This document shows, one piece after another, positions 1-59,985 of a stretch of 59,985 nt of DNA. Position 1 is the first letter of the stretch, and each line of letters starts with the position of its first letter. The notes beneath the pieces were generated by a model, which did not search any database, was not told the DNA's origin, and worked only from the letters and a program-made list of their open reading frames with translations. The translations under genes and the position numbers were made by a program. This DNA is from Ideonella aquatica (lineage in GTDB: Bacteria; Pseudomonadota; Gammaproteobacteria; Burkholderiales; Burkholderiaceae_C), in contig NZ_JAGQDE010000024.1 of the NCBI RefSeq assembly GCF_018069755.1, positions 1 to 59,985 on the forward strand, read 5' to 3'.

Positions 1-1
1 C

Positions 2-931
2 GCGCGTCCGCCCCGCCGCGATGAACGCCGTGATGAGCGCACCGGCGACCGCCCAGGCCGCCCGCCCAATCCGCGCCCGCCGCGCGACGCCGCCCCGGCC
101 TGGCGCGACGAGCCCCGCCCCCGCACCGACCGCCCGCGCCGCGATCCTGCGGCCGGCGAACGCGTCGTGCCCCCGCGCCTGGCCCCCGAAGGCGCCGGCG
201 AGCGCCTGTCCAAAGTGTTGGCCGAGCGCGGCCTGGCCTCGCGCCGCGAGGCCGACGAGTGGATCGAGGCCGGCTGGGTCAAGGTGGGCGGACACATGGC
301 CACGCTGGGCCAGCGCGTCGCTCCCGATGCGGTGATCGAGATCGACCCCGCCGCCCGCACCCAGCAGGCCAGGCGCGTGACCATCCTGCTGCACAAGCCG
401 ATCGGCTATGTCTCGGGCCAGGCCGAGGACGGCTACGAGCCCGCCAGCGTGCTGGTGGCGCCGGCCCACCACTGGGCCGAGGACCCGTCGCGCAAGCCCT
501 TCCACCCGGGCCATGCCCGCGGCCTGGCGCCGGCCGGGCGGCTGGACATCGACTCCACCGGGCTGCTGGTACTCACGCAGGACGGCCGCATCGCCAAGCA
601 CCTGATCGGCGAGGACTCCAGCGTCGAGAAGGAGTACCTGGTGCGGGTGGAATACACCCGTGGCGAACAGCTGCCCGAGGCCGACCTGCAGCGCCTGAAC
701 CACGGCCTGGAACTCGACGGCGTGAAGCTCAAGCCCGCCAAGGTCAGCTGGGCCAACGAAGACCAGCTGCGCTTCGTGCTGCGCGAGGGCCGCAAGCGCC
801 AGATCCGCCGCATGTGCGAGCTGGTGGGGCTGAACGTGCTGGCGCTCAAGCGGGTGCGCATCGGCTCGGTGGTGCTGGGCAAGCTGCCGGTGGGTCAGTG
901 GCGCTACCTGCGCGACGATGAGCGTTTCTGA
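2..931 (+). CDS. rluF: 23S rRNA pseudouridine synthase, RluF/RluB type (5' end outside window)
   Basis: RNA-modifying enzyme that converts uridine to pseudouridine in 23S rRNA. Counting from the GTG at 167, an S4 RNA-binding domain covers about residues 13-59. The catalytic motif [11 protein letters not shown] places the nucleophilic Asp at 127, and the conserved C-terminal signature [11 protein letters not shown] follows. The order 'IRRMCE...[12 protein letters not shown]' resembles RluF more than RluB, but the exact target uridine is inferred. The frame is open from base 2 to 167 with no in-frame ATG or TTG and encodes an Arg/Pro/Asp-rich low-complexity stretch. Such disordered N-terminal extensions are common in Burkholderiales homologues, so I read the gene as running in from upstream; GTG 167 is the fallback start. 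The stop overlaps the next gene by 14 nt. Confidence 0.85.
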
Positions 932-2156
932 CAGCGCGGCGCTGCCGCTGAACGCCGCTGCCCGCGCACTGCCGCCGCAGGTGGTGGTGCTGGCGCTGGC
1001 CCTGCTGCTGGGCCTGCAGCCGATCACCACCGACCTCTACCTGCCGGCGCTGCCGCTGCTCAAGGCGGGTCTGGACGCGCCGATGGAGCGCGTGCAGATG
1101 ACCATGGCCGCGCTGCTGCTGGCCTTCGGCGCCGGCCAGCTGATGATGGGTCCGCTGTCCGACCGCTTCGGCCGCCGCCCGGCGCTGCTGGGTGGCCTGG
1201 CCCTGCATGCGGCCGGCGCGGCCGGGGCGGCACTGGCGGGGGACATCGTCGTCTTCATTGCACTGCGTGCGGTACAGGGCGTGGGGCTGGCGGCGTCGGT
1301 GGTCTGCGCCCGTGCGATGGTGCGCGACCTCTTCGAGCCGCACCAAGGCGCCACGGTGATGAGCCAGGGACTGTCGGGCCTGGGCGTGATCGCCTTTGCC
1401 TCGCCCACGCTGGGCGGCCTGCTGGCGGCCTGGGGCGGCTGGCGCAGCTCGATGGCGGCGCTGTCGCTGTGCAGCGCGGCCATCCTGGTCTTCGTGCTGC
1501 TGAAGCTGCCCGAGACCGCGCCTCGGCGCGACCCGCAGGCCACCGCGCCCGGCCCGCTGCTGCGCCGCCTGGCCGAGATTGCCGCCCACCCGGGCTTTCG
1601 CGCCTGGGCGCTGCTGGTGGCCAGCACCTACGCCGGCCTGTACGTGCTGCTGGCCGGCACCTCCTTCGTCTACATCGGCACGCTGGGCATGAGCCCGGCG
1701 CAGTACGGCGTGACGCTGGCCACCTGCTCGTTGTCCTATATCGCCGGCACCTTCCACTGCCGGCGCCTGCTGCCCAGCCATGGGCTGACCGGCGCGGCGC
1801 GGGTGGGCGGCTACTTCACGCTGGCCGGTGGGCTGGCCATGCTGGCGCTGGGGCTGGGCGATGTGCGCTCGGTGCCGCTGGTGATCGGCGCGCAGTGGCT
1901 GTACAGCTGGGGCCACGGCTTTCACCAGCCCTGCGGTCAAGTCGGCGCAGTGGCGCCCTTTCCGCGCGCGGCCGGCACGGCCTCGGCGCTGGCGGGCTTC
2001 ATCCTGGCCGTGGTGGCCTTCGGCATGGGCCTGTGGCTGGGTCGCGCGCTGGACGGCTCGCTGGCGATGCTGGGCTGGGGCCTGGCCGTGCCGGCGGTGG
2101 TGACGGCCACGATCGCCTGGACACTGGTGCGCCGGCATGGTGACGCCCGGCCTTGA
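918..2156 (+). CDS. Bcr/CflA-type MFS drug-resistance transporter
   Basis: A 412-residue inner-membrane transporter of the major facilitator superfamily, drug:H+ antiporter-1 type. The N-terminal '[10 protein letters not shown]' in the first membrane segment is typical of the Bcr/CflA branch. The loop 2-3 signature '[16 protein letters not shown]' (about residues 78-93) and motif C-like glycines in segment 5 are present. About twelve hydrophobic segments can be counted, the usual number. Substrates in the family include bicyclomycin, chloramphenicol and sulfonamides, but the substrate here cannot be read from sequence. The start lies inside the end of the pseudouridine synthase gene and the end overlaps miaA by 20 nt, so the three genes probably share one transcript. 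Confidence 0.85.
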
Positions 2157-3078
2157 CTGGGTTGGCCTGGCCGGGCCGACCGCCTCGGGCAAGACCGCGC
2201 TGGCCCTGGCGCTGGCCGAGCGGCTGCCGCTGGAGGTGGTCAGCGTCGACTCGGCCCTGGTCTACCGCGGCATGGACATCGGCACCGCCAAGCCCAGTGC
2301 CGCCGAGCGCGCCGCGGTGCCGCACCACCTGATCGACCTGATCGAACCCACCGAGGCCTACTCGGCCGCCCGCTTCGTGCAGGACGCCACCCGGCTGATC
2401 GCCGAGATCCGCGCTCGTGGCCGCCTGCCGCTGCTGGTGGGCGGCACGATGCTGTACTTCAAGGCCCTGATCGACGGCCTGGACGAAATCCCGGCCACCG
2501 AGCCCGCCGTGCGCGCCGCCCTGGAGGCCGAAGCCGCCGAACGCGGCTGGCCGGCGCTGCATGCCGAGCTGGCGCAGGTCGACCCGGTCACCGCCGCGCG
2601 CCTGCACGCCACCGATGCGCAGCGCATCCAGCGCGCGCTGGAGGTGTGGCGCCAGACGGGCCGGCCGCTGTCGGCCTTCCACACCGGCCCACGCAGCGCC
2701 GGGCTGTCGCACCGGCTGATCTCGCTGGAGCCACAGGAGCGTGCCTGGCTGCATGCGCGCATCGACCAGCGCTTCACCCAGATGCTGGACGCTGGCCTGC
2801 TGGACGAGGTGCGAGGCCTGCGCGCGCGCGGCGACCTGCAGCCCGGCCTGGCGTCGATGCGCTGCGTCGGCTACCGCCAGGCCTGGGAGGCGCTGGACGC
2901 CGGCCTGCAGGGCAGCGCGCTGCGCGACGACGTGGCCAACCGCGGTGCCGCTGCCACCCGCCAACTCGCCAAGCGCCAGCTCACCTGGCTGCGCGGGATG
3001 GCGCGTGCATCCCTGCCCATCGACCGCCTGAACACGCCAGCGCTGTGCGATGCAGCGCTGCAAGCGATTTCGCCTTAA
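2137..3078 (+). CDS. miaA: tRNA dimethylallyltransferase MiaA
   Basis: Transfers the dimethylallyl group to N6 of A37 in tRNAs that read codons beginning with U, the first step to ms2i6A. The P-loop GPTASGKT is at residues 13-20, followed by the substrate-contact motif '[16 protein letters not shown]' and the conserved '[10 protein letters not shown]'. '[11 protein letters not shown]' and 'GYRQAWE' are further family signatures. At 313 residues it has the usual length. The ATG at 2137 sits inside the 3' end of the preceding transporter gene, which points to translational coupling. Family assignment is secure. Confidence 0.97.
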
Positions 3079-3120
3079 CCAAGATCAAGCAGATGCGCAG
3101 AACAGCGGCTACATTGCCGC

Positions 3121-3891
3121 ATGCCCGTCACCCTCTACCAACACGGCAGCCACAAGTGCCTCATGTTCACCGACCTGGCCGATGACCATGCGGCGGAGGC
3201 GGTGCAGTCCAACCAGTTCCTGGTCGTCAACGACGACACCGGGGCGATCATCGACCCGGGTGGCAACCTCGCCTACAGCGAGCTGTACCTGACGATGACG
3301 CAGCACTTTCCGCCGCACAAGCTGTCGGCGATCGTGGCCTCGCACGCCGACCCCGACATCATCGGCTCGCTGGACCGCTGGACCACGTCCACCCAGGCCA
3401 AGATCTACGTCTCCACCATTTGGGAGCGCTTCGTGCCGCACTTCTGCAAGCCGGGCAAGACCGCCGGCCGCGTGGTGGGCATCCCCGACAGCGGCATGCG
3501 CATCCCCATCGGCACCAGCGAGCTGATCGCACTGCCGGCGCACTTCCTGCACGCCGAGGGCAACTTCCAGTTCTACGACCCGATCAGCAAGATCCTGTTC
3601 TCGGGCGACCTGGGCGTGTCACTGGGCGGCGGCCAGGACGCCAAGCAGCCGGCCACCTCGCTGGCCACCCTGCTGCCGCGGATGGAGGCGTTTCATCGCC
3701 GCTACATGGTCTCGAACAAGGTGCTGCGCCTGTGGGCCGACATGGTCGAGCCGATGGCGATCGACATGATCGTGCCGCAGCACGGCGCGCCACTGGCCGG
3801 CCCGGCGGTGAAGGAGTTCATCGCCTGGGTGCGCACCCTGGCCTGCGGCATCGACCTGGTGGGCCCGCAAACCTACCGCGTGCCGGCCTGA
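3121..3891 (+). CDS. Metallo-beta-lactamase-fold protein, oxygen-binding diiron (ODP)-like
   Basis: A 256-residue cytoplasmic protein of the metallo-beta-lactamase fold, most like the diiron domain of flavodiiron proteins and stand-alone ODP oxygen-sensing proteins, but without a flavodoxin domain. Candidate iron ligands are H75, D77 and D79 (SHADPDI), H144 (FLHAEGN), D163 (FSGDLG) and H221 (PQHGA). The position after D79, a His in many hydrolases of this fold, is Ile here, as expected of the diiron rather than the hydrolytic group. An oxygen-reducing or redox-sensing role is inferred. No partner gene is nearby. A TACATT hexamer ends 5 nt before the ATG, so the transcript may be leaderless. 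The gene converges on the GGDEF gene with a 12-nt gap. Confidence 0.75.
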   Translation: MPVTLYQHGSHKCLMFTDLADDHAAEAVQSNQFLVVNDDTGAIIDPGGNLAYSELYLTMTQHFPPHKLSAIVASHADPDIIGSLDRWTTSTQAKIYVSTIWERFVPHFCKPGKTAGRVVGIPDSGMRIPIGTSELIALPAHFLHAEGNFQFYDPISKILFSGDLGVSLGGGQDAKQPATSLATLLPRMEAFHRRYMVSNKVLRLWADMVEPMAIDMIVPQHGAPLAGPAVKEFIAWVRTLACGIDLVGPQTYRVPA

Positions 3892-3903
3892 GCGGCGCAG
3901 CGC

Positions 3904-4713
3904 TCAGCTGCGCGCGGCAGGCGCGGTTTCGCCCGAGGGGCGCGGGATGATGGGCGCGGCGCGCACGCAGTTGCGGCCGGCGTCCTTGGCCAGTTCCAGC
4001 GCAGCCTCGGCCTCCTGGATCTGGGCGTCGAGCGAGGCCTGGTTGGCATGCACCGCCGACACGCCCACGCTGACCGTGACCACCAGATGCGACTGCTCCC
4101 AGCGGAAGGCCGCACCGGCCACCTGCTGGCGGATGCGCTCGGCGGCGTCCAGCGCGCCCAGCGGATCGGTGTGCGGCAGGAAGACGGCCAGCTCGGCACC
4201 GCCAAAGCGGCCCAGCACGTCCGACTGGCGCAGCGTGGCATTGACGCGGCGGGTCACCTCCAGCAGCACGGCATCGCCGCAGCGCAGGCCCAGGCCGTCG
4301 TTGATGCGCTTGAGGTGGTCGGTGTCGATCAGCAGCATCGCGCCGTCGTCGCCGTAGCGGCGGCAGCGCGACCATTCACGCTCGGCCAGACGCAGGAACT
4401 GGCGGCGCGAACTGACGCCGGTGAGGTCGTCATCGAGCATCAGCATCTCGCGCTGCTGCTGTGACTCGGCCAGCGCGCGTGCCAGATGCAGCGCCACCCC
4501 GCCGGCCAGCAGTGCCGGTACCAGGGCCAGCAGCCCGGCCAGCACCGCCGTGCCCCAGCTCATGCCGTCGAGCAGCACCAGCAGCGTGGCCACCGCCAGC
4601 GCCACGGCCAGGCCGACGCTGAGCTCGAAGATCCAGGCCGCACCAGTGCCCAGGCGAATGGCCGCCAGAGCCAGGCGTTGCGTCAGCGGAGTGGCGGTGG
4701 ACGAGCGGGTCAA
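3904..4713 (-). CDS. Membrane GGDEF-domain protein with degenerate active-site motif
   Basis: A 269-residue protein with two N-terminal membrane segments (about residues 28-48 and 54-76), a short coiled linker and a GGDEF domain (about 92-258). The usual diguanylate cyclase features are present: the metal-binding motif 'DTDHLKRIND' (130-139), an inhibitory-site RxxD (R162-D165) five residues before the signature, and a terminal 'KDAGRN'. The signature itself reads GGAEL (171-175), with Ala in place of the metal-binding and catalytic acidic residue. Cyclase activity is therefore doubtful; c-di-GMP binding through the RxxD site remains possible. The start is TTG at 4713, because the next in-frame Met lies after the first membrane segment. 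Confidence 0.8.
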   Translation of the reverse strand: MTRSSTATPLTQRLALAAIRLGTGAAWIFELSVGLAVALAVATLLVLLDGMSWGTAVLAGLLALVPALLAGGVALHLARALAESQQQREMLMLDDDLTGVSSRRQFLRLAEREWSRCRRYGDDGAMLLIDTDHLKRINDGLGLRCGDAVLLEVTRRVNATLRQSDVLGRFGGAELAVFLPHTDPLGALDAAERIRQQVAGAAFRWEQSHLVVTVSVGVSAVHANQASLDAQIQEAEAALELAKDAGRNCVRAAPIIPRPSGETAPAARS

Positions 4714-4914
4714 GATGGCGGCGGGCTATCGTGGCAAGGCCAACATTGCATCACAAAGCCGTGGCGCTGTGGCGATCGCGGCCGGACCCCGCGTGACAAA
4801 GGCAACGGCTGCAGCGTCGGCGCCGGTCTTGCCTGGCGTCAAGGCCCGCACCGCCGCGGTGCACGACACTGCCCCCAGAACCACTCGCCCGCGCGGGCGC
4901 CCGACGAGGAGACC

Positions 4915-7056
4915 ATGACCCCACCCGCCGCCCCCTTGGTGCTGGATGACCTGGACCGCGCGGTGGACGCGGTGCTTGAGCGCGTGCCCGGCGACATCGT
5001 GCTGGGCATCCCGCTGGGCATCGGCAAGCCCAATCCCTTCGTCAACGCGCTGTACCGCCGGCTCAAGGCCCAGGACACACGCCGGCTGCGCATCGTCACC
5101 GCCCTGTCACTGGAAAAGCCGGTGGGCAAGAGCGAGCTGGAACGCCATTTCCTGGCGCCCCTGGTCGAGCGCGTGTTCGGCGACTATCCCGACCTGGACT
5201 ATGTCAAGGACTGCCGCGCCGGCACCCTGCCCGCCCACATCGAGGTGCGCGAGTTCTTTCTGAAGACGGGCGACTACCTGGGCAATGCCGCTGCGCAGCA
5301 GGGCTACATCAGCACCAACTACACCTTTGTCGCCCGCGACATGGCCCTGCAGGGCATGAACGTACTGGCCCAGGCCGTGGCCAGCGAGGGACAGGGCGAG
5401 GACTGGCGGCTGTCGCTGTCGAGCAACCCGGACCTGAGCTTCGAGATCGCCGAGCGCTACACAGCCCAGGGCCTGCCACTGCTCAAGGTGGCGGTGGTCA
5501 ACCAGCGCATGCCCTTCATGCCCAACCACGCCGAGGTGGCACCCGGCTTCTTCGACCTGGTGGTGACCGATCCGCGCGCCAGCCATGAACTGTTCGCGCC
5601 GCCCAATGGCAAGGTCAGCACCGCCGACTACGCGATCGGCCTGCACGCCTCCAGCCTGGTGCGCGACGGCGGCACGCTGCAGATCGGCATCGGCTCGCTG
5701 GGCGACGCGATCGCCCAGGCCCTGGTCCTGCGCGATCGCCAGGGCGCCGACTACCGCCGCATCCTTGAAACCCTGTGCCCCGACGGCCTGGCCGGCCGCG
5801 AAACCGGTCGCTTCGACCAGGGCCTCTACGGCTGCTCGGAGATGTTCGTCAACGGCTTCCTGCAGCTGATCGAGGCGGGCATCGTGCGGCGCGAAGTGTT
5901 TGATGACGCGGTGCTGCAGGAGCTGATCAACGCCGGCCGCATCCCCGACCTGGCCGTCACCCCCGACACGCTGCGGGCGCTGCAGGCCGCCGAGCGCATC
6001 GACTCCCCGCTGCGCCAGCGCGACCTCGACTTCCTGGGCCGCTTCGGCATCCTGAAGGCCGGCCTGCGGCGCGACGGGCAGGAGCTGGTTGACGGCGACA
6101 TCCGCCTGCGCAACGACCTGGACGATGCCGAAGCCTTTCAGGCGATCTGCGCGGCCTGGCTGGGCACGCGGCTGGCGCATGGCGTGTTCATGACCGGCGG
6201 TTTCTTCCTCGGTCCGGGCGACTTCTACGAGCGCCTGCGCCACCTGCCGCGCAGCCGGCTGGCGAAAATCGACATGACGCGCATCGACTTCATCAACCAG
6301 CTCTACGGCCAGCACCGCGGCGAGATGGAGCTGAAGCGCGCCCAGCGCCGCCAGGCCTCGTTCATCAACACCACAATGATGGTGACGCTGCTGGGTGCCG
6401 CGGTGTCCGACGGCCTGGAGAGCGGTCAGGTGGTCTCGGGCGTGGGCGGCCAGTACAACTTCGTGGCGATGGCCCATGCGCTGCCCGATGCGCGCTCGAT
6501 CCTGATGCTGCGCGCCACCCACGAGCACCCCGACGGGCTCAAGAGCAGCATCGTCTGGTCCTACGGCCACGCCACCATCCCGCGCCACCTGCGCGACATC
6601 GTCATCACCGAGTACGGCGTGGCCGACCTGCGCGGCCAGTCGGATGGCGAGGTGGTCAAGCGCCTGATCTGCATTGCCGATGCGCGCTTCCAGGATGAGC
6701 TGGTCCTGGCCGCGCAGTCGCACGGCAAGCTGGAGGCCGGCTGGCAGGTGCCCGAGGCCCACCGCCACAACCTGCCGGCCACGCTGGATCAGCGGCTGCA
6801 CCCCTGGAGCGAGGCCGGCGCCCTGCCCGATTTCCCCTTCGGCACCGATCTGACGCCCGACGAGTTGCACATCGTGCGCGCCCTCAAGCGCCTGAAGAAG
6901 GCCACTGAGCACCCGGTGGAGCTGGTGATGCTGGCACTCAAGGCCCTGTGGGAAAACCGCGAGGCGCCCCCGGCCTACCTGCAGCGCCTGGGCCTGGACG
7001 AGGCCACCGACTTCAAGCGGCTGTTCATCCGCAAGCTGTTCGCCGGCAATCTCTGA
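4915..7056 (+). CDS. Acetyl-CoA hydrolase/transferase family protein
   Basis: A 713-residue soluble protein of the acetyl-CoA hydrolase/CoA-transferase superfamily (COG0427-like), the large form found in many betaproteobacteria. The N-terminal half carries 'GIPLGIGKPNPFVNALYRRL'. The middle carries 'LQIGIGSLGDAIAQAL', typical of the CoA-transferase fold. The C-terminal domain has 'VSGVGGQYNFVAMAHAL' and 'ITEYGVADLRG', which match the acetyl-CoA hydrolase C-terminal family. The reaction would be CoA-ester hydrolysis or CoA exchange between short acyl groups; the actual substrate is unknown. The start is ATG 4915, preceded by GACGAGGAG as ribosome-binding site; the frame is open further upstream but non-coding in character. 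No operon partner is evident. Confidence 0.85.
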   Translation: MTPPAAPLVLDDLDRAVDAVLERVPGDIVLGIPLGIGKPNPFVNALYRRLKAQDTRRLRIVTALSLEKPVGKSELERHFLAPLVERVFGDYPDLDYVKDCRAGTLPAHIEVREFFLKTGDYLGNAAAQQGYISTNYTFVARDMALQGMNVLAQAVASEGQGEDWRLSLSSNPDLSFEIAERYTAQGLPLLKVAVVNQRMPFMPNHAEVAPGFFDLVVTDPRASHELFAPPNGKVSTADYAIGLHASSLVRDGGTLQIGIGSLGDAIAQALVLRDRQGADYRRILETLCPDGLAGRETGRFDQGLYGCSEMFVNGFLQLIEAGIVRREVFDDAVLQELINAGRIPDLAVTPDTLRALQAAERIDSPLRQRDLDFLGRFGILKAGLRRDGQELVDGDIRLRNDLDDAEAFQAICAAWLGTRLAHGVFMTGGFFLGPGDFYERLRHLPRSRLAKIDMTRIDFINQLYGQHRGEMELKRAQRRQASFINTTMMVTLLGAAVSDGLESGQVVSGVGGQYNFVAMAHALPDARSILMLRATHEHPDGLKSSIVWSYGHATIPRHLRDIVITEYGVADLRGQSDGEVVKRLICIADARFQDELVLAAQSHGKLEAGWQVPEAHRHNLPATLDQRLHPWSEAGALPDFPFGTDLTPDELHIVRALKRLKKATEHPVELVMLALKALWENREAPPAYLQRLGLDEATDFKRLFIRKLFAGNL

Positions 7057-7073
7057 GGGCCGTGCCGGGCGGC

Positions 7074-7125
7074 TTGACGGTGGCTGAAAGCCGGCCTAAA
7101 GTGATATCACTTTGATCTGATATCC
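7074..7125 (+). promoter_or_regulatory. Promoter and palindromic operator of the SPFH operon
   Basis: A -35 hexamer TTGACG (7074-7079) is followed after 17 nt by a -10 hexamer TAAAGT (7097-7102). The perfect 16-bp palindrome AAAGTGATATCACTTT (7098-7113) overlaps the -10 element and the expected start point, and a second half-like copy TGATATC lies at 7118-7124, 16 nt after the first. Occupancy would block transcription. The ribbon-helix-helix protein encoded third in the operon is the natural candidate repressor (inference). Confidence 0.7.
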
Positions 7126-7136
7126 AGGAGACCCGC

Positions 7137-8024
7137 ATGAACCGCTTGGAGCACGTCGAACGCTCGGCGACCACCACCAGTGGCTACCCCATCGTGCTGC
7201 TGATCGCGGGGCTCGCGGGCACCGCGGCCTGGCAGGTCTTCCAGCTGGCCAATGACCAGGCGGGGTCGTTCCTGGTCATCGGCGTGTCGGTGGTGCTGGC
7301 GGTCCTCCTGGCCTCGGGGCTGTACATGCTGCAGCCCAACACCGGCGCGCTGCTGATGCTGTTCGGCGCCTACCGCGGCACCGATCGCCGCGAGGGCCTG
7401 CGCTGGACCAATCCGCTGCTGCTCAAGCGCACCGTGTCGCTGCGCGCCCGCACGCTCAACATGAGCACCCTGAAGGTCAACGACAAGCGCGGCAACCCGG
7501 TCGAGATCGCCGCCGCCGTGGTCTGGCAGGTGCACGACACCGCGCAGGCCAGCTTCTCGGTGGATGACGTGGAGCGCTTCGTCGCACTGCAGGCCGAGAG
7601 CGCGCTGCGCCACCTGGCCTCGCGCTACGCCTATGACGACGGCGACGCCGAGGTTGGCCACGAGCCCACGCTGCGCGGCAGCCTGGACGAGGTGGCGCAG
7701 GCGCTGCAGGCCGAGCTGCAGCAGCGTTTCGAGCCGGCCGGCGTGCGGGTGCAGGACGCCAAGCTGACCCACCTGGCCTACGCGCCCGAGATCGCCCAGG
7801 CGATGCTGCGCCGCCAGCAGGCCGAGGCGGTGATCGCCGCGCGCGCCAAGATCGTGCATGGCGCGGTCAGCATGGTCGAGGCGGCGCTCAAGGGCCTGTC
7901 CGAGCGCGAGATCGTGCAGCTCGACGACGAGCGCAAGGCCGCGATGGTCAGCAACCTGCTGGTCGTGCTGTGCTCGGACAAGGACACGCAGCCGATCGTC
8001 AACGCCGGCACGCTCTACAACTGA
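7137..8024 (+). CDS. SPFH/Band 7 domain membrane protein
   Basis: A 295-residue stomatin/prohibitin-like protein. Two hydrophobic segments (about residues 17-35 and 40-65) precede an SPFH domain that starts near '[17 protein letters not shown]' and runs to about residue 240 ('[27 protein letters not shown]'). SPFH proteins oligomerise on the inner membrane and form microdomains. The ribosome-binding site CCAGGAG lies 7 nt before the ATG. It is the first gene of a three-gene operon with a DUF1648-like membrane protein and a ribbon-helix-helix protein. The same grouping recurs in many unrelated bacteria, but its job is not established. Confidence 0.85.
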
Positions 8025-8043
8025 CCTCTGATGGAGAGTCGCG

Positions 8044-8544
8044 ATGAACCCGCGTCTGATCGATGCGCTGCTGCTGGCCACCGTGGCCACCGCCATTGCC
8101 GTGATCTGGGGCACCGGCCTGGCACTGCCCTCGCACATCGCCACGGGTTTCGGCGTGCTGGGTGAGGCCACCGGCTACGGTGAGCGCCACCTGCACCTGT
8201 GGATGATGACGCTGCTGGCCGTGGGGCTACCCCTGCCCCTGGGCTACGGCATGGGCCTGCTCGCCGGTCGCGAGGGCCAGCGGCTGAGCATCCCCCAAAA
8301 GGCCTACTGGCTGGCCCCCGAGCGCCGCATGGCCACGCTCGCGGCCATGGAAGCACGCGTCAAGGTGATGGCGACGCTGCTGGCCGCCTATCCGATCGGC
8401 CTGCACCTGCTGATCGTCCACGCCCAGCGGCAGCAGCCGCCACACCTGTCGCACGGCCTGATGCTGGCCCTGCACGGCGTGCTGGTCCTGGGCATGCTGG
8501 CCTGGGTGGTGGAGCTGAACCTGCGCTTCGGGCGCACCCGATGA
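8044..8544 (+). CDS. DUF1648-like small membrane protein
   Basis: A 166-residue protein with about four hydrophobic segments. The N-terminal part, with 'LPSHIATGFGVLGEATGYGER', resembles the 'P-x-H-F...G-x-x-D/T-G-x-G' pattern of DUF1648, the domain also found in SdpI immunity proteins. The following 'IPQKAYWLAPERR' is typical of the versions found next to SPFH proteins. GGAGAG precedes the ATG by 6 nt, and the gap to the SPFH gene is 19 nt. No catalytic residues are evident; a structural or accessory role to the SPFH protein is inferred from context only. Confidence 0.7.
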   Translation: MNPRLIDALLLATVATAIAVIWGTGLALPSHIATGFGVLGEATGYGERHLHLWMMTLLAVGLPLPLGYGMGLLAGREGQRLSIPQKAYWLAPERRMATLAAMEARVKVMATLLAAYPIGLHLLIVHAQRQQPPHLSHGLMLALHGVLVLGMLAWVVELNLRFGRTR

Positions 8545-8563
8545 ACCGCGGACACCTGCGCTG

Positions 8564-8749
8564 ATGGCCAGCCCCGGCAAGAAGAGCTACCCGCTGCGCA
8601 TCGACCCCGCGCTGTGGGCCGAGATCGAGCGCCTGGCGGCGCAAGAGCTGCGCAGCGCCAACGCGCAGGTCGAGTTCCTGCTGCGCGAGGCGCTGGCGCG
8701 GCGCGGCATCAAGCCGGCGCCGCCGCCGAAACCCGCGCCCGGGTCCTGA
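8564..8749 (+). CDS. Arc-type ribbon-helix-helix DNA-binding protein
   Basis: A 61-residue protein. A predicted beta strand 'KSYPLRID' is followed by two helices ('PALWAEIERLAAQEL' and 'SANAQVEFLLREALARRG'), the Arc/MetJ ribbon-helix-helix pattern, and a short Pro/Lys tail. Such dimers bind palindromic operators through the paired strand. It closes the SPFH operon 19 nt after the membrane protein gene. Autoregulation through the palindrome at 7098-7113 is a reasonable inference. The stop TGA is joined directly to the converging stop of the efflux gene (TGATCA at 8747-8752), with no spacer and no terminator. Confidence 0.8.
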   Translation: MASPGKKSYPLRIDPALWAEIERLAAQELRSANAQVEFLLREALARRGIKPAPPPKPAPGS

Positions 8750-10324
8750 TCAGTGCGCGCCGGCGGCGTCGGCCGGCGGCGCCTGGCGCGGCGGGCGCCG
8801 TGCCACCCAGACCAGCGCGATCAGCGCCAGGAAGATCATCGACGAGGCCAGGAAGATGTCGTCGGCCGCGCGGGTGTAGGCCTGCTGGTCGACCAGCCGG
8901 TTGATCTGCGCCAGTGCCTGCTCGCGCGACAGGCCGGCGGCCTGCAGGTTGGCCAGCGTGCTGGCCAGCGCACCGCCCTGCCCGCTGCCCAGGGCCTCGC
9001 TGAGGTGGGCGTGGTGCAGGGCCGCGCGGTCGTCCCACAACGTGGTGGAGATCGAGGTGCCCATCGCCCCCGCGGTGATGCGGGTGAAGTTGGACAGGCC
9101 GGCTGCGGCGGGGATGCGATCAGGCGTCACGCCAGCCAGCGTCAGCGTGGTCAGCGGGATGAAGAACATCGCCATCGCCGCGCCCTGCACCAGGGTCGGC
9201 ACCATGATGTGCGCCAGGTCGGTCTGGACGGTGAACTGTGAGCGCGCCCACAGCACGCCAGCGAAGATCACGAAGGCCACGCTGGCCATCCAGCGCGGAT
9301 CCCAGACCGTGACCTTGCGGCCCGCCAGCGGCGTCAGCAGGATCGCCAGCAGGCCCACCGGCGCCAGCGCCAGGCCGGCGCTGGTGGCGGTGTAGCCCAT
9401 CCACTGCTGCAGCCACAGCGGCATCAGCACCACGTTGCCGAAGAACAGGCCGTAGGCAATGGACAGCGAGGCGGCACCGAAGACGAAGTTGCGTCGCTGG
9501 AAGAAGCGCAGGTCCACCACCGGATGCTCGGCGCTCAGCTCCCAGACCACGAACACCGCCAGACCCACGACCGCGGTGATCGCCAGGCCGACGATCAGCG
9601 GCGACGCGAACCAGTCCAGCTCCTTGCCCTTGTCCAGCATCAGCTGCAGCGAGCCGATCCACAGCACCAGCAGGCCCAGGCCCACGGCGTCGATCGGCAG
9701 CGTGCGGATCGGCGTCTCGCGCTTGCGGTAAATGGCCCAGGTCAGGCCGGCGGCGAACAGGCCCACGGGCACGTTGATGTAGAAGATCCAGGGCCAGCTG
9801 ATGTTGTCGGTGATCCAGCCGCCCAGCAGGGGCCCGACCACCGGCGCCACCAGCGTGGTCATGCCCCACAGCGCCAAGGCCAGGCCGGTCTTGTGCGGTG
9901 GGTAGGTGGCCATCAAGAGGGTCTGTGACAGCGGGATCATCGGCCCGGCCACCAGGCCCTGCAGCACCCGGAACGCCACCAGCCACTCCAGCGACGGCGC
10001 AAAGCCGCACAGCCAGCTGGCCAGCACGAACAGCAGCACCGTGGCCACGAACAGGCGCACCGCGCCGAAGCGCTGCACCAGCCAGCCGGTCAGCGGCACC
10101 GAGATCGCGTTGGCGATGCCGAAGCTGGTGATGACCCAGGTGCCCTGGCCGGGGCTGACACCCAGGTCACCCGCGATCGCCGGCAGCGACACATTGGCGA
10201 TCGACGAGTCCAGCACGTTCATGAAGGTCGCCAGCGACAGCGACAGCGTGCCCAGCAGCAGCGGCGTGCCGCTCAGCGGTGGCGGCCGGGGCGGCTGGCC
10301 CTGCGGCGCGGCATCATCGGCCAT
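8750..10324 (-). CDS. emrB: EmrB/QacA-type MFS drug efflux transporter
   Basis: A 524-residue DHA2-family transporter with about 14 hydrophobic segments. Signatures include 'FMNVLDSSIANVSLPAIAGDLG' in segment 1 (conserved Asp), 'WVITSFGIANAISVPLTGWL' in segment 2 and 'RFGAVRLF' in the loop. The motif C region 'GMTTLVAPVVGPLLGGWITD' in segment 5 marks antiporters. It would pump hydrophobic drugs or uncouplers through the EmrA adaptor and the NodT-type outer-membrane channel encoded upstream in the same operon. The start chosen is ATG 10324, 13 nt after the emrA stop; the longer open frame upstream overlaps emrA and is not needed. Confidence 0.9.
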   Translation of the reverse strand: MADDAAPQGQPPRPPPLSGTPLLLGTLSLSLATFMNVLDSSIANVSLPAIAGDLGVSPGQGTWVITSFGIANAISVPLTGWLVQRFGAVRLFVATVLLFVLASWLCGFAPSLEWLVAFRVLQGLVAGPMIPLSQTLLMATYPPHKTGLALALWGMTTLVAPVVGPLLGGWITDNISWPWIFYINVPVGLFAAGLTWAIYRKRETPIRTLPIDAVGLGLLVLWIGSLQLMLDKGKELDWFASPLIVGLAITAVVGLAVFVVWELSAEHPVVDLRFFQRRNFVFGAASLSIAYGLFFGNVVLMPLWLQQWMGYTATSAGLALAPVGLLAILLTPLAGRKVTVWDPRWMASVAFVIFAGVLWARSQFTVQTDLAHIMVPTLVQGAAMAMFFIPLTTLTLAGVTPDRIPAAAGLSNFTRITAGAMGTSISTTLWDDRAALHHAHLSEALGSGQGGALASTLANLQAAGLSREQALAQINRLVDQQAYTRAADDIFLASSMIFLALIALVWVARRPPRQAPPADAAGAH

Positions 10325-10337
10325 GGTGCCCGGCCCC

Positions 10338-11549
10338 TCAGTGAACCTGGCCGCGGCCCAGCGCGGCGGCCACGATGCGCTGGACATCGGCATCGGCCGC
10401 CTGCTGCTGCGCCTCGAAGACGGTGGTGCGGGCCAGCGGCTCGGTGCGCGGCGCATCGGCCAGCGACTTGCCGGAGGCGTCCTGGGTGTCCACGCTGACC
10501 TCCATCGACAGCCCTACGCGCAGCGGATGCTCGGCCAGCTCCTTCGGGTCCAGCGCGATGCGCACCGGCACCCGCTGCACCACCTTGATCCAGTTGCCGG
10601 TGGCGTTCTGTGCCGGCAGCAGCGCGAAGGCCGCGCCGGTGCCGGCGCCCAGGCCGGCGATGCGGCCATGGAAGACCACCTGGTCGCCGAACACATCGGC
10701 CGTCAGCTCGGCCGGCTGGCCGATGCGCAGGTCCTTCAGCTGGCCTTCCTTGAAGTTGGCGTCCACCCACAGCTGGTTCATCGCCACCACCGTCAGCAGC
10801 GGGGTGCCGGCCTGCACGCGCTGACCCAGCTGCACGTTGCGCTTGGCCACATGGCCGTCGATCGGTGCCACCAGGGCGACACGCTGCAGCGCCAGGTGGG
10901 CCTCACGCACCTTGGCGGCGGCGCGCAGCACGTTGGGGTGCTGCTCGACGCTGGTGCCGTCGGTCTGCGTCAGGCCGGCGGCCAATTGGTCGCGCGCGGC
11001 CTGGGCCGCCGACTGCGCCGCCGCCAGCGCGCTGCGCGCGGCGGCCTGCTGCGCCTTGGCGTGGTTGAACTCCTCCTGCCCGACCAGGCCCTCGCCCACC
11101 AGCGGGGCACGGCGCTTGACGTCGTCGTCGGCGCGAGCGAGCTCGGCCTGGACGCGGCCCACGTCGGCCTCGCGCAGCGCGATCTGCGCCTTCAGGGTGG
11201 TGTTGTTGGCGTACAGCGCACGCACCTCGCGCACCGTCTGGTCCAGCGTGGCCTCGGCCTGGGCCAGGGCCACCCGGGCCTCGGCCGGGTCCAGTGCCAC
11301 CAGCACCTGGCCGGCGCGCACGGCGTCGTTGTCGTCGGCGCCCAGCGACACCACCGTGCCGCCGATCTGCGGCGTGATCTGCACCACGTTGCCGCCCACA
11401 TAGGCGTTGTCGGTGCTCTGCTGGTGGCGGCCATGCAGCCAGTGCCAGCCGGCCCAGGCGCCGCCGGCCAGCAGCACGACCAGGGCGATCGCGGTCAGGC
11501 CGCGCGCGCGGGCCGGGTTGGAGGTGGGGGGAGAGGCGGGAGCGTTCAT
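10338..11549 (-). CDS. emrA: EmrA/HlyD-type periplasmic adaptor of drug efflux
   Basis: A 403-residue membrane fusion protein: one N-terminal membrane anchor (about residues 17-35), a lipoyl/barrel-sandwich half ('NAYVGGNVVQITPQIGGTVVSL'), a long alpha-helical hairpin rich in Ala, Arg and Gln (about 95-220), the second lipoyl half ('VALVAPIDGHVAKRNVQLGQ') and a beta-barrel domain. It bridges the inner-membrane EmrB pump and an outer-membrane channel. It sits between the NodT-type gene (27 nt upstream) and emrB (13 nt downstream), all on the minus strand behind the MarR regulator. Confidence 0.93.
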   Translation of the reverse strand: MNAPASPPTSNPARARGLTAIALVVLLAGGAWAGWHWLHGRHQQSTDNAYVGGNVVQITPQIGGTVVSLGADDNDAVRAGQVLVALDPAEARVALAQAEATLDQTVREVRALYANNTTLKAQIALREADVGRVQAELARADDDVKRRAPLVGEGLVGQEEFNHAKAQQAAARSALAAAQSAAQAARDQLAAGLTQTDGTSVEQHPNVLRAAAKVREAHLALQRVALVAPIDGHVAKRNVQLGQRVQAGTPLLTVVAMNQLWVDANFKEGQLKDLRIGQPAELTADVFGDQVVFHGRIAGLGAGTGAAFALLPAQNATGNWIKVVQRVPVRIALDPKELAEHPLRVGLSMEVSVDTQDASGKSLADAPRTEPLARTTVFEAQQQAADADVQRIVAAALGRGQVH

Positions 11550-11576
11550 CGTCGTCTTTCGTTCGTGCGCGGTCGC

Positions 11577-13001
11577 TCAGCGGGCCGCCAGTGCGGTGTC
11601 GTCGGTCCAGCCACCGCCCAACGCCTTCATCAGGACAATGCGGTTGTCGAGCTGGCGGGCCTGCAGGTCCACGGCGTGGCGGCGCTGGGCCAGCACGGCG
11701 GTTTCGGTGGCCAGCACGGTGAGCTGGTTGCCCAGGCCGGCGTCGTAGCGCTTCTCGGCGATCTGGTGGGCCCGCTCAGCCGCGGCCAGGGCGCGCGCCT
11801 GCTCGGCGCGCTGGCGCTGCAGCGACTGTTCGGAGGCCAGCGCATCGCCGGTCTCGCGCACCGCCTCGAGCAGCGTGGCGTTGTACTGGGCGATCGCGGC
11901 GTTGCGCTCGGACTCGCGGCCCTGCAGCGCGGCGCGCAGGCGGCCGCCGTCGAACAGCGGCAGGCGCAGCGCGGGCTGCACGCCCAGTTGGCGGCTGCCC
12001 AGGTCGAACACGCGGTCCAGGCCCAGCGCCGACAGGCCCGCGTAGGCCACCAGGTTGATGCTGGGATAGAAGGCGGCCTCGGCGGCACGCACGTCGGCCA
12101 GGCCAGCCTCGACGCGCCAGCGCGCCGCCACCAGATCGGGTCGTCGGCCCAGCAGGTCGGCGCCCAGCGCGGTCGGCAGCGCGGGACTGCGCAGCGCGTC
12201 CAGGCGCGGCGCTAGGCCGCTCAGCGCGTCGGGCGCCTGCCCGCTGAGCACGGCCAACTGGCGACGCAGCAGCGTGAGCTGTTCGTCCAGCGCTTCGAGC
12301 TGCACGCGCAGGTCGGGCAGCGCGGCATCGGCCTGCACCTGCTCGGCGCGCGTGTCCAGACCGGCGGCCACGCGGCGCTGGGTGATCTGGCGGATGCGCT
12401 CGCGCTGCGCCCACTGGGCCTGCAGCACCTCGCGCTGTGCCAGCAGCCGGGCCAGCGCCACATGGCCGCGGGCGATCTGCGCGGCCAGGCCATTGGCGGC
12501 GGCAGCGGCGTCGGCACGGGCCGCACGGGCCTGGCCCAGCGCCGCCGCCTGCTCGGCGGCCTGGGCGCCGAACAGGTCGGGTGACCAGGCCAGTGCGGCC
12601 TGCAGCTCGCCCGAGCTCCAGGTGTCACCAGCAATGGGCGCAGGCACCAAGCCATGTTCCGAGTAGCGCTGGCGCGTCAGGCTGGCGCTCAGCTGGGCCT
12701 GCGGGCCATGGGTGGCCCCCAGCACATCGGCCTGGGCCTGGGCGCGGCGCACGCGCTCGCGTGCCACCGCCAGCCCGGGCTGATCGCGCAGGGCCTGCTC
12801 GATCAGCGCGTCAAGCTGGGCATCGCCCAGCACGCGCCACCAGTGGGCGTCGGGCAAGGCATCGGTCTGCGCGGCCAGCACCAGGGCGTGACCATCGTCG
12901 AGCCGGGCAGCTGGCGCACGCTCACCGGGGGTGGCGCAGCCGGCCAGCAACGCGACGCTCAGGCCCAGCGCGGCCAGACGCTGGCGGGTTGGAGAGGTCA
13001 T
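11577..13001 (-). CDS. NodT-type outer-membrane efflux lipoprotein
   Basis: A 474-residue TolC-like channel protein. The lipoprotein signal is a short basic start, a hydrophobic run and the lipobox LLAGC near residue 20. Two outer-membrane-efflux repeats with long coiled-coil helices follow. 'LLGRRPDLVAARWRVEAGLADVRAAEAAFYPSINL' region features (only partly quoted here: GRRPDL, AAEAAFYPS) are characteristic of NodT/OprM proteins. It forms the exit duct for the EmrAB pair. The ATG at 13001 overlaps the marR stop by 4 nt (ATGA), which favours this start over the upstream extension. Confidence 0.9.
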   Translation of the reverse strand: MTSPTRQRLAALGLSVALLAGCATPGERAPAARLDDGHALVLAAQTDALPDAHWWRVLGDAQLDALIEQALRDQPGLAVARERVRRAQAQADVLGATHGPQAQLSASLTRQRYSEHGLVPAPIAGDTWSSGELQAALAWSPDLFGAQAAEQAAALGQARAARADAAAAANGLAAQIARGHVALARLLAQREVLQAQWAQRERIRQITQRRVAAGLDTRAEQVQADAALPDLRVQLEALDEQLTLLRRQLAVLSGQAPDALSGLAPRLDALRSPALPTALGADLLGRRPDLVAARWRVEAGLADVRAAEAAFYPSINLVAYAGLSALGLDRVFDLGSRQLGVQPALRLPLFDGGRLRAALQGRESERNAAIAQYNATLLEAVRETGDALASEQSLQRQRAEQARALAAAERAHQIAEKRYDAGLGNQLTVLATETAVLAQRRHAVDLQARQLDNRIVLMKALGGGWTDDTALAAR

Positions 13002-13510
13002 GCCGGCTCCTTGGGTTCGGCGGGATCGCCGCCCTGGCGCAGGCGCTCGCCATTGGCCAGCATGCGCGTCAGCAGATCGACCAGGGTGCGCCACTCGTCG
13101 TGGCTGAAGCCGCGCAGGTGGCCGTTGAGCACCTCGGCCAGCACCTGGGGCACGCGGCGCGCCACCTTGCGGCCTTCGTCGGTCAGCACCAGGTTGACCA
13201 CGCGGCGGTCCTCGGTGGAGCGCTCGCGCCGCACCAGGCCCTTGGCCTCGAGGCGGTCGAGCGAGCGGGTCATCGCGCCCGGGTCAATTTCCAGGTCGCG
13301 CGCCAGGCCGGCCACGGTGTGGCCCTCCTTCATCACCAGCTTGTACAGCGGCAGCCACTGCACATAGGTCAGGTCGCAGCTGGCCAGTTGGGCATCGGCC
13401 TGCGCCAGGATGGAGCTGATGACCTTGCGCATCAGGTAGCCCACGCTCTCGTCGGGCCGGTACTGGCCCGGCTGGTAGAAGGCGGCGGGCTCGGTGTCTT
13501 TCTTCGGCAT
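12998..13510 (-). CDS. MarR-family transcriptional regulator of the efflux operon
   Basis: A 170-residue winged-helix dimeric regulator. The recognition part is 'TVAGLARDLEIDPGAMTRSLDRLEAKGLVRRE', followed by the wing 'STEDRRVVNLVLTDEGRKVARRV', the MarR signature. It is the first gene of the operon marR-nodT-emrA-emrB, and probably represses the operon until a ligand (a phenolic or drug) releases it. Candidate operator repeats lie 16-37 nt upstream of its start. Length and motif order are ordinary for the family. Confidence 0.92.
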   Translation of the reverse strand: MPKKDTEPAAFYQPGQYRPDESVGYLMRKVISSILAQADAQLASCDLTYVQWLPLYKLVMKEGHTVAGLARDLEIDPGAMTRSLDRLEAKGLVRRERSTEDRRVVNLVLTDEGRKVARRVPQVLAEVLNGHLRGFSHDEWRTLVDLLTRMLANGERLRQGGDPAEPKEPA

Positions 13511-13525
13511 GCGCTGCAGTTTAAT

Positions 13526-13547
13526 TGCCTATGCAATCATTGCCTGA
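13526..13547 (-). promoter_or_regulatory. Candidate MarR operator: nested ATTGC/GCAAT repeats
   Basis: The sequence contains ATTGC-CTAT-GCAAT (13526-13539) and, sharing an arm, GCAAT-C-ATTGC (13535-13545). ATTGCCT is also repeated directly at 13526 and 13541, 15 nt apart. This AT-rich cluster lies between the marR start (13510) and the divergent ABC exporter gene (13630). Its position and symmetry fit an autoregulatory MarR-dimer site. No clean -35/-10 pair could be fixed on the minus strand. Confidence 0.5.
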
Positions 13548-13629
13548 GCATTATTTGAATAGTCCAGTGTTTTGACAGGGTTTATGCGGGGGCGCGTCCC
13601 AGGCCCCCTCGGCTGCCTACACTGCAGCC

Positions 13630-15417
13630 ATGGCCAATCGTCCCGACCGTCCCACCGGCAGCAGCCCGCAATCGCTGTCCGGCCTGCTGCCCTTTCTGCG
13701 TCCCTACCGCCTGCAGATCGCGCTGGCACTGCTCTTCCTCATCATGGCGGCGGTCTCCACGCTGCTGCTGCCGGCGGCGCTGAAGTCGCTGGTCGACCAG
13801 GGCATCGTGGCGGCCGATCCGGGGCAGCGCGTGATGGCGCTGCGCGAGCATTTCCTGGCGCTGTTCGGCGTGGGCGCGGCGCTGGGCGTGTTCTCGGCCA
13901 GCCGCTTCTACATGGTGACCTGGCTGGGCGAGCGCATCACCGCCGACCTGCGCGATGCCGTCTACGCGCATGTGCTGCAGCAAAGCCCCGAGTTCTTCGA
14001 GACCACCGCCACCGGCGAGGTGCTCTCGCGCCTGACCACCGACACCACGCTGGTGCAGACGGTGGTGGGATCGAGCCTCAGCATGGGCCTGCGCAACACC
14101 GTGATGGGCATCGGTGCGCTGGCGATGCTGATCGTCACCAACCCCTGGGTGATGTTCCAGGTGATGGGCATCCTGGTGGTGGTGGTGCTGCCGGCGCTGG
14201 CCTTCGGCCGCCGGGTGCGCAAGCTCAGCCGCGCCAGCCAGGACCGCGTGGCCGATTCGTCAGCGATTGCCGCCGAGGTACTCAACGCGATGCCGGTGGT
14301 GCAGAGCTATGTGGCCGAACCGCGCGAGGCCGCGCGCTTCTCGGCCGCCACCGAGGCCGCCTTCGACACCGCCCGCAAACGCACCCGCGTGCGCTCCTTC
14401 CTGGTGGCCTTCCTGATCACCGCCACGTTCGGCGCGCTGCTGTGGGGCCTGTACCAGGGCACGCAGGCGGTGCTGCAGGGCGAGATCAGCGCCGGCCACC
14501 TGGGCCAGACGGTGCTGTACGTGATCCTGCTGGTCAGCTCGGTGGCGGTGCTGTCCGAGGTGTGGGGCGACCTGCTGCGCGCCGCCGGTGCCACCGAACG
14601 CCTGATGGAGCTGCTGCACGCCCGCTCCCCGATCGAATCGCCGGCCACGCCGCAGCCGCTGCCGGCCACGCGCGGCGGCTCGGCGCTGCAGTTGCAGGGC
14701 GTGCGTTTCCGCTACCCGTCGCGGCCGCAGCAGGCGGCGCTGGACGACATCAGCCTGAGCGTGCAACCCGGCGAGACCGTGGCCCTGGTCGGCCCCAGCG
14801 GTGCCGGCAAGAGCACCGTGCTGCAGCTGCTGCTGCGCTTCTACGATGTGGCCGAGGGCTCGGTGCAGGTGGACGGCGTGGACGTGCGCCAGGCCGACCT
14901 GGCCGCGCTGCGCGCGCGCATCGGCATCGTGCCGCAGGACAGCGTGATCTTCAGCGCCAGCGCGATGGAGAACATCCGCTACGGCCGCCCTGAGGCCACC
15001 GACGAGGAGGTCATCGCCGCCGCCAAGGCCGCCTTCGCGCACGACTTCATCCTGGCCCTGCCCGAGGGCTACGCCAGCTTCCTGGGCGAGCGCGGCGTGC
15101 GCCTGTCGGGCGGCCAGCGTCAGCGCCTGTCGATCGCGCGGGCGATGCTGAAGAACCCGCCGCTGCTGCTGCTGGACGAGGCCACCAGCGCGCTGGATGC
15201 CGAGAGCGAGCGCATGGTGCAGGCGGCGCTGGAATCCGCCATGCAGGACCGCACCACGCTGGTCATTGCCCACCGCCTGGCCACGGTGCAGCGCGCCGAC
15301 CGCATCGTCGTGCTGGAACACGGCCGCATCGTCGAGCAGGGCACGCACGCCGAACTGGTGGCGCGCGGCGGGCTGTACGCGCGCCTGGCCGCAATGCAGT
15401 TCCAGACCGCTGGCTGA
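13630..15417 (+). CDS. MsbA-like ABC exporter (fused permease and ATPase)
   Basis: A 595-residue half-transporter: six membrane segments (about residues 25-320) and a C-terminal nucleotide-binding domain. The Walker A GPSGAGKST is at 388-396, the signature is LSGGQRQRLSIARAML, and the Walker B/D-loop is LLLLDEATSALD. The switch His is in 'LVIAHRLATVQ'. It belongs to the MsbA/lipid-and-drug exporter group; MsbA proper is often recognised by context (lpxK), which is absent here, so the substrate is open. A TACACT hexamer ends 6 nt before the ATG and no ribosome-binding site is seen. Its stop is joined directly to the converging acyltransferase stop. Confidence 0.88.
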   Translation: MANRPDRPTGSSPQSLSGLLPFLRPYRLQIALALLFLIMAAVSTLLLPAALKSLVDQGIVAADPGQRVMALREHFLALFGVGAALGVFSASRFYMVTWLGERITADLRDAVYAHVLQQSPEFFETTATGEVLSRLTTDTTLVQTVVGSSLSMGLRNTVMGIGALAMLIVTNPWVMFQVMGILVVVVLPALAFGRRVRKLSRASQDRVADSSAIAAEVLNAMPVVQSYVAEPREAARFSAATEAAFDTARKRTRVRSFLVAFLITATFGALLWGLYQGTQAVLQGEISAGHLGQTVLYVILLVSSVAVLSEVWGDLLRAAGATERLMELLHARSPIESPATPQPLPATRGGSALQLQGVRFRYPSRPQQAALDDISLSVQPGETVALVGPSGAGKSTVLQLLLRFYDVAEGSVQVDGVDVRQADLAALRARIGIVPQDSVIFSASAMENIRYGRPEATDEEVIAAAKAAFAHDFILALPEGYASFLGERGVRLSGGQRQRLSIARAMLKNPPLLLLDEATSALDAESERMVQAALESAMQDRTTLVIAHRLATVQRADRIVVLEHGRIVEQGTHAELVARGGLYARLAAMQFQTAG

Positions 15418-16527
15418 TCACGCGCCCAGCCAGGGCGCCAGCCCGCGCCAGCGCAGCGCGGCGGCCGCCGCCATCAGCGAGATCGCCAGCGTGCCGACCA
15501 GCACGAGCGTGGCCTCCAGCCCCGGCGCCAGGCCCAGCGGCTTGAGCGCCACCAGCAGGCCGATCAGCACGGTCTGGTGCAGCACATAGACCGGAAAGAC
15601 CAGGCGCGAGGCCGTGCGCGTGTGCGCCGTGGTCCGGCCCAGCCATCGATGACCGAAGCCCAGCGCTGCCAGCACGCCACACCATTGCTCCAGCGCGAAG
15701 CCGGCGCGTGCCAGCACCAGCGGCATCTGATCGCCCCCGCTCTGCGCCGCGCCCCAGCCCAGCAGCACCCCACCCAGCGCCCACCAGCGCAGGCGCTCGA
15801 TCGCCAGCCAGGCCCCGGGCGTGCGCGCCAGCAGCGCGCCGACCAGGAAGGCCGGCAGGTACTGCGCGTGGGCCAGGGGGTCGTGGATCAGATCGTGCGT
15901 GACCTCGAACCAGGGCCGCAGCGCCAGGCGCAACACCGCGAGCAGCAGCCACGGCAGCGCCAGCAGGCTGAGCGCGCCCAGGCGCGGCGCCAGCCAGGCG
16001 CCAGCCCGGTCCAGCGCACCCGGCCAGCGGCGCAGCAGCGCCCACAGGCCCGCGGTGTACAGCATCAGGTAGGGCAGGAACCACAGGTGGTTCCAGGTGG
16101 GCAGCACCAGGCAGGCGCCGGCCGCGTCGCAGAAGCCGCCGTAGCCGCGCAGGTACAGGCCCATGAACGCGGCCAGGCTGCCGCCGTAGCCGAGCTGCTC
16201 GCGCACCTGCCACCAGGCCTGCGGCGGCACGATCAGCAGCACACCCGCCAGCAACGGAAGGCCCAGGCGTTTCAGGCGCGCACGCAACCAGCCCGGTGCG
16301 GCGCCCGGCAGCAGCAGGCCGGTCACCGCGCCCGAAATCAGGAACAGCAGGCTCATGCGCCAGGGGTTCAGCAGCTGCATCCAGGGTTCCAGCGCCGCGC
16401 TGGTGGTCGATCCTTTCACATGCCAGGGCCAGGGCACATAGGCCATGCCCAGGTGATAGAGCAGCAGCAGGCCCAGCGCGGCAATGCGCAGGTGATCCAG
16501 GAAGTGCAGGCGGCGGTCTGGGGTCAT
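15418..16527 (-). CDS. Acyltransferase 3 family membrane protein, OpgC-like
   Basis: A 369-residue integral membrane protein with about ten hydrophobic segments. The start 'RRLHFLDHLRIAALGLLLLYHLGMAY' contains the conserved Arg-x10-His pair of the acyltransferase 3 family. 'NHLWFLPYLMLYTAGLW' is typical of the OpgC/MdoC branch, which succinylates periplasmic glucans. The acceptor here could be a glucan or another surface polysaccharide. ATG 16527 is the first Met of the family-like region. Its promoter region is shared with the divergent thyA (48 nt between starts). Confidence 0.8.
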   Translation of the reverse strand: MTPDRRLHFLDHLRIAALGLLLLYHLGMAYVPWPWHVKGSTTSAALEPWMQLLNPWRMSLLFLISGAVTGLLLPGAAPGWLRARLKRLGLPLLAGVLLIVPPQAWWQVREQLGYGGSLAAFMGLYLRGYGGFCDAAGACLVLPTWNHLWFLPYLMLYTAGLWALLRRWPGALDRAGAWLAPRLGALSLLALPWLLLAVLRLALRPWFEVTHDLIHDPLAHAQYLPAFLVGALLARTPGAWLAIERLRWWALGGVLLGWGAAQSGGDQMPLVLARAGFALEQWCGVLAALGFGHRWLGRTTAHTRTASRLVFPVYVLHQTVLIGLLVALKPLGLAPGLEATLVLVGTLAISLMAAAAALRWRGLAPWLGA

Positions 16528-16575
16528 GGCAGGGGTGGCCAAGTGTGACACCGGCCGCGCGGGATAATCGCAGCC

Positions 16576-17415
16576 ATGAGTTCTGCCGCCCGTCCCGCTC
16601 GCTCCCAGTACGAAGATTTCATGCGCCATGTCTGGGAACACGGCGTGGCCAAGGGCGACCGCACCGGCACCGGCACGCGCAGCGTGTTCGGCCACCAGAT
16701 GCGCTTCGACCTGTCGGAGGGCTTTCCGCTGGTGACCACCAAGAAGGTCTTCCTGAAAGCCATCATCGTCGAGCTGCTGTGGTTCCTGCGTGGCGACAGC
16801 AACGTGAAGTGGCTGCAGGAGCGTGGCTGCACGATCTGGGACGAGTGGGCGCGCGAGGATGGCGAGCTCGGCCCCGTCTATGGTGTGCAGTGGCGCAACT
16901 GGCCCACGCCGGGGGGCGGCCACATCGACCAGATCGCCCAGGTCGTGCAGCAGCTCAAGACCAACCCGGACAGCCGCCGCATCATCGTCAGCGCCTGGAA
17001 CGTGGCCGAGCTCGACAAGATGGCGCTGATGCCCTGCCACGCCTTCTTCCAGTTCTATGTCGCGCCGGCCACCCAACCGGGCGGGCGCGGCAAGCTCAGC
17101 TGCCAGCTGTACCAGCGCAGCGCCGACATCTTCCTGGGCGTGCCCTTCAACATCGCCAGCTACGCGCTGCTGACCCACATGCTGGCCCAGCAGTGCGACC
17201 TGGACGTGGGCGATTTCATCTGGACCGGCGGCGACTGCCACCTCTACACCAACCACTTCGAGCAGGTGCAGACCCAGCTCGCGCGCACGCCCTTCCCCTA
17301 CCCGGTGCTGAACATCAAGCGCCGTCCCGACTCGATCTTCGACTACCAGTACGAGGACTTCGAGGTGCTGGAGTACCAGCACCACCCCGCCATCAAGGCG
17401 GACGTCGCGGTCTGA
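16576..17415 (+). CDS. thyA: Thymidylate synthase
   Basis: Makes dTMP from dUMP using methylenetetrahydrofolate. Conserved elements are '[31 protein letters not shown]', seen in part as DRTGTGTRS, the catalytic Cys154 in '[12 protein letters not shown]', '[23 protein letters not shown]' elements and the C-terminal 'IKADVAV'. The 279-residue length is slightly longer than the E. coli protein because of an extra loop near residues 160-170. GATAAT lies 7 nt before the ATG, so the mRNA may be leaderless. It heads a thyA-eamA-folA string. Confidence 0.98.
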
Positions 17416-17425
17416 AAGCCCTGTG

Positions 17426-18313
17426 ATGTTGCAGCCGCGCCAGATCGCGGTGCTGGTGGCCCTCACACTGATGTGGGGCGTCAATTGGCCGATGATGAAG
17501 TTCAGCCTGCGCGAGCTGTCACCGCTGTATTTCCGTGCGATCACGATGACCGGCGGCGCGCTGTCGCTGTACCTGTACTACCGTTTTGGGCGGGGCGTGG
17601 ACATGCGCTGGCCGCGCGCCGAGTGGCGCCGGGTGGCGCTGCTGGCCCTGCCCAACATCATCGCCTGGCATTTCTGCTCGATCACCGGACTGCATGCACT
17701 GGCCTCGGGCCGCGCGGCAATCCTGGGCTTCACGATGCCGGTGTGGACGGTGCTGATCACGCTGGTGCTGGCGCACGAGCGGCCCAGCGGCCGCGTGCTG
17801 CTGTCCGCCGGCGCGGCACTGGCCGCGGTGCTGATGCTGTCGTGGCAAGAGCTGGCGCACTTGGCCGGCCGACCCGAGGGCGTGCTGTGGATGCAGGCCG
17901 CCGCCCTCAGCTGGGCGGCCGGCACGGTGCTGATGCGCCGCACCACCTGCGCCATGCCCACCGAGGCGGTGACGGTGTGGATGATGGCGCTGGGCTCAGC
18001 CTTCTTCTGGATCGTGGCGCCGCTGATGGAGCCCGCCCCGCAGCCGGCAGCCTGGAGCACGGGCCTGTGGTGGTCGCTGCTGTACGGCGTGTTGCTGAAC
18101 TATGGCGTGGCGCAGGTCATCTGGTTCGGCATGGCGCGCACGCTGCCGCCCTCGGCCAGCGCCTTCTCGATCATGGCGGTGCCGCTGGTGGGCACCGCGG
18201 CGGCCACAGCCATCGTCGGCGAATGGCCTCGGCCGCTGGACCTGGTGGCCGCCGTGGCCATCGTGCTGGCCATCGCCAGCGCGCTGCTGCCACGACGACA
18301 ATCGGCCGCATGA
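17426..18313 (+). CDS. EamA/DMT-family transporter
   Basis: A 295-residue inner-membrane protein with about ten hydrophobic segments formed by two EamA repeats. The repeat starts are recognisable: 'LMWGVNWPMMKFSLRELSPLYFRA' in the first and 'LSWAAGTVLMRR' in the second. Members export amino acids, metabolites or drugs; the substrate is unknown. ATG 17426 is chosen over the adjacent GTG 17423. The gene lies 10 nt after thyA and overlaps folA by 4 nt (ATGA), so it is embedded in the thymidylate/folate operon. Confidence 0.85.
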   Translation: MLQPRQIAVLVALTLMWGVNWPMMKFSLRELSPLYFRAITMTGGALSLYLYYRFGRGVDMRWPRAEWRRVALLALPNIIAWHFCSITGLHALASGRAAILGFTMPVWTVLITLVLAHERPSGRVLLSAGAALAAVLMLSWQELAHLAGRPEGVLWMQAAALSWAAGTVLMRRTTCAMPTEAVTVWMMALGSAFFWIVAPLMEPAPQPAAWSTGLWWSLLYGVLLNYGVAQVIWFGMARTLPPSASAFSIMAVPLVGTAAATAIVGEWPRPLDLVAAVAIVLAIASALLPRRQSAA

Positions 18314-18828
18314 GCGACACCCGCCCCGACCTGGTCCTGATCGCCGCGCTGGCCCGCGGCCGTGCGATCGGCCGCGCCAACCAGCTGCCCTGGCACCTGC
18401 CCGAGGACCTGGCGCACTTCCGCCGCAGCACCCAGGGTGCGCCGGTGCTGATGGGCCGGCGCACCTGGGAGTCCCTGCCGGAGCGCTTCCGCCCGCTGCC
18501 GGGCCGTCGCAACCTGGTGCTGAGCCGCCAGGCTGGCCTGGCCTGCCCTGGTGCCGAGGTGGTGGGCAGCGTGCCCGAGGCGCTGGCGCGCTGCGCCGGT
18601 GTGCCGCGCGTCTTCGTGATCGGTGGGGCTGAGCTGTACGTGCAGGCGCTGCCGCTGGCCGATGAGTTGCTGCTGACCGAACTGGCGCTGGATGTGCCGG
18701 ACGCTGACGCCTTCTTCCCCGACTGGCCGGCGGCCGAGTTTGCCGAGGTGGCGCGCCAGACGATCCGCCCAGCCCCGCCTAACGAGTTCGACGTCGCTTT
18801 CGTCACCTACCGCCGTCGACCGCGCTGA
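18310..18828 (+). CDS. folA: Dihydrofolate reductase
   Basis: A 172-residue NADPH-dependent enzyme that regenerates tetrahydrofolate, including the dihydrofolate made by ThyA. Key features are 'IGRANQLPWHLPEDLAHFRRST' (Trp and Asp of the active site, quoted in part as NQLPWHLPEDL), 'MGRRTWESLP' for NADPH binding, 'GRRNLVLSRQ' and 'FVIGGAELYVQALPLADELLLTEL'. The start overlaps the end of the EamA gene; a GACAAT hexamer sits 7 nt before the ATG, within that gene's last codons. The longer upstream open frame is a shadow of the EamA gene. Confidence 0.97.
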   Translation: MSDTRPDLVLIAALARGRAIGRANQLPWHLPEDLAHFRRSTQGAPVLMGRRTWESLPERFRPLPGRRNLVLSRQAGLACPGAEVVGSVPEALARCAGVPRVFVIGGAELYVQALPLADELLLTELALDVPDADAFFPDWPAAEFAEVARQTIRPAPPNEFDVAFVTYRRRPR

Positions 18829-18882
18829 GCGCCCGCGCCCGGCACGCGCCGCGGGCTCGGTCGAACCACGTGGCGACGGGTG

Positions 18883-20238
18883 TCAGGCGGCGTGGCGCTG
18901 CGGTCGCTGTGCGCGCTGGGCCCGCAGGAACTCGCGGTACCAGTGGTAGCTGAGCTTGGGCGTGCGGGCCAGGGAGGCATAGTCGACGTGGACGATGCCA
19001 AAGCGCTTGGCGTAGCCCGAGGCCCACTCGAAGTTGTCCATCAGGCTCCACACCATGTAGCCAGCCATGGGCACCCCGGCGGCCAGTGCGCGGCCGGTGG
19101 CCTCGATGTGGCGGGCGATGTAGTCGCGGCGCGCGGTGTCCATCACCTGGCCGTCGACCACCTGATCGATGAACGCGGCGCCGTTCTCCATCACGTAGAT
19201 CGGCGGCAGGGTCCAGTCACGGTGCATGCGCAGCAGCAGCTCGGTCAGGCCCTCGGGCACGACCTCCCAACCCATGTCGGTCAGCGGCAGGCCGCTGGCC
19301 TGCACGCTCCACGCGCCGCTGGCACTGACCACGCCGCGCGTGTAGTAGTTGATGCCCAGGTAGTCCATCGGCGTGGCGATGGCGGCCAGATCGCCGGGCT
19401 CGATGCGGGGCGCGTCGGCACCCAGGTGCTGCCAGACGTCATCGGGGTAGCGACCGCGCAGCAGTGGATCCAGGTACCAGCGCACCAGCCGGCCATCCTC
19501 CAGCCAGGCGGCGGCGCGGTCCTCGGGGCTGTCGGTGGCCGGACCGATCGGCGACAGGTTCAGCACGATGCCCAGGCGACTGGGGCAGCCGTCGGCGCGC
19601 AGCGCCTGCAGCGCCAGGCCGTGGCTCAGCAGCAGGTGGTGCGCCACCTGCATGGCGATGCCCCGGTGGCGCACGCCGGGCGCGAAGATGCCGCTCTCGT
19701 GGCCCAGCACCGCCATCACCCAGGGTTCGTTGTGGGTGGTGATGGCCGACAGGCGGTCGCCCAGCCGGGCGTTGATCGCGCGGGCGTAGTCGACAAAGCG
19801 GTGTACGGTGTCGCGCACCGCCCAGCCGCCGCCGTCCTGCAGCGTCTGGGGCAGGTCCCAGTGGTTCAGCGTCAGGTAGGGGCGCAGTCCGCGCGACAAC
19901 AGACCGTCGACCAGGCGGTCGTAGAAGGCCAGTCCGGCCTCATTGAAGGCGCCGCGACCGTCGGGCTGCACGCGCGGCCAGCTGATCGAGAAGCGGTAGG
20001 CGTCCACCCCCAGCCGGGCGATCAGGTCCAGGTCCTGGTCGAGCCGGTGGAAGTGGTCGCAGGCCACATCGCCATTCGAGCCATCGGCGATCGCCCCGGG
20101 CTGGCGGCAGAAGCGGTCCCAGATCGATTCGCCCTTGCCGGCCTCGCGGGCCGCGCCCTCGATCTGGAAGGCGCTGGTGGCCACACCCCAGACGAACTCG
20201 GGCGGGAAAAAGGGATCGTGGGCAGGTGTCCGGGTCAT
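18883..20238 (-). CDS. GH1 beta-glucosidase
   Basis: A 451-residue cytoplasmic family 1 glycoside hydrolase without signal peptide. The N-terminal GH1 signature 'FVWGVATSAFQIEGA' is present, the general acid/base is E171 in THNEPW and the nucleophile is E351 in 'YVMENGAA'. The residue before the nucleophile is Met where Thr is usual (TENG). It would split imported beta-1,3-gluco-oligosaccharides, the last step of the surrounding glucan locus. A LacI-type operator lies 47 nt upstream (20285-20298), and the hexamer TACGCT lies 7 nt before the ATG, giving it its own regulated promoter downstream of lacI. Confidence 0.93.
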   Translation of the reverse strand: MTRTPAHDPFFPPEFVWGVATSAFQIEGAAREAGKGESIWDRFCRQPGAIADGSNGDVACDHFHRLDQDLDLIARLGVDAYRFSISWPRVQPDGRGAFNEAGLAFYDRLVDGLLSRGLRPYLTLNHWDLPQTLQDGGGWAVRDTVHRFVDYARAINARLGDRLSAITTHNEPWVMAVLGHESGIFAPGVRHRGIAMQVAHHLLLSHGLALQALRADGCPSRLGIVLNLSPIGPATDSPEDRAAAWLEDGRLVRWYLDPLLRGRYPDDVWQHLGADAPRIEPGDLAAIATPMDYLGINYYTRGVVSASGAWSVQASGLPLTDMGWEVVPEGLTELLLRMHRDWTLPPIYVMENGAAFIDQVVDGQVMDTARRDYIARHIEATGRALAAGVPMAGYMVWSLMDNFEWASGYAKRFGIVHVDYASLARTPKLSYHWYREFLRAQRAQRPQRHAA

Positions 20239-20284
20239 GGATGACAGCGTAGGCAGGGGCGATCGCCACGTGCGTGAGCAGGTG

Positions 20285-20298
20285 TGAAAGCGCTTTCA
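20285..20298 (-). promoter_or_regulatory. LacI-type operator upstream of the GH1 gene
   Basis: Perfect 14-bp palindrome TGAAAGCGCTTTCA with a central CG, the usual half-site geometry for LacI/GalR regulators. Identical copies stand at 25593-25606 and 25704-25717. It lies between the lacI stop and the GH1 start, 47 nt before the ATG, so it likely gives GH1 an independent response to the locus regulator. Confidence 0.8.
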
Positions 20299-20379
20299 GA
20301 ATGCCCTGATTCTGCGGTGAGTGGCCGCCCGGCACACTGCTGGTTAACCCCGAATGCGCGGCGCCGTCGAGGCGGCGGA

Positions 20380-21429
20380 TCAGCGCTGCAATCGACGCAC
20401 CGACTCGCGCGGCACCAGCTGCAGCGACGGCAGCGACACCTGCGCGGTCTCGCCACGCAACAGCGCCATCATCGCGGCTGCCGCCTGAAAGCCCATCTCG
20501 TACACCGGCTGGCGCACCGTGGTCAGCGGCGGAATCGCGAAGCGTGCCGGCGCCAGGTCGTCGAAGCCCACCAGCGAAACGTCGTCGGGCACCCGCACAT
20601 TGCGACGGTACAGGCCCAGTGCGGCGCCGATGGCGGTCTGGTCGTTGGCGGCAAAGATCGCGGTGAAGGGCAGCCGGGCATCCAACAGGCGGTTCACCGC
20701 CAGCAGGCCGCCAGCCTCGGTGTAGTCGCCCGGCGTGACCAGCGCGGGGTCAAAGGGCAGGCCGGCGCGGTCCAACGCCTCGCGGTAGCCGGCCAGGCGC
20801 TCATGGGCATCGGCGTGGTCGGGCTCGCCGCCGATGTAGGCGATGCGCGCATGGCCGCAATCGATCAGGTGTTGCGTGGCCATGGCCGCACCGGCGCGGT
20901 TGTCGAAACACAGGCCATGCACACGCGGACCCTGCATCTGGCGGCCCACCACCACCATCGGCACGTTGCCGGCGCCGGCCTGCAGCGCCCGGTTCGACAG
21001 CCGCCCGGCCAGCACGATCAGCCCGTCCACGCGGCGGGCCATCAGCGCGTCCAGTGCCTTGCGCTCCTCGGCCTCCTGCCAATGGCCGCTGACGAAGATC
21101 GGGATGTAGCCGGCCTCGTCCAGGCGGTCCTCGATGCCATGCAGCGCTTCGCCGTAGAACGGACTGCTGATCGTCTGGGTCAGCACGCCGATGCTCAGCG
21201 TGCGCCCCCCGGCCAGGCCGCGGGCCACCGGATTGGGGCGAAAACCCAGCGACTGGATCGCCGCATCCACCGCCTGCTGCTTGACCTGGCTGACGCGCGC
21301 GGTGCCGTTGAGGATGCGCGAGACCGTGCTGGGCGACACCCCGGCCGCCTGGGCGACCATCTCCAGCGTCACCACACCGGCGGCAGGGGTTGCAGAACCC
21401 CGGACACGGCGGGGCGAGGTGTTGCTCAT
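20380..21429 (-). CDS. LacI-family transcriptional regulator of the beta-glucan locus
   Basis: A 349-residue repressor. The helix-turn-helix is 'TLEMVAQAAGVSPSTVSRILNG' (residues 21-42, quoted TLEMVAQAAG then VSPSTVSRILNG), with an unusually long 20-residue Ala/Pro/Arg lead. The hinge region and a periplasmic-binding-protein-like sugar domain follow ('LSIGVLTQTISSPFYGEAL', 'AIFAANDQTAIGAALGLYR', 'VSLVGFDDLAPARF'). The effector is probably a beta-1,3-gluco-oligosaccharide (inference). It sits between the GH81/lipoprotein genes and GH1, and three identical palindromes in the locus are its likely targets. GGAG lies upstream of the ATG at 21429. Confidence 0.92.
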   Translation of the reverse strand: MSNTSPRRVRGSATPAAGVVTLEMVAQAAGVSPSTVSRILNGTARVSQVKQQAVDAAIQSLGFRPNPVARGLAGGRTLSIGVLTQTISSPFYGEALHGIEDRLDEAGYIPIFVSGHWQEAEERKALDALMARRVDGLIVLAGRLSNRALQAGAGNVPMVVVGRQMQGPRVHGLCFDNRAGAAMATQHLIDCGHARIAYIGGEPDHADAHERLAGYREALDRAGLPFDPALVTPGDYTEAGGLLAVNRLLDARLPFTAIFAANDQTAIGAALGLYRRNVRVPDDVSLVGFDDLAPARFAIPPLTTVRQPVYEMGFQAAAAMMALLRGETAQVSLPSLQLVPRESVRRLQR

Positions 21430-21553
21430 CAGGGGCACTCCAGCACACAGTGGGACCGACCGGCCGCGCCGGACAAGGCGCGCCACGGCAGTCCAGGCAT
21501 GGATGCATTGTGGCAGTCCGCTGGCACGCCAGGCCGCCAGATCGCCGTCGGTC

Positions 21554-23209
21554 TCACTCGATGGTGATGCCGCCCACCAGAACCAGCGTGCTCGGGTAGA
21601 CGCCCGAGCCATTGAGCACCGACAGATTGGCACCGCTGCTGAGCGTCCCGTCCGACACCGCGATGCCACCACCCACGCCCTGGAACGAGAGCTGCGACAG
21701 CGGCGACTTGGCCAAGGCATCAGCCACGCTGCTGGCCGCCCCGCCGCAGTCCTGCGACAGCACGAAGGAGCTCAGCGGCACCGCGTAGTCGGTGGCCGAG
21801 GCCGCCGTGGCGGTGAGCACGCGGTGCAGCTGCAGCCGGCAGTCGGTATTGGCGCCCACGGTGAAGCGCTTGCCCAGGTCAGCAACGATCAGGACGTTGT
21901 GGTTGGGTGCGCTGAACCACTCGGCGTTCTGGCCCAGTTTGAACTTCAGCTGCGTCTGCGAGCCCACCTGCAGGCCGGCTGTGTCAACGCCGCCCGTCAG
22001 GCCGCCGCTCACGCCGGGTGCCTGCACGTAGATGCCCATGAACAGGTCGGTGGCCGGCGTGGCGGTCTGGTGGTAGTAGAAGAAGTAGCTGTCAGCGGCG
22101 GACACGGCGGGCGTGAACCCACCGCCGCTGCCGCAGTTCGCCGGGTCGCCGTTGCAGGCATAGCCGTCCAGGTTGCTGCCGCTGAAGCCGCCGAACTCAC
22201 CCCCCTCGACGGTGCGGTTGCCCGCACCAAAGCCGCTGGAGAACACCAACGGGCCCGTGCTGCCGCCGCCGGCCGGCCAGGGATAGATGAGGTTGTCGAG
22301 GTAGTAGGTGCGCGCAGCCCCCACGGTGGCGCCCGGGGTGCCGAAGTCAAAGAACACCGACAGCCGGTCGTAGCTGGCCGCCAGGTCCAGCGTCGGGGTG
22401 CCCGGCACCGGCCGGGAGAAGTCGAAACTCAGCGTCTGCCAGCCGGAGGCCGTGGTGACAGTGGCCTCGGTCTCGACCGTCTTGGCTGGCCGGGTCGAGT
22501 CCTCCACCTTCATGCGCACTGGGATGCCGGCCACCGGCGACCAGATGCGCGCGGTGATCGTCGACCGGCCGGCGGCGAAGCCGATGCGCGGGAGGGTGTT
22601 GCCCGCCGCGGTGGACAAGGTGGTTCCGGCCCAGGGCTCGGCCGTGGCGCTCTTGACGATGCGGGCCACCAGGTTGCCGGCACGGCTGGGGTCGACCACC
22701 ACCGCAGCGTCTTCGGCGCCGCCAAAGCCTGCCAGGATGGGGGCGGTGGTCTCGTCGAAGCTCACCACGCCGGAGCGCAGCGTGGTGTTGAAAGCCTGGC
22801 TGGCCGAGGTCTCTGCATTGACCGTGCCCACGGCGTCGGTGACGCCAGCCGCAAGCACCGTCACCTGCACCGTACCCGAGGACGCTGGCGTGGGTGTGAC
22901 CACCAGCGTGGCAGCGGTGCCCGAGCGCCGGATGAAGGCGCCCTTGGTCCCGCCGCTGACCGCGATGTCGTCCGCGGTGAAGCTGGTGCCGACATCGACG
23001 TTGAACGAGAAGGTGAAGGTGATGTCGCCGCTGGCCGTCTCGTCGGTGATGTTGTGGGTGATCGTCACCACCGGCACGGTCGCCGTGACCTCATGGCCAC
23101 CGTCCTGCGGCGGCGCAACCCCATTGCCACCGCCACAGGCAGCCAGGGAGACGATCAGCACGGCGGCGGCCGCGGCGGCAAGGTTCAGACGGAGTCGACG
23201 GGTGGTCAT
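21554..23209 (-). CDS. Exported lipoprotein with Ig-like and carbohydrate-binding-like regions
   Basis: A 551-residue protein with no catalytic motif that I recognise. The N-terminus is a lipoprotein signal ending in LAACGGG. About residues 35-125 resemble a bacterial Ig-like domain ('ITDETASGDITFTFSFNVDV', 'TFTADDIAVSGGTKGAF'). About 150-290 resembles a beta-sandwich carbohydrate-binding module ('WQTLSFDFSRP', ending 'TYYLDNLIYPW'). About 300-551 is a second large beta-rich region with a Cys pair (CNGDPANCG). It lies 46 nt after the GH81 gene and upstream of lacI. A surface glucan-binding role is inferred from location and architecture. Coding composition is like its neighbours. Confidence 0.75.
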   Translation of the reverse strand: MTTRRLRLNLAAAAAAVLIVSLAACGGGNGVAPPQDGGHEVTATVPVVTITHNITDETASGDITFTFSFNVDVGTSFTADDIAVSGGTKGAFIRRSGTAATLVVTPTPASSGTVQVTVLAAGVTDAVGTVNAETSASQAFNTTLRSGVVSFDETTAPILAGFGGAEDAAVVVDPSRAGNLVARIVKSATAEPWAGTTLSTAAGNTLPRIGFAAGRSTITARIWSPVAGIPVRMKVEDSTRPAKTVETEATVTTASGWQTLSFDFSRPVPGTPTLDLAASYDRLSVFFDFGTPGATVGAARTYYLDNLIYPWPAGGGSTGPLVFSSGFGAGNRTVEGGEFGGFSGSNLDGYACNGDPANCGSGGGFTPAVSAADSYFFYYHQTATPATDLFMGIYVQAPGVSGGLTGGVDTAGLQVGSQTQLKFKLGQNAEWFSAPNHNVLIVADLGKRFTVGANTDCRLQLHRVLTATAASATDYAVPLSSFVLSQDCGGAASSVADALAKSPLSQLSFQGVGGGIAVSDGTLSSGANLSVLNGSGVYPSTLVLVGGITIE

Positions 23210-23255
23210 GGTGGTGGTCCAGGTGGTCGCTGCGGTCGCGCCGGGCAGCCGGGAG

Positions 23256-25547
23256 TCAGGTGCCCTCGGCGCGGGCCAGCCGACCGGGCGGTACCGCCAG
23301 CTCGCGGCCATCCGAGAAGCGCACCCGAATGGGCTGACGGCCGGCATTGAAGGCCAGGTAGGTGCGGCGGCCATCGGGGCGACGGAACACCTGGTAGAGC
23401 GTGGTGTCGGCGCTGATGCTGGTGTCGGGCGCGCCCATCGCCGCCAGGCTGAGCAGGAAGTGCAGCGTGTGGCTGCGGCTGTCCCCGGCTTCAACAGCGC
23501 CCCAGCGGTCCCAGCCCGCCAGCGCCGCCTCGGGGTCGGCCAGCGCGCCGTACTTGGCGAAGATGTCCTGCCAGATGTCCGGCGGGTCAAAGCGCTTGCC
23601 GCGCTCGGCCCAGATCTTCTGCTCGTCCTTCAGCGACGCCAGGTTGCGCCGGATGTAGTCGGGGTGGCTGGCAAAGTAGGTGGAGACGGTGGTGATCGGC
23701 AGCAGGTTGATGCCGGTGATCTGCCGCGGCTCGTCGATCCACCAGGTGTTGTGGGCGTACTTGCCGCCGAAGACCATGCTGACGTCGGCGTTGCGGTATT
23801 CGGGTGCGAAGACGATGCGGTGCAGGTCGAACCAATAGTGGCGCACCGCCTCGGTCTCGGTGACCAGCATCCAGGTGCCCAGATCGCGCAGCGCCTGGTC
23901 GCCAGTGACCTCACCCCACAGGATCAGGCCGGCCCAGGCGTTGAGCGCCTCGCTGGACGACTCCTGGTTGTTGCCCCACTCACCCAGGCCAATGCCCGAG
24001 GCCCAGCTGTGGCCCTCATAGGGGTCAAAGTTGCGCAGAAAGGGGAAGTCGGCGCGACCGCGCTCGGCGGTGGCGATGTCCTTGACCAGCAGGTCGACCA
24101 TGTCGCCCCAGCGGCCGCGTGCCGCCCAGTCGGGGTCGCGCAGCGCGATCTCGGCCACCGCGCGGATCCAGTAGCCGTAGTGGAAGTGGTGGTCGTTCAT
24201 CTGCACCACCGCAAAGTACTCCTCGGGGTAGCCCACCACCGTGCCCATGGCCTGGTCCCAGTGGAAGAAGCGCCGCTTGTCGCCGCCCGAGAACCACTCC
24301 TCGACGCGCTTCTTCAGCAGGCCCAGCAGGCGTTCGGCGCCTTCGCGGTCGCCCTGCTGTTCGCAGACGTCAAGCATCTTGACCAGGCGCAGCAGGCCCT
24401 TGCCCTGCCAGTAGGGCCCCTCGCCGCCCTGCTGCAGCATGCGGTGGGCGTTGCGCACGTCGGCCTTCATGGCCTCGCGCAGATCGCCCACGCGCGGGCT
24501 GCTGTCGGGCACGGCGGGCCAGTAGGGCACGAAGCCGGTGTAGCGGCTGGTGGTGGTGAAGCGCTTGTCGGCCAGCAGCTTCATCGGTCCGCGCAGCGTG
24601 GCGTAGGCCGGGCCCAGGCGGCCCTCGACGCTGGCGTTGCCGTGCCAGTGGTGCGGGTACAGACCCAGCAGCGGCGTGGCTTCGTTGCCCTCAAGCGGCT
24701 GGGTGGTGGCGGTGAAGACGGTCTCGACGCGGCCGCTGGCGCGGTCGACGCTCCAGCTGACCCGGGTGTCGGTGACCGCGGCATAGGCGTGCTTCAGCAG
24801 CAGGGCCTGCGTGGCAGCGCTGTCGTCGGGCAGGGCCGCGGCGACCAGGTAGCCCTGGCCGGCCGGCAGACGGGCAACCCACTCGGCCGGCGCGGCCTGC
24901 TCCCACTGCACGCCGGTCGGGCCGTAGAGCGCGTAGGGCGTGCCGGCCAGGCGCAGCAGCAACACCCGCGGGTCGGCCGACGGCAGGCGCTCGGCCGGCT
25001 GCTTCAGGCGTACCCGCAGGTCACCGCGGCCGACGCGCAGCCAGACGTAGGGGCTGCCGTGGGCGATGGTGGCATCGAAGCGGTCGGCGCCGCGGCCCAT
25101 GGCGATGTCCACCGTCCAGTCGCTGGCGCCGGCCAGCAGGGCCCGGCCCGGCTCGAAGGCGGTGGGCGCGATCAGCAGATCGTCCCGGTGGGCGTGGTGG
25201 ATCTCGACGTCGCGGCGCTCGGTGGGCACCACCGCCTTCTTCGGCAGCGACACCTCCAGCCCGGCGGCGGTGGGTTTCACCGTCAGCGGCAGTGCGTAGA
25301 TGGGCTCGGGCTGATCGCTGAAGATCAGCGTGGAGTACCACTGGTTGGTGGGCGCTGCGCGGCGGGCCATGGCCTCGGTGCGGTGTGGCGCCCGCGGGAC
25401 GCTGGCGTTGCCTCGAGGGCTCAGGCTGACGCGCCCTGCGCCCAGCGCCACCCCGTCGGCCTGGGCCCAGGCCGGGCTGCCCACGCCCGCGCAGCCAAAG
25501 CCCAGCGCGGGCAGAATGCCAAGGAGATCGCGGCGGGTGAGGGTCAT
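23256..25547 (-). CDS. GH81 endo-beta-1,3-glucanase, Tat-exported
   Basis: A 763-residue glycoside hydrolase. The start 'MTLTRRDLLGILPALGFG' is a twin-arginine signal, cleaved near AWAQ. The GH81 hallmarks are 'APTNQWYSTLIF', 'NDHHFHYGYWIRAVAEIA', 'YEGHSWASGIG' and 'WGNNQESSSEALNAWAG', with candidate catalytic Glu529 in NNQE. The family hydrolyses beta-1,3-glucans such as laminarin, curdlan and callose. The start at 25547 removes about 175 non-coding-looking residues of the longer open frame. An operator palindrome lies 46 nt upstream (25593-25606). It heads the minus-strand arm GH81-lipoprotein-lacI-GH1. Confidence 0.92.
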   Translation of the reverse strand: MTLTRRDLLGILPALGFGCAGVGSPAWAQADGVALGAGRVSLSPRGNASVPRAPHRTEAMARRAAPTNQWYSTLIFSDQPEPIYALPLTVKPTAAGLEVSLPKKAVVPTERRDVEIHHAHRDDLLIAPTAFEPGRALLAGASDWTVDIAMGRGADRFDATIAHGSPYVWLRVGRGDLRVRLKQPAERLPSADPRVLLLRLAGTPYALYGPTGVQWEQAAPAEWVARLPAGQGYLVAAALPDDSAATQALLLKHAYAAVTDTRVSWSVDRASGRVETVFTATTQPLEGNEATPLLGLYPHHWHGNASVEGRLGPAYATLRGPMKLLADKRFTTTSRYTGFVPYWPAVPDSSPRVGDLREAMKADVRNAHRMLQQGGEGPYWQGKGLLRLVKMLDVCEQQGDREGAERLLGLLKKRVEEWFSGGDKRRFFHWDQAMGTVVGYPEEYFAVVQMNDHHFHYGYWIRAVAEIALRDPDWAARGRWGDMVDLLVKDIATAERGRADFPFLRNFDPYEGHSWASGIGLGEWGNNQESSSEALNAWAGLILWGEVTGDQALRDLGTWMLVTETEAVRHYWFDLHRIVFAPEYRNADVSMVFGGKYAHNTWWIDEPRQITGINLLPITTVSTYFASHPDYIRRNLASLKDEQKIWAERGKRFDPPDIWQDIFAKYGALADPEAALAGWDRWGAVEAGDSRSHTLHFLLSLAAMGAPDTSISADTTLYQVFRRPDGRRTYLAFNAGRQPIRVRFSDGRELAVPPGRLARAEGT

Positions 25548-25592
25548 GGCGGCGTCTCGTGAGCCCGAAGTGAACGGCCAGATGATTGTGTT

Positions 25593-25606
25593 TGAAAGCG
25601 CTTTCA
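25593..25606 (-). promoter_or_regulatory. LacI-type operator for the GH81 arm
   Basis: Perfect palindrome TGAAAGCGCTTTCA located 46 nt before the GH81 start codon, in the 250-bp divergent region between the two arms of the glucan locus. Placement within the likely 5' untranslated or promoter region fits repression of the minus-strand arm. I could not fix a convincing minus-strand -35/-10 pair around it. Confidence 0.8.
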
Positions 25607-25673
25607 GAATTGGCTGTCGTTTTCCCGAATATCGTCGATCCGGGGTTGCGGGAAAACACGGACGCTTGATCCG

Positions 25674-25717
25674 TTGACCCGACGGGGCATCGGCTCTATC
25701 GTTTGAAAGCGCTTTCA
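25674..25717 (+). promoter_or_regulatory. Sigma-70 promoter and LacI-type operator of the porin arm
   Basis: A -35 hexamer TTGACC (25674-25679) and -10 hexamer TATCGT (25697-25702) are separated by 17 nt. The operator TGAAAGCGCTTTCA (25704-25717) begins one base after the -10 and covers the expected start point near 25709. This is the classical arrangement for direct repression by a LacI-family protein. The leader to the porin ATG would be about 90 nt. Confidence 0.7.
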
Positions 25718-25797
25718 GGTTTGATGTGCCGAGGCCCTGCCCTCCATCACCCGAGCCTGGCGACGCCCACCTCCGTTCTGCCGTCCCGAGGCCCTCC

Positions 25798-27165
25798 ATG
25801 CCGCCACCGAACCGCCGCCTCCCGCACCAGCCTCGCCCGCTCCGGCCCCAGCGCACCGGCACCGCCGTGCTGGCCCTGGGCGCTGCACTGATGGCCGCGC
25901 CGGCCACCGCCGTGGAGTTCGGCCCCTTCAGCCTCACCGGCTTCGCCAAGGCCGAGTGGACCAGCACCACCAATGTCTGCGAGGACTGCCAGCGCGAACT
26001 GGGCGAGAACCGCCAGCGCATCTGGGCCGACGACCTGGCCTTTGGCAAGCGCTTTGGCACGCGCAGCGAGCATGTCACGCTGTTCCAGCCCTACCTGGGC
26101 GCCAAGCAGCGTGTCGGCGGCGGCTTCGAGCTCTTCGGCCTGCTGAGCCAGCGCTGGCGTGACGGCCGGGTGGATCTGGACGGCTGGCTCTACGAACGCA
26201 ATGTCGGCATCGCCCACGAGGACTGGGGCCGCCTGACGGTTGGCGCCATGACCACGCGCGGCTGGAGCGTGCCGGACTACCCCTACTCGTTCAAGGCCAT
26301 CGGCTCGGACTTCTGGGGCGGTGGCGTGGGCTCATCCACCGCCTGGAGCGACAGCGGCGCCGCCTACGGTCTGCTGAGCCGCGCGGTGCGCTACATGTCG
26401 CGCCCGGTGGAGTTCCTCGGCGGCGACGTGCTGCTCGAAGCCACCTACGACTTTGGCAAGTCCGGCTGGACGCGCAACCGTCCGTCCTTTCTGGAGCTCT
26501 ACGCCAAGTACATCGGCCGCGACCTGCTGGTCGACCTCATCGTGCAATCGGCGAAGAACGGCGAACCCGTGGCCTGGGGCAAGGCGCCCTTCGGCGGCCT
26601 GACACCCTTCCCTGCCGACGACCCGCTGCTGGGCGGCTCCAGCCAGGGCATGGCGATGCTGATGGTGCGCCACCTGCTGAACCCGCAGCTGGAACTGTCG
26701 GGCGGCCTGCGCCTGAACCGATGGAGCGGCGCCTACGCCGTGCAGACCACACCCGGCGCGCAAGGCCGCTGGAACAGCATGTTCAACGTCGACTGGGGGG
26801 GCGTTGACGCCAACGGCGTGCCCAACCCCGGCTACGCCGCACGCTCCACCGATGGCATGCTGGGCGTTCGCTACCGCTGGGACGACAAGCTCACCATCGG
26901 CGGCGGCCTGGTCCACCTGGGCCAGGCCCGCACCAAGAACCCCAGCGAGCGCGGCCAGAGCAACACGCTGACGGTGGCCAGCGCCAGTGTGGGCTACACG
27001 CTCAACGAACACGTCAACCTCTACGCCTCGGCCAGCGCCTACCAGTACGGGCGCAAGGGTCTGGCGCCGCTGTCGGTGCCGGCCCATGACGCCTTCACGC
27101 GCATCGACGCGCGCGTCGCCAAGCGCGGCAACGCGGTCGCCGTCGGCGTCAACTTCACGTTCTGA
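25798..27165 (+). CDS. Outer-membrane porin of the beta-glucan locus
   Basis: A 455-residue beta-barrel-type outer-membrane protein. A long Arg/Pro-rich start leads into a hydrophobic signal ending APATAVEF. The rest alternates short amphipathic strands rich in aromatic and small residues, and the protein ends in the outer-membrane sorting signal 'GVNFTF' with a terminal Phe. A Cys pair 'CEDC' lies near the mature N-terminus. It is not a TonB-dependent receptor, since no plug domain or TonB box is seen. Uptake of beta-1,3-gluco-oligosaccharides is inferred from its operon: GH17 starts 8 nt downstream. The ATG at 25798 is preferred to an in-frame GTG at 25726, which lies just after the operator. 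Confidence 0.8.
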   Translation: MPPPNRRLPHQPRPLRPQRTGTAVLALGAALMAAPATAVEFGPFSLTGFAKAEWTSTTNVCEDCQRELGENRQRIWADDLAFGKRFGTRSEHVTLFQPYLGAKQRVGGGFELFGLLSQRWRDGRVDLDGWLYERNVGIAHEDWGRLTVGAMTTRGWSVPDYPYSFKAIGSDFWGGGVGSSTAWSDSGAAYGLLSRAVRYMSRPVEFLGGDVLLEATYDFGKSGWTRNRPSFLELYAKYIGRDLLVDLIVQSAKNGEPVAWGKAPFGGLTPFPADDPLLGGSSQGMAMLMVRHLLNPQLELSGGLRLNRWSGAYAVQTTPGAQGRWNSMFNVDWGGVDANGVPNPGYAARSTDGMLGVRYRWDDKLTIGGGLVHLGQARTKNPSERGQSNTLTVASASVGYTLNEHVNLYASASAYQYGRKGLAPLSVPAHDAFTRIDARVAKRGNAVAVGVNFTF

Positions 27166-27173
27166 GGCCTGCC

Positions 27174-28934
27174 ATGACTCCTCGACTCCCCCCTGCCCTG
27201 CGGCGTGCGCGTTCGCTGATGGCCCTGGCCGCCCTGGTGCTGACGGGCAGCGTGCTGGCCCTGGCTGGCTGTGGCGGCGGTGGCAGCGGCGGCTACACCG
27301 AGCAGGCCGTCTCGCAGACCAGCGAGCGGCGCCTGCTGCCCAGCAGCCTGATGACCCGCGCTGCGGTCAATTACTCGCCCTACCGCACGTCGGCCAACGC
27401 CAGCCAGCTTGCCAACGAGGTGATCACGCCGGCCCAGGTGCTGCAGGACCTGCGGCTGGTGCAGGCCACCGGCATCGGCACGATCCGCCTGTTCAGCAGC
27501 CGCGCCTTCGCGCGCACCGTGCTGGAGGTGATCCGCGACAACGCGCTGGACCTGAAGGTCTACCTGGGCGCCTATCCCAACCCGGTCACCGACGCGGCCG
27601 CCGAGGCCGACAACCTGGCCGAGCTGGAGGCCTGCATCGCGCTGGCCAAGGACTTCCCGGACACGGTGGTGGCCGTCAGCGTGGGCAACGAGACCATGGT
27701 CGAATGGTCGGCCCACAAGATCGCGGTGGCCGACATGGCGCGCTACATCAAGCATGTGCGCGACGCCATCACCCAGCCGGTCACCACCGACGACAACTTC
27801 CTGTTCTGGGCCTCGGTACCCAAGTCGATCGCCGAAGTGGTGGACTTTGCCGCGGTGCACGTCTACCCCTTCCTGGACACCTACTACAACCCCAGCGCCT
27901 ACGACTGGCGGCAGAAGGCCGTGGCCGAGCCGCAGCGCGCCCAGGCAATGATTGACGCCACGCTCACCGAGGCGAAATCGCAGTTCGAGCGCGCCCGTCA
28001 GGGCCTGGTCAAGCTCAACCTGGGCAGCCTGCCGATGCTGATCGGCGAAACCGGCTGGGCCGCGGTGGATACCGCGGGCGGCCCCAACCTGGCCTTCCGC
28101 GCCCACCCGGTGAACCAGAAGCTCTACCTCGACGGCCTGGAGAGCTGGGTGCAGCAGGGCCGCCAGGACGCCCAGGGCCCGAAGGCCATCTTCATCTTCC
28201 AGGCCTTCGACGAGCCCTGGAAACAGGGCGACGACGGCTGGGGCCTGTTCAACGCGCAACGCCAGGCCCGCTACGCGGTGCAGGCCCTGGGCACCTGTGG
28301 CGTGACCTGGACCTGCGAGGCCGGCAGCTACACCCCGGCCGATGCCACCAAGTGGGTGCAGCCCACGTTGGCGCCCGCGGTGACGGCCGCGCGCTACACG
28401 CTGTTCGCCGACACGGCGGCGGCTGACGAGGTGTTCGCCACCGGCCTGCGCTGGGACCCGTTCGCGCTCAGCGGCTACCGCGAGTCCGCGTCAGGGCTGG
28501 CCTCCGGCGATGGTGGCGTGTACCTCGAAATCTCGCCCAACCCGCTGGACTACGGCTGGGGCCTGTTCCGCTACTCGGGCAGCGGCGTGCTGGAGAACCT
28601 CTCCGGCTTCGCCAACGGCCGGCTGAACTTCCAGGTGCACAGCGACGGCTACCCCGGCAAGATCGAGGTCGGCATCACCACCGACACCGAGGACCGCGAT
28701 ATCCAGGAAGCCTTCCTGCAGGTGGGACCGGGCGACCATGGCTACTGCAACAGTGGCGGCTGGTGCCAGGTGTCGATTCCAGTCAGCGCCTTCCTGGCGG
28801 TGAACCCGAAGCTGGACCTGCGCTATGTGAACTTCCGCTTCATCATCGCTGACCGCTTCAGCTTCACCGGCAAGCCCCTGAATTACACGGGCCTGCCAGT
28901 GCTGAACATCGACGATCTGCACTGGTCGCGCTGA
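27174..28934 (+). CDS. GH17-type beta-1,3-glucanase lipoprotein
   Basis: A 586-residue lipoprotein with a signal ending LALAGCGGGG. The TIM-barrel region matches family 17: 'AAVNYSPYR' at the start, the acid/base E173 in 'VSVGNETMVEW' and the nucleophile E292 in 'MLIGETGWA', with 'FIFQAFDEPWK' at the end of the barrel. The last about 200 residues form a beta-sandwich-like domain ('DYGWGLFRYSGSG', 'NFQVHSDGYPGKIEVGI', 'YVNFRFIIAD'), probably carbohydrate-binding. Family 17 enzymes cut or transglycosylate beta-1,3-glucans. The stop shares one base with the next start (TGATG), so it is coupled to the sugar symporter. Confidence 0.88.
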   Translation: MTPRLPPALRRARSLMALAALVLTGSVLALAGCGGGGSGGYTEQAVSQTSERRLLPSSLMTRAAVNYSPYRTSANASQLANEVITPAQVLQDLRLVQATGIGTIRLFSSRAFARTVLEVIRDNALDLKVYLGAYPNPVTDAAAEADNLAELEACIALAKDFPDTVVAVSVGNETMVEWSAHKIAVADMARYIKHVRDAITQPVTTDDNFLFWASVPKSIAEVVDFAAVHVYPFLDTYYNPSAYDWRQKAVAEPQRAQAMIDATLTEAKSQFERARQGLVKLNLGSLPMLIGETGWAAVDTAGGPNLAFRAHPVNQKLYLDGLESWVQQGRQDAQGPKAIFIFQAFDEPWKQGDDGWGLFNAQRQARYAVQALGTCGVTWTCEAGSYTPADATKWVQPTLAPAVTAARYTLFADTAAADEVFATGLRWDPFALSGYRESASGLASGDGGVYLEISPNPLDYGWGLFRYSGSGVLENLSGFANGRLNFQVHSDGYPGKIEVGITTDTEDRDIQEAFLQVGPGDHGYCNSGGWCQVSIPVSAFLAVNPKLDLRYVNFRFIIADRFSFTGKPLNYTGLPVLNIDDLHWSR

Positions 28935-30364
28935 TGGCTGCCAGCGCACCGCAGCGGGTGGCCTGGCGCCACAAGCTCGCCTTCGGTCTGGGCATGCTGG
29001 CCAACCAGATGTTCCCGGCGGCGCTGGGCATCTTCATGGTGGTGCTGGTGCAGGACATGGGCTTTCCCAGCTGGATGTGGGGCATCCTGTTCTTCCTGCC
29101 ACGGGTCTTTGACGCCGTCAGTGACCCCATCATGGGGTTCATCTCCGACAACACCCGCTCGCGCTGGGGCCGGCGTCACCACTACGTGTTCCTGGGCGCG
29201 ATCGTGATGGGGGTGTCCTTCATCGCGATGTGGCAGCTCCACCGCAGCGACGGCCTCACCCACAACTTCGTCTACTTCCTGCTCTGGTCCCTGGTGTTCT
29301 ATACCGGGCTGACGCTGTTCAGCATTCCCTACGTGGCGATCGGCTACGAGATGAGTGACGACTTCCATGAGCGCACCAGCATCATGGCGGTGGCGCAGTG
29401 GGTCGGCCAGTGGGCCTGGGTGATTGCACCGTGGTTCTGGGTGGTGATGTACGACCGCCGCTGGTTCGACAACGCCGACGCCGCCACCCGGCACCTGGCC
29501 TGGTGGGTGGGCGGCATCTGCATGCTGCTGGCGATGGTGCCTGCGCTGTTCATCCCGCGGCGCTCCAGCGCGGACGACACCCACCTGATCCCGCTGACCT
29601 GGCGCCACCTGGGCGGCGGCGTGCGCGAGATCCTGAACGGCTTCCAGGAAGCCTTTGGCTCGGCGCCCTTCCGTCAGCTGTGCTTTGCCACCTTCCTGAT
29701 CTTCAACGCCTTCAACACCGTGGCAGCGTTCTCGTTCTTCATCGTGGTCTACCACCTGTTCGGCGGCGACACCGCGGCGGCCGGCACCTGGCCCACCTTG
29801 TTCGGCAGCATTGGCGCGCTGATCACCACCTTCGCGGTCATCCCCACCGTGGCCTGGTTGTCGCGCCGCCTGGGCAAGAAGAACGCCTTCATGCTGTCGC
29901 AAGGCCTGTCGGTCATCGGCTACGTGCTGCTGTGGTTCCTGATGGTGCCCGGCCAGCCGGCGCTGTTCATCATCGCCCTGCCTTTCTTCTCCTTCGGCAT
30001 CGGTGGCCTGTTCACGCTGATGATGTCCATGACCGCCGATGTCTGCGACCTGGATGAGCTGGCCACCGGCAAGCGCCGCGAAGGCATCTTCGGCGCCATC
30101 TACTGGTGGATGGTGAAGTTCGGCTTCGCGATCGCCGGCCTGCTCAGTGGCGCCATCATGAGCCTGGTGGGCTTCACGCCAGGCGCCGCCAGCCAGGCCG
30201 CGGGCGCGGTGGATGGACTGCGCCTCTTCTACTCCGGCGTGCCGATCGTGGGCACGCTGCTGGCGATGTGGGTGATGCGCGACTACGACCTGGACGAGCA
30301 GCGCGCCGCCCAGGTGAAGGCCGAGCTGGCAAGGCGCTCGACGGCTGCGGCTGCCGCCGTATAG
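28934..30364 (+). CDS. GPH-family sugar:cation symporter
   Basis: A 476-residue inner-membrane transporter with 12 hydrophobic segments. '[36 protein letters not shown]' carries the glycoside-pentoside-hexuronide motif (conserved pieces [10 protein letters not shown] and SRWGRRH). '[20 protein letters not shown]' is a second family signature. It would import the gluco-oligosaccharides released by GH81 and GH17 and admitted by the porin. It ends the plus-strand arm, which is porin-GH17-GPH with 8-nt and overlapping junctions. Confidence 0.88.
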
Positions 30365-30431
30365 TGCGCCGGGTCAGCGCCGCCGCGGCCGCGGCCGGCG
30401 GCCCCATCACCCGTGCTCGCCCCGTCCGCCC

Positions 30432-31259
30432 ATGCCCCGCTTCGCCGCCAACCTCACGATGCTCTACAACGAGCATGCCTTCCTTGAGCGCTTTGCCGCC
30501 GCGGCCGCTGACGGTTTCCGGGGCGTCGAGTTCCTGTTTCCCTATGCCTTCCCCGCCGAGGAGCTCGCCCAGCGGCTGCGCGACCATGGCCTGCAGCAGG
30601 TGCTGTTCAATGCGCCGCCAGGCGACTGGGAGGCCGGCGAGCGCGGCCTGGCCTGCCTGCCGGGGCGCGAGGCCGACTTCCGCGCCGGTGTCGCCCGGGC
30701 GCTGGACTACGCGCAGGCGCTGGATTGCCCGCGCATCCACCTCATGGCCGGCCTGGCGCCCGCAGGCGTCGAGCCGGCCGCGCTGCAGGCCGTCTACGAG
30801 GCCAACCTGGCCTGGGCCGCCGAACAGGCCCGCGCCGCCGGCCGCGAGCTGCTGATCGAGCCGATCAATACCCGCGACATGCCCGGCTACTTCCTCAACC
30901 GGCAGGACGAGGCGCACCGCATCGTGCAGGTGATCCAGGCCCCCAACCTGAAGGTGCAGTTCGATCTGTACCACTGCCAGATCGTTGAGGGCGACGTGGC
31001 CATGAAGATCCGCCAGTACCTGCCCACCGGCCGCGTCGGCCACATCCAGATCGCCGGCGTACCGATGCGCCACGAGCCCGACCTGGGTGAGCTGAACCAC
31101 GGCTACCTGTTCGAGGTGATTGACGAGGTCGCTGCCAGCTGCGGCTGGACGGGCTGGATCGGCTGTGAATACCGGCCTGCCCGGGGCAGCGTGGCGGGCG
31201 CCACGTCAGCCGGTCTGGGCTGGTTGGACACCCTTGGCGTTCGGCCCCCGGCAGGGTGA
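30432..31259 (+). CDS. Hydroxypyruvate isomerase-like TIM-barrel protein (Hyi/OtnI type)
   Basis: A 275-residue xylose-isomerase-like TIM barrel. '[35 protein letters not shown]' elements ([15 protein letters not shown] and VEFLFPY) and '[16 protein letters not shown]' are typical of the Hyi/OtnI group, with metal and catalytic Glu residues in IEPIN and GCEYRP. Possible reactions are hydroxypyruvate/tartronate-semialdehyde or 2-oxo-tetronate isomerisation. The neighbours of either pathway (gcl, glxR or the otn kinase and dehydrogenase) are not in this window, so the substrate stays open. It begins 67 nt after the GPH symporter with no ribosome-binding site seen. Confidence 0.85.
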
Positions 31260-31308
31260 CGACAACTCCCTGTACGATGCCGCTCACGCCCGACTGCAGA
31301 GCATCACC

Positions 31309-32073
31309 GTGCAACTCGCCACCTGGAACGTCAACTCGCTGGCCGTGCGCCTGCCCCAACTGCTGGACTGGCTGGCCGCGCATCCGGTGGATGCACTGGT
31401 GCTGCAAGAGACCAAGCTCACCGACGACAAGTTTCCGCGGGCCGAGATCGAGGCTGCCGGCTACCGCGTGGTCTTCCATGGCCAGAAGACCTACAACGGC
31501 GTGGCGCTGCTGTCGCGCAGCGAGGCCACCGACGTGGTGCGCAACATCCCCGGCTTGGCCGATGAACAGGCCCGCGTGATTGCCGGCACGGTGGATGGTG
31601 TGCGTGTGGTGGGCGGCTACTTTCCCAACGGCCAGGCCCCCGACAGCGAGAAGTTCGTCTACAAGATGGGCTGGCTGCAGGCACTGCAGGACTGGCTGCG
31701 CAGCGAGCTGGCCAGGCACACTCAGTTGGTGCTGATGGGCGACTTCAACATCGCGCCGGAAGACCGCGACGTCTACGACCCGGTCGCCTGGGCCGGCCAG
31801 ATCCACTGCACCGACCAGGAGCGCGCCCATTTCCGCGCGCTGCTGGACCTGGGCCTGGTGGATGCCTTCCGCCTCTTCGAGCAGCCGCCCAAGAGCTGGA
31901 GCTGGTGGGATTACCGCAACCTGGCCTTCCGCAAGAACCAGGGGCTGCGCATCGACCACATCCTGGTCAGCCAGGCGCTGCAGCCGCGCGTGAGCGCCTG
32001 CGAGATTGACAAGGCGCCGCGCAAGAACGAGCGGCCCAGCGATCACGCCCCGGTGATCGTCACGCTGGTGTGA
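31309..32073 (+). CDS. xthA: Exodeoxyribonuclease III
   Basis: A 254-residue AP endonuclease and 3'-5' exonuclease for base-excision repair. Motifs are 'LATWNVNSL' at the very N-terminus, 'LVLQETKLTDDKFP', 'NGVALLSRS', 'LMGDFNIAPED', 'RIDHILVS' and the terminal 'SDHAPVIVTLV', all active-site segments of the XthA family. The start is GTG at 31309, because family members begin a few residues before ATWNVNS; upstream frame is not coding-like. The last 14 nt overlap the converging EamA gene. Confidence 0.95.
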   Translation: MQLATWNVNSLAVRLPQLLDWLAAHPVDALVLQETKLTDDKFPRAEIEAAGYRVVFHGQKTYNGVALLSRSEATDVVRNIPGLADEQARVIAGTVDGVRVVGGYFPNGQAPDSEKFVYKMGWLQALQDWLRSELARHTQLVLMGDFNIAPEDRDVYDPVAWAGQIHCTDQERAHFRALLDLGLVDAFRLFEQPPKSWSWWDYRNLAFRKNQGLRIDHILVSQALQPRVSACEIDKAPRKNERPSDHAPVIVTLV

Positions 32074-32947
32074 CCGTCTTCTGGGGCCACAGCGCCCAGA
32101 CATTGCCGGCCACCGCCAGCAGCGCGCCGGCCATCGCCAGGCCATCGGGCCGGTAGCCCTCGGCCACGTACGACACGCTCATCGCCACCACCGGCGTGCT
32201 CACACCCACATAGGCCGCGCGCGCCGGGCCGATGCGCTGCATCAGCGCGTAGTAGCAGCCAAAGGCCAGCACCGAGCCGGCCAGCACCAGGTAGGCCAAT
32301 GACCAGCCGAAGGCCGGGCTCCAGCGCAGCGTCCACAGCTCGCCGCTGGCCAGCGACAGCGCCGTCATGAACGCCGCTCCGTAGCCCATGGCCCAGGCCA
32401 GCGGCGCCGGCCCGCTGACCTGCTGGCGGTGATAGTGCGCCGCGCACAGGCTGGACACCGAGGACATCAGCACCGCGGCCGCGGTCAGCGCCGCGCCGGT
32501 CAGCACCGCGGGCGAGGCCGACAGGCGGGCAAACTCGTGCCAGAAGATCATCGCCACACCGCCCACGCCCGCCACGCCGCCCCAGCCCACGCGGCGCGAC
32601 AGCGGCGTGCCCAGCGTCCAGCGCGCCAGCACCATGTTGAGCAGCGGCGAGGCCGCATAGCCCACCGCCACCAAGCCGGTGACCACATGGCGCTCGGCCT
32701 CGTAGACACCCCAGTAGGCCAATGCAAATCCGGCCAATCCCTGCAGTGCGAACCATCGGTGCAGGGATGCCGCAAAGCGCAGACGCTCACCGCGCCACAA
32801 CGCCCACAGGATCATGGCCAGCGCCGCCAATGCAAAGCGCAGCGCCACGCCAGCGCCTGGGGCGATGGCGTCCAACTGGTAGAGGATGGCAAACCAGGTC
32901 GTGCCCCAGATGAGCACGCAGACGACAAACAGCACGGACGAGGGCAT
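32060..32947 (-). CDS. EamA/DMT-family transporter
   Basis: A 295-residue ten-segment membrane protein with two EamA repeats: 'LIWGTTWFAILYQLDAIAPGAGVALRFALA' elements in the first and 'GYGAAFMTALSLASG' then 'LAFGCYYALMQRIGPARAAYVGVSTPVVA' elements in the second. It resembles the YdcZ/RhaT-unrelated metabolite exporters, and its substrate is unknown. The start at ATG 32947 has GACACT 8 nt upstream, which suggests a very short or absent leader. It overlaps xthA by 14 nt tail to tail. Confidence 0.85.
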   Translation of the reverse strand: MPSSVLFVVCVLIWGTTWFAILYQLDAIAPGAGVALRFALAALAMILWALWRGERLRFAASLHRWFALQGLAGFALAYWGVYEAERHVVTGLVAVGYAASPLLNMVLARWTLGTPLSRRVGWGGVAGVGGVAMIFWHEFARLSASPAVLTGAALTAAAVLMSSVSSLCAAHYHRQQVSGPAPLAWAMGYGAAFMTALSLASGELWTLRWSPAFGWSLAYLVLAGSVLAFGCYYALMQRIGPARAAYVGVSTPVVAMSVSYVAEGYRPDGLAMAGALLAVAGNVWALWPQKTVTPA

Positions 32948-32985
32948 CGCGGGGCAGTGTCGCACGCCCTGCTGCCCAGCCCAGT

Positions 32986-34482
32986 TCAGTCGTCGATCTG
33001 CAGTTCCTGGATCTTGCGCGTGATGGTGTTGCGGCCGATGCCCAGCTTCTGCGCCGCCTCGATGCGGCGCCCGCGGGTGATCAGCAGCGCGGTGTGGATC
33101 AGGCGCGCCTCGAACTGGCGGGTCAGCGCATCCCACACTTCGGGCGCGCCAGATTCCAGCATGCGTCGAGCCACGCCCTCTAGGTCGTCGAGCCAGCCGG
33201 CCGGCATCGGCGCCGCGGGGGCGGCCAGCACCGCGGGCGCAGACACCGGCAACGGGGCGACGGGCTCCTGCATCACCGGCGTGGGCAGCACGGGCGAGGC
33301 GGCCTCGGCGGCCATCGCGCCCAGCAGCTCGGGCGGCAGGTCCTTCAGCTCGATCACCTGGGCCGGCGCCATCACGGTGAGCCAGTGGCAGACGTTTTCA
33401 AGCTGGCGCACATTGCCGGGGAATTCGAAGCCCTTGAGCTTGTCCAGCGCCTCGTCGGTGATGCGCTTGGGCTCGACGCCCAGCTCCTTGGCGCTTTTTT
33501 GCAGGAAGAAGCGCGCCAGCGCAGGGATGTCCTCGGCGCGCTCGCGCAGCGGCGGCAGGCGCAGGCGGATGACATTCAGGCGATGGAACAGGTCCTCGCG
33601 GAAGGCGCCGTCGCGCACCCGCTGCTCCAGGTTCTGGTGGGTGGCGGCAATGACGCGCACATTGGCCTTGAGCGGCTGGTGACCGCCCACGCGGTAGAAC
33701 TGGCCGTCCGACAGCACACGCAGCAGGCGCGTCTGCAGATCGAAGGGCATGTCGCCGATCTCATCGAGGAACAGCGTGCCGCCATCGGCCTGCTCGAAGC
33801 GACCGCGGCGCATGGTCTGCGCGCCGGTGAAGGCGCCGCGCTCATGGCCGAAGAGCTCGCTCTCGAGCAGGTCCTTGGGGATGGCGGCGGTGTTGATCGC
33901 GATGAAGGGGCCGTTGGTGCCGCCGTCACCGCGCGGGCTGTGGCGGTGCAGCGCGCGGGCCACCAGCTCCTTGCCCGAGCCGCTCTCGCCGGTGATCAGC
34001 ACCGTCACGTTGCTCTGGCTGAGGCGACCGATGGCGCGGAAGACATCCTGCATCGCCGGCGCCTGGCCGAGGATCTCGGGGGCGGGCTGGTGGCGCTCGT
34101 CGCCCACCTCCTCGCGCAGGCTTTCGTCCACCGCGCGGCGGATCAGCTCGGTGGCCTTGGTCAGATCGAAGGGCTTGGGCAGGTACTCGAAGGCACCGCC
34201 CTGGAAGGCCGACACCGCACTGTCCAGGTCGGAGTAGGCGGTCATGATGATGACCGGCAGGCCCGGCAGGCGCTGCTTGACCTGGCTGAGCAGGTCCAGG
34301 CCGGAGCCACCCGGCATGCGGATGTCGCTGACCAGCACCTGCGGCTCGTCGCCGTCGTTCAGGGCGTGCAAGACATCGCGGGGGTTGGCGAAGCTGCGCA
34401 CCGGCAGCTGTTCGCGCGCGAGGGCCTTCTCGAGCACGAAGCGGATGGATTGGTCGTCGTCAACGATCCAGATGGGTTTCAT
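32986..34482 (-). CDS. ntrC: Nitrogen regulation response regulator NtrC
   Basis: A 498-residue sigma-54 activator. The receiver domain has the phospho-acceptor D53 in 'VLVSDIRMPGGSG'. The AAA+ domain has Walker A GESGSGKE, the sigma-54 contact loop 'GAFTGAQ' and 'GGTLFLDEIGDMP'. The C-terminal Fis-type helix-turn-helix is 'KLGIGRNTITRKIQEL'. NtrC-P activates glnA and other nitrogen genes under nitrogen limitation; matching sites stand upstream of glnA at 37878-37916. A Pro/Ala-rich linker separates the AAA+ and DNA-binding parts. It follows ntrB by 9 nt. Confidence 0.97.
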   Translation of the reverse strand: MKPIWIVDDDQSIRFVLEKALAREQLPVRSFANPRDVLHALNDGDEPQVLVSDIRMPGGSGLDLLSQVKQRLPGLPVIIMTAYSDLDSAVSAFQGGAFEYLPKPFDLTKATELIRRAVDESLREEVGDERHQPAPEILGQAPAMQDVFRAIGRLSQSNVTVLITGESGSGKELVARALHRHSPRGDGGTNGPFIAINTAAIPKDLLESELFGHERGAFTGAQTMRRGRFEQADGGTLFLDEIGDMPFDLQTRLLRVLSDGQFYRVGGHQPLKANVRVIAATHQNLEQRVRDGAFREDLFHRLNVIRLRLPPLRERAEDIPALARFFLQKSAKELGVEPKRITDEALDKLKGFEFPGNVRQLENVCHWLTVMAPAQVIELKDLPPELLGAMAAEAASPVLPTPVMQEPVAPLPVSAPAVLAAPAAPMPAGWLDDLEGVARRMLESGAPEVWDALTRQFEARLIHTALLITRGRRIEAAQKLGIGRNTITRKIQELQIDD

Positions 34483-34491
34483 GCAGGGTGC

Positions 34492-35586
34492 TCAGGGCAA
34501 CGGAATCACGATCTTGAAGACCGTGCGTCCCGGCTCGCTGTCGCATTCGATCGTGCCCTGGTGTTGTTGCACGAAAGTCTGCGCCAGCGTGAGCCCGAGG
34601 CCTGAGCCGCCCTCCCGCCCCGATACCAGCGGGTAGAAGATGCGGTCTCGCAGCGATTCGGGGACGCCCGGTCCGTTGTCCTGGATATGCAATTCCAGTG
34701 CCAGTCGGAAGCGCTGCTTGCCAATCGTCACCTGCCGCGACACGCGCGTGCGCAGCACGATGCGCGCATCGCCGTTGTCGATCTGTTCGGCCAGCGCCTG
34801 GCAGGCGTTGTGGACGATGTTGAGCACCGCCTGGATCAGCTGCTCGCGGTCGCCGCGGAACTCGGGGATGGACGCGTCGTAGTCGCGCAGCACCTGCAGG
34901 CCGCGCGGATGCTCAGCCAGCACCAGCGAGCGCACGCGCTCGCAGACTTCGTGGATGTTGACGTCGCTGACGATGTGCGGCTTGCGGTGCGGCGCCAGCA
35001 GGCGGTCGACCAGGGCCTGCAGCCGGTCGGCCTCGTGGATGATGACCTGGGTGTATTCGCCCAGCTCGGGCGAGGGCAGCTCCAGCGCCAGCAGCTGCGC
35101 CGCGCCGCGGATGCCGCCCAGCGGGTTCTTGATCTCGTGCGCCAGGTTGCGGATCAGCTCGCGCGTGACCTGCGACTGGCCGGCCACGCGTTCCTCGCGG
35201 TCCTGGCGGGTCTGCTGCTCGATCTCGATCATCTCGACCAGCAGGCGCTCGTGCGAGTGATCGATCTGGCTGACGATGAAGTGCACCGGCAGCGGCTCGG
35301 TGGCACCCACCACCGCACGGCGCAGTGCGCTCTCGAAGCGGCGGGTGGAGAACTGGTTGGCCGCCAGCGCCTGCAGGGCCTCGAGCAGCTGGGCCGGCTC
35401 GCGGCACCACTCCAGCAGAGAACGCGACGTGAGCGTGCGGCGCGACAGGCCGATCACCGACTCCAGCACGCTGTTGACGAACAGGCATTGGCCGTCGGGG
35501 CGCACCACCGCGACCATCGTGGCGAGCTGGTCGAAGGCCTCCCAGTGGCGCTCACTGGGCACCGCGCCCGCCGGTCGCACGGCCAT
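34492..35586 (-). CDS. ntrB: Nitrogen regulation sensor kinase NtrB
   Basis: A 364-residue soluble histidine kinase with an N-terminal PAS domain (about residues 15-120), the dimerisation/phospho-acceptor helix with H150 in 'NLAHEIKNPLGGIRGAAQLL', and an ATPase domain with 'NIVHNACQAL' (N box), 'DNGPGVP' (G1) and 'GGSGLGLTLAQTF' (G2). It phosphorylates or, with PII, dephosphorylates NtrC. The ATG at 35586 shares its A with the stop of the small upstream gene (TGATG), which supports this start over the GTG one codon earlier. Confidence 0.96.
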   Translation of the reverse strand: MAVRPAGAVPSERHWEAFDQLATMVAVVRPDGQCLFVNSVLESVIGLSRRTLTSRSLLEWCREPAQLLEALQALAANQFSTRRFESALRRAVVGATEPLPVHFIVSQIDHSHERLLVEMIEIEQQTRQDREERVAGQSQVTRELIRNLAHEIKNPLGGIRGAAQLLALELPSPELGEYTQVIIHEADRLQALVDRLLAPHRKPHIVSDVNIHEVCERVRSLVLAEHPRGLQVLRDYDASIPEFRGDREQLIQAVLNIVHNACQALAEQIDNGDARIVLRTRVSRQVTIGKQRFRLALELHIQDNGPGVPESLRDRIFYPLVSGREGGSGLGLTLAQTFVQQHQGTIECDSEPGRTVFKIVIPLP

Positions 35587-36092
35587 CACGAGGCCACTTT
35601 GCTGATCTCGCGCCGCAGTGCGGCGATGTCGGCTTCCTTGCGCGTGATCGCCGCCTTCATCTCGGCCACCCGGTCGATGTACTTCTGCGGATTGCGGACT
35701 TCGTCGCCACGGCGCTCGGGCTCGCCATTGTTGTACTCACGGCGCAGGGCTTCCAGCGCGGCTTCTTCCTTGGCCAACTCGGATTCAAGAATGCGGCGGG
35801 CGTCGCTCTCGCGGGCGCGCTGGTCGGCGTCATTGACCTTGGCGCTGGCGGGCGAGCCCGACGGTGCGGGGCGCGCCTTGGGCATGGCCACCGAGGTGGG
35901 CTGCTGGGCTTCGCGGGCCTTGCAGCCGCGCTGCTCGGCTTCCTTGGCGGTGATGGTGTTGGTGAACACGTTGCCGGGGCAGACGTAGTACACCTGCGAG
36001 CCCGCCTGGGCCTGGACGGCCGACGCCGCAGGCAGGCACAGACCGAGGACGAGCAACGCGCCAGAGGCACGGGGAGCGGGAGAGGATCGCAT
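35586..36092 (-). CDS. Small exported protein, DUF4124-like, upstream of ntrB
   Basis: A 168-residue protein with a signal peptide (cleavage near AVQAQAG), a small domain with two Cys residues ('VYYVCPGNVFTNTITAKEAEQRGC', quoted pieces VYYVCPGN and EAEQRGC) and a C-terminal basic/acidic coiled-coil (about residues 95-165). The Cys-bearing part resembles DUF4124. It would be periplasmic. Function is unknown; its position between glnA and ntrB and its translational overlap with ntrB tie it to nitrogen-control transcription. GACAAT lies 6 nt before the ATG. Confidence 0.75.
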   Translation of the reverse strand: MRSSPAPRASGALLVLGLCLPAASAVQAQAGSQVYYVCPGNVFTNTITAKEAEQRGCKAREAQQPTSVAMPKARPAPSGSPASAKVNDADQRARESDARRILESELAKEEAALEALRREYNNGEPERRGDEVRNPQKYIDRVAEMKAAITRKEADIAALRREISKVAS

Positions 36093-36187
36093 GGCGGCAT
36101 TGTCGCTGGATTGGCAGCGCAGCGGGATGACAGGCTGGGGATCAACGCTCGGACCGGACCACCGGCCGACGCCGGGGCTCAACCCCA

Positions 36188-36214
36188 AAGAAAAAGGGAC
36201 GGCCAGGCCGTCCC
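36188..36214 (-). terminator. Rho-independent terminator of glnA
   Basis: On the minus strand a perfect 9-bp stem GGGACGGCC/GGCCGTCCC with a one-base centre (36196-36214) is followed by a T-rich run (complement of AAAGAAAAA at 36187-36195). It lies 25 nt beyond the glnA stop and separates glnA from the ntrBC transcript. Confidence 0.9.
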
Positions 36215-36238
36215 TCTCGCGTGCGATCCCGCCAGGGA

Positions 36239-37654
36239 TCACAGGGCGTAGTACATGTCGTACTCGACCGGGTGCACGGCCATGCGGAAGCGGGTGACTT
36301 CCTGCATCTTCAGGTCGATGTAGGCATCGAGGTAGGCGTCGGTGAACACGCCGCCCTTGGTCAGGAACGCGCGGTCCTTGTCCAGGTACTCGAGGGCCTG
36401 GTCCAGGCTGTGGCAGACGGTCGGGATCTTCGCGTCCTCTTCCGGCGGCAGGTGGTACAGGTCCTTGGTGGCGGCCTCGCCCGGGTGGATCTTGTTCTCC
36501 ACGCCGTCCAGGCCCGCCATCAGCAGCGCGGCGAAGCACAGGTACGGGTTGGCGGAAGGATCCGGGAAGCGGGCTTCCACGCGGCGGCCCTTCGGGTTGG
36601 CCACGTAGGGGATGCGGATCGAGGCCGAGCGGTTCTTGGCCGAGTAGGCCAGCTTGACCGGGGCTTCGAAACCGGGGACCAGGCGCTTGTAGCTGTTGGT
36701 GCCGGGGTTGGTGATGGCGTTTAGCGCGCGGGCGTGCTTGATGATGCCGCCGATGTAGTACAGCGCGAACTCGCTCAGGCCGGCATAGCCGTCGCCCGCG
36801 AACAGGTTCTTGCCGTCCTTCCAGACCGACTGGTGCACGTGCATGCCGGAACCGTTGTCGCCAACGATGGGCTTGGGCATGAAGGTGGCGGTCTTGCCGT
36901 AGGCATGGGCCACGTTCACGATGATGTACTTCTGCAGCTGCAGCCAGTCAGCGCGCTGAACGAGCGAGCTGAACTTGGTGCCGATTTCCATCTGGCCGGC
37001 GTTGGCCACTTCGTGGTGGTGCACTTCGACCGGGATGCCCAGCTGCTCGAGCAGCAGGCACATCTCGGAGCGCATGTCCTGGCCGCTGTCGACCGGCGGG
37101 ACCGGGAAGTAGCCGCCCTTGACGGTGGGACGGTAGCCGGTGTTGCCGTGCTCGTACTCCTTGCTGGAGTTCCAGGCGGCTTCCTCGGACTCGATCTTGA
37201 AGAACGAGCCGCCCATTTCGTTGCCCCAGCGCACGCTGTCGAACACGAAGAACTCGGGTTCCGGACCGAAGTAGGCGACGTCGCCCAGGCCCGAGGCCTT
37301 CATGTAGGCCTCAGCGCGCTTGGCCAGCGAGCGCGGATCGCGCTCGTAGGGCTTGCCATCGGTGGGATCGATGACGTCGCAGGTCAGGATCAGCGTCGGC
37401 TCTTCGAAGAACGGGTCGATGTTGGCCGTGTTCGGGTCCGGCATCAGCAGCATGTCCGACGCTTCGATGCCCTTCCAGCCGGCGATCGACGAGCCGTCGA
37501 ACGCATGGCCCGACTGGAACTTGTCTTCGTCAAAAGCGGACACGGGCACGGAGACGTGCTGTTCCTTGCCACGGGTATCGGTGAAGCGGAAGTCAACGAA
37601 CTTGACGTCGTTGTCCTTCACGAGCTTCATCACGTCGGCGACGGTCTTGGCCAT
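36239..37654 (-). CDS. glnA: Glutamine synthetase, type I
   Basis: A 471-residue enzyme making glutamine from glutamate, ammonia and ATP. It has '[17 protein letters not shown]', 'EPEFFVFD', '[13 protein letters not shown]', '[10 protein letters not shown]' and '[13 protein letters not shown]', and the adenylylation-site tyrosine in '[10 protein letters not shown]', as in GSI-beta enzymes. CCAGGAG lies 8 nt before the ATG. The upstream region has a sigma-54 promoter and two NtrC sites, so expression should rise on nitrogen limitation. A strong terminator follows. Confidence 0.99.
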
Positions 37655-37741
37655 CAGAAAGGCTCCTGGCGGATGGTTGGCTGAGAAGATTCGGGAATGA
37701 AATCCGGGGACGGCGGTCGGGCCGTGGGAGGCCCCATTTCA

Positions 37742-37760
37742 GGGTTCACCCGTGGAACCC
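37742..37760 (-). other. Hairpin in the glnA leader
   Basis: GGGTTC (37742-37747) and GAACCC (37755-37760) form a 6-bp stem with a 7-nt loop, inside the predicted glnA 5' untranslated region (start point near 37770). It may stabilise the mRNA; no regulatory role can be assigned. Confidence 0.35.
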
Positions 37761-37780
37761 GACTGCAGCGGGCGGAATGT

Positions 37781-37796
37781 AGCAGAAAGCGTGCCC
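37781..37796 (-). promoter_or_regulatory. Sigma-54 promoter of glnA
   Basis: The minus strand reads GGGCACG-CTTT-CTGCT, with GG at -24 and GC at -12 separated by exactly 10 nt, matching the sigma-54 consensus TGGCACG-N4-TTGCW closely. The start point would be near 37770, leaving a leader of about 115 nt. Confidence 0.85.
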
Positions 37797-37877
37797 AAAT
37801 CTGGTGATCGACCGGCGCGATTCAGTGGCCCAAGTGCCCCTTGGCGCGCGGGACTTGACGGCCAAACCTTCCGAGAT

Positions 37878-37916
37878 TGCACTGATTTGGTGAACTCATT
37901 GCACCACCATGGTGCA
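37878..37916 (-). promoter_or_regulatory. Two NtrC-binding sites upstream of glnA
   Basis: TGCACC-ACCAT-GGTGCA (37900-37916) is a perfect NtrC-type dyad. TGCACT-GATTT-GGTGAA (37878-37894) is a weaker second site with the same 5-nt spacing. Their centres are 22 bp apart and they lie about 80-120 bp upstream of the sigma-54 promoter, the normal enhancer layout. Confidence 0.85.
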
Positions 37917-37928
37917 ACGCGAACGCCC

Positions 37929-38714
37929 TCATTCGGTGCTGACGCGCAAGGCGGGAAAGGCCGCCAGCCCGTCCTTCAGCGCCTCAAAGGCCTGGGCCGC
38001 GAGCGCCGGCTCGCCCTTGACGCCCAGTTCGATGTGCCGGCCGCGCTGCGGATGGTCGACGCTGGGCAGGCTGAAGACCCGCACGCCGGTGAACCGCGCC
38101 TCGATGGACTCCATCAACGGCGTCAGCGTGGCCTCCAGGCCGTTGTGGACGTACAGCGCATGTTCGGCATGCGGCAGCGGCCGCAGGTCGGCATAGCAGG
38201 TGTCGAGCACCCACTCGATCATCGGGTGCGCCATCACCGGAAAGCCCGGCACGAAATGCAGACGGCCCAGGCTGAAGCCGGGGATCTTGTTGTACGGGTT
38301 GGGGATCAGCGTGGCGCCTTCCGGGAAGACGCCCATGTTCAGGCGGTGCACGTTGTCGGGCCGGTCGGGCTCCCAGGCCACGCCCTGCTCGGCAGCCACC
38401 TCACGCATGCGCTCCTCGATCAGCGCCTTGGCACCCGGGTGCAGGGACAGCGGCAGACCGGCGGCCAGTGCCGCGCACTGGCGCGTGTGATCGTCGGGCG
38501 TGGCGCCGATGCCGCCACAGGAGAAGACGATGTCGCCGCTGGCGCGCGCCTCCTTCAGCGCGGCGATGATGCGCGGCCGGTCGTCACCGATGAACTGCGC
38601 CCAGCCCAGCGCATGGCCACGCGCACCAAGCAGTTCGACCACCTTGGGCAGGTGCTTGTCCTGGCGGCGACCAGAGAGGATCTCGTCGCCGATCACAAGC
38701 AGGCCGAAACTCAT
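37929..38714 (-). CDS. CinA/MoaB-like molybdopterin-binding domain protein
   Basis: A 261-residue protein of the competence/damage-inducible CinA N-terminal type. 'LLVIGDEILSGRRQDKHLPKVVELL' elements (LVIGDEILSGRRQD), 'VFSCGGIGATPDDHT' and 'VPGFPVMAHPMIEWVL' match the MoCF-biosynthesis/MoaB-like fold of CinA. It lacks the C-terminal nicotinamide-nucleotide amidohydrolase domain, so it is not a full CinA. Related stand-alone proteins are often ADP-ribose pyrophosphatases or uncharacterised. The start overlaps the EI24 gene stop by 4 nt. It is the last gene of a five-gene string. Confidence 0.82.
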   Translation of the reverse strand: MSFGLLVIGDEILSGRRQDKHLPKVVELLGARGHALGWAQFIGDDRPRIIAALKEARASGDIVFSCGGIGATPDDHTRQCAALAAGLPLSLHPGAKALIEERMREVAAEQGVAWEPDRPDNVHRLNMGVFPEGATLIPNPYNKIPGFSLGRLHFVPGFPVMAHPMIEWVLDTCYADLRPLPHAEHALYVHNGLEATLTPLMESIEARFTGVRVFSLPSVDHPQRGRHIELGVKGEPALAAQAFEALKDGLAAFPALRVSTE

Positions 38715-39583
38715 GGCAACCTCGGAGCGTCGGTGACCGGAGGCAGCGGTGCCGCAGGTGGCTCGACGGGCACCACCTCGACCGTCTGGCGGCGGCGCAG
38801 TTCATCCAGCGCCGCCAGCGCATAGTGGGCAAACCACAGCGCCGCGAAGGCAAACACCAGCGTGTACAGCCACACGGCCACCGCGATCATCACCGGTGCG
38901 AAGATCAAGGCTGCCGCGCCGCCCACCGCCCAGATCAGCGACGGCGCCGCACCCAGGTAGCCGGTGACCACGCCAATCAGCAGCAGCGGCCAGCGGTGCT
39001 CGGCCACCAGCGTGCGGCGCTCGGCGGCGCTGGCGGTGTCGGCCAGCACGTCAAAGCCCATCACCTGGCGCGTCAGCCAGCCCCAGATCAGCGGTGGAAT
39101 GATCAGCACCAGCGGCGGGATCAGCCACAGCGGCATGCTCACCAGCAGCGCCAGCATCGCCACGGCCGTGCAGCCCACCGACCACAGCACAGCGGTCACG
39201 AAGGACGCGCCATGGCGCTGCTCCAGGGCCGGAAAGCGCCGCTCGCGCACCAGGCGGGCCACGGCGGGCGTGGCCAACCAGGCCACCAACAGCAGGCTCA
39301 GCACCACGACCAAGGGCACCGCCAGTGCCAGCACGATCACCGGCCCCACCAGCGAACGCCAGGCGGCACCCAGGTTCACCTCGATCCACTGCAGCATCGC
39401 GGCCACCAGTGACCAGCCCTCCAGCGTGGCCCGCACACCGGACACCGCCGGCTCCCAGAACAGCCAGCCCAGCCCGACCGCCAGCACCGAGGACAGCAGC
39501 AGTGGCAGCACGGTCAGGCCCATGACCCGGGGCAGGAACAGGTAGGCGCCGGCGCGCCAGAAGGAGTCGAGCAGCAGCTTCAT
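38711..39583 (-). CDS. EI24/CysZ-like membrane protein
   Basis: A 290-residue inner-membrane protein with about six hydrophobic segments and a Pro-rich cytoplasmic tail. 'LLLDSFWRAGAYLFLPRVMGLTVLPLLLS' (in part: SFWRAGAYLFLPRVM) is the typical start of betaproteobacterial EI24-domain proteins, and 'WLTRQVMGFDVLADTASAAERR' (in part: RQVMGFDVLA) is a second conserved stretch. The family includes the sulfate permease CysZ; no transport has been shown for this branch as far as I can say. TATCCT sits 6 nt before the ATG. Confidence 0.8.
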   Translation of the reverse strand: MKLLLDSFWRAGAYLFLPRVMGLTVLPLLLSSVLAVGLGWLFWEPAVSGVRATLEGWSLVAAMLQWIEVNLGAAWRSLVGPVIVLALAVPLVVVLSLLLVAWLATPAVARLVRERRFPALEQRHGASFVTAVLWSVGCTAVAMLALLVSMPLWLIPPLVLIIPPLIWGWLTRQVMGFDVLADTASAAERRTLVAEHRWPLLLIGVVTGYLGAAPSLIWAVGGAAALIFAPVMIAVAVWLYTLVFAFAALWFAHYALAALDELRRRQTVEVVPVEPPAAPLPPVTDAPRLP

Positions 39584-39597
39584 GGGTGCAGGATAAG

Positions 39598-40626
39598 TCA
39601 GGCGCGGCCCCACAGGCGCAGCAGGCCCAGGCGCTGCTGTGCCCAGAAGCCGCCGCCGTAGTCGCGCGCGCCTTCGTCAGGCCATTGGTCGCGGATGCCG
39701 CAGGGCCCGTTGTCATGGCGAAAATCGGCGGTGCCCAGCAGCCAGTCCCACAGCGGGAACAGCACCGCAAAGTTGCAGCCGCCCAGCGTGCCCTTGCCAT
39801 GCGACTCGTGGCCGAGGCCGGCGGCGTGGTGGCGCCGATGGAAGGCCGGCCCCACCAGCAGCCGCTCGCCGAGCCAGCCAAAGGACAGGCGCAGATTGGC
39901 GTGCGCCAGGTTCTCGACCAGCTGCGACAAGGCGATCAGCGCCACGAACTGGCCCGGTGCCACGCCGATGACCCGTGCCGCCAGCACGAACACGGCGTCG
40001 ACGATCAGGCTGTCGAGCAGGTGGTTGCGGCTGTCGCTCCACATCGTCACGTGGCGCTGGCTGTGGTGCACTGCATGCAGGGCCCACCACCAGTTGAACT
40101 GGTGCTGGGCGCGGTGCAGCCCGTAGTTCAGCAGGTCAAAGACCAGCAGATAGACCAGGAAGCCGGCCAGCTGCGTGTCGCTGACCCCCGGCCACCAGGG
40201 GGCGATCCACTGATCCAGGTGCCAGCCGTCGACGCCGTGCACCGCCAGCCAGCCGAACAGCGCGTTGAACAGCGGATCGACTGCGAAGAACAGCGCCACG
40301 CGGAACAGGCCCAGCCGGTGGATCAGCGTGTAGAGCACATCGACGCGCACCGCCCGCCGACGCTCGGCCCGGGCTTGCGGCGTGGCCGCTGGCGCCTCGT
40401 CGGGCCGCCAACGCTGCAATGGCGCGATCAGCAGCAGCATGGCGGTGATCTGCAGCAGGCCGACCAGCAGCCAGCCGGTGGCGTCAAAACCATCACTGAT
40501 GAACGAGCCCAGCCCGGCGTGGAACAGCAGCGGCTGCACCACGCCTTCGAACAGGGCCTGTTGTGCGTCGCCGAAGGCGCCAGTCAGCGCATCGACCGCG
40601 GCGTTGAGGCTGTCGATGAGGCTCAT
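39598..40626 (-). CDS. Sterol desaturase/fatty acid hydroxylase family protein
   Basis: A 342-residue membrane di-iron oxygenase-type protein. The three His boxes are HRAQH, HAVHHSQRH and HRRHH, with about four or five hydrophobic segments around them. The family hydroxylates or desaturates lipid chains and sterol-like lipids. The lipid acted on here is unknown. The ATG at 40626 overlaps the stop of the polysaccharide-deacetylase gene by 4 nt, so the two are translationally coupled; the longer open frame upstream is not needed. Confidence 0.88.
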   Translation of the reverse strand: MSLIDSLNAAVDALTGAFGDAQQALFEGVVQPLLFHAGLGSFISDGFDATGWLLVGLLQITAMLLLIAPLQRWRPDEAPAATPQARAERRRAVRVDVLYTLIHRLGLFRVALFFAVDPLFNALFGWLAVHGVDGWHLDQWIAPWWPGVSDTQLAGFLVYLLVFDLLNYGLHRAQHQFNWWWALHAVHHSQRHVTMWSDSRNHLLDSLIVDAVFVLAARVIGVAPGQFVALIALSQLVENLAHANLRLSFGWLGERLLVGPAFHRRHHAAGLGHESHGKGTLGGCNFAVLFPLWDWLLGTADFRHDNGPCGIRDQWPDEGARDYGGGFWAQQRLGLLRLWGRA

Positions 40627-41414
40627 GGCGCCGACGCGGCCAGCGCCGCGCGGTAGGTCGGGTGATCGCGCAGCGACGCAAAGCACAGGCCGCGGGCCTT
40701 CAGGCCGGTGATCAAGGGCTCCAGCACCGCCGGCGCCCAGGGGTCCTGGCGCGACCAGATGCCCAGGTGGGCCAGCAGCACATCGCCGGGCCGGATGTCG
40801 CGCAGCGCCTTGTCAAGCAGTTGACGGTTGGGGAAGCGGTCGCTGGACAACTCGTCGCCCAGGAAGCCCGCCGGACTCCAGCCCACGTGCGCCCAGCCGC
40901 AGGACGCCGCCGCCCGCAGCAGGGCCGGCGAGGTCTTGCCACCCGGCGCACGAAACAGGCGCGGCATGCTGCGGCCGGTCATCTGCGTGAAGCGGGTGCG
41001 CACGCGCTCGAGTTCCTGGCAGTAGTCCTGCGCGCTCCAGCGCAGCGCCTGGCCGCTGCGCGGGCCGGCACTGGGGCGCATGTCGAAGCCGCCGTCCGCG
41101 CGGTCGGCGCGCCAGTAGACATGGTCAAAGGTGTGGCTGCCGAACACATGGCCCTCTTCGGCCCGCGCTTTCCACCACGGCGCCCAGCGATCATCCAGAC
41201 TGCCGCCACCGTCCAGCGTGCGCTCATTGGCCAGGAAGAAGACCGCGGGCACCTGCTGACGCTGCAAGACTTCGGCCACCAGCGGCGCCACGCCCATGTG
41301 GCCAGTGTCGAAGCTCAGATAGATCGGTCGATCGCAGGCGGCGCCCGCCGCCAGCGGCCAGGCGACCGCGGCCAGCAGCAGCCCGCGCCGCAGCGCGTCA
41401 CTGCCGCGGCGCAT
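40623..41414 (-). CDS. NodB-type polysaccharide deacetylase family protein, variant motif
   Basis: A 263-residue exported protein (signal peptide cleaved near AGAAC). The NodB fold is shown by 'IYLSFDTGHMG', the metal-binding HTFDH (H94 and H98) and 'RAPGGK'. The first motif is normally TFDDG; here the catalytic Asp36 remains but the metal-binding Asp is Thr37, so activity or metal use may differ. The ATG at 41414 gives a regular signal peptide and overlaps the end of the beta-propeller gene; Met codons at 41435 and 41453 are alternatives. A cell-envelope polysaccharide substrate is inferred. Confidence 0.8.
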   Translation of the reverse strand: MRRGSDALRRGLLLAAVAWPLAAGAACDRPIYLSFDTGHMGVAPLVAEVLQRQQVPAVFFLANERTLDGGGSLDDRWAPWWKARAEEGHVFGSHTFDHVYWRADRADGGFDMRPSAGPRSGQALRWSAQDYCQELERVRTRFTQMTGRSMPRLFRAPGGKTSPALLRAAASCGWAHVGWSPAGFLGDELSSDRFPNRQLLDKALRDIRPGDVLLAHLGIWSRQDPWAPAVLEPLITGLKARGLCFASLRDHPTYRAALAASAP

Positions 41415-42444
41415 GGTCCAGCGTGTAGATCCCATGGGGCGAGCGTCCCACATTGACCTGGCGGATCACCTTGCCCTGCTCGATGTCGACCCAGGTGACC
41501 TTGCGCGCCCAGCGCGAACTGAGCAGCAGCGTCTTGCCATCGGCTGACACGTCCATGCAGTCCGGGCCGCCCGGGCCGGGCAGCGTGCGCACCACGGTCA
41601 TGCGCTGGGTGTCGATCATGCTGACCGTGTTCGCCACGCGGTTGCTGACGAAGATGTGGCGCTTGTCGCCCAGCGCGCGGAAGGCATGTGCGCCCTCGCC
41701 GGTCTCGATGCGCCTGATCAGCTTGGCCGGACCGCTGGAGACGTCATAGACCTCGACAAAGCGGTCGCCGGTGAGCCCCACGAACAGCGTCTTGTCATCG
41801 GCCGTGAGGTAGACATCGGCCGGCAGCGAGCCGGTGGGCACGCGCCAGCGGATGCTCTGGGTGGCCAGATCCACCGCGATCAGCTCGCTGCTGTCCTGCA
41901 TCGACGCATAGACCACCGAGCTCTTGCTGTCGATCCACTGGTGGCTGGGCGTCTTTCCGGTGGCGATGCGCTTGACCAGCTTCATCGGCTCGGTGCTGCT
42001 CTCGGGCTGCCAGCGGTAGATGTCGACATGGTTGAGCCGGTTGGCCAGCGTGACGAACCACTTCATGTCGGGCGAGAAACGCAGCTGGTAGGGGTCGACG
42101 ATGCCGGTCAGCGTGCGCTGCACCGTGGCGGTCAGGGGGTCGATGAAGGTCAGGGTGTCGCCCACCGCATTGGCCACCAGCAGCGATTTTTCGTCCGGCG
42201 TCAGGTACAGGTGGTGCGGCTCCTTGCCCACCGGGATGCGCTTGATCTCCTTGAAGCTGACCGGATCGATGACGCTGACATTGGCGTCCAGCGAGTTGAG
42301 CACGAAGATCGGTCGCTGACCCGGCGGCGGCGCCACAGCGGCTGGCTGGGCAGCGGCCGGCGCCGCGCCCAGCAGCGATGCGGCGGTCAGCACACTGGCC
42401 ACAACGCCCGCCAGGGCACGGAAGGGGCGGTTCACAAGGGTCAC
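41398..42444 (-). CDS. Exported YVTN/YncE-type beta-propeller protein
   Basis: A 348-residue periplasmic protein. The signal peptide ends near AAAQPAA. Repeated blades of about 42 residues follow, each with a pattern like 'IFVLNSLDANVSVIDP', 'LLVANAVGDTLTFIDP', 'IFVSNRVANTVSMIDT', the YVTN/NHL-like seven-bladed propeller. Such proteins bind ligands or partners or carry cofactors; none is evident. No ATG fits: GTG 42444 (or GTG 42435) is chosen because the signal peptide begins there. It heads the deacetylase-desaturase-EI24-CinA string, overlapping the deacetylase gene. Confidence 0.8.
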   Translation of the reverse strand: MTLVNRPFRALAGVVASVLTAASLLGAAPAAAQPAAVAPPPGQRPIFVLNSLDANVSVIDPVSFKEIKRIPVGKEPHHLYLTPDEKSLLVANAVGDTLTFIDPLTATVQRTLTGIVDPYQLRFSPDMKWFVTLANRLNHVDIYRWQPESSTEPMKLVKRIATGKTPSHQWIDSKSSVVYASMQDSSELIAVDLATQSIRWRVPTGSLPADVYLTADDKTLFVGLTGDRFVEVYDVSSGPAKLIRRIETGEGAHAFRALGDKRHIFVSNRVANTVSMIDTQRMTVVRTLPGPGGPDCMDVSADGKTLLLSSRWARKVTWVDIEQGKVIRQVNVGRSPHGIYTLDHAPRQ

Positions 42445-42552
42445 GTCAGCACCAGAAACAGCGAACCTGCCAGTGTAGACGCGACCCTGGGACAACCCGC
42501 ATGGACATGCCAGCCTCGGCGTTGCCAAGTGCTCGCCCGGGCCGAAAGTCCC

Positions 42553-43365
42553 TTACTCGTCGTCGCCACCCAACACGCCGCCCAGCAGACCGCCGCCGAC
42601 GATGCCGCCCAGCACCGAGCCCTCCTCGCGCGAGCCGCCCATCTGCGGCGCAGCGGCGAACACGCGGCTGGCCAGACGCGAGAACGGCAGGCTCTGCAGC
42701 CACACCGTGCCCGGACCACTGAGCTTGGCGAAGAACAGGCCCTCGCCGCCGAACAGCGCGGTCTTGATCTTGCCGACGTACTGGATCTCGAAGTTCACAT
42801 TGGGTGTGAAGGCCACCACGCAGCCGGTGTCGACCAGCAGGGTCTCGCCCGGCTTGAGCTCGCGCTTGACCACCGTGCCGCCGGCATGCACGAACGCCAG
42901 GCCATCGCCTTCAAGCTTTTGCATGATGAAGCCCTCGCCGCCGAAGAAGCCCACCGACAGCTTCTGCTGGAAGTAGATGCCCAGCGACACGCCACGCGCC
43001 GCGCACAGGAAGGCATCCTTCTGGCAAACCAGCATGCCACCCATCTGGCGCAGGTCCATGGGGATGATCTTGCCCGGGTACGGTGCCGCAAAGGCGACGC
43101 GCTGCTTGGCTGGCGCGTTGTTGGTGTAGACCGTGGTGAACAGCGACTCACCGGTGATCAGGCGCTTGCCAGCGCCCAGCAGCTTGCCGAAAAAGCCACC
43201 GCCCTGGTTGGAGCCGTCACCGAAGACGGTATCCATGCCGATGCCGGCCTCCATGAACATCAGGCTGCCGGCCTCGCCGACCGCCGCCTCGCCGGGGTCG
43301 AGTTCGACCTCGACGAACTGCATTTCCGAGCCCTTGATCTCGTAGTCCACCACATCCATGGCCAT
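42553..43365 (-). CDS. AIM24/TIGR00266 family protein
   Basis: A 270-residue soluble protein of the AIM24 family (tryptophan RNA-binding attenuator-like beta fold). '[31 protein letters not shown]' elements ([18 protein letters not shown]), '[23 protein letters not shown]' elements (APYPGKI) and '[19 protein letters not shown]' are family features. The tail is Gly-rich ([11 protein letters not shown]) and acidic at the end. Function is unknown in bacteria. AGGAGAG precedes the first of two in-frame ATGs (43365). Confidence 0.88.
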
Positions 43366-43480
43366 GTTTCTCTCCTGTTCGGGGGTATCTGGGACGGCGC
43401 GCATCGTACCAAGGCGCGATGCCCCCTGGTTCGCTCCGGATGGTCGCAGGCGGCGTGGGCGCGCTATGCTGACTGTCACC

Positions 43481-45304
43481 ATGAGCCCAGTCCTGACCCC
43501 CTGGCGCCGCCGCGCCCACGCACCGCTGGTGACCACCGCCCTGGCGGCCGGCCTGCTCCTGGCGCCTGTGCCCGGCGTGGCCGCCACCGCCGCCGCGCAC
43601 CAGGCCGCCAGCACGCCGCGAGACTTTGCCTCGACAAGCCATGCCTTCATCGAGGCCCTGTGGCGCATCGACCCCGACGGCGCCATCTATGCCGGCCGCT
43701 ACGAGGGCAGCGGCCGCTTGCCCGTGCCCGATGCCGCGGCCCGCGCGGCACGGCTGGCCTTCGTCACCCAATGGCAGCAGCGGCTGGATGCGGTGAGCGC
43801 CCAGTCGCTGGGTGTCCACCAGCGCACCGACCTGGTCCAGCTGCGCAACAAGCTCGACCAGGACCGCTTCGAGCTGGAAGTGCTGCGCCAGTACAGCTGG
43901 GATCCGTCCAGCTACAGCGTGGCCGGCCCGATCGACCTGATGCTGCAGACCCGCTTTGCCCCCGAGCCCCGGCGCCTGCGTCTGCTGCTGCAGCGAATCC
44001 AGGGCATCCCAGCCTACTACCAGGCCGCGCAGCAGGCCATCGAACGACCCACGCGCGAGCATACCCAGCTGGCCATTGAGCAAGCGCCCGGCAACCTATC
44101 GGTGCTGGACGAGCTGGGACGCGCCGCACGCGCCTCCAAAGCCCTGGGCGCCGCCGAGCATCGCCAGTTCGAGGCCCGGCTGGCCGACGCCAAGGCCGCG
44201 GTGGCCGGCTATGTCGAGTTCCTGCGCGCCCAGCTGCGCCGCATGGATGCCGAGCCCGGCTACGCCCGCCCATTCCGCCTGGGCGCCGATCTCTACGAGC
44301 CGAAGTTCCGGCTGGAGATCCAGTCCGAGCGCAGCGCCGCCCAGACCTATGAAGCGGCCTTGCAGGCCCGCGAGCAATTGCTGGCCCAGATGACCGAGCT
44401 GGCCCGCAGCCTGTGGCCACAGTGGATGGGCGCCGCCAGCCCACCGACCGACCGTCTGCCGCTGATCGGGCAGGTGATCGAGCGTCTCAGCCACCGGCAC
44501 GTCGCCCGCGCCGAGTTCTACCCCGAGATCCGCCGCCAGATCGCCACGCTGCAGGCCTGGGTGCGCCAGAAAGACCTGATCAGCCAGGACCCGCGCAAGC
44601 CCTTGGTGGTGCGTGAAACGCCGGTGTACCAGCGCGGCGTGGCCGGTGCCGGCATCGATGCCCCGGGGCCCTACCGCCCGCAGGACCGCACCTATTACAA
44701 CGTCACGCCACTCGATGACCTGAGCGACGAGCAGGCCGAAAGCACGCTGCGTGAGTACAACCACTGGATCCTGCAGATCCTCAACATCCACGAGGCCGTG
44801 CCGGGCCACTACACGCAACTGGTGCATGCCAACCGCTCGCGCTCGCTGGTGAAAACGCTGTTCGGCAATGGCGCCATGGTGGAGGGCTGGGCCGTCTTCA
44901 GCGAACGCATGATGCTGGAGAACGGCTGGGGCGACCAGGCGCCCGAGATGTGGCTGATGTGGTGCAAGTGGAACCTGCGCAGCGTCACCAACGCCATCCT
45001 GGACTACAGCGTCCACGTACAGGGCATGACCGAAGCCGAAGGCGTGGACCTGCTGACCCGGCAGGCCTTCCAGACCCGGCAGGAAGCGCGCGAGAAATGG
45101 CGCCGCGTGACCCTCACCTCGGTGCAGCTGACCAGCTACTTCAGCGGCTACAACGACATCATGGCGCTGCGCGCGGCGCGCCAGGCCCAGTTGGGCGAGC
45201 GCTTCCGCGTGAAGGACTTCAATGAGCAGTTCCTGAGCTACGGCAACGCGCCGGTCAGCGCCATTCGCGCGCTGATGCTGGACACGCAGCCCCAGCCGAA
45301 ATGA
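43481..45304 (+). CDS. DUF885 family exported peptidase-like protein
   Basis: A 607-residue protein with a signal peptide (cleavage near GVAATAA). DUF885 proteins are related to M32-like metallopeptidases. The HExxxGH motif is H437-E438-AVPG-H443, followed by '[32 protein letters not shown]' elements ([13 protein letters not shown]), where Glu in EGW is the probable third ligand. The start ATG 43481 is preceded by TATGCT 10 nt upstream; an in-frame ATG at 43466 would lengthen the signal. It converges on ssrA across a strong hairpin. Confidence 0.88.
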
Positions 45305-45342
45305 GCAAGGCCCCGTTGCATTGAAGCAGCGGGGCCTTGCTC
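45303..45342. terminator. Strong hairpin between DUF885 gene and ssrA
   Basis: GAGCAAGGCCCCG (45303-45315) pairs with CGGGGCCTTGCTC (45330-45342) across a short interior mismatch and the loop ATTGAA. It starts within the DUF885 stop codon and lies 26 nt past the ssrA 3' end. There is no T-run on either side, so it is a convergent-end hairpin of uncertain termination strength. Confidence 0.6.
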
Positions 45343-45368
45343 AGGCACGCCAGCGCGTGCCGATGTGA

Positions 45369-45740
45369 TGGTGGAGCCGGGGGGAATTGAACCCCCGTCC
45401 GCAAGCCATCGCCAGGTAGATCTACATGCTTAGCTGACTGATTTGGTTCTCACACCCCGTGCCGCGCAGCAGCACGCTGCCCGGGATGCCAGCCACTGAG
45501 TCTCGTCGCCTGGTGAGTGGCCCACCGGTCGACCAGCCAATGTGAATGACCTCTCTGTCTTTGGTCTTGCGACCTCAGACGCAGCCCATCGGCCAACTGC
45601 TGAGAGGCTCACCGGTGTTAAGCGGCGAGGGCGAAACGTTCGTCGTTCGCAGTTACTTGTTTCCAGTGGTTTTACGAGCGAACTGGTGCTCGGCATGCCC
45701 TATCCCGACTCCGCACCCACGTCGAAACCAGGTCGGCCCC
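45369..45740 (-). ncRNA. ssrA: Transfer-messenger RNA (tmRNA)
   Basis: A 372-nt RNA for ribosome rescue. The 5' end GGGGCCG pairs with CGGCTCC before the 3' ACCA (45369-45371 encode CCA), including the G3-U pair recognised by alanyl-tRNA synthetase. The T-arm GGGGGTTCAATTCCCCC is at the 3' end. The tag frame (45618-45650) reads ANDERFALAA then TAA, the usual betaproteobacterial degradation tag. It is the standard one-piece form. Transcription appears to start within the end of gph. Confidence 0.97.
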
Positions 45741-45751
45741 AGGAAGCAAGT

Positions 45752-45778
45752 AGTTTAGGCCAGATTCAGCCAGTTCAA
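45752..45778 (-). promoter_or_regulatory. Putative ssrA promoter nested in the end of gph
   Basis: Minus strand: TTGAAC (45773-45778), 15-nt spacer, TAAACT (45752-45757), then 11 nt to the mature tmRNA 5' end. The spacer is shorter than ideal. The TAA of the -10 element is the gph stop codon. Confidence 0.45.
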
Positions 45779-46420
45779 GAGATCGGCCGGGACACGCAGC
45801 ACGGCATCGGCCGCCCAGTCGTCGATGGATTCGCCCTGACCCAGGTAGCCCCAGGCGGCGGCCAGCGCGGCCATGCCGGCGGCGCGGCCGGCCTGGATGT
45901 CGCGCAGGTCGTCGCCGACGTAGATGCAGGCCTCGGGCGCCACGCCCGCCTGGCGGGCCGCTTCCAGCAGAGGCGCGGGATGCGGCTTGGCGTGCGGCGT
46001 GGTGTCGCCAGCCACCAGCGCCGAGGCGCGGCGGTCCAGCCCCAGACCCTGGATCACCGGCCAGGCAAAGCGCTCGTGCTTGTTGGTGACGATGCCCCAG
46101 CGCAGGCCAGCCGCTTCCAGGCGCTGCAGCACCGGGTCCATCGCGGCGAACACCCGCGTCTCACGCAGCATGCGCGCTTCGTAGAGCGACAGGAAAGCTT
46201 CGCGCAGCGGCTCGAAGTCCGGGTCGCCGGGCGCCACGCCGAAGGCGACGCCCAGCATGCCACGCGCGCCCGCCCCCACCATCGGGCGCAGGGCATCGAA
46301 GGGCATGGCGGGCTGCTGGTGGCGCGCACGCAGTTCATTGGCGGCGCCGGCCAGATCGGGCGCACTGTCAACCAGGGTGCCGTCCAGATCGAACAGCACC
46401 ACCTGCACGCCTGAGCTCAT
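45755..46420 (-). CDS. gph: Phosphoglycolate phosphatase-type HAD hydrolase
   Basis: A 221-residue HAD phosphatase. Motif I is '[15 protein letters not shown]' with D11 and D13, motif II 'GIVTNK', motif III Lys in '[10 protein letters not shown]' and motif IV '[10 protein letters not shown]'. It removes phosphate from 2-phosphoglycolate, a DNA-repair and photorespiratory-type by-product. It overlaps ubiG by 4 nt (ATGA), the conserved ubiG-gph pair of proteobacteria, and its end carries the putative ssrA promoter. Confidence 0.93.
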
Positions 46421-47121
46421 GCGAGCGGCTTGCGGCAGGCGATCAGGTAGTTCACGCTGGTGTCGTGACTGAGCCAGTAGCGGCCGGTCAGCGGGTTGTA
46501 TTCCATGCCCCGCATCGACGCCAGCTCCAGGCCTGCGTCACGCACCCAGCGCGACAACTCGCTGGGGCGGATGAAGCGGTGGTGGTCATGGGTGCCCGCC
46601 GGCAGCATCTTCAGCAGGTATTCGGCGCCGACGATCGCGAAGAGCCAGGACTTGAAATTGCGGTTGAGTGTGGAGAAGAACACCCAGCCCCCGGGCTGGG
46701 CCAGCGTGGCGCAGGCCTGCACCACCGAGGCCGGCTCGGGCACATGCTCCAGCATCTCCATGCAGGTGACCACGCCAAAGGCCCCCGGCTGCTCGGCGGC
46801 CAGCGCCTCAGCCGCCACCTCGCGGTAGTCCACGGCCACGCCGGCCTCCATGGCATGCAGGCGGGCCACCTTCAGCGGCTTGGTCGACAGGTCGATGCCG
46901 GTGACCTGGGCACCTCGGCGGGCCAAGGATTCAGCCAGGATGCCGCCGCCGCAGCCCACATCCAGTGCCCGGACACCAGACAGCGGGACCTGCTCGGCGA
47001 TCCAGTCCAGGCGCAGCGGGTTGATCTGGTGCAAGGGGCGGAACTCGCCGTCGGGGTCCCACCACTTGTGGGCCAGATCTCCGAACTTGTCCAGTTCCTG
47101 CGGGTCGGCGTTGATGCTCAT
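46417..47121 (-). CDS. ubiG: Ubiquinone biosynthesis O-methyltransferase UbiG
   Basis: A 234-residue SAM-dependent methyltransferase that performs both O-methylations in ubiquinone synthesis. '[36 protein letters not shown]' elements ([23 protein letters not shown]) form the UbiG N-terminus. The SAM-binding motif is '[19 protein letters not shown]', with 'EMLEHVPEP' downstream. The start at ATG 47121 matches the family N-terminus; the upstream extension reads through hairpin sequence. TACCAT lies 7 nt before the ATG. Confidence 0.97.
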
Positions 47122-47151
47122 GGGCGTGATGGTAGGCCAGAAACGACGCAT

Positions 47152-47195
47152 CCCGCCGGAGCGGGCGCGCCAGCGAAAAAACCCGCCGAAGCGGG
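47152..47195 (-). terminator. Tandem CCCGC/GCGGG hairpins between ompA-family gene and ubiG
   Basis: Two hairpins share the stem CCCGC-N4-GCGGG: 47152-47165 (loop CGGA on the plus strand) and 47182-47195. On the minus strand the second has a TTCG loop (UUCG tetraloop) and is followed by TTTTTT (47176-47181), a good intrinsic terminator. The first lacks a T-run. They follow the main terminator at 47216-47241. Confidence 0.7.
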
Positions 47196-47215
47196 CGCGG
47201 AGCGGGCGCACAAGT

Positions 47216-47241
47216 GAAAAACCCCGCCTAGGCGGGGTTTT
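47216..47241 (-). terminator. Rho-independent terminator of the OmpA-family gene
   Basis: Palindrome AAAACCCCGCCTAGGCGGGGTTTT (stem ACCCCGCC/GGCGGGGT at 47221-47238) with T-runs on both strands. It lies about 20 nt past the ompA-family stop. It could also work in the opposite direction. Confidence 0.92.
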
Positions 47242-47261
47242 GAAGCATCCGACGAAGCGGA

Positions 47262-47924
47262 TTACTTGTTGCGGGTACCGACGACCTCGATCTCGACGCG
47301 GCGGTTCTTCGCCTTGCCTTCACGGGTCTTGTTGTCGGCGACCGGCTGCTTCTCGCCCTTGCCTTCGGTGTAGACGCGGTTCTTCTCGACGCCCTTGCCG
47401 ACCAGATAGGCCTTCACGGAGTCAGCGCGGCGGACCGACAGCTTCTGGTTGTAGGCGTCAGAGCCGTCGCTGTCGGTGTGGCCGACGGCGATGATGACTT
47501 CCAGGTTCATGCCCTTGGTCTTGGCAACCAGGTCGTCCAGCTTGGCCTTGGCTTCAGGCTTCAGCACCGACTTGTCGACGTCGAAGAAGGCGTCGGCAGC
47601 GTAGGTGACCTTCTCGCTGACCGGGGCGGCCGGAGCCTTCGGCGGCACGGGAGCCGGCTTCGGCGGCATCGGCGCCGGGGCCGGAGCCGGGGCGGGTGCC
47701 GGGGCCGGAGCGGCCGGCTTCAGAGCGCCGTCGCAGTTGGCCGCAGCCGTGGCGGGCGTCCAGTTGGCATCGCGCCAGCAGAGTTCGTTGGTGCCGTTCT
47801 TCCACACCAGCGAGCCATCAGCATTCACCCAGTTGTCGTTGGTCTTCTGGGCGAAGGCGCTCGACATCGGGGCAGCAAGCGCGGCAGCTGCGAACAGCAT
47901 TGCCACCTTGTTCAGTTTCTTCAT
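47262..47924 (-). CDS. OmpA-family outer-membrane/peptidoglycan-binding protein
   Basis: A 220-residue exported protein: signal peptide (AFA-Q at 25/26), a short region with two Cys ('ELCWRDANW' and 'AANCDG'), a Pro/Ala-rich linker (about residues 70-100, alternating PA) and an OmpA C-terminal domain ('[20 protein letters not shown]', '[20 protein letters not shown]', '[10 protein letters not shown]'). The Asp and Arg peptidoglycan ligands (TDSDG, NRRVE) are present. There is no eight-stranded barrel domain, unlike E. coli OmpA. GAGAGGAG precedes the ATG at 47924. Confidence 0.92.
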
Positions 47925-48124
47925 GATTCTCCTCTCAAGGAAAGCCGCAGAGGCCTGCGATACGTCCAAATCGGAAGCGAGATAACCTGGCAAACACCCG
48001 GTCCTTGCGAGCGCTCACCACCGACGACTCATTGTGCCATAGGGCGTCGGATGCACCGCATTTTGGGCGCCGGGCGTGGTCGCAGGACACAGCCTGTTGC
48101 GCCGTCGCGACAGGGCACCCCCTT

Positions 48125-48130
48125 TAGAAT
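48125..48130 (+). promoter_or_regulatory. Likely -10 element of the gyrA operon
   Basis: TAGAAT stands 65 nt before the gyrA ATG in the 271-bp divergent region between the ompA-family gene and gyrA. No good -35 was found at 16-18 nt; the nearest TTG-type hexamer (TTGCGC, 48097) is 22 nt away. Confidence 0.4.
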
Positions 48131-48195
48131 GCCCGGTTTCGGCCTTATCGCGCCCCGCCACCGTTCTGCGCTCCACGCAGACCCGCGCCGACCCC

Positions 48196-50819
<2,624 letters not shown>

Positions 50820-50823
<4 letters not shown>

Positions 50824-51398
50824 CGCACCGTTTCACCCTGCTGGCGCTGGCCGCCCTGATCGCAGCCGCACCGGCCTGGGCCCAGACCAAGAAGGAGCTG
50901 GTGGCGCGCGTCGTGGCCCTGCAGCAGGCCGACTACGAGGCCATTGGCCGCGGTGTGGCCAGCCAGCCGGCACAGCAGATGCTGTCCGCGGCCGGCCAGG
51001 CCCTGGGCCAGTTGCCGGCGGACCGACGCGAGGCGGTGGGCAAGGAGATCCAGGCCGAGGTGCGCAAGTTCTACGACGGCGTCGCGCCGATGCTGGCCGA
51101 ACGCGCCGGCAAGGTGGGCCAGACGATCGCCCCGGCGCTGCTGGAAGAGAAGTTCAGCGAGGACGAGCTGAAGCTGGTCATTGCGTTCCTGGAATCGCCC
51201 GCGTCCAAGAAATACAGCGAGATCGGCGGCCAGCTGCCGGGCCGCATCTCCGAGCGCGTGGTCAGCGAGACGCGCGCCACGGTCGAGCCCAAGCTCAAGG
51301 CGCTGGAGCAGACGGTCATGGCCAAGCTGAAGGCGGCTGCGGCCGCCGGCCCGGCCGCGTCGGCGCCCAAGCCGGCGGCGTCCGGAGCCCGCAAGTGA
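50820..51398 (+). CDS. DUF2059 domain exported protein
   Basis: A 192-residue protein with a signal peptide ending AWAQ and a mostly helical body. '[24 protein letters not shown]' elements ([17 protein letters not shown]) are the DUF2059 signature. The tail is Ala/Pro-rich. It is probably periplasmic; function is unknown. It overlaps gyrA and serC by 4 nt on each side (ATGA), so its translation is coupled to both. Confidence 0.85.
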
Positions 51399-52489
51399 CG
51401 CGACCTTTCAATTTCTCGGCCGGCCCGGCCATGCTGCCGGAGCCTGTGCTCCAGCAGGCCGCGGCCGAGATGCTGGACTGGCACGGCAGCGGCATGGGCG
51501 TGATGGAGATGAGCCATCGCGGCAAGGAATTCATCTCGATCTACGACGCGGCCGAGCGCGACCTGCGCGAGTTGCTGGCGGTGCCATCGCAGTTCCGCAT
51601 CCTGTTCATGCAGGGTGGCGGTCTGGGCGAGAACGCTTTTCTGCCGATGAACTGCTCGCGCGGCGGCGCGGTCGACGTGGTGGTCACTGGCTCCTGGAGC
51701 CAGAAGTCGCTGCAAGAAGCGCGCAAGTACGCTGACGCGCAGGCCGCGGCCAGCAACGAGGCCGACCGTCACACCACGCTGCCCGCGCCGGCCAGCTGGC
51801 GACTGCGCGACAACGCCGCCTATGTGCATGTGTGCTCGAACGAGACCATCCACGGCGTCGAGATGCACACCCTGCCCGACCTGGCCGCGCTGGGCCACCG
51901 CGCGCCGCTGGTGGTGGATTGCTCATCACACGTGCTCTCGCGCAGCATCGACTGGTCGCGCGTGGGCCTGGCCTTCGCCGGTGCGCAGAAGAACATCGGC
52001 CCGGCCGGCGTGACGATTGTCATCGTGCGCGAGGACCTGCTGGGCCATGCGCTGCCGATCACGCCCTCGGCCTTCGACTACAAGAACGTGGCCGACAACG
52101 CCTCGATGTACAACACGCCGCCCACCTACGGCATCTACATCGCCGGCCTGGTCTTCCAGTGGATCAAGGCGCAGGGCGGCGTGGCCGAGATGGAGCGCCG
52201 CGCGCTCGAGAAGGCTGCGCTGCTCTACGGCTACCTCGACGACAACGGCGGCTTCTACGCCAACCGCGTCGCCCGCGACGCCCGCTCGCGGATGAACGTG
52301 CCCTTTTTCCTGGCCGACGAGCGCCTGAACGAGCCCTTCCTGGCGGGTGCCCGCGAGGCCGGGCTGCTGCAACTCAAGGGCCACAAGAGCGTGGGCGGCA
52401 TGCGCGCCTCGATCTACAACGCCATGCCGCTGGCCGGTGTGCAGGCGCTGGTCACCTACCTGCAGGACTTCGCCCGCCGCCATGGCTGA
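51395..52489 (+). CDS. serC: Phosphoserine aminotransferase
   Basis: A 364-residue PLP enzyme that makes phosphoserine (serine pathway) and 4-phosphohydroxythreonine (vitamin B6 pathway). '[19 protein letters not shown]' elements ([11 protein letters not shown]) begin the protein. The PLP lysine lies in '[12 protein letters not shown]'. '[17 protein letters not shown]' elements and '[11 protein letters not shown]' near the end are family signatures. It is the first of the amino acid genes following gyrA and overlaps pheA by 8 nt. Confidence 0.97.
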
Positions 52490-53615
52490 TGAACCGATCC
52501 AACCGCCGCCGGGCGACACCCAGGCCGCCGCCCAGCCGGCGCTGCTGGCGCTGCGCGACCAGATCGACGCCCTCGACCGCGACCTGCTGGCGCTGCTGAA
52601 CCGCCGTGCCAGCATCGCGCTGCAGGTGGGCGAGATCAAGAAGAAGGAAGGCTCGGTGGTCTTCCGCCCCGAGCGCGAAGCCCAGGTCATCGACGGCCTC
52701 AAGGCCGGCAACCCCGGCCCGCTGAAGAACGACAACATCGCCCCGATCTGGCGCGAGATCATGAGCGCCTGCCGCGCGCTGGAAACCCCCACGCGCGTGG
52801 CCTACCTGGGCCCGGCCGGCACCTTCAGTGAAGAAGCGGCGCTGGGCTACTTCGGCAGCTCGATCGTGCGCGTGCCCTGCGCCAGCATCGACGAGGTGTT
52901 CCGCAACACCTCGGCCGGCGTGGCCGACTTCGGCGTGGTGCCGGTCGAGAACTCCACCGAGGGCATGGTCGCGCGCTCGCTGGACATCTTCCTGACCACG
53001 CCGCTGTTCATCATCGGCGAGACCAGCCTGTTCGTGCGCCACAACCTGCTGCGCAAGGACAACTCGCTCGACGCCGTTGAGGCCGTCTGCGCCCATCCGC
53101 AGGCGCTGGCGCAGTGCCACGAGTGGCTGTCGCTGCACCTGCCGCAGGCCGAGCGCCGCCCGGTGGCCAGCAATGCCGAGGGCGCCCGCCTGGCGGGTCA
53201 GGATGCGCGCCTGGCCGGCATCGCCAGCGTGCGTGCGGCCAATGAGTACGGCCTGCACGTGGTCGCCCCGGCCATCCAGGACGACGCCCACAACCGCACC
53301 CGCTTCGCCATCGTCACCGACCCGCACCGCCACCCGGCACCCAAGGCCTCGGGCCACGACTGCACCAGCCTGGTGGTCTCGGTGAACAACCGGCCGGGCG
53401 CGATGTACGACATCCTGGCACCGCTGAAAAAGCACGGCGTGTCGATGAGCCGGCTCGAATCACGCCCGGCGCGCTCGGGCCAGTGGGAGTACTACTTCTT
53501 CATCGACCTGCAAGGCCACCCGGACGAGCCGCGCGTGGACCAGGCCATGAAGGAGCTGCGCGAGGCCTGCGCCTTCTTCAAGGTGCTGGGCACCTACCCC
53601 GTCGACGTCCACTGA
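52482..53615 (+). CDS. pheA: Bifunctional chorismate mutase/prephenate dehydratase
   Basis: A 377-residue enzyme of phenylalanine synthesis. The AroQ-type mutase domain occupies about residues 20-100 ('[19 protein letters not shown]'), the prephenate dehydratase domain about 105-285 ('[13 protein letters not shown]', '[12 protein letters not shown]'), and the ACT regulatory domain about 295-377 ('[15 protein letters not shown]', '[17 protein letters not shown]' elements), for feedback by phenylalanine. The ATG at 52482 lies inside the serC end. tyrA follows after 13 nt, with no aminotransferase gene between. Confidence 0.97.
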
Positions 53616-53628
53616 AGGCCCTCAGACC

Positions 53629-54513
53629 ATGGCGATGTTCAAGCAACTCGGCCTGATCGGCTGCGGCCTGATGGGCGGCTCCTTCGCGCTGGCGCTGAAA
53701 GAGGCCGGCCTGGTCGACAAGGTGATCGGCTACAGCAAGTCGCCCACCACCACCGAGAAGGCGCGCCAGTTGGGCGTGATCGACCAGGTGGCCGAGTCCG
53801 CACTGCTGGCGGTCTCCGGCGCCGACATCGTGCTGCTGGCCGTGCCGGTGGCCGCCACCGACGCCACGCTGCGCGCCATCCGCCATCTGGTGACACCGGC
53901 CACGCTGTTCATGGACGTGGGCAGCACCAAGCGCGACGTGGTCGACGCGGTGCGCCGCGTGCTCAAGGAGCGCGCACCGGCCTTCGTGCCGGCGCACCCG
54001 ATTGCCGGCAAGGAGCAGGCCGGTGTGCAGCACGCTGACGCCCAGCTCTACCGCGACCGCCAGGTCATCCTCACCCCGATCGCCCAGACCGATGCCGGCC
54101 TGGTCGACCAGGCCCGCGCCGTCTGGACCGCCGTGGGCGCCCATGTGCAGGTGATGACGCCCGAGGCCCATGACGCCGCCTTCGCCGCCGTCAGCCACCT
54201 GCCCCACCTGCTGGCCTTCGCCTACATGGCCGGGCTGCTGCAGCAAAAGGACAGCGAGCAGTTCCTGGCGCTGGCCGGGCCGGGATTCCGCGACTTCACG
54301 CGCATCGCCGCCTCCGACCCCGCTATCTGGCGCGACATCCTGATCGCCAACCGCGAGGAAGTGATCAAACAGTCCGAGCGCTTCCGCGGCGCGCTGGGCG
54401 TGCTCGAGAAGGCGCTGCAGGACTGCCACGGCGAGTCGCTGGAGGCGCTGATCCAGGGCGTCTCGCAGGCCCGCAGCCACTGGCGCCTGAGTTCCGGCGC
54501 CCGCCACAACTGA
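53629..54513 (+). CDS. tyrA: Prephenate dehydrogenase
   Basis: A 294-residue NAD(P)-dependent enzyme that leads from prephenate to 4-hydroxyphenylpyruvate (or arogenate to tyrosine). The dinucleotide motif '[17 protein letters not shown]' is at residues 7-23, followed by '[12 protein letters not shown]', '[13 protein letters not shown]' and '[13 protein letters not shown]', all TyrA hallmarks. No mutase or ACT domain is fused. It lies 13 nt after pheA and 35 nt before aroA-cmk. Confidence 0.96.
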
Positions 54514-54548
54514 TCCCCTGCCGGTGCTGTGTCGCCGGCCGCCGACCG

Positions 54549-56567
54549 ATGTTCGACACCGCCTTCCTCGACCTGCCGCCCCTCGTCAGCGCCCGCGGCA
54601 CCGTGCGCCTGCCGGGCTCCAAGAGCATCTCCAACCGCGTGCTGCTGTTGGCCGGCTTGGCCGAGGGCAGCACCGCGGTGCATGACCTGCTCGATTCCGA
54701 CGACACCCGGGTGATGCTGGCCGCGCTGGAGCAACTGGGCTGCACGCTGCAGCGCGACGGCGCCGTGCTGCACGTCACCGGTCTGGGCGGCCACCTGCAG
54801 GCGCGCCAGGCCCAGCTGTTCCTGGGCAATGCGGGCACCGCCATGCGGCCACTGACCGCCGCGCTGGCGGTGCTGGCTGCCACCCAGGGCGGCGCGTTCG
54901 AACTCTCTGGCGTGCCGCGCATGCACGAGCGCCCGATCGGTGACCTGGTCGACGCGCTGCGCGCGCTGGGCTGCCCGGTGGCCGACCTGGGCCAGCCGGG
55001 CTATCCGCCCTTGCGCGTGGGCGACGGCGCCGTGCATGCGCTGCACACCGCCCGCCCCATCCCCGTGCGAGGCGACGTCTCCAGCCAGTTCCTCACCGCA
55101 CTGCTGCTGGCGCTGCCGCTGGTCAGCGCTGACGGGCCGGTGGTGATCGAGGTGGTCGGCGAGCTGATCTCCAAGCCCTACATCGAGATCACGCTGAACC
55201 TGCTGGCGCGCTTTGGCATCACGGTGCAGCGCGAGGGCTGGCAGCGGTTCACCATCCCGCAGGGCTCGGCCTACCGCAGCCCGGGCAGCATCCATGTCGA
55301 GGGCGATGCGTCCTCGGCCTCGTACTTCATCGCCCTGGGCGCGATCGCCGGCACCGATGCACCGGTGCGCATCGAGGGCGTGGGCCTGGACGCCATCCAG
55401 GGTGACATCCGCTTTGTCGAGGCGGCGCAGGCGATGGGCGCGCAGGTCAGCGGCGGACCCGGCTGGCTGGAGGTGCGCCGCGGCGCCTGGCCGCTCAAGG
55501 GCATCACGCTGGACTGCAACCACATCCCGGATGCGGCCATGACGCTGGCGGTGATGGCGCTGTATGCCGACGGCCCGACCCGGTTGACCAACATCGCCAG
55601 CTGGCGCGTCAAGGAGACCGACCGCATCGCCGCCATGGCCACCGAGCTGCGGCAGCTGGGCGCCACGGTCACCGAAGGCCCCGACTTCATCGAGGTGCAG
55701 CCCCTGCACGCCTGGCGCGCCGCGCACATCCACACCTACGACGACCACCGCATGGCGATGTGTCTGTCGCTGGCCGCCTTCAACCCGCTGGCCGGCGGAT
55801 CGGTGCCCGTGCGCATTGCCGACCCGAAGTGCGTGGCCAAGACCTTCCCCGACTATTTCGAGGCGCTGTTCAGCCTGGTCGAGCCGCTGCCCGGCGCGGT
55901 GCCGGTGATCGCGGTGGATGGCCCCACGGCGTCGGGCAAGGGCACGCTGGCGGCCGAGCTGGCCGAGCGCCTGGGCTACCACCTGCTGGACTCCGGTGCG
56001 CTCTACCGCGCTGCCGCCCTGGCCGCCCGGGCGGCGGGCGTGGCACTGGACGATGGCGCGGGCGTCGCCCAGGTGGCGGCCGCGATGGCGCTGCGTTTCC
56101 AGGGCCAGCAGGTCTGGCTGGACGGCCGCGACATCAGCGACGAGCTGCGCCTGGAAACCACCGGCGCGCTGGCCTCGCAGGTGAGCGTCCACCCCGCGGT
56201 GCGCCAGGCGCTGCACGACGTGCAGCTCTCGTTTGCCCGCGTGCCGGGCCTGGTGGCCGACGGCCGCGACATGGGCACCGTGGTGTTCCCGGGCGCGGCG
56301 CTGAAGGTCTTCCTCACCGCCAGCGCCGACCAGCGCGCCGAGCGCCGCTACAAGCAGTTGATTTCTAAGGGAATTTCCGCTAATATCGACAGTCTTCGCG
56401 CAGACATCCGGGCGCGCGACGAGCGGGACATGAACCGCTCGGCAGCGCCCCTGAAGCCCGCGGAAGACGCCGTGCTGCTGGACAACTCGCAGTTGGGCAT
56501 CGAGGAATCGGTGCAACGCTGCCTGGGCTGGTGGCACGAGCGCCGGCCGTTTGGCCGCCTGGCCTGA
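54549..56567 (+). CDS. aroA-cmk: Fused EPSP synthase / cytidylate kinase (AroA-Cmk)
   Basis: A 672-residue bifunctional protein. Residues about 1-446 are 3-phosphoshikimate 1-carboxyvinyltransferase ('[20 protein letters not shown]', '[15 protein letters not shown]', '[15 protein letters not shown]', '[14 protein letters not shown]'), the sixth step of the shikimate pathway. Residues about 451-672 are CMP kinase, with P-loop GPTASGKGT, '[11 protein letters not shown]' and '[13 protein letters not shown]'. Separate genes in most bacteria are joined here in one frame; this fusion is known in part of the Burkholderiales. The cmk part holds an AT-rich stretch that looks like the rpsA promoter. 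Confidence 0.96.
56358..56386 (+). promoter_or_regulatory. Sigma-70 promoter for rpsA embedded in the cmk coding region
   Basis: TTGATT (56358-56363), a 17-nt spacer and TAATAT (56381-56386), the best -35/-10 pair I find in the window. It lies in a sharply AT-rich patch encoding [12 protein letters not shown], with codons (ATT, TCT, GGA, GCT, AAT, CTT) otherwise rare in this genome. The predicted start near 56393 leaves a leader of about 335 nt before rpsA. Confidence 0.75.
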
Positions 56568-56697
56568 GCGCTTGCTCGGGCCGCGCGATCGGCAGCCACC
56601 CAGGGCCCACCGCCCCTCCCTCCTGGTGCGCACAGCACCGCCGGGGGTGGTGATCTCGTCAACCTCAACCCGCAGGCCGCCTGGTCTGCAGCCAACA

Positions 56698-56715
56698 CCG
56701 GCGGCGCGCCGCCGG
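56698..56715 (+). repeat. Perfect 18-bp palindrome just before the rpsA ribosome-binding site
   Basis: CCGGCGGCGCGCCGCCGG ends 3 nt before the Shine-Dalgarno-like AGGA (56719-56722) of rpsA. In RNA it would form a very stable stem in the translation-initiation region, a place where S1 autoregulation acts in enterobacteria. Confidence 0.6.
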
Positions 56716-56728
56716 CCCAGGAAACACA

Positions 56729-58414
<1,686 letters not shown>

Positions 58415-58497
58415 TCGATCAACCGAGATGATCCGGATGACCTGTGAAGCGAGCCGGGCCGAGCGCCGGGCCGCTCCCAAGCCGGCCGCTCGGATCC

Positions 58498-58522
58498 AGG
58501 AAGCCTCCACTGGAGGCTTCCT
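58498..58522 (+). other. Inverted repeat downstream of rpsA
   Basis: AGGAAGCCTCC (58498-58508) pairs with GGAGGCTTCCT (58512-58522), an 11-bp perfect stem with a 3-nt centre. No T-run follows. It may attenuate or stabilise the rpsA 3' end before ihfB. Confidence 0.6.
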
Positions 58523-58534
58523 GCCCACCCTCGC

Positions 58535-58574
58535 CCCCTCGGGGGATCGTGCGGCGTACTCGCCGCGCGAGGGG
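58535..58574 (+). promoter_or_regulatory. RNA structure sequestering the ihfB ribosome-binding site
   Basis: CCCCTCG (58535-58541) can pair with CGAGGGG (58568-58574), which contains the ihfB Shine-Dalgarno GAGGGG five nt before the ATG. An inner stem GCGGCG/CGCCGC (58551-58556 with 58561-58566) supports it. CCCC (58534-58537) can instead pair with GGGG (58542-58545), which would free the site. Confidence 0.5.
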
Positions 58575-58579
58575 CTCCA

Positions 58580-58879
58580 ATGACCCGTTCTGATCTGGTC
58601 AACAAGCTCGCGGAACGGTTCTCGCAGCTCACGCAGCGGGACACCGAGTTCGCGGTCAAGACCATGCTCGACGCGATGTCCGATGCGCTGGCCCGCGGCC
58701 ACCGCATCGAGATCCGGGGCTTCGGCAGCTTCTCGATCAACCGCCGGCCGCCGCGCGTGGGGCGCAATCCCCGAAGCGGCGAGCAGGTCACGATCCCCGA
58801 GAAGCTGGTGCCGCACTTCAAGCCGGGCAAGGCGCTGCGCGAAGGCGTGGACGCCAGCCTGCCGGCCGATCCGGCCTGA
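58580..58879 (+). CDS. ihfB: Integration host factor subunit beta
   Basis: A 99-residue HU-family DNA-bending protein, the partner of IhfA. '[13 protein letters not shown]' starts the protein. The beta-arm has '[28 protein letters not shown]' elements, with the intercalating Pro in 'NPRSG'. The end '[15 protein letters not shown]' is the beta-subunit form. It acts in nucleoid structure and sigma-54 promoter activation, relevant to glnA here. It has its own terminator and a potentially closed ribosome-binding site. Confidence 0.97.
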
Positions 58880-58902
58880 GAGGCTGCGCACCGACACCAG
58901 TG

Positions 58903-58932
58903 AAAGGGCCCCTCGGGGCCCTTTCTTTTTTT
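58903..58932 (+). terminator. Rho-independent terminator of ihfB
   Basis: AAAGGGCCCC (58903-58912) pairs with GGGGCCCTTT (58915-58924), followed by CTTTTTTT. It ends the rpsA-ihfB transcript before lapA. Confidence 0.93.
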
Positions 58933-58977
58933 GGTGTCGCGGCTGCCTACAATGCATCGATTCCCCCCGGACCGCCG

Positions 58978-59301
58978 ATGCGCTTCATCGTCTGGCTCCT
59001 GCGAGCCTTCATCTTCTTCTCGCTGTTCGCCTTCGCGCTGAACAACCAGCACCTCGTGTCGCTGAACTGGTTCTTCGGCCACGCCTGGGAGACGCGCATG
59101 GTCTTCGTGGTGCTGGCCGCCTTCGGGGCCGGGCTGGTGCTGGGCGTGCTGGCGATGGCGCCGTCGTGGTGGCGCCAGCGCCGGCTGGCCCAGCGCAGCG
59201 TGCCGCCCGTGGCGCCACCCGCCGAGCCGGCACAGGTGCCCGCGGTGCCCACCGCCCCCTCGGTCAACGACCTCACCGACGCCCGCGCGCATGGAATTTG
59301 A
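58978..59301 (+). CDS. lapA: LapA-domain inner-membrane protein (DUF1049)
   Basis: A 107-residue protein with two membrane segments (about residues 3-20 and 38-58). 'FALNNQHLVSLNWFFG' between them is the LapA signature. It works with LapB in controlling LpxC turnover and lipopolysaccharide assembly. The start is ATG 58978, since the N-terminal 'MRFIVWLLRAFIFFSLF' fits the family; the upstream extension runs through the terminator. TACAAT (58948-58953) is a likely -10. It overlaps lapB by 11 nt. Confidence 0.92.
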   Translation: MRFIVWLLRAFIFFSLFAFALNNQHLVSLNWFFGHAWETRMVFVVLAAFGAGLVLGVLAMAPSWWRQRRLAQRSVPPVAPPAEPAQVPAVPTAPSVNDLTDARAHGI

Positions 59302-59985
59302 CCTCTCCTGGCTGCTGCTGGGGTTGCCGCTGGCCTTCGGCCTGGGCTGGCTGGCCTCGCGCATCGACCTGCGCCAGTGGAAGCGCGCTCAGTCCGATTC
59401 ACCGCGCGCCTACTACCAGGGCCTGAACCTGCTGCTCAACGAGCAGCAGGACAAGGCGATCGACGCCTTCATCGAGGCGGTCCAGCACGACCCCGACACC
59501 ACCGAGCTGCACTTCGCGCTGGGCAGCCTGTTCCGCCGCCGCGGCGAGTTCGAGCGCGCGGTGCGCGTCCACCAGCACCTGCTGAACCGCGGCGACCTGG
59601 CCACCAGCGACCGCGACCGCGTGCAGCACGAGCTGGCGCAGGACTTCATGAAGGCCGGCCTGTTCGACCGCGCCGAACAGGCCTACCAGGCGCTGCAGGG
59701 CACCCCCTTCGACACCGACGCCCGGCTGGCGCTGCTGGGCCTGTACGAGCGATCGCGCGAGTGGGAGCACGCCGCCGAGACCGCCGCCGCGCTCGAGAAG
59801 CTGGGCACCGGCGCCTTTGGCACCCGCATCGCCCACCACTGGTGCGAGCGGGCGCTGGAGCTCGATGGCCGCGGCCAGCCCGACCAGGCCGCCGCCGCGC
59901 TGGCCACCGCCCGCGCCGCCGCGCCCAATGCGCCGCGGCCGCTGCTGCTGGCCGGCCAGCGCGCACTGCGCCTGGGCGACGCGGC
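59291..59985 (+). CDS. lapB: Lipopolysaccharide assembly protein LapB (3' end outside window)
   Basis: The first 231 codons of a tetratricopeptide-repeat protein. One N-terminal membrane anchor ('WLLLGLPLAFGLGWLASRID') is followed by 'RAYYQGLNLLLNEQQDKAIDAFIEAV' elements and repeats of about 34 residues ('ELHFALGSLFRRRGEFERAVRVHQHLL' elements). It scaffolds lipopolysaccharide synthesis and FtsH-dependent LpxC degradation. The C-terminal rubredoxin-like domain lies beyond the window. It is coupled to lapA by overlap. Confidence 0.93.
   Translation, partial: MEFDLSWLLLGLPLAFGLGWLASRIDLRQWKRAQSDSPRAYYQGLNLLLNEQQDKAIDAFIEAVQHDPDTTELHFALGSLFRRRGEFERAVRVHQHLLNRGDLATSDRDRVQHELAQDFMKAGLFDRAEQAYQALQGTPFDTDARLALLGLYERSREWEHAAETAAALEKLGTGAFGTRIAHHWCERALELDGRGQPDQAAAALATARAAAPNAPRPLLLAGQRALRLGDA

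Follow-up and report, generated by a model that had tools for sequence, protein, structure and literature searches.

The seven-gene locus at positions 18883-30364 of the window (the whole stretch of 59,985 nucleotides of Ideonella aquatica DNA that we analyzed) is likely to be the porin arm of a LacI-controlled β-1,3-glucan regulon whose TonB/ABC arm resides elsewhere in the genome. This reading draws on the gene families encoded, on the pattern and the conservation of an operator sequence, and on the layout of three loci marked by it. New here is the palindrome TGAAAGCGCTTTCA, which is found in three copies in the locus and in seven in the genome and which follows a promoter on the porin side.

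Layout of the locus

The locus consists of two divergent arms: the genes for GH1, LacI, a lipoprotein, and GH81 are located on the minus strand and those for a porin, a GH17 lipoprotein, and a GPH symporter on the plus strand (Table 1). All seven are long open reading frames with coding-type GC3, and together with our family searches these data bear out the genes, their order, their coordinates, and the two divergent arms of the original prediction. The start codons of the LacI, lipoprotein, GH81, and porin genes were chosen from signal peptides and alignments. A Pfam scan of ten proteins within and beside the locus revealed neither a SusC/SusD pair nor a TonB receptor, and the claim that none is in view holds for these proteins.

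Table 1. Positions in the window of the genes and candidate regulatory sites of the locus.
Feature	Position	Strand	Remarks
GH1 β-glucosidase	18883..20238	-	451 aa; PF00232, TIGR03356
Candidate operator O3, exact palindrome TGAAAGCGCTTTCA	20285..20298		46 bases upstream of GH1 start
LacI-family regulator	20380..21429	-	349 aa from MSNTSPRR; Pfam LacI, Peripla_BP_3, Peripla_BP_1
Modular lipoprotein	21554..23209	-	551 aa; lipobox LAAC-GGG, Big_12, CBM module A, C-terminal module
GH81 endo-β-1,3-glucanase	23256..25547	-	763 aa from MTLTRRD, twin-arginine signal; PF17652, PDB 6fop
Candidate operator O1, exact palindrome	25593..25606		45 bases upstream of GH81 start
Sigma-70-like promoter TTGACC-N17-TATCGT	25674..25702	+	toward porin arm; ends one base before O2
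Candidate operator O2, exact palindrome	25704..25717		on probable start point of porin arm
Predicted outer-membrane porin	25798..27165	+	455 aa from first ATG; alternative GTG 25726; predicted barrel
GH17 lipoprotein	27174..28934	+	586 aa; catalytic domain, then about 190 C-terminal residues; PF00332, PDB 6fcg
Putative GPH-family sugar:cation symporter	28934..30364	+	476 aa, unfused; MFS_2

Enzymes, symporter, and substrate class

The GH81, GH17, and GH1 assignments were upheld by Pfam, by NCBIfam for GH1, and by PDB matches for GH81 and GH17. The GH1 protein was recognized by PF00232 at 4.1e-151 and by the NCBIfam model TIGR03356 (BGL) with 596 bits (cut-off 478.5). Its translation contains THNEP and MENG, which we take to be motifs with assigned roles in GH1, and since no signal peptide is evident by eye, the enzyme is presumed to be cytoplasmic. 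In GH81, the C-terminal domain (PF17652) was detected at 1.6e-52 while the N-terminal Pfam model stayed below its cut-off, and the GH81 structure 6fop matched the protein at 3e-160 (residues 219-939). The sequence TRRDLL at the GH81 N-terminus of both the window and Ideonella alba makes Tat export of the window enzyme likely, as had been predicted. We dropped Tat export as a general feature of such loci because a twin-arginine motif was matched by pattern in only 5 of 35 GH81 rows (the window, L021 and its duplicate L046, L039, and L055), a count to be read with the misplacement of the pattern in several rows in mind, twin arginines being visible elsewhere in, e.g., L036 and L038.

The GH17 protein scored just above the Pfam cut-off of 28.2 (PF00332, 4.3e-7, 30.3 bits) and contains the motifs GNE and ETGW, presumably those of the GH17 acid/base and nucleophile glutamates. 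It matched PDB entry 6fcg at 2e-25; this is FbGH17A of Formosa, which is described as cleaving laminarin (PMC6246565). For its C-terminal region of about 190 residues no PDB match was found; a glucan-binding end has been described for VvGH17 (PMC9026390). The putative GPH symporter was matched by MFS_2 (4.5e-67); the NCBIfam gph model matched at 1.5e-55 with 188.7 bits, under its cut-off of 231.35.

The binding-type lipoprotein of the original prediction took on a more definite shape: an Ig-like Big_12 domain is followed by a CBM module, termed module A (residues 147-311), and by a C-terminal module. Module A matched 8qx6 at 1.9e-13 with a family profile and at only 0.0074 as a single sequence, and Foldseek related the lipoprotein to the same entry, titled 'Novel laminarin-binding CBM X584', at 1.9e-6. 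By sequence comparison, module A is homologous to this laminarin-binding CBM and is a predicted binding module. The top Foldseek match of the lipoprotein was 7kwb, with a low TM-score (0.18), and the predicted model of the whole protein was weak (pTM 0.47). Among 20 related proteins, the number of module A copies ranged from 0 to 5, with one copy being partial. A lipobox, a modular β-sandwich architecture, and the homology of module A are common to the window protein and to surface glycan-binding proteins and CBM X584 (7kwb, 8qx6); it differs from surface glycan-binding proteins in that it does not adjoin SusCD and in that the Ig-like domain comes first and the module A copies thereafter.

Enzymes of the GH17 and GH81 families act on several β-1,3-glucans, i.e., laminarin, curdlan, callose, and fungal wall glucan, and the sequence does not choose among these four for the locus. 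β-1,3-glucan as the substrate class is well supported by the GH81 and GH17 families and by a lipoprotein module akin to the laminarin-binding CBM 8qx6, and the prediction of a β-1,3-glucan locus stands on this ground. That some other or endogenous β-glucan (e.g., a periplasmic or capsular glucan made by the cell) is the real substrate, and that the locus remodels it rather than feeding the cell, strikes us as very improbable: the GH17 family includes transglycosylases (PMC11005184), but the LacI regulator, the symporter, and the GH1 β-glucosidase point to catabolism, the relative of the CBM module is described as laminarin-binding, and GH81 is patchily distributed (11 of 149 relatives, Ideonella aquatica included).

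A predicted general-porin fold

The gene at 25798..27165 matched no relevant Pfam or NCBIfam family, and no porin was present among its PDB sequence matches. Its product was predicted to form a 16-strand barrel (long strands counted from the strand list) with a pLDDT of 82 and a pTM of 0.81, and the nearest folds found by Foldseek were Omp32 (E 7.5e-16), BpsOmp38, and the chitoporin VhChiP, with E values of about 1e-15 and 12-15% identity. We consequently regard it as a predicted outer-membrane porin with the general-porin fold; the porin originally proposed for the locus is thus backed by a modeled barrel and by solved porins as its nearest folds, not by a family match. While the barrel is shared with these three porins, the window protein is about 100 residues longer. 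An oligosaccharide-specific porin has a precedent in chitoporin. In an even sample across the order, the porin was present in 3 of 399 genomes, Ideonella aquatica included. Distant relatives of the porin were observed in other gene arrangements in L055 (31% identity) and L057 (26%).

A candidate LacI operator and its promoter

The regulator possesses an HTH domain (5.5e-14) and Peripla_BP domains according to Pfam; no NCBIfam LacI model reached its cut-off on this protein. The exact palindrome TGAAAGCGCTTTCA is present at positions 20285, 25593, and 25704, three copies where 0.07 were expected from shuffles at up to two mismatches. In the genome (5.17 Mb) we found seven exact copies compared to 0.0026 expected from the base composition of the window; with one mismatch allowed, one further genomic copy appeared, and the reversed control pattern gave one. 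LacI regulators typically have even palindromes with a central CG as their sites (PMC4052901), and in the window a protein with an HTH and a sugar-binding domain goes together with an even palindrome that has a central CG and is located upstream of putative targets. TGAAAGCGCTTTCA is therefore best viewed as a candidate operator to which LacI would bind. Operator copies were also found near GH1/LacI in many relatives. One LacI of the window type was found in the genome, along with five others that are 35-38% identical to it; in three of these five, those with an HTH found by a widened pattern, the HTH differs from that of the window LacI. The letters of its HTH and hinge are common to the LacI proteins of the relatives.

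Two promoter-like sites were found in 11.9 kb (0.5 expected), one of them being TTGACC-N17-TATCGT. When we searched for TTGAC-N-(15 to 19)-TA shortly before the operator on the porin side, such a site, with a spacer of 17 or 18, was present in 29 of 29 loci, a figure that is descriptive and not a blind test since a narrower pattern had missed most sites and was widened after they had been read, and that does not amount to 29 independent events since many of the loci are close kin. The set comprised the window, L021-L042, and six further loci; left out were the duplicates L046 and L051, the porin-less L043-L045, L053, and L054, and L055 and L057 with their distant porins. The gap between promoter and GAAAGC measured 2-3 bases in 28 of the 29 loci and 11 in L030, and the operators of L041 are imperfect. 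Beside the GH81-side operator, a GGG(T/A)AAAC box is conserved in 27 of the 29.

Two further loci marked by the operator

The remaining four exact copies of the palindrome occur in pairs at G000:C22 and G000:C11 of the Ideonella aquatica genome. At C22 they are positioned between a gene for a TonB-dependent receptor and an ABC transporter/GH1/GH16/GH3 cluster; the genes behind this receptor are ones that we take to be tryptophan-halogenase-like. At C11 one copy precedes each of two CBM lipoprotein genes, and the second copy also faces an SSF symporter gene. The terms complete and self-contained in the original prediction are not supported by this result; a self-contained locus without TonB probably describes the window but not the organism. 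We saw no LacI gene in the C22 TonB locus, whereas the TonB locus of Ideonella alba (L074) carries its own, 62% identical to the window LacI; the window LacI is thus likely the master of both loci in Ideonella aquatica. It probably controls, in trans, the TonB/ABC/GH16/GH3 locus as well as the CBM-lipoprotein/SSF-symporter locus.

Of 16 genomes tested, 8 contained a protein closely related to the C22 TonB receptor, the search threshold of 1e-60 capturing close relatives and leaving room for more distant TonB receptors in the other genomes. Among the 11 GH81 carriers, no relative was found at this threshold in G403, G407, G424, G432, G464, and G032; the first five of these possess GH81 and the operator. 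Such genomes, together with a window that encodes enzymes and transporters for the whole route from polymer to glucose, would suit a locus that is independent and complete, the other two operator loci owing their sites to chance or to another regulator and taking no part in β-1,3-glucan use. Against this stand seven exact palindromes in 5.17 Mb that fall at three loci with carbohydrate-type genes, the GH1, GH16, and GH3 genes of the TonB locus, and the LacI gene that is not seen there but is present in its Ideonella alba counterpart, so that we judge an independent locus to be improbable.

Conservation of the divergent core

With short peptide patterns from GH17, a scan of named genomes that was not exhaustive yielded at least 25 loci, 22 of them betaproteobacterial (including those of Ideonella alba, Rubrivivax, Leptothrix, and Hydrogenophaga, besides some with less precise names, one of which bears no label beyond Pseudomonadota) and three spirochaetal. 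The divergent core, lipoprotein-GH81 on one side and porin-GH17 on the other, has the same order in every one of the 22 betaproteobacterial loci, while none of the three spirochaetal ones shows it; this count is conditional on GH17, through which the loci were found, and includes L033 and L039, whose lipoproteins are incomplete at the stretch end. Since the analyzed stretches reach only about 10 kb from GH17, or stop where the contig does, the figures for the accessory genes are lower bounds: GPH is present in at least 17 of the 22 loci, GH1 in at least 11, and LacI in at least 8. The search for the same order that had been proposed with the original prediction thus succeeded for the core, while among the stretches examined, many of which are incomplete, Ideonella alba (L021) was the one relative seen to share the exact order of all seven genes with the window; L046, on a contig of equal length, is taken as its duplicate. 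Our search of open-licence PubMed Central found no publication on the locus among the matches listed, in line with the claim that it is little described in Burkholderiales; with its core in 22 betaproteobacterial loci, however, it is not confined to this genome.

Seven of the ten other GH81 genomes have a divergent GH81-porin pair; in L055 the 31% porin and GH81 share a strand, and in L053 and L054 no porin is present within the stretch. The exact operator was found in 20 of 149 relatives (taken to be the same 149 as in the GH81 survey), i.e., in 10 of 11 GH81 carriers compared to 10 of 138 non-carriers (Fisher 1.7e-9, a test that ignores kinship); G032 is the carrier without it. Within the genus, the operator is present in 6 of 6 carriers and 0 of 10 non-carriers. 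Eight of the ten operator-bearing non-carriers were examined (G454 and G476 lie outside these eight): five combine an ABC/GH1 cluster with a TonB-receptor match, which is partial in G420 and G473 (37-39%), and three do not. Since no related carbohydrate loci were seen in these three operator-bearing genomes without GH81, the 14-mer is not perfectly specific.

These distributions bear on whether the porin is a general pore that sits in the locus by chance, the TonB receptor of the second locus accounting for all outer-membrane uptake and the window contributing enzymes and a symporter. The predicted fold is that of general porins, a TonB receptor is found under the same operator in the genome, and the distant porin relatives of L055 (31%) and L057 (26%) occur in other arrangements. 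Nevertheless, the porin gene adjoins GH17 and diverges from GH81 in all 22 GH17-found loci, behind an operator and a conserved promoter; it is rare across the order (3 of 399 genomes), and some of the genomes that contain it gave no close match to the C22 TonB receptor. A chance general pore is therefore unlikely, if somewhat less so than an independent locus.

In 14 of the 17 named loci where the symporter gene is visible, it continues into a GH17 domain, and with L047 this fusion is present in 15 non-redundant relatives. Both GH17 catalytic motifs were recovered by pattern in 13 of the 15 (L036 is without one pattern and L039 was not parsed), and Pfam confirmed the fusion on one relative, L024. 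The symporter is unfused in the window, Ideonella alba, and L028, and the L032 gene is incomplete at the stretch end. In 399 family genomes, with no more than two candidates per genome scored, 11 fusions compare with 4 unfused symporters. We dropped the fusion as a novelty because it has already been described for Formosa (FbGH17B, MFS-FbGH17B), the authors stating that they knew of none in other bacteria (PMC6246565). Also dropped was the idea that the window symporter retains a remnant of a fused GH17 domain: the alignment passes the stop codon, but the letters behind it are, by eye, unlike the linker. Apart from the GH17 lipoprotein itself, nothing in the window gave a good match to a GH17 domain of the fused type. 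A Formosa-like set with GH30, GH16, and additional GH17 genes is present as well in the two relatives scanned in this respect, L024 (Rubrivivax pictus) and L030.

Proposed mechanism and relation to known systems

For a porin arm within a wider regulon, we propose the following sequence of events, in which substrate, cellular locations, porin selectivity, inducer, and LacI binding are all predictions from sequence. Without substrate, LacI would occupy the TGAAAGCGCTTTCA copies that overlie the promoters of GH81, the porin, and GH1, and the sensing of a β-1,3-gluco-oligosaccharide, or of something derived from it, would release LacI. A laminarin-like glucan would then be cut by GH81 and by the GH17 lipoprotein, outside the cell or at its surface, where the CBM lipoprotein may retain the polymer. 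Short oligosaccharides would then pass the dedicated porin, cross the inner membrane through the GPH symporter, and be converted to glucose by GH1. The same LacI would probably act in trans on the TonB/ABC/GH16/GH3 and the CBM-lipoprotein/SSF loci.

Known laminarin systems resemble the locus in part. The Formosa laminarin PULs (FbGH30, FbGH17A, MFS-FbGH17B; PMC6246565) share with it a GH17 endo-laminarinase related by sequence, and GH30 and the symporter-GH17 fusion are present in relatives of the window too; Formosa employs TonB-dependent receptors and SusD-like proteins, whereas the window has a porin, GH81, a candidate LacI operator, and an unfused symporter. Laminarin clusters of marine Gammaproteobacteria (GH3, GH16, GH17, GH30, and occasionally GH81; PMC8371827) are, like the locus, without SusCD, but are described with other TonB-dependent transporters, whereas here a porin is in the locus and the TonB receptor elsewhere. 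The TonB-dependent carbohydrate scavenging loci of Xanthomonas (PMC1790865) can be likened to the C22 locus with its TonB receptor and carbohydrate genes; compared to them, the window locus has a porin in place of the TonB receptor.

Among the carbon stores of algae, laminarin is a major one (PMC11345257), and the literature on its use that we found, among the matches listed, deals mostly with marine bacteria that rely on TonB or SusCD uptake. Tentatively, and with rather less confidence than we place in the porin arm itself, we suggest that the porin may found a family of porins for β-1,3-gluco-oligosaccharides ('laminariporins') that, with the CBM lipoprotein, would provide uptake across the outer membrane free of energy cost, that one LacI may jointly switch this inexpensive route and the more expensive TonB/ABC one, and that species may have one, the other, or both. 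With a conserved betaproteobacterial porin and a well-defined operator at hand, the contrast between porin and TonB uptake becomes directly testable in one organism and probably under one regulator, and also across species where we found one route but not the other.

Operator-Bearing Loci Inside and Outside the Proposed Regulon

The genome of I. aquatica carries further exact copies of the putative LacI operator outside the window, in the DNA stretches L066 and L067. The former is probably a third locus of the regulon; one of its two CBM lipoproteins possesses three Big_12 stretches. Two exact operators and one with a single mismatch lie between the facing gene groups of L067, and no LacI gene was seen in this stretch. 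Within the putative β-1,3-glucan loci themselves, 27 of 29 keep a GGG(T/A)AAAC box on the upstream side of the GH81-side operator, at a distance of 12-15 bases from its core. Stretches from three other genomes (L091, L092, and L093, from G429, G058, and G055, respectively) each contain one exact operator with none of the regulon's known genes nearby, and a distant LacI protein (31-35%) is encoded in L091 and L093. These single operators may reflect either chance or a different regulon. Elsewhere in the window, a tmRNA gene was predicted twice, the two predictions differing in their 5' end.

Features of the window and of related loci
Feature	Location	Strand	Remarks
GGG(T/A)AAAC box	window 25619-25626	minus	conserved
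tmRNA gene	window 45369-45852	minus	tag ANDERFALAA
GPH symporter-GH17 fusion	L024 (Rubrivivax pictus):13145-15499	minus	GH17 domain at symporter C-terminus
L066	G000 (own genome):C11:76001-95000		two CBM lipoproteins, SSF symporter; two exact operators
L067	G000:C22:157001-176900		TonB receptor and halogenase-like genes opposite ABC/GH1/GH16/GH3 cluster

Variation in the Lipoproteins and the Symporter

CBM module A is present in zero to five copies per protein across the relatives (20 lipoproteins, among L021-L066), a pattern that suggests tandem gain and loss. Relatives of the GH17 lipoprotein (36-38%) are also encoded in Spirochaete MAGs (L043-L045), and the only other locus-gene matches in these short stretches are distant LacI proteins (27-30%) in L043 and L044. 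While the GPH symporter of the window is encoded by a separate gene without a fused GH17 domain, L024 and 14 further non-redundant relatives carry this domain C-terminally on the symporter, an arrangement already known in Formosa.
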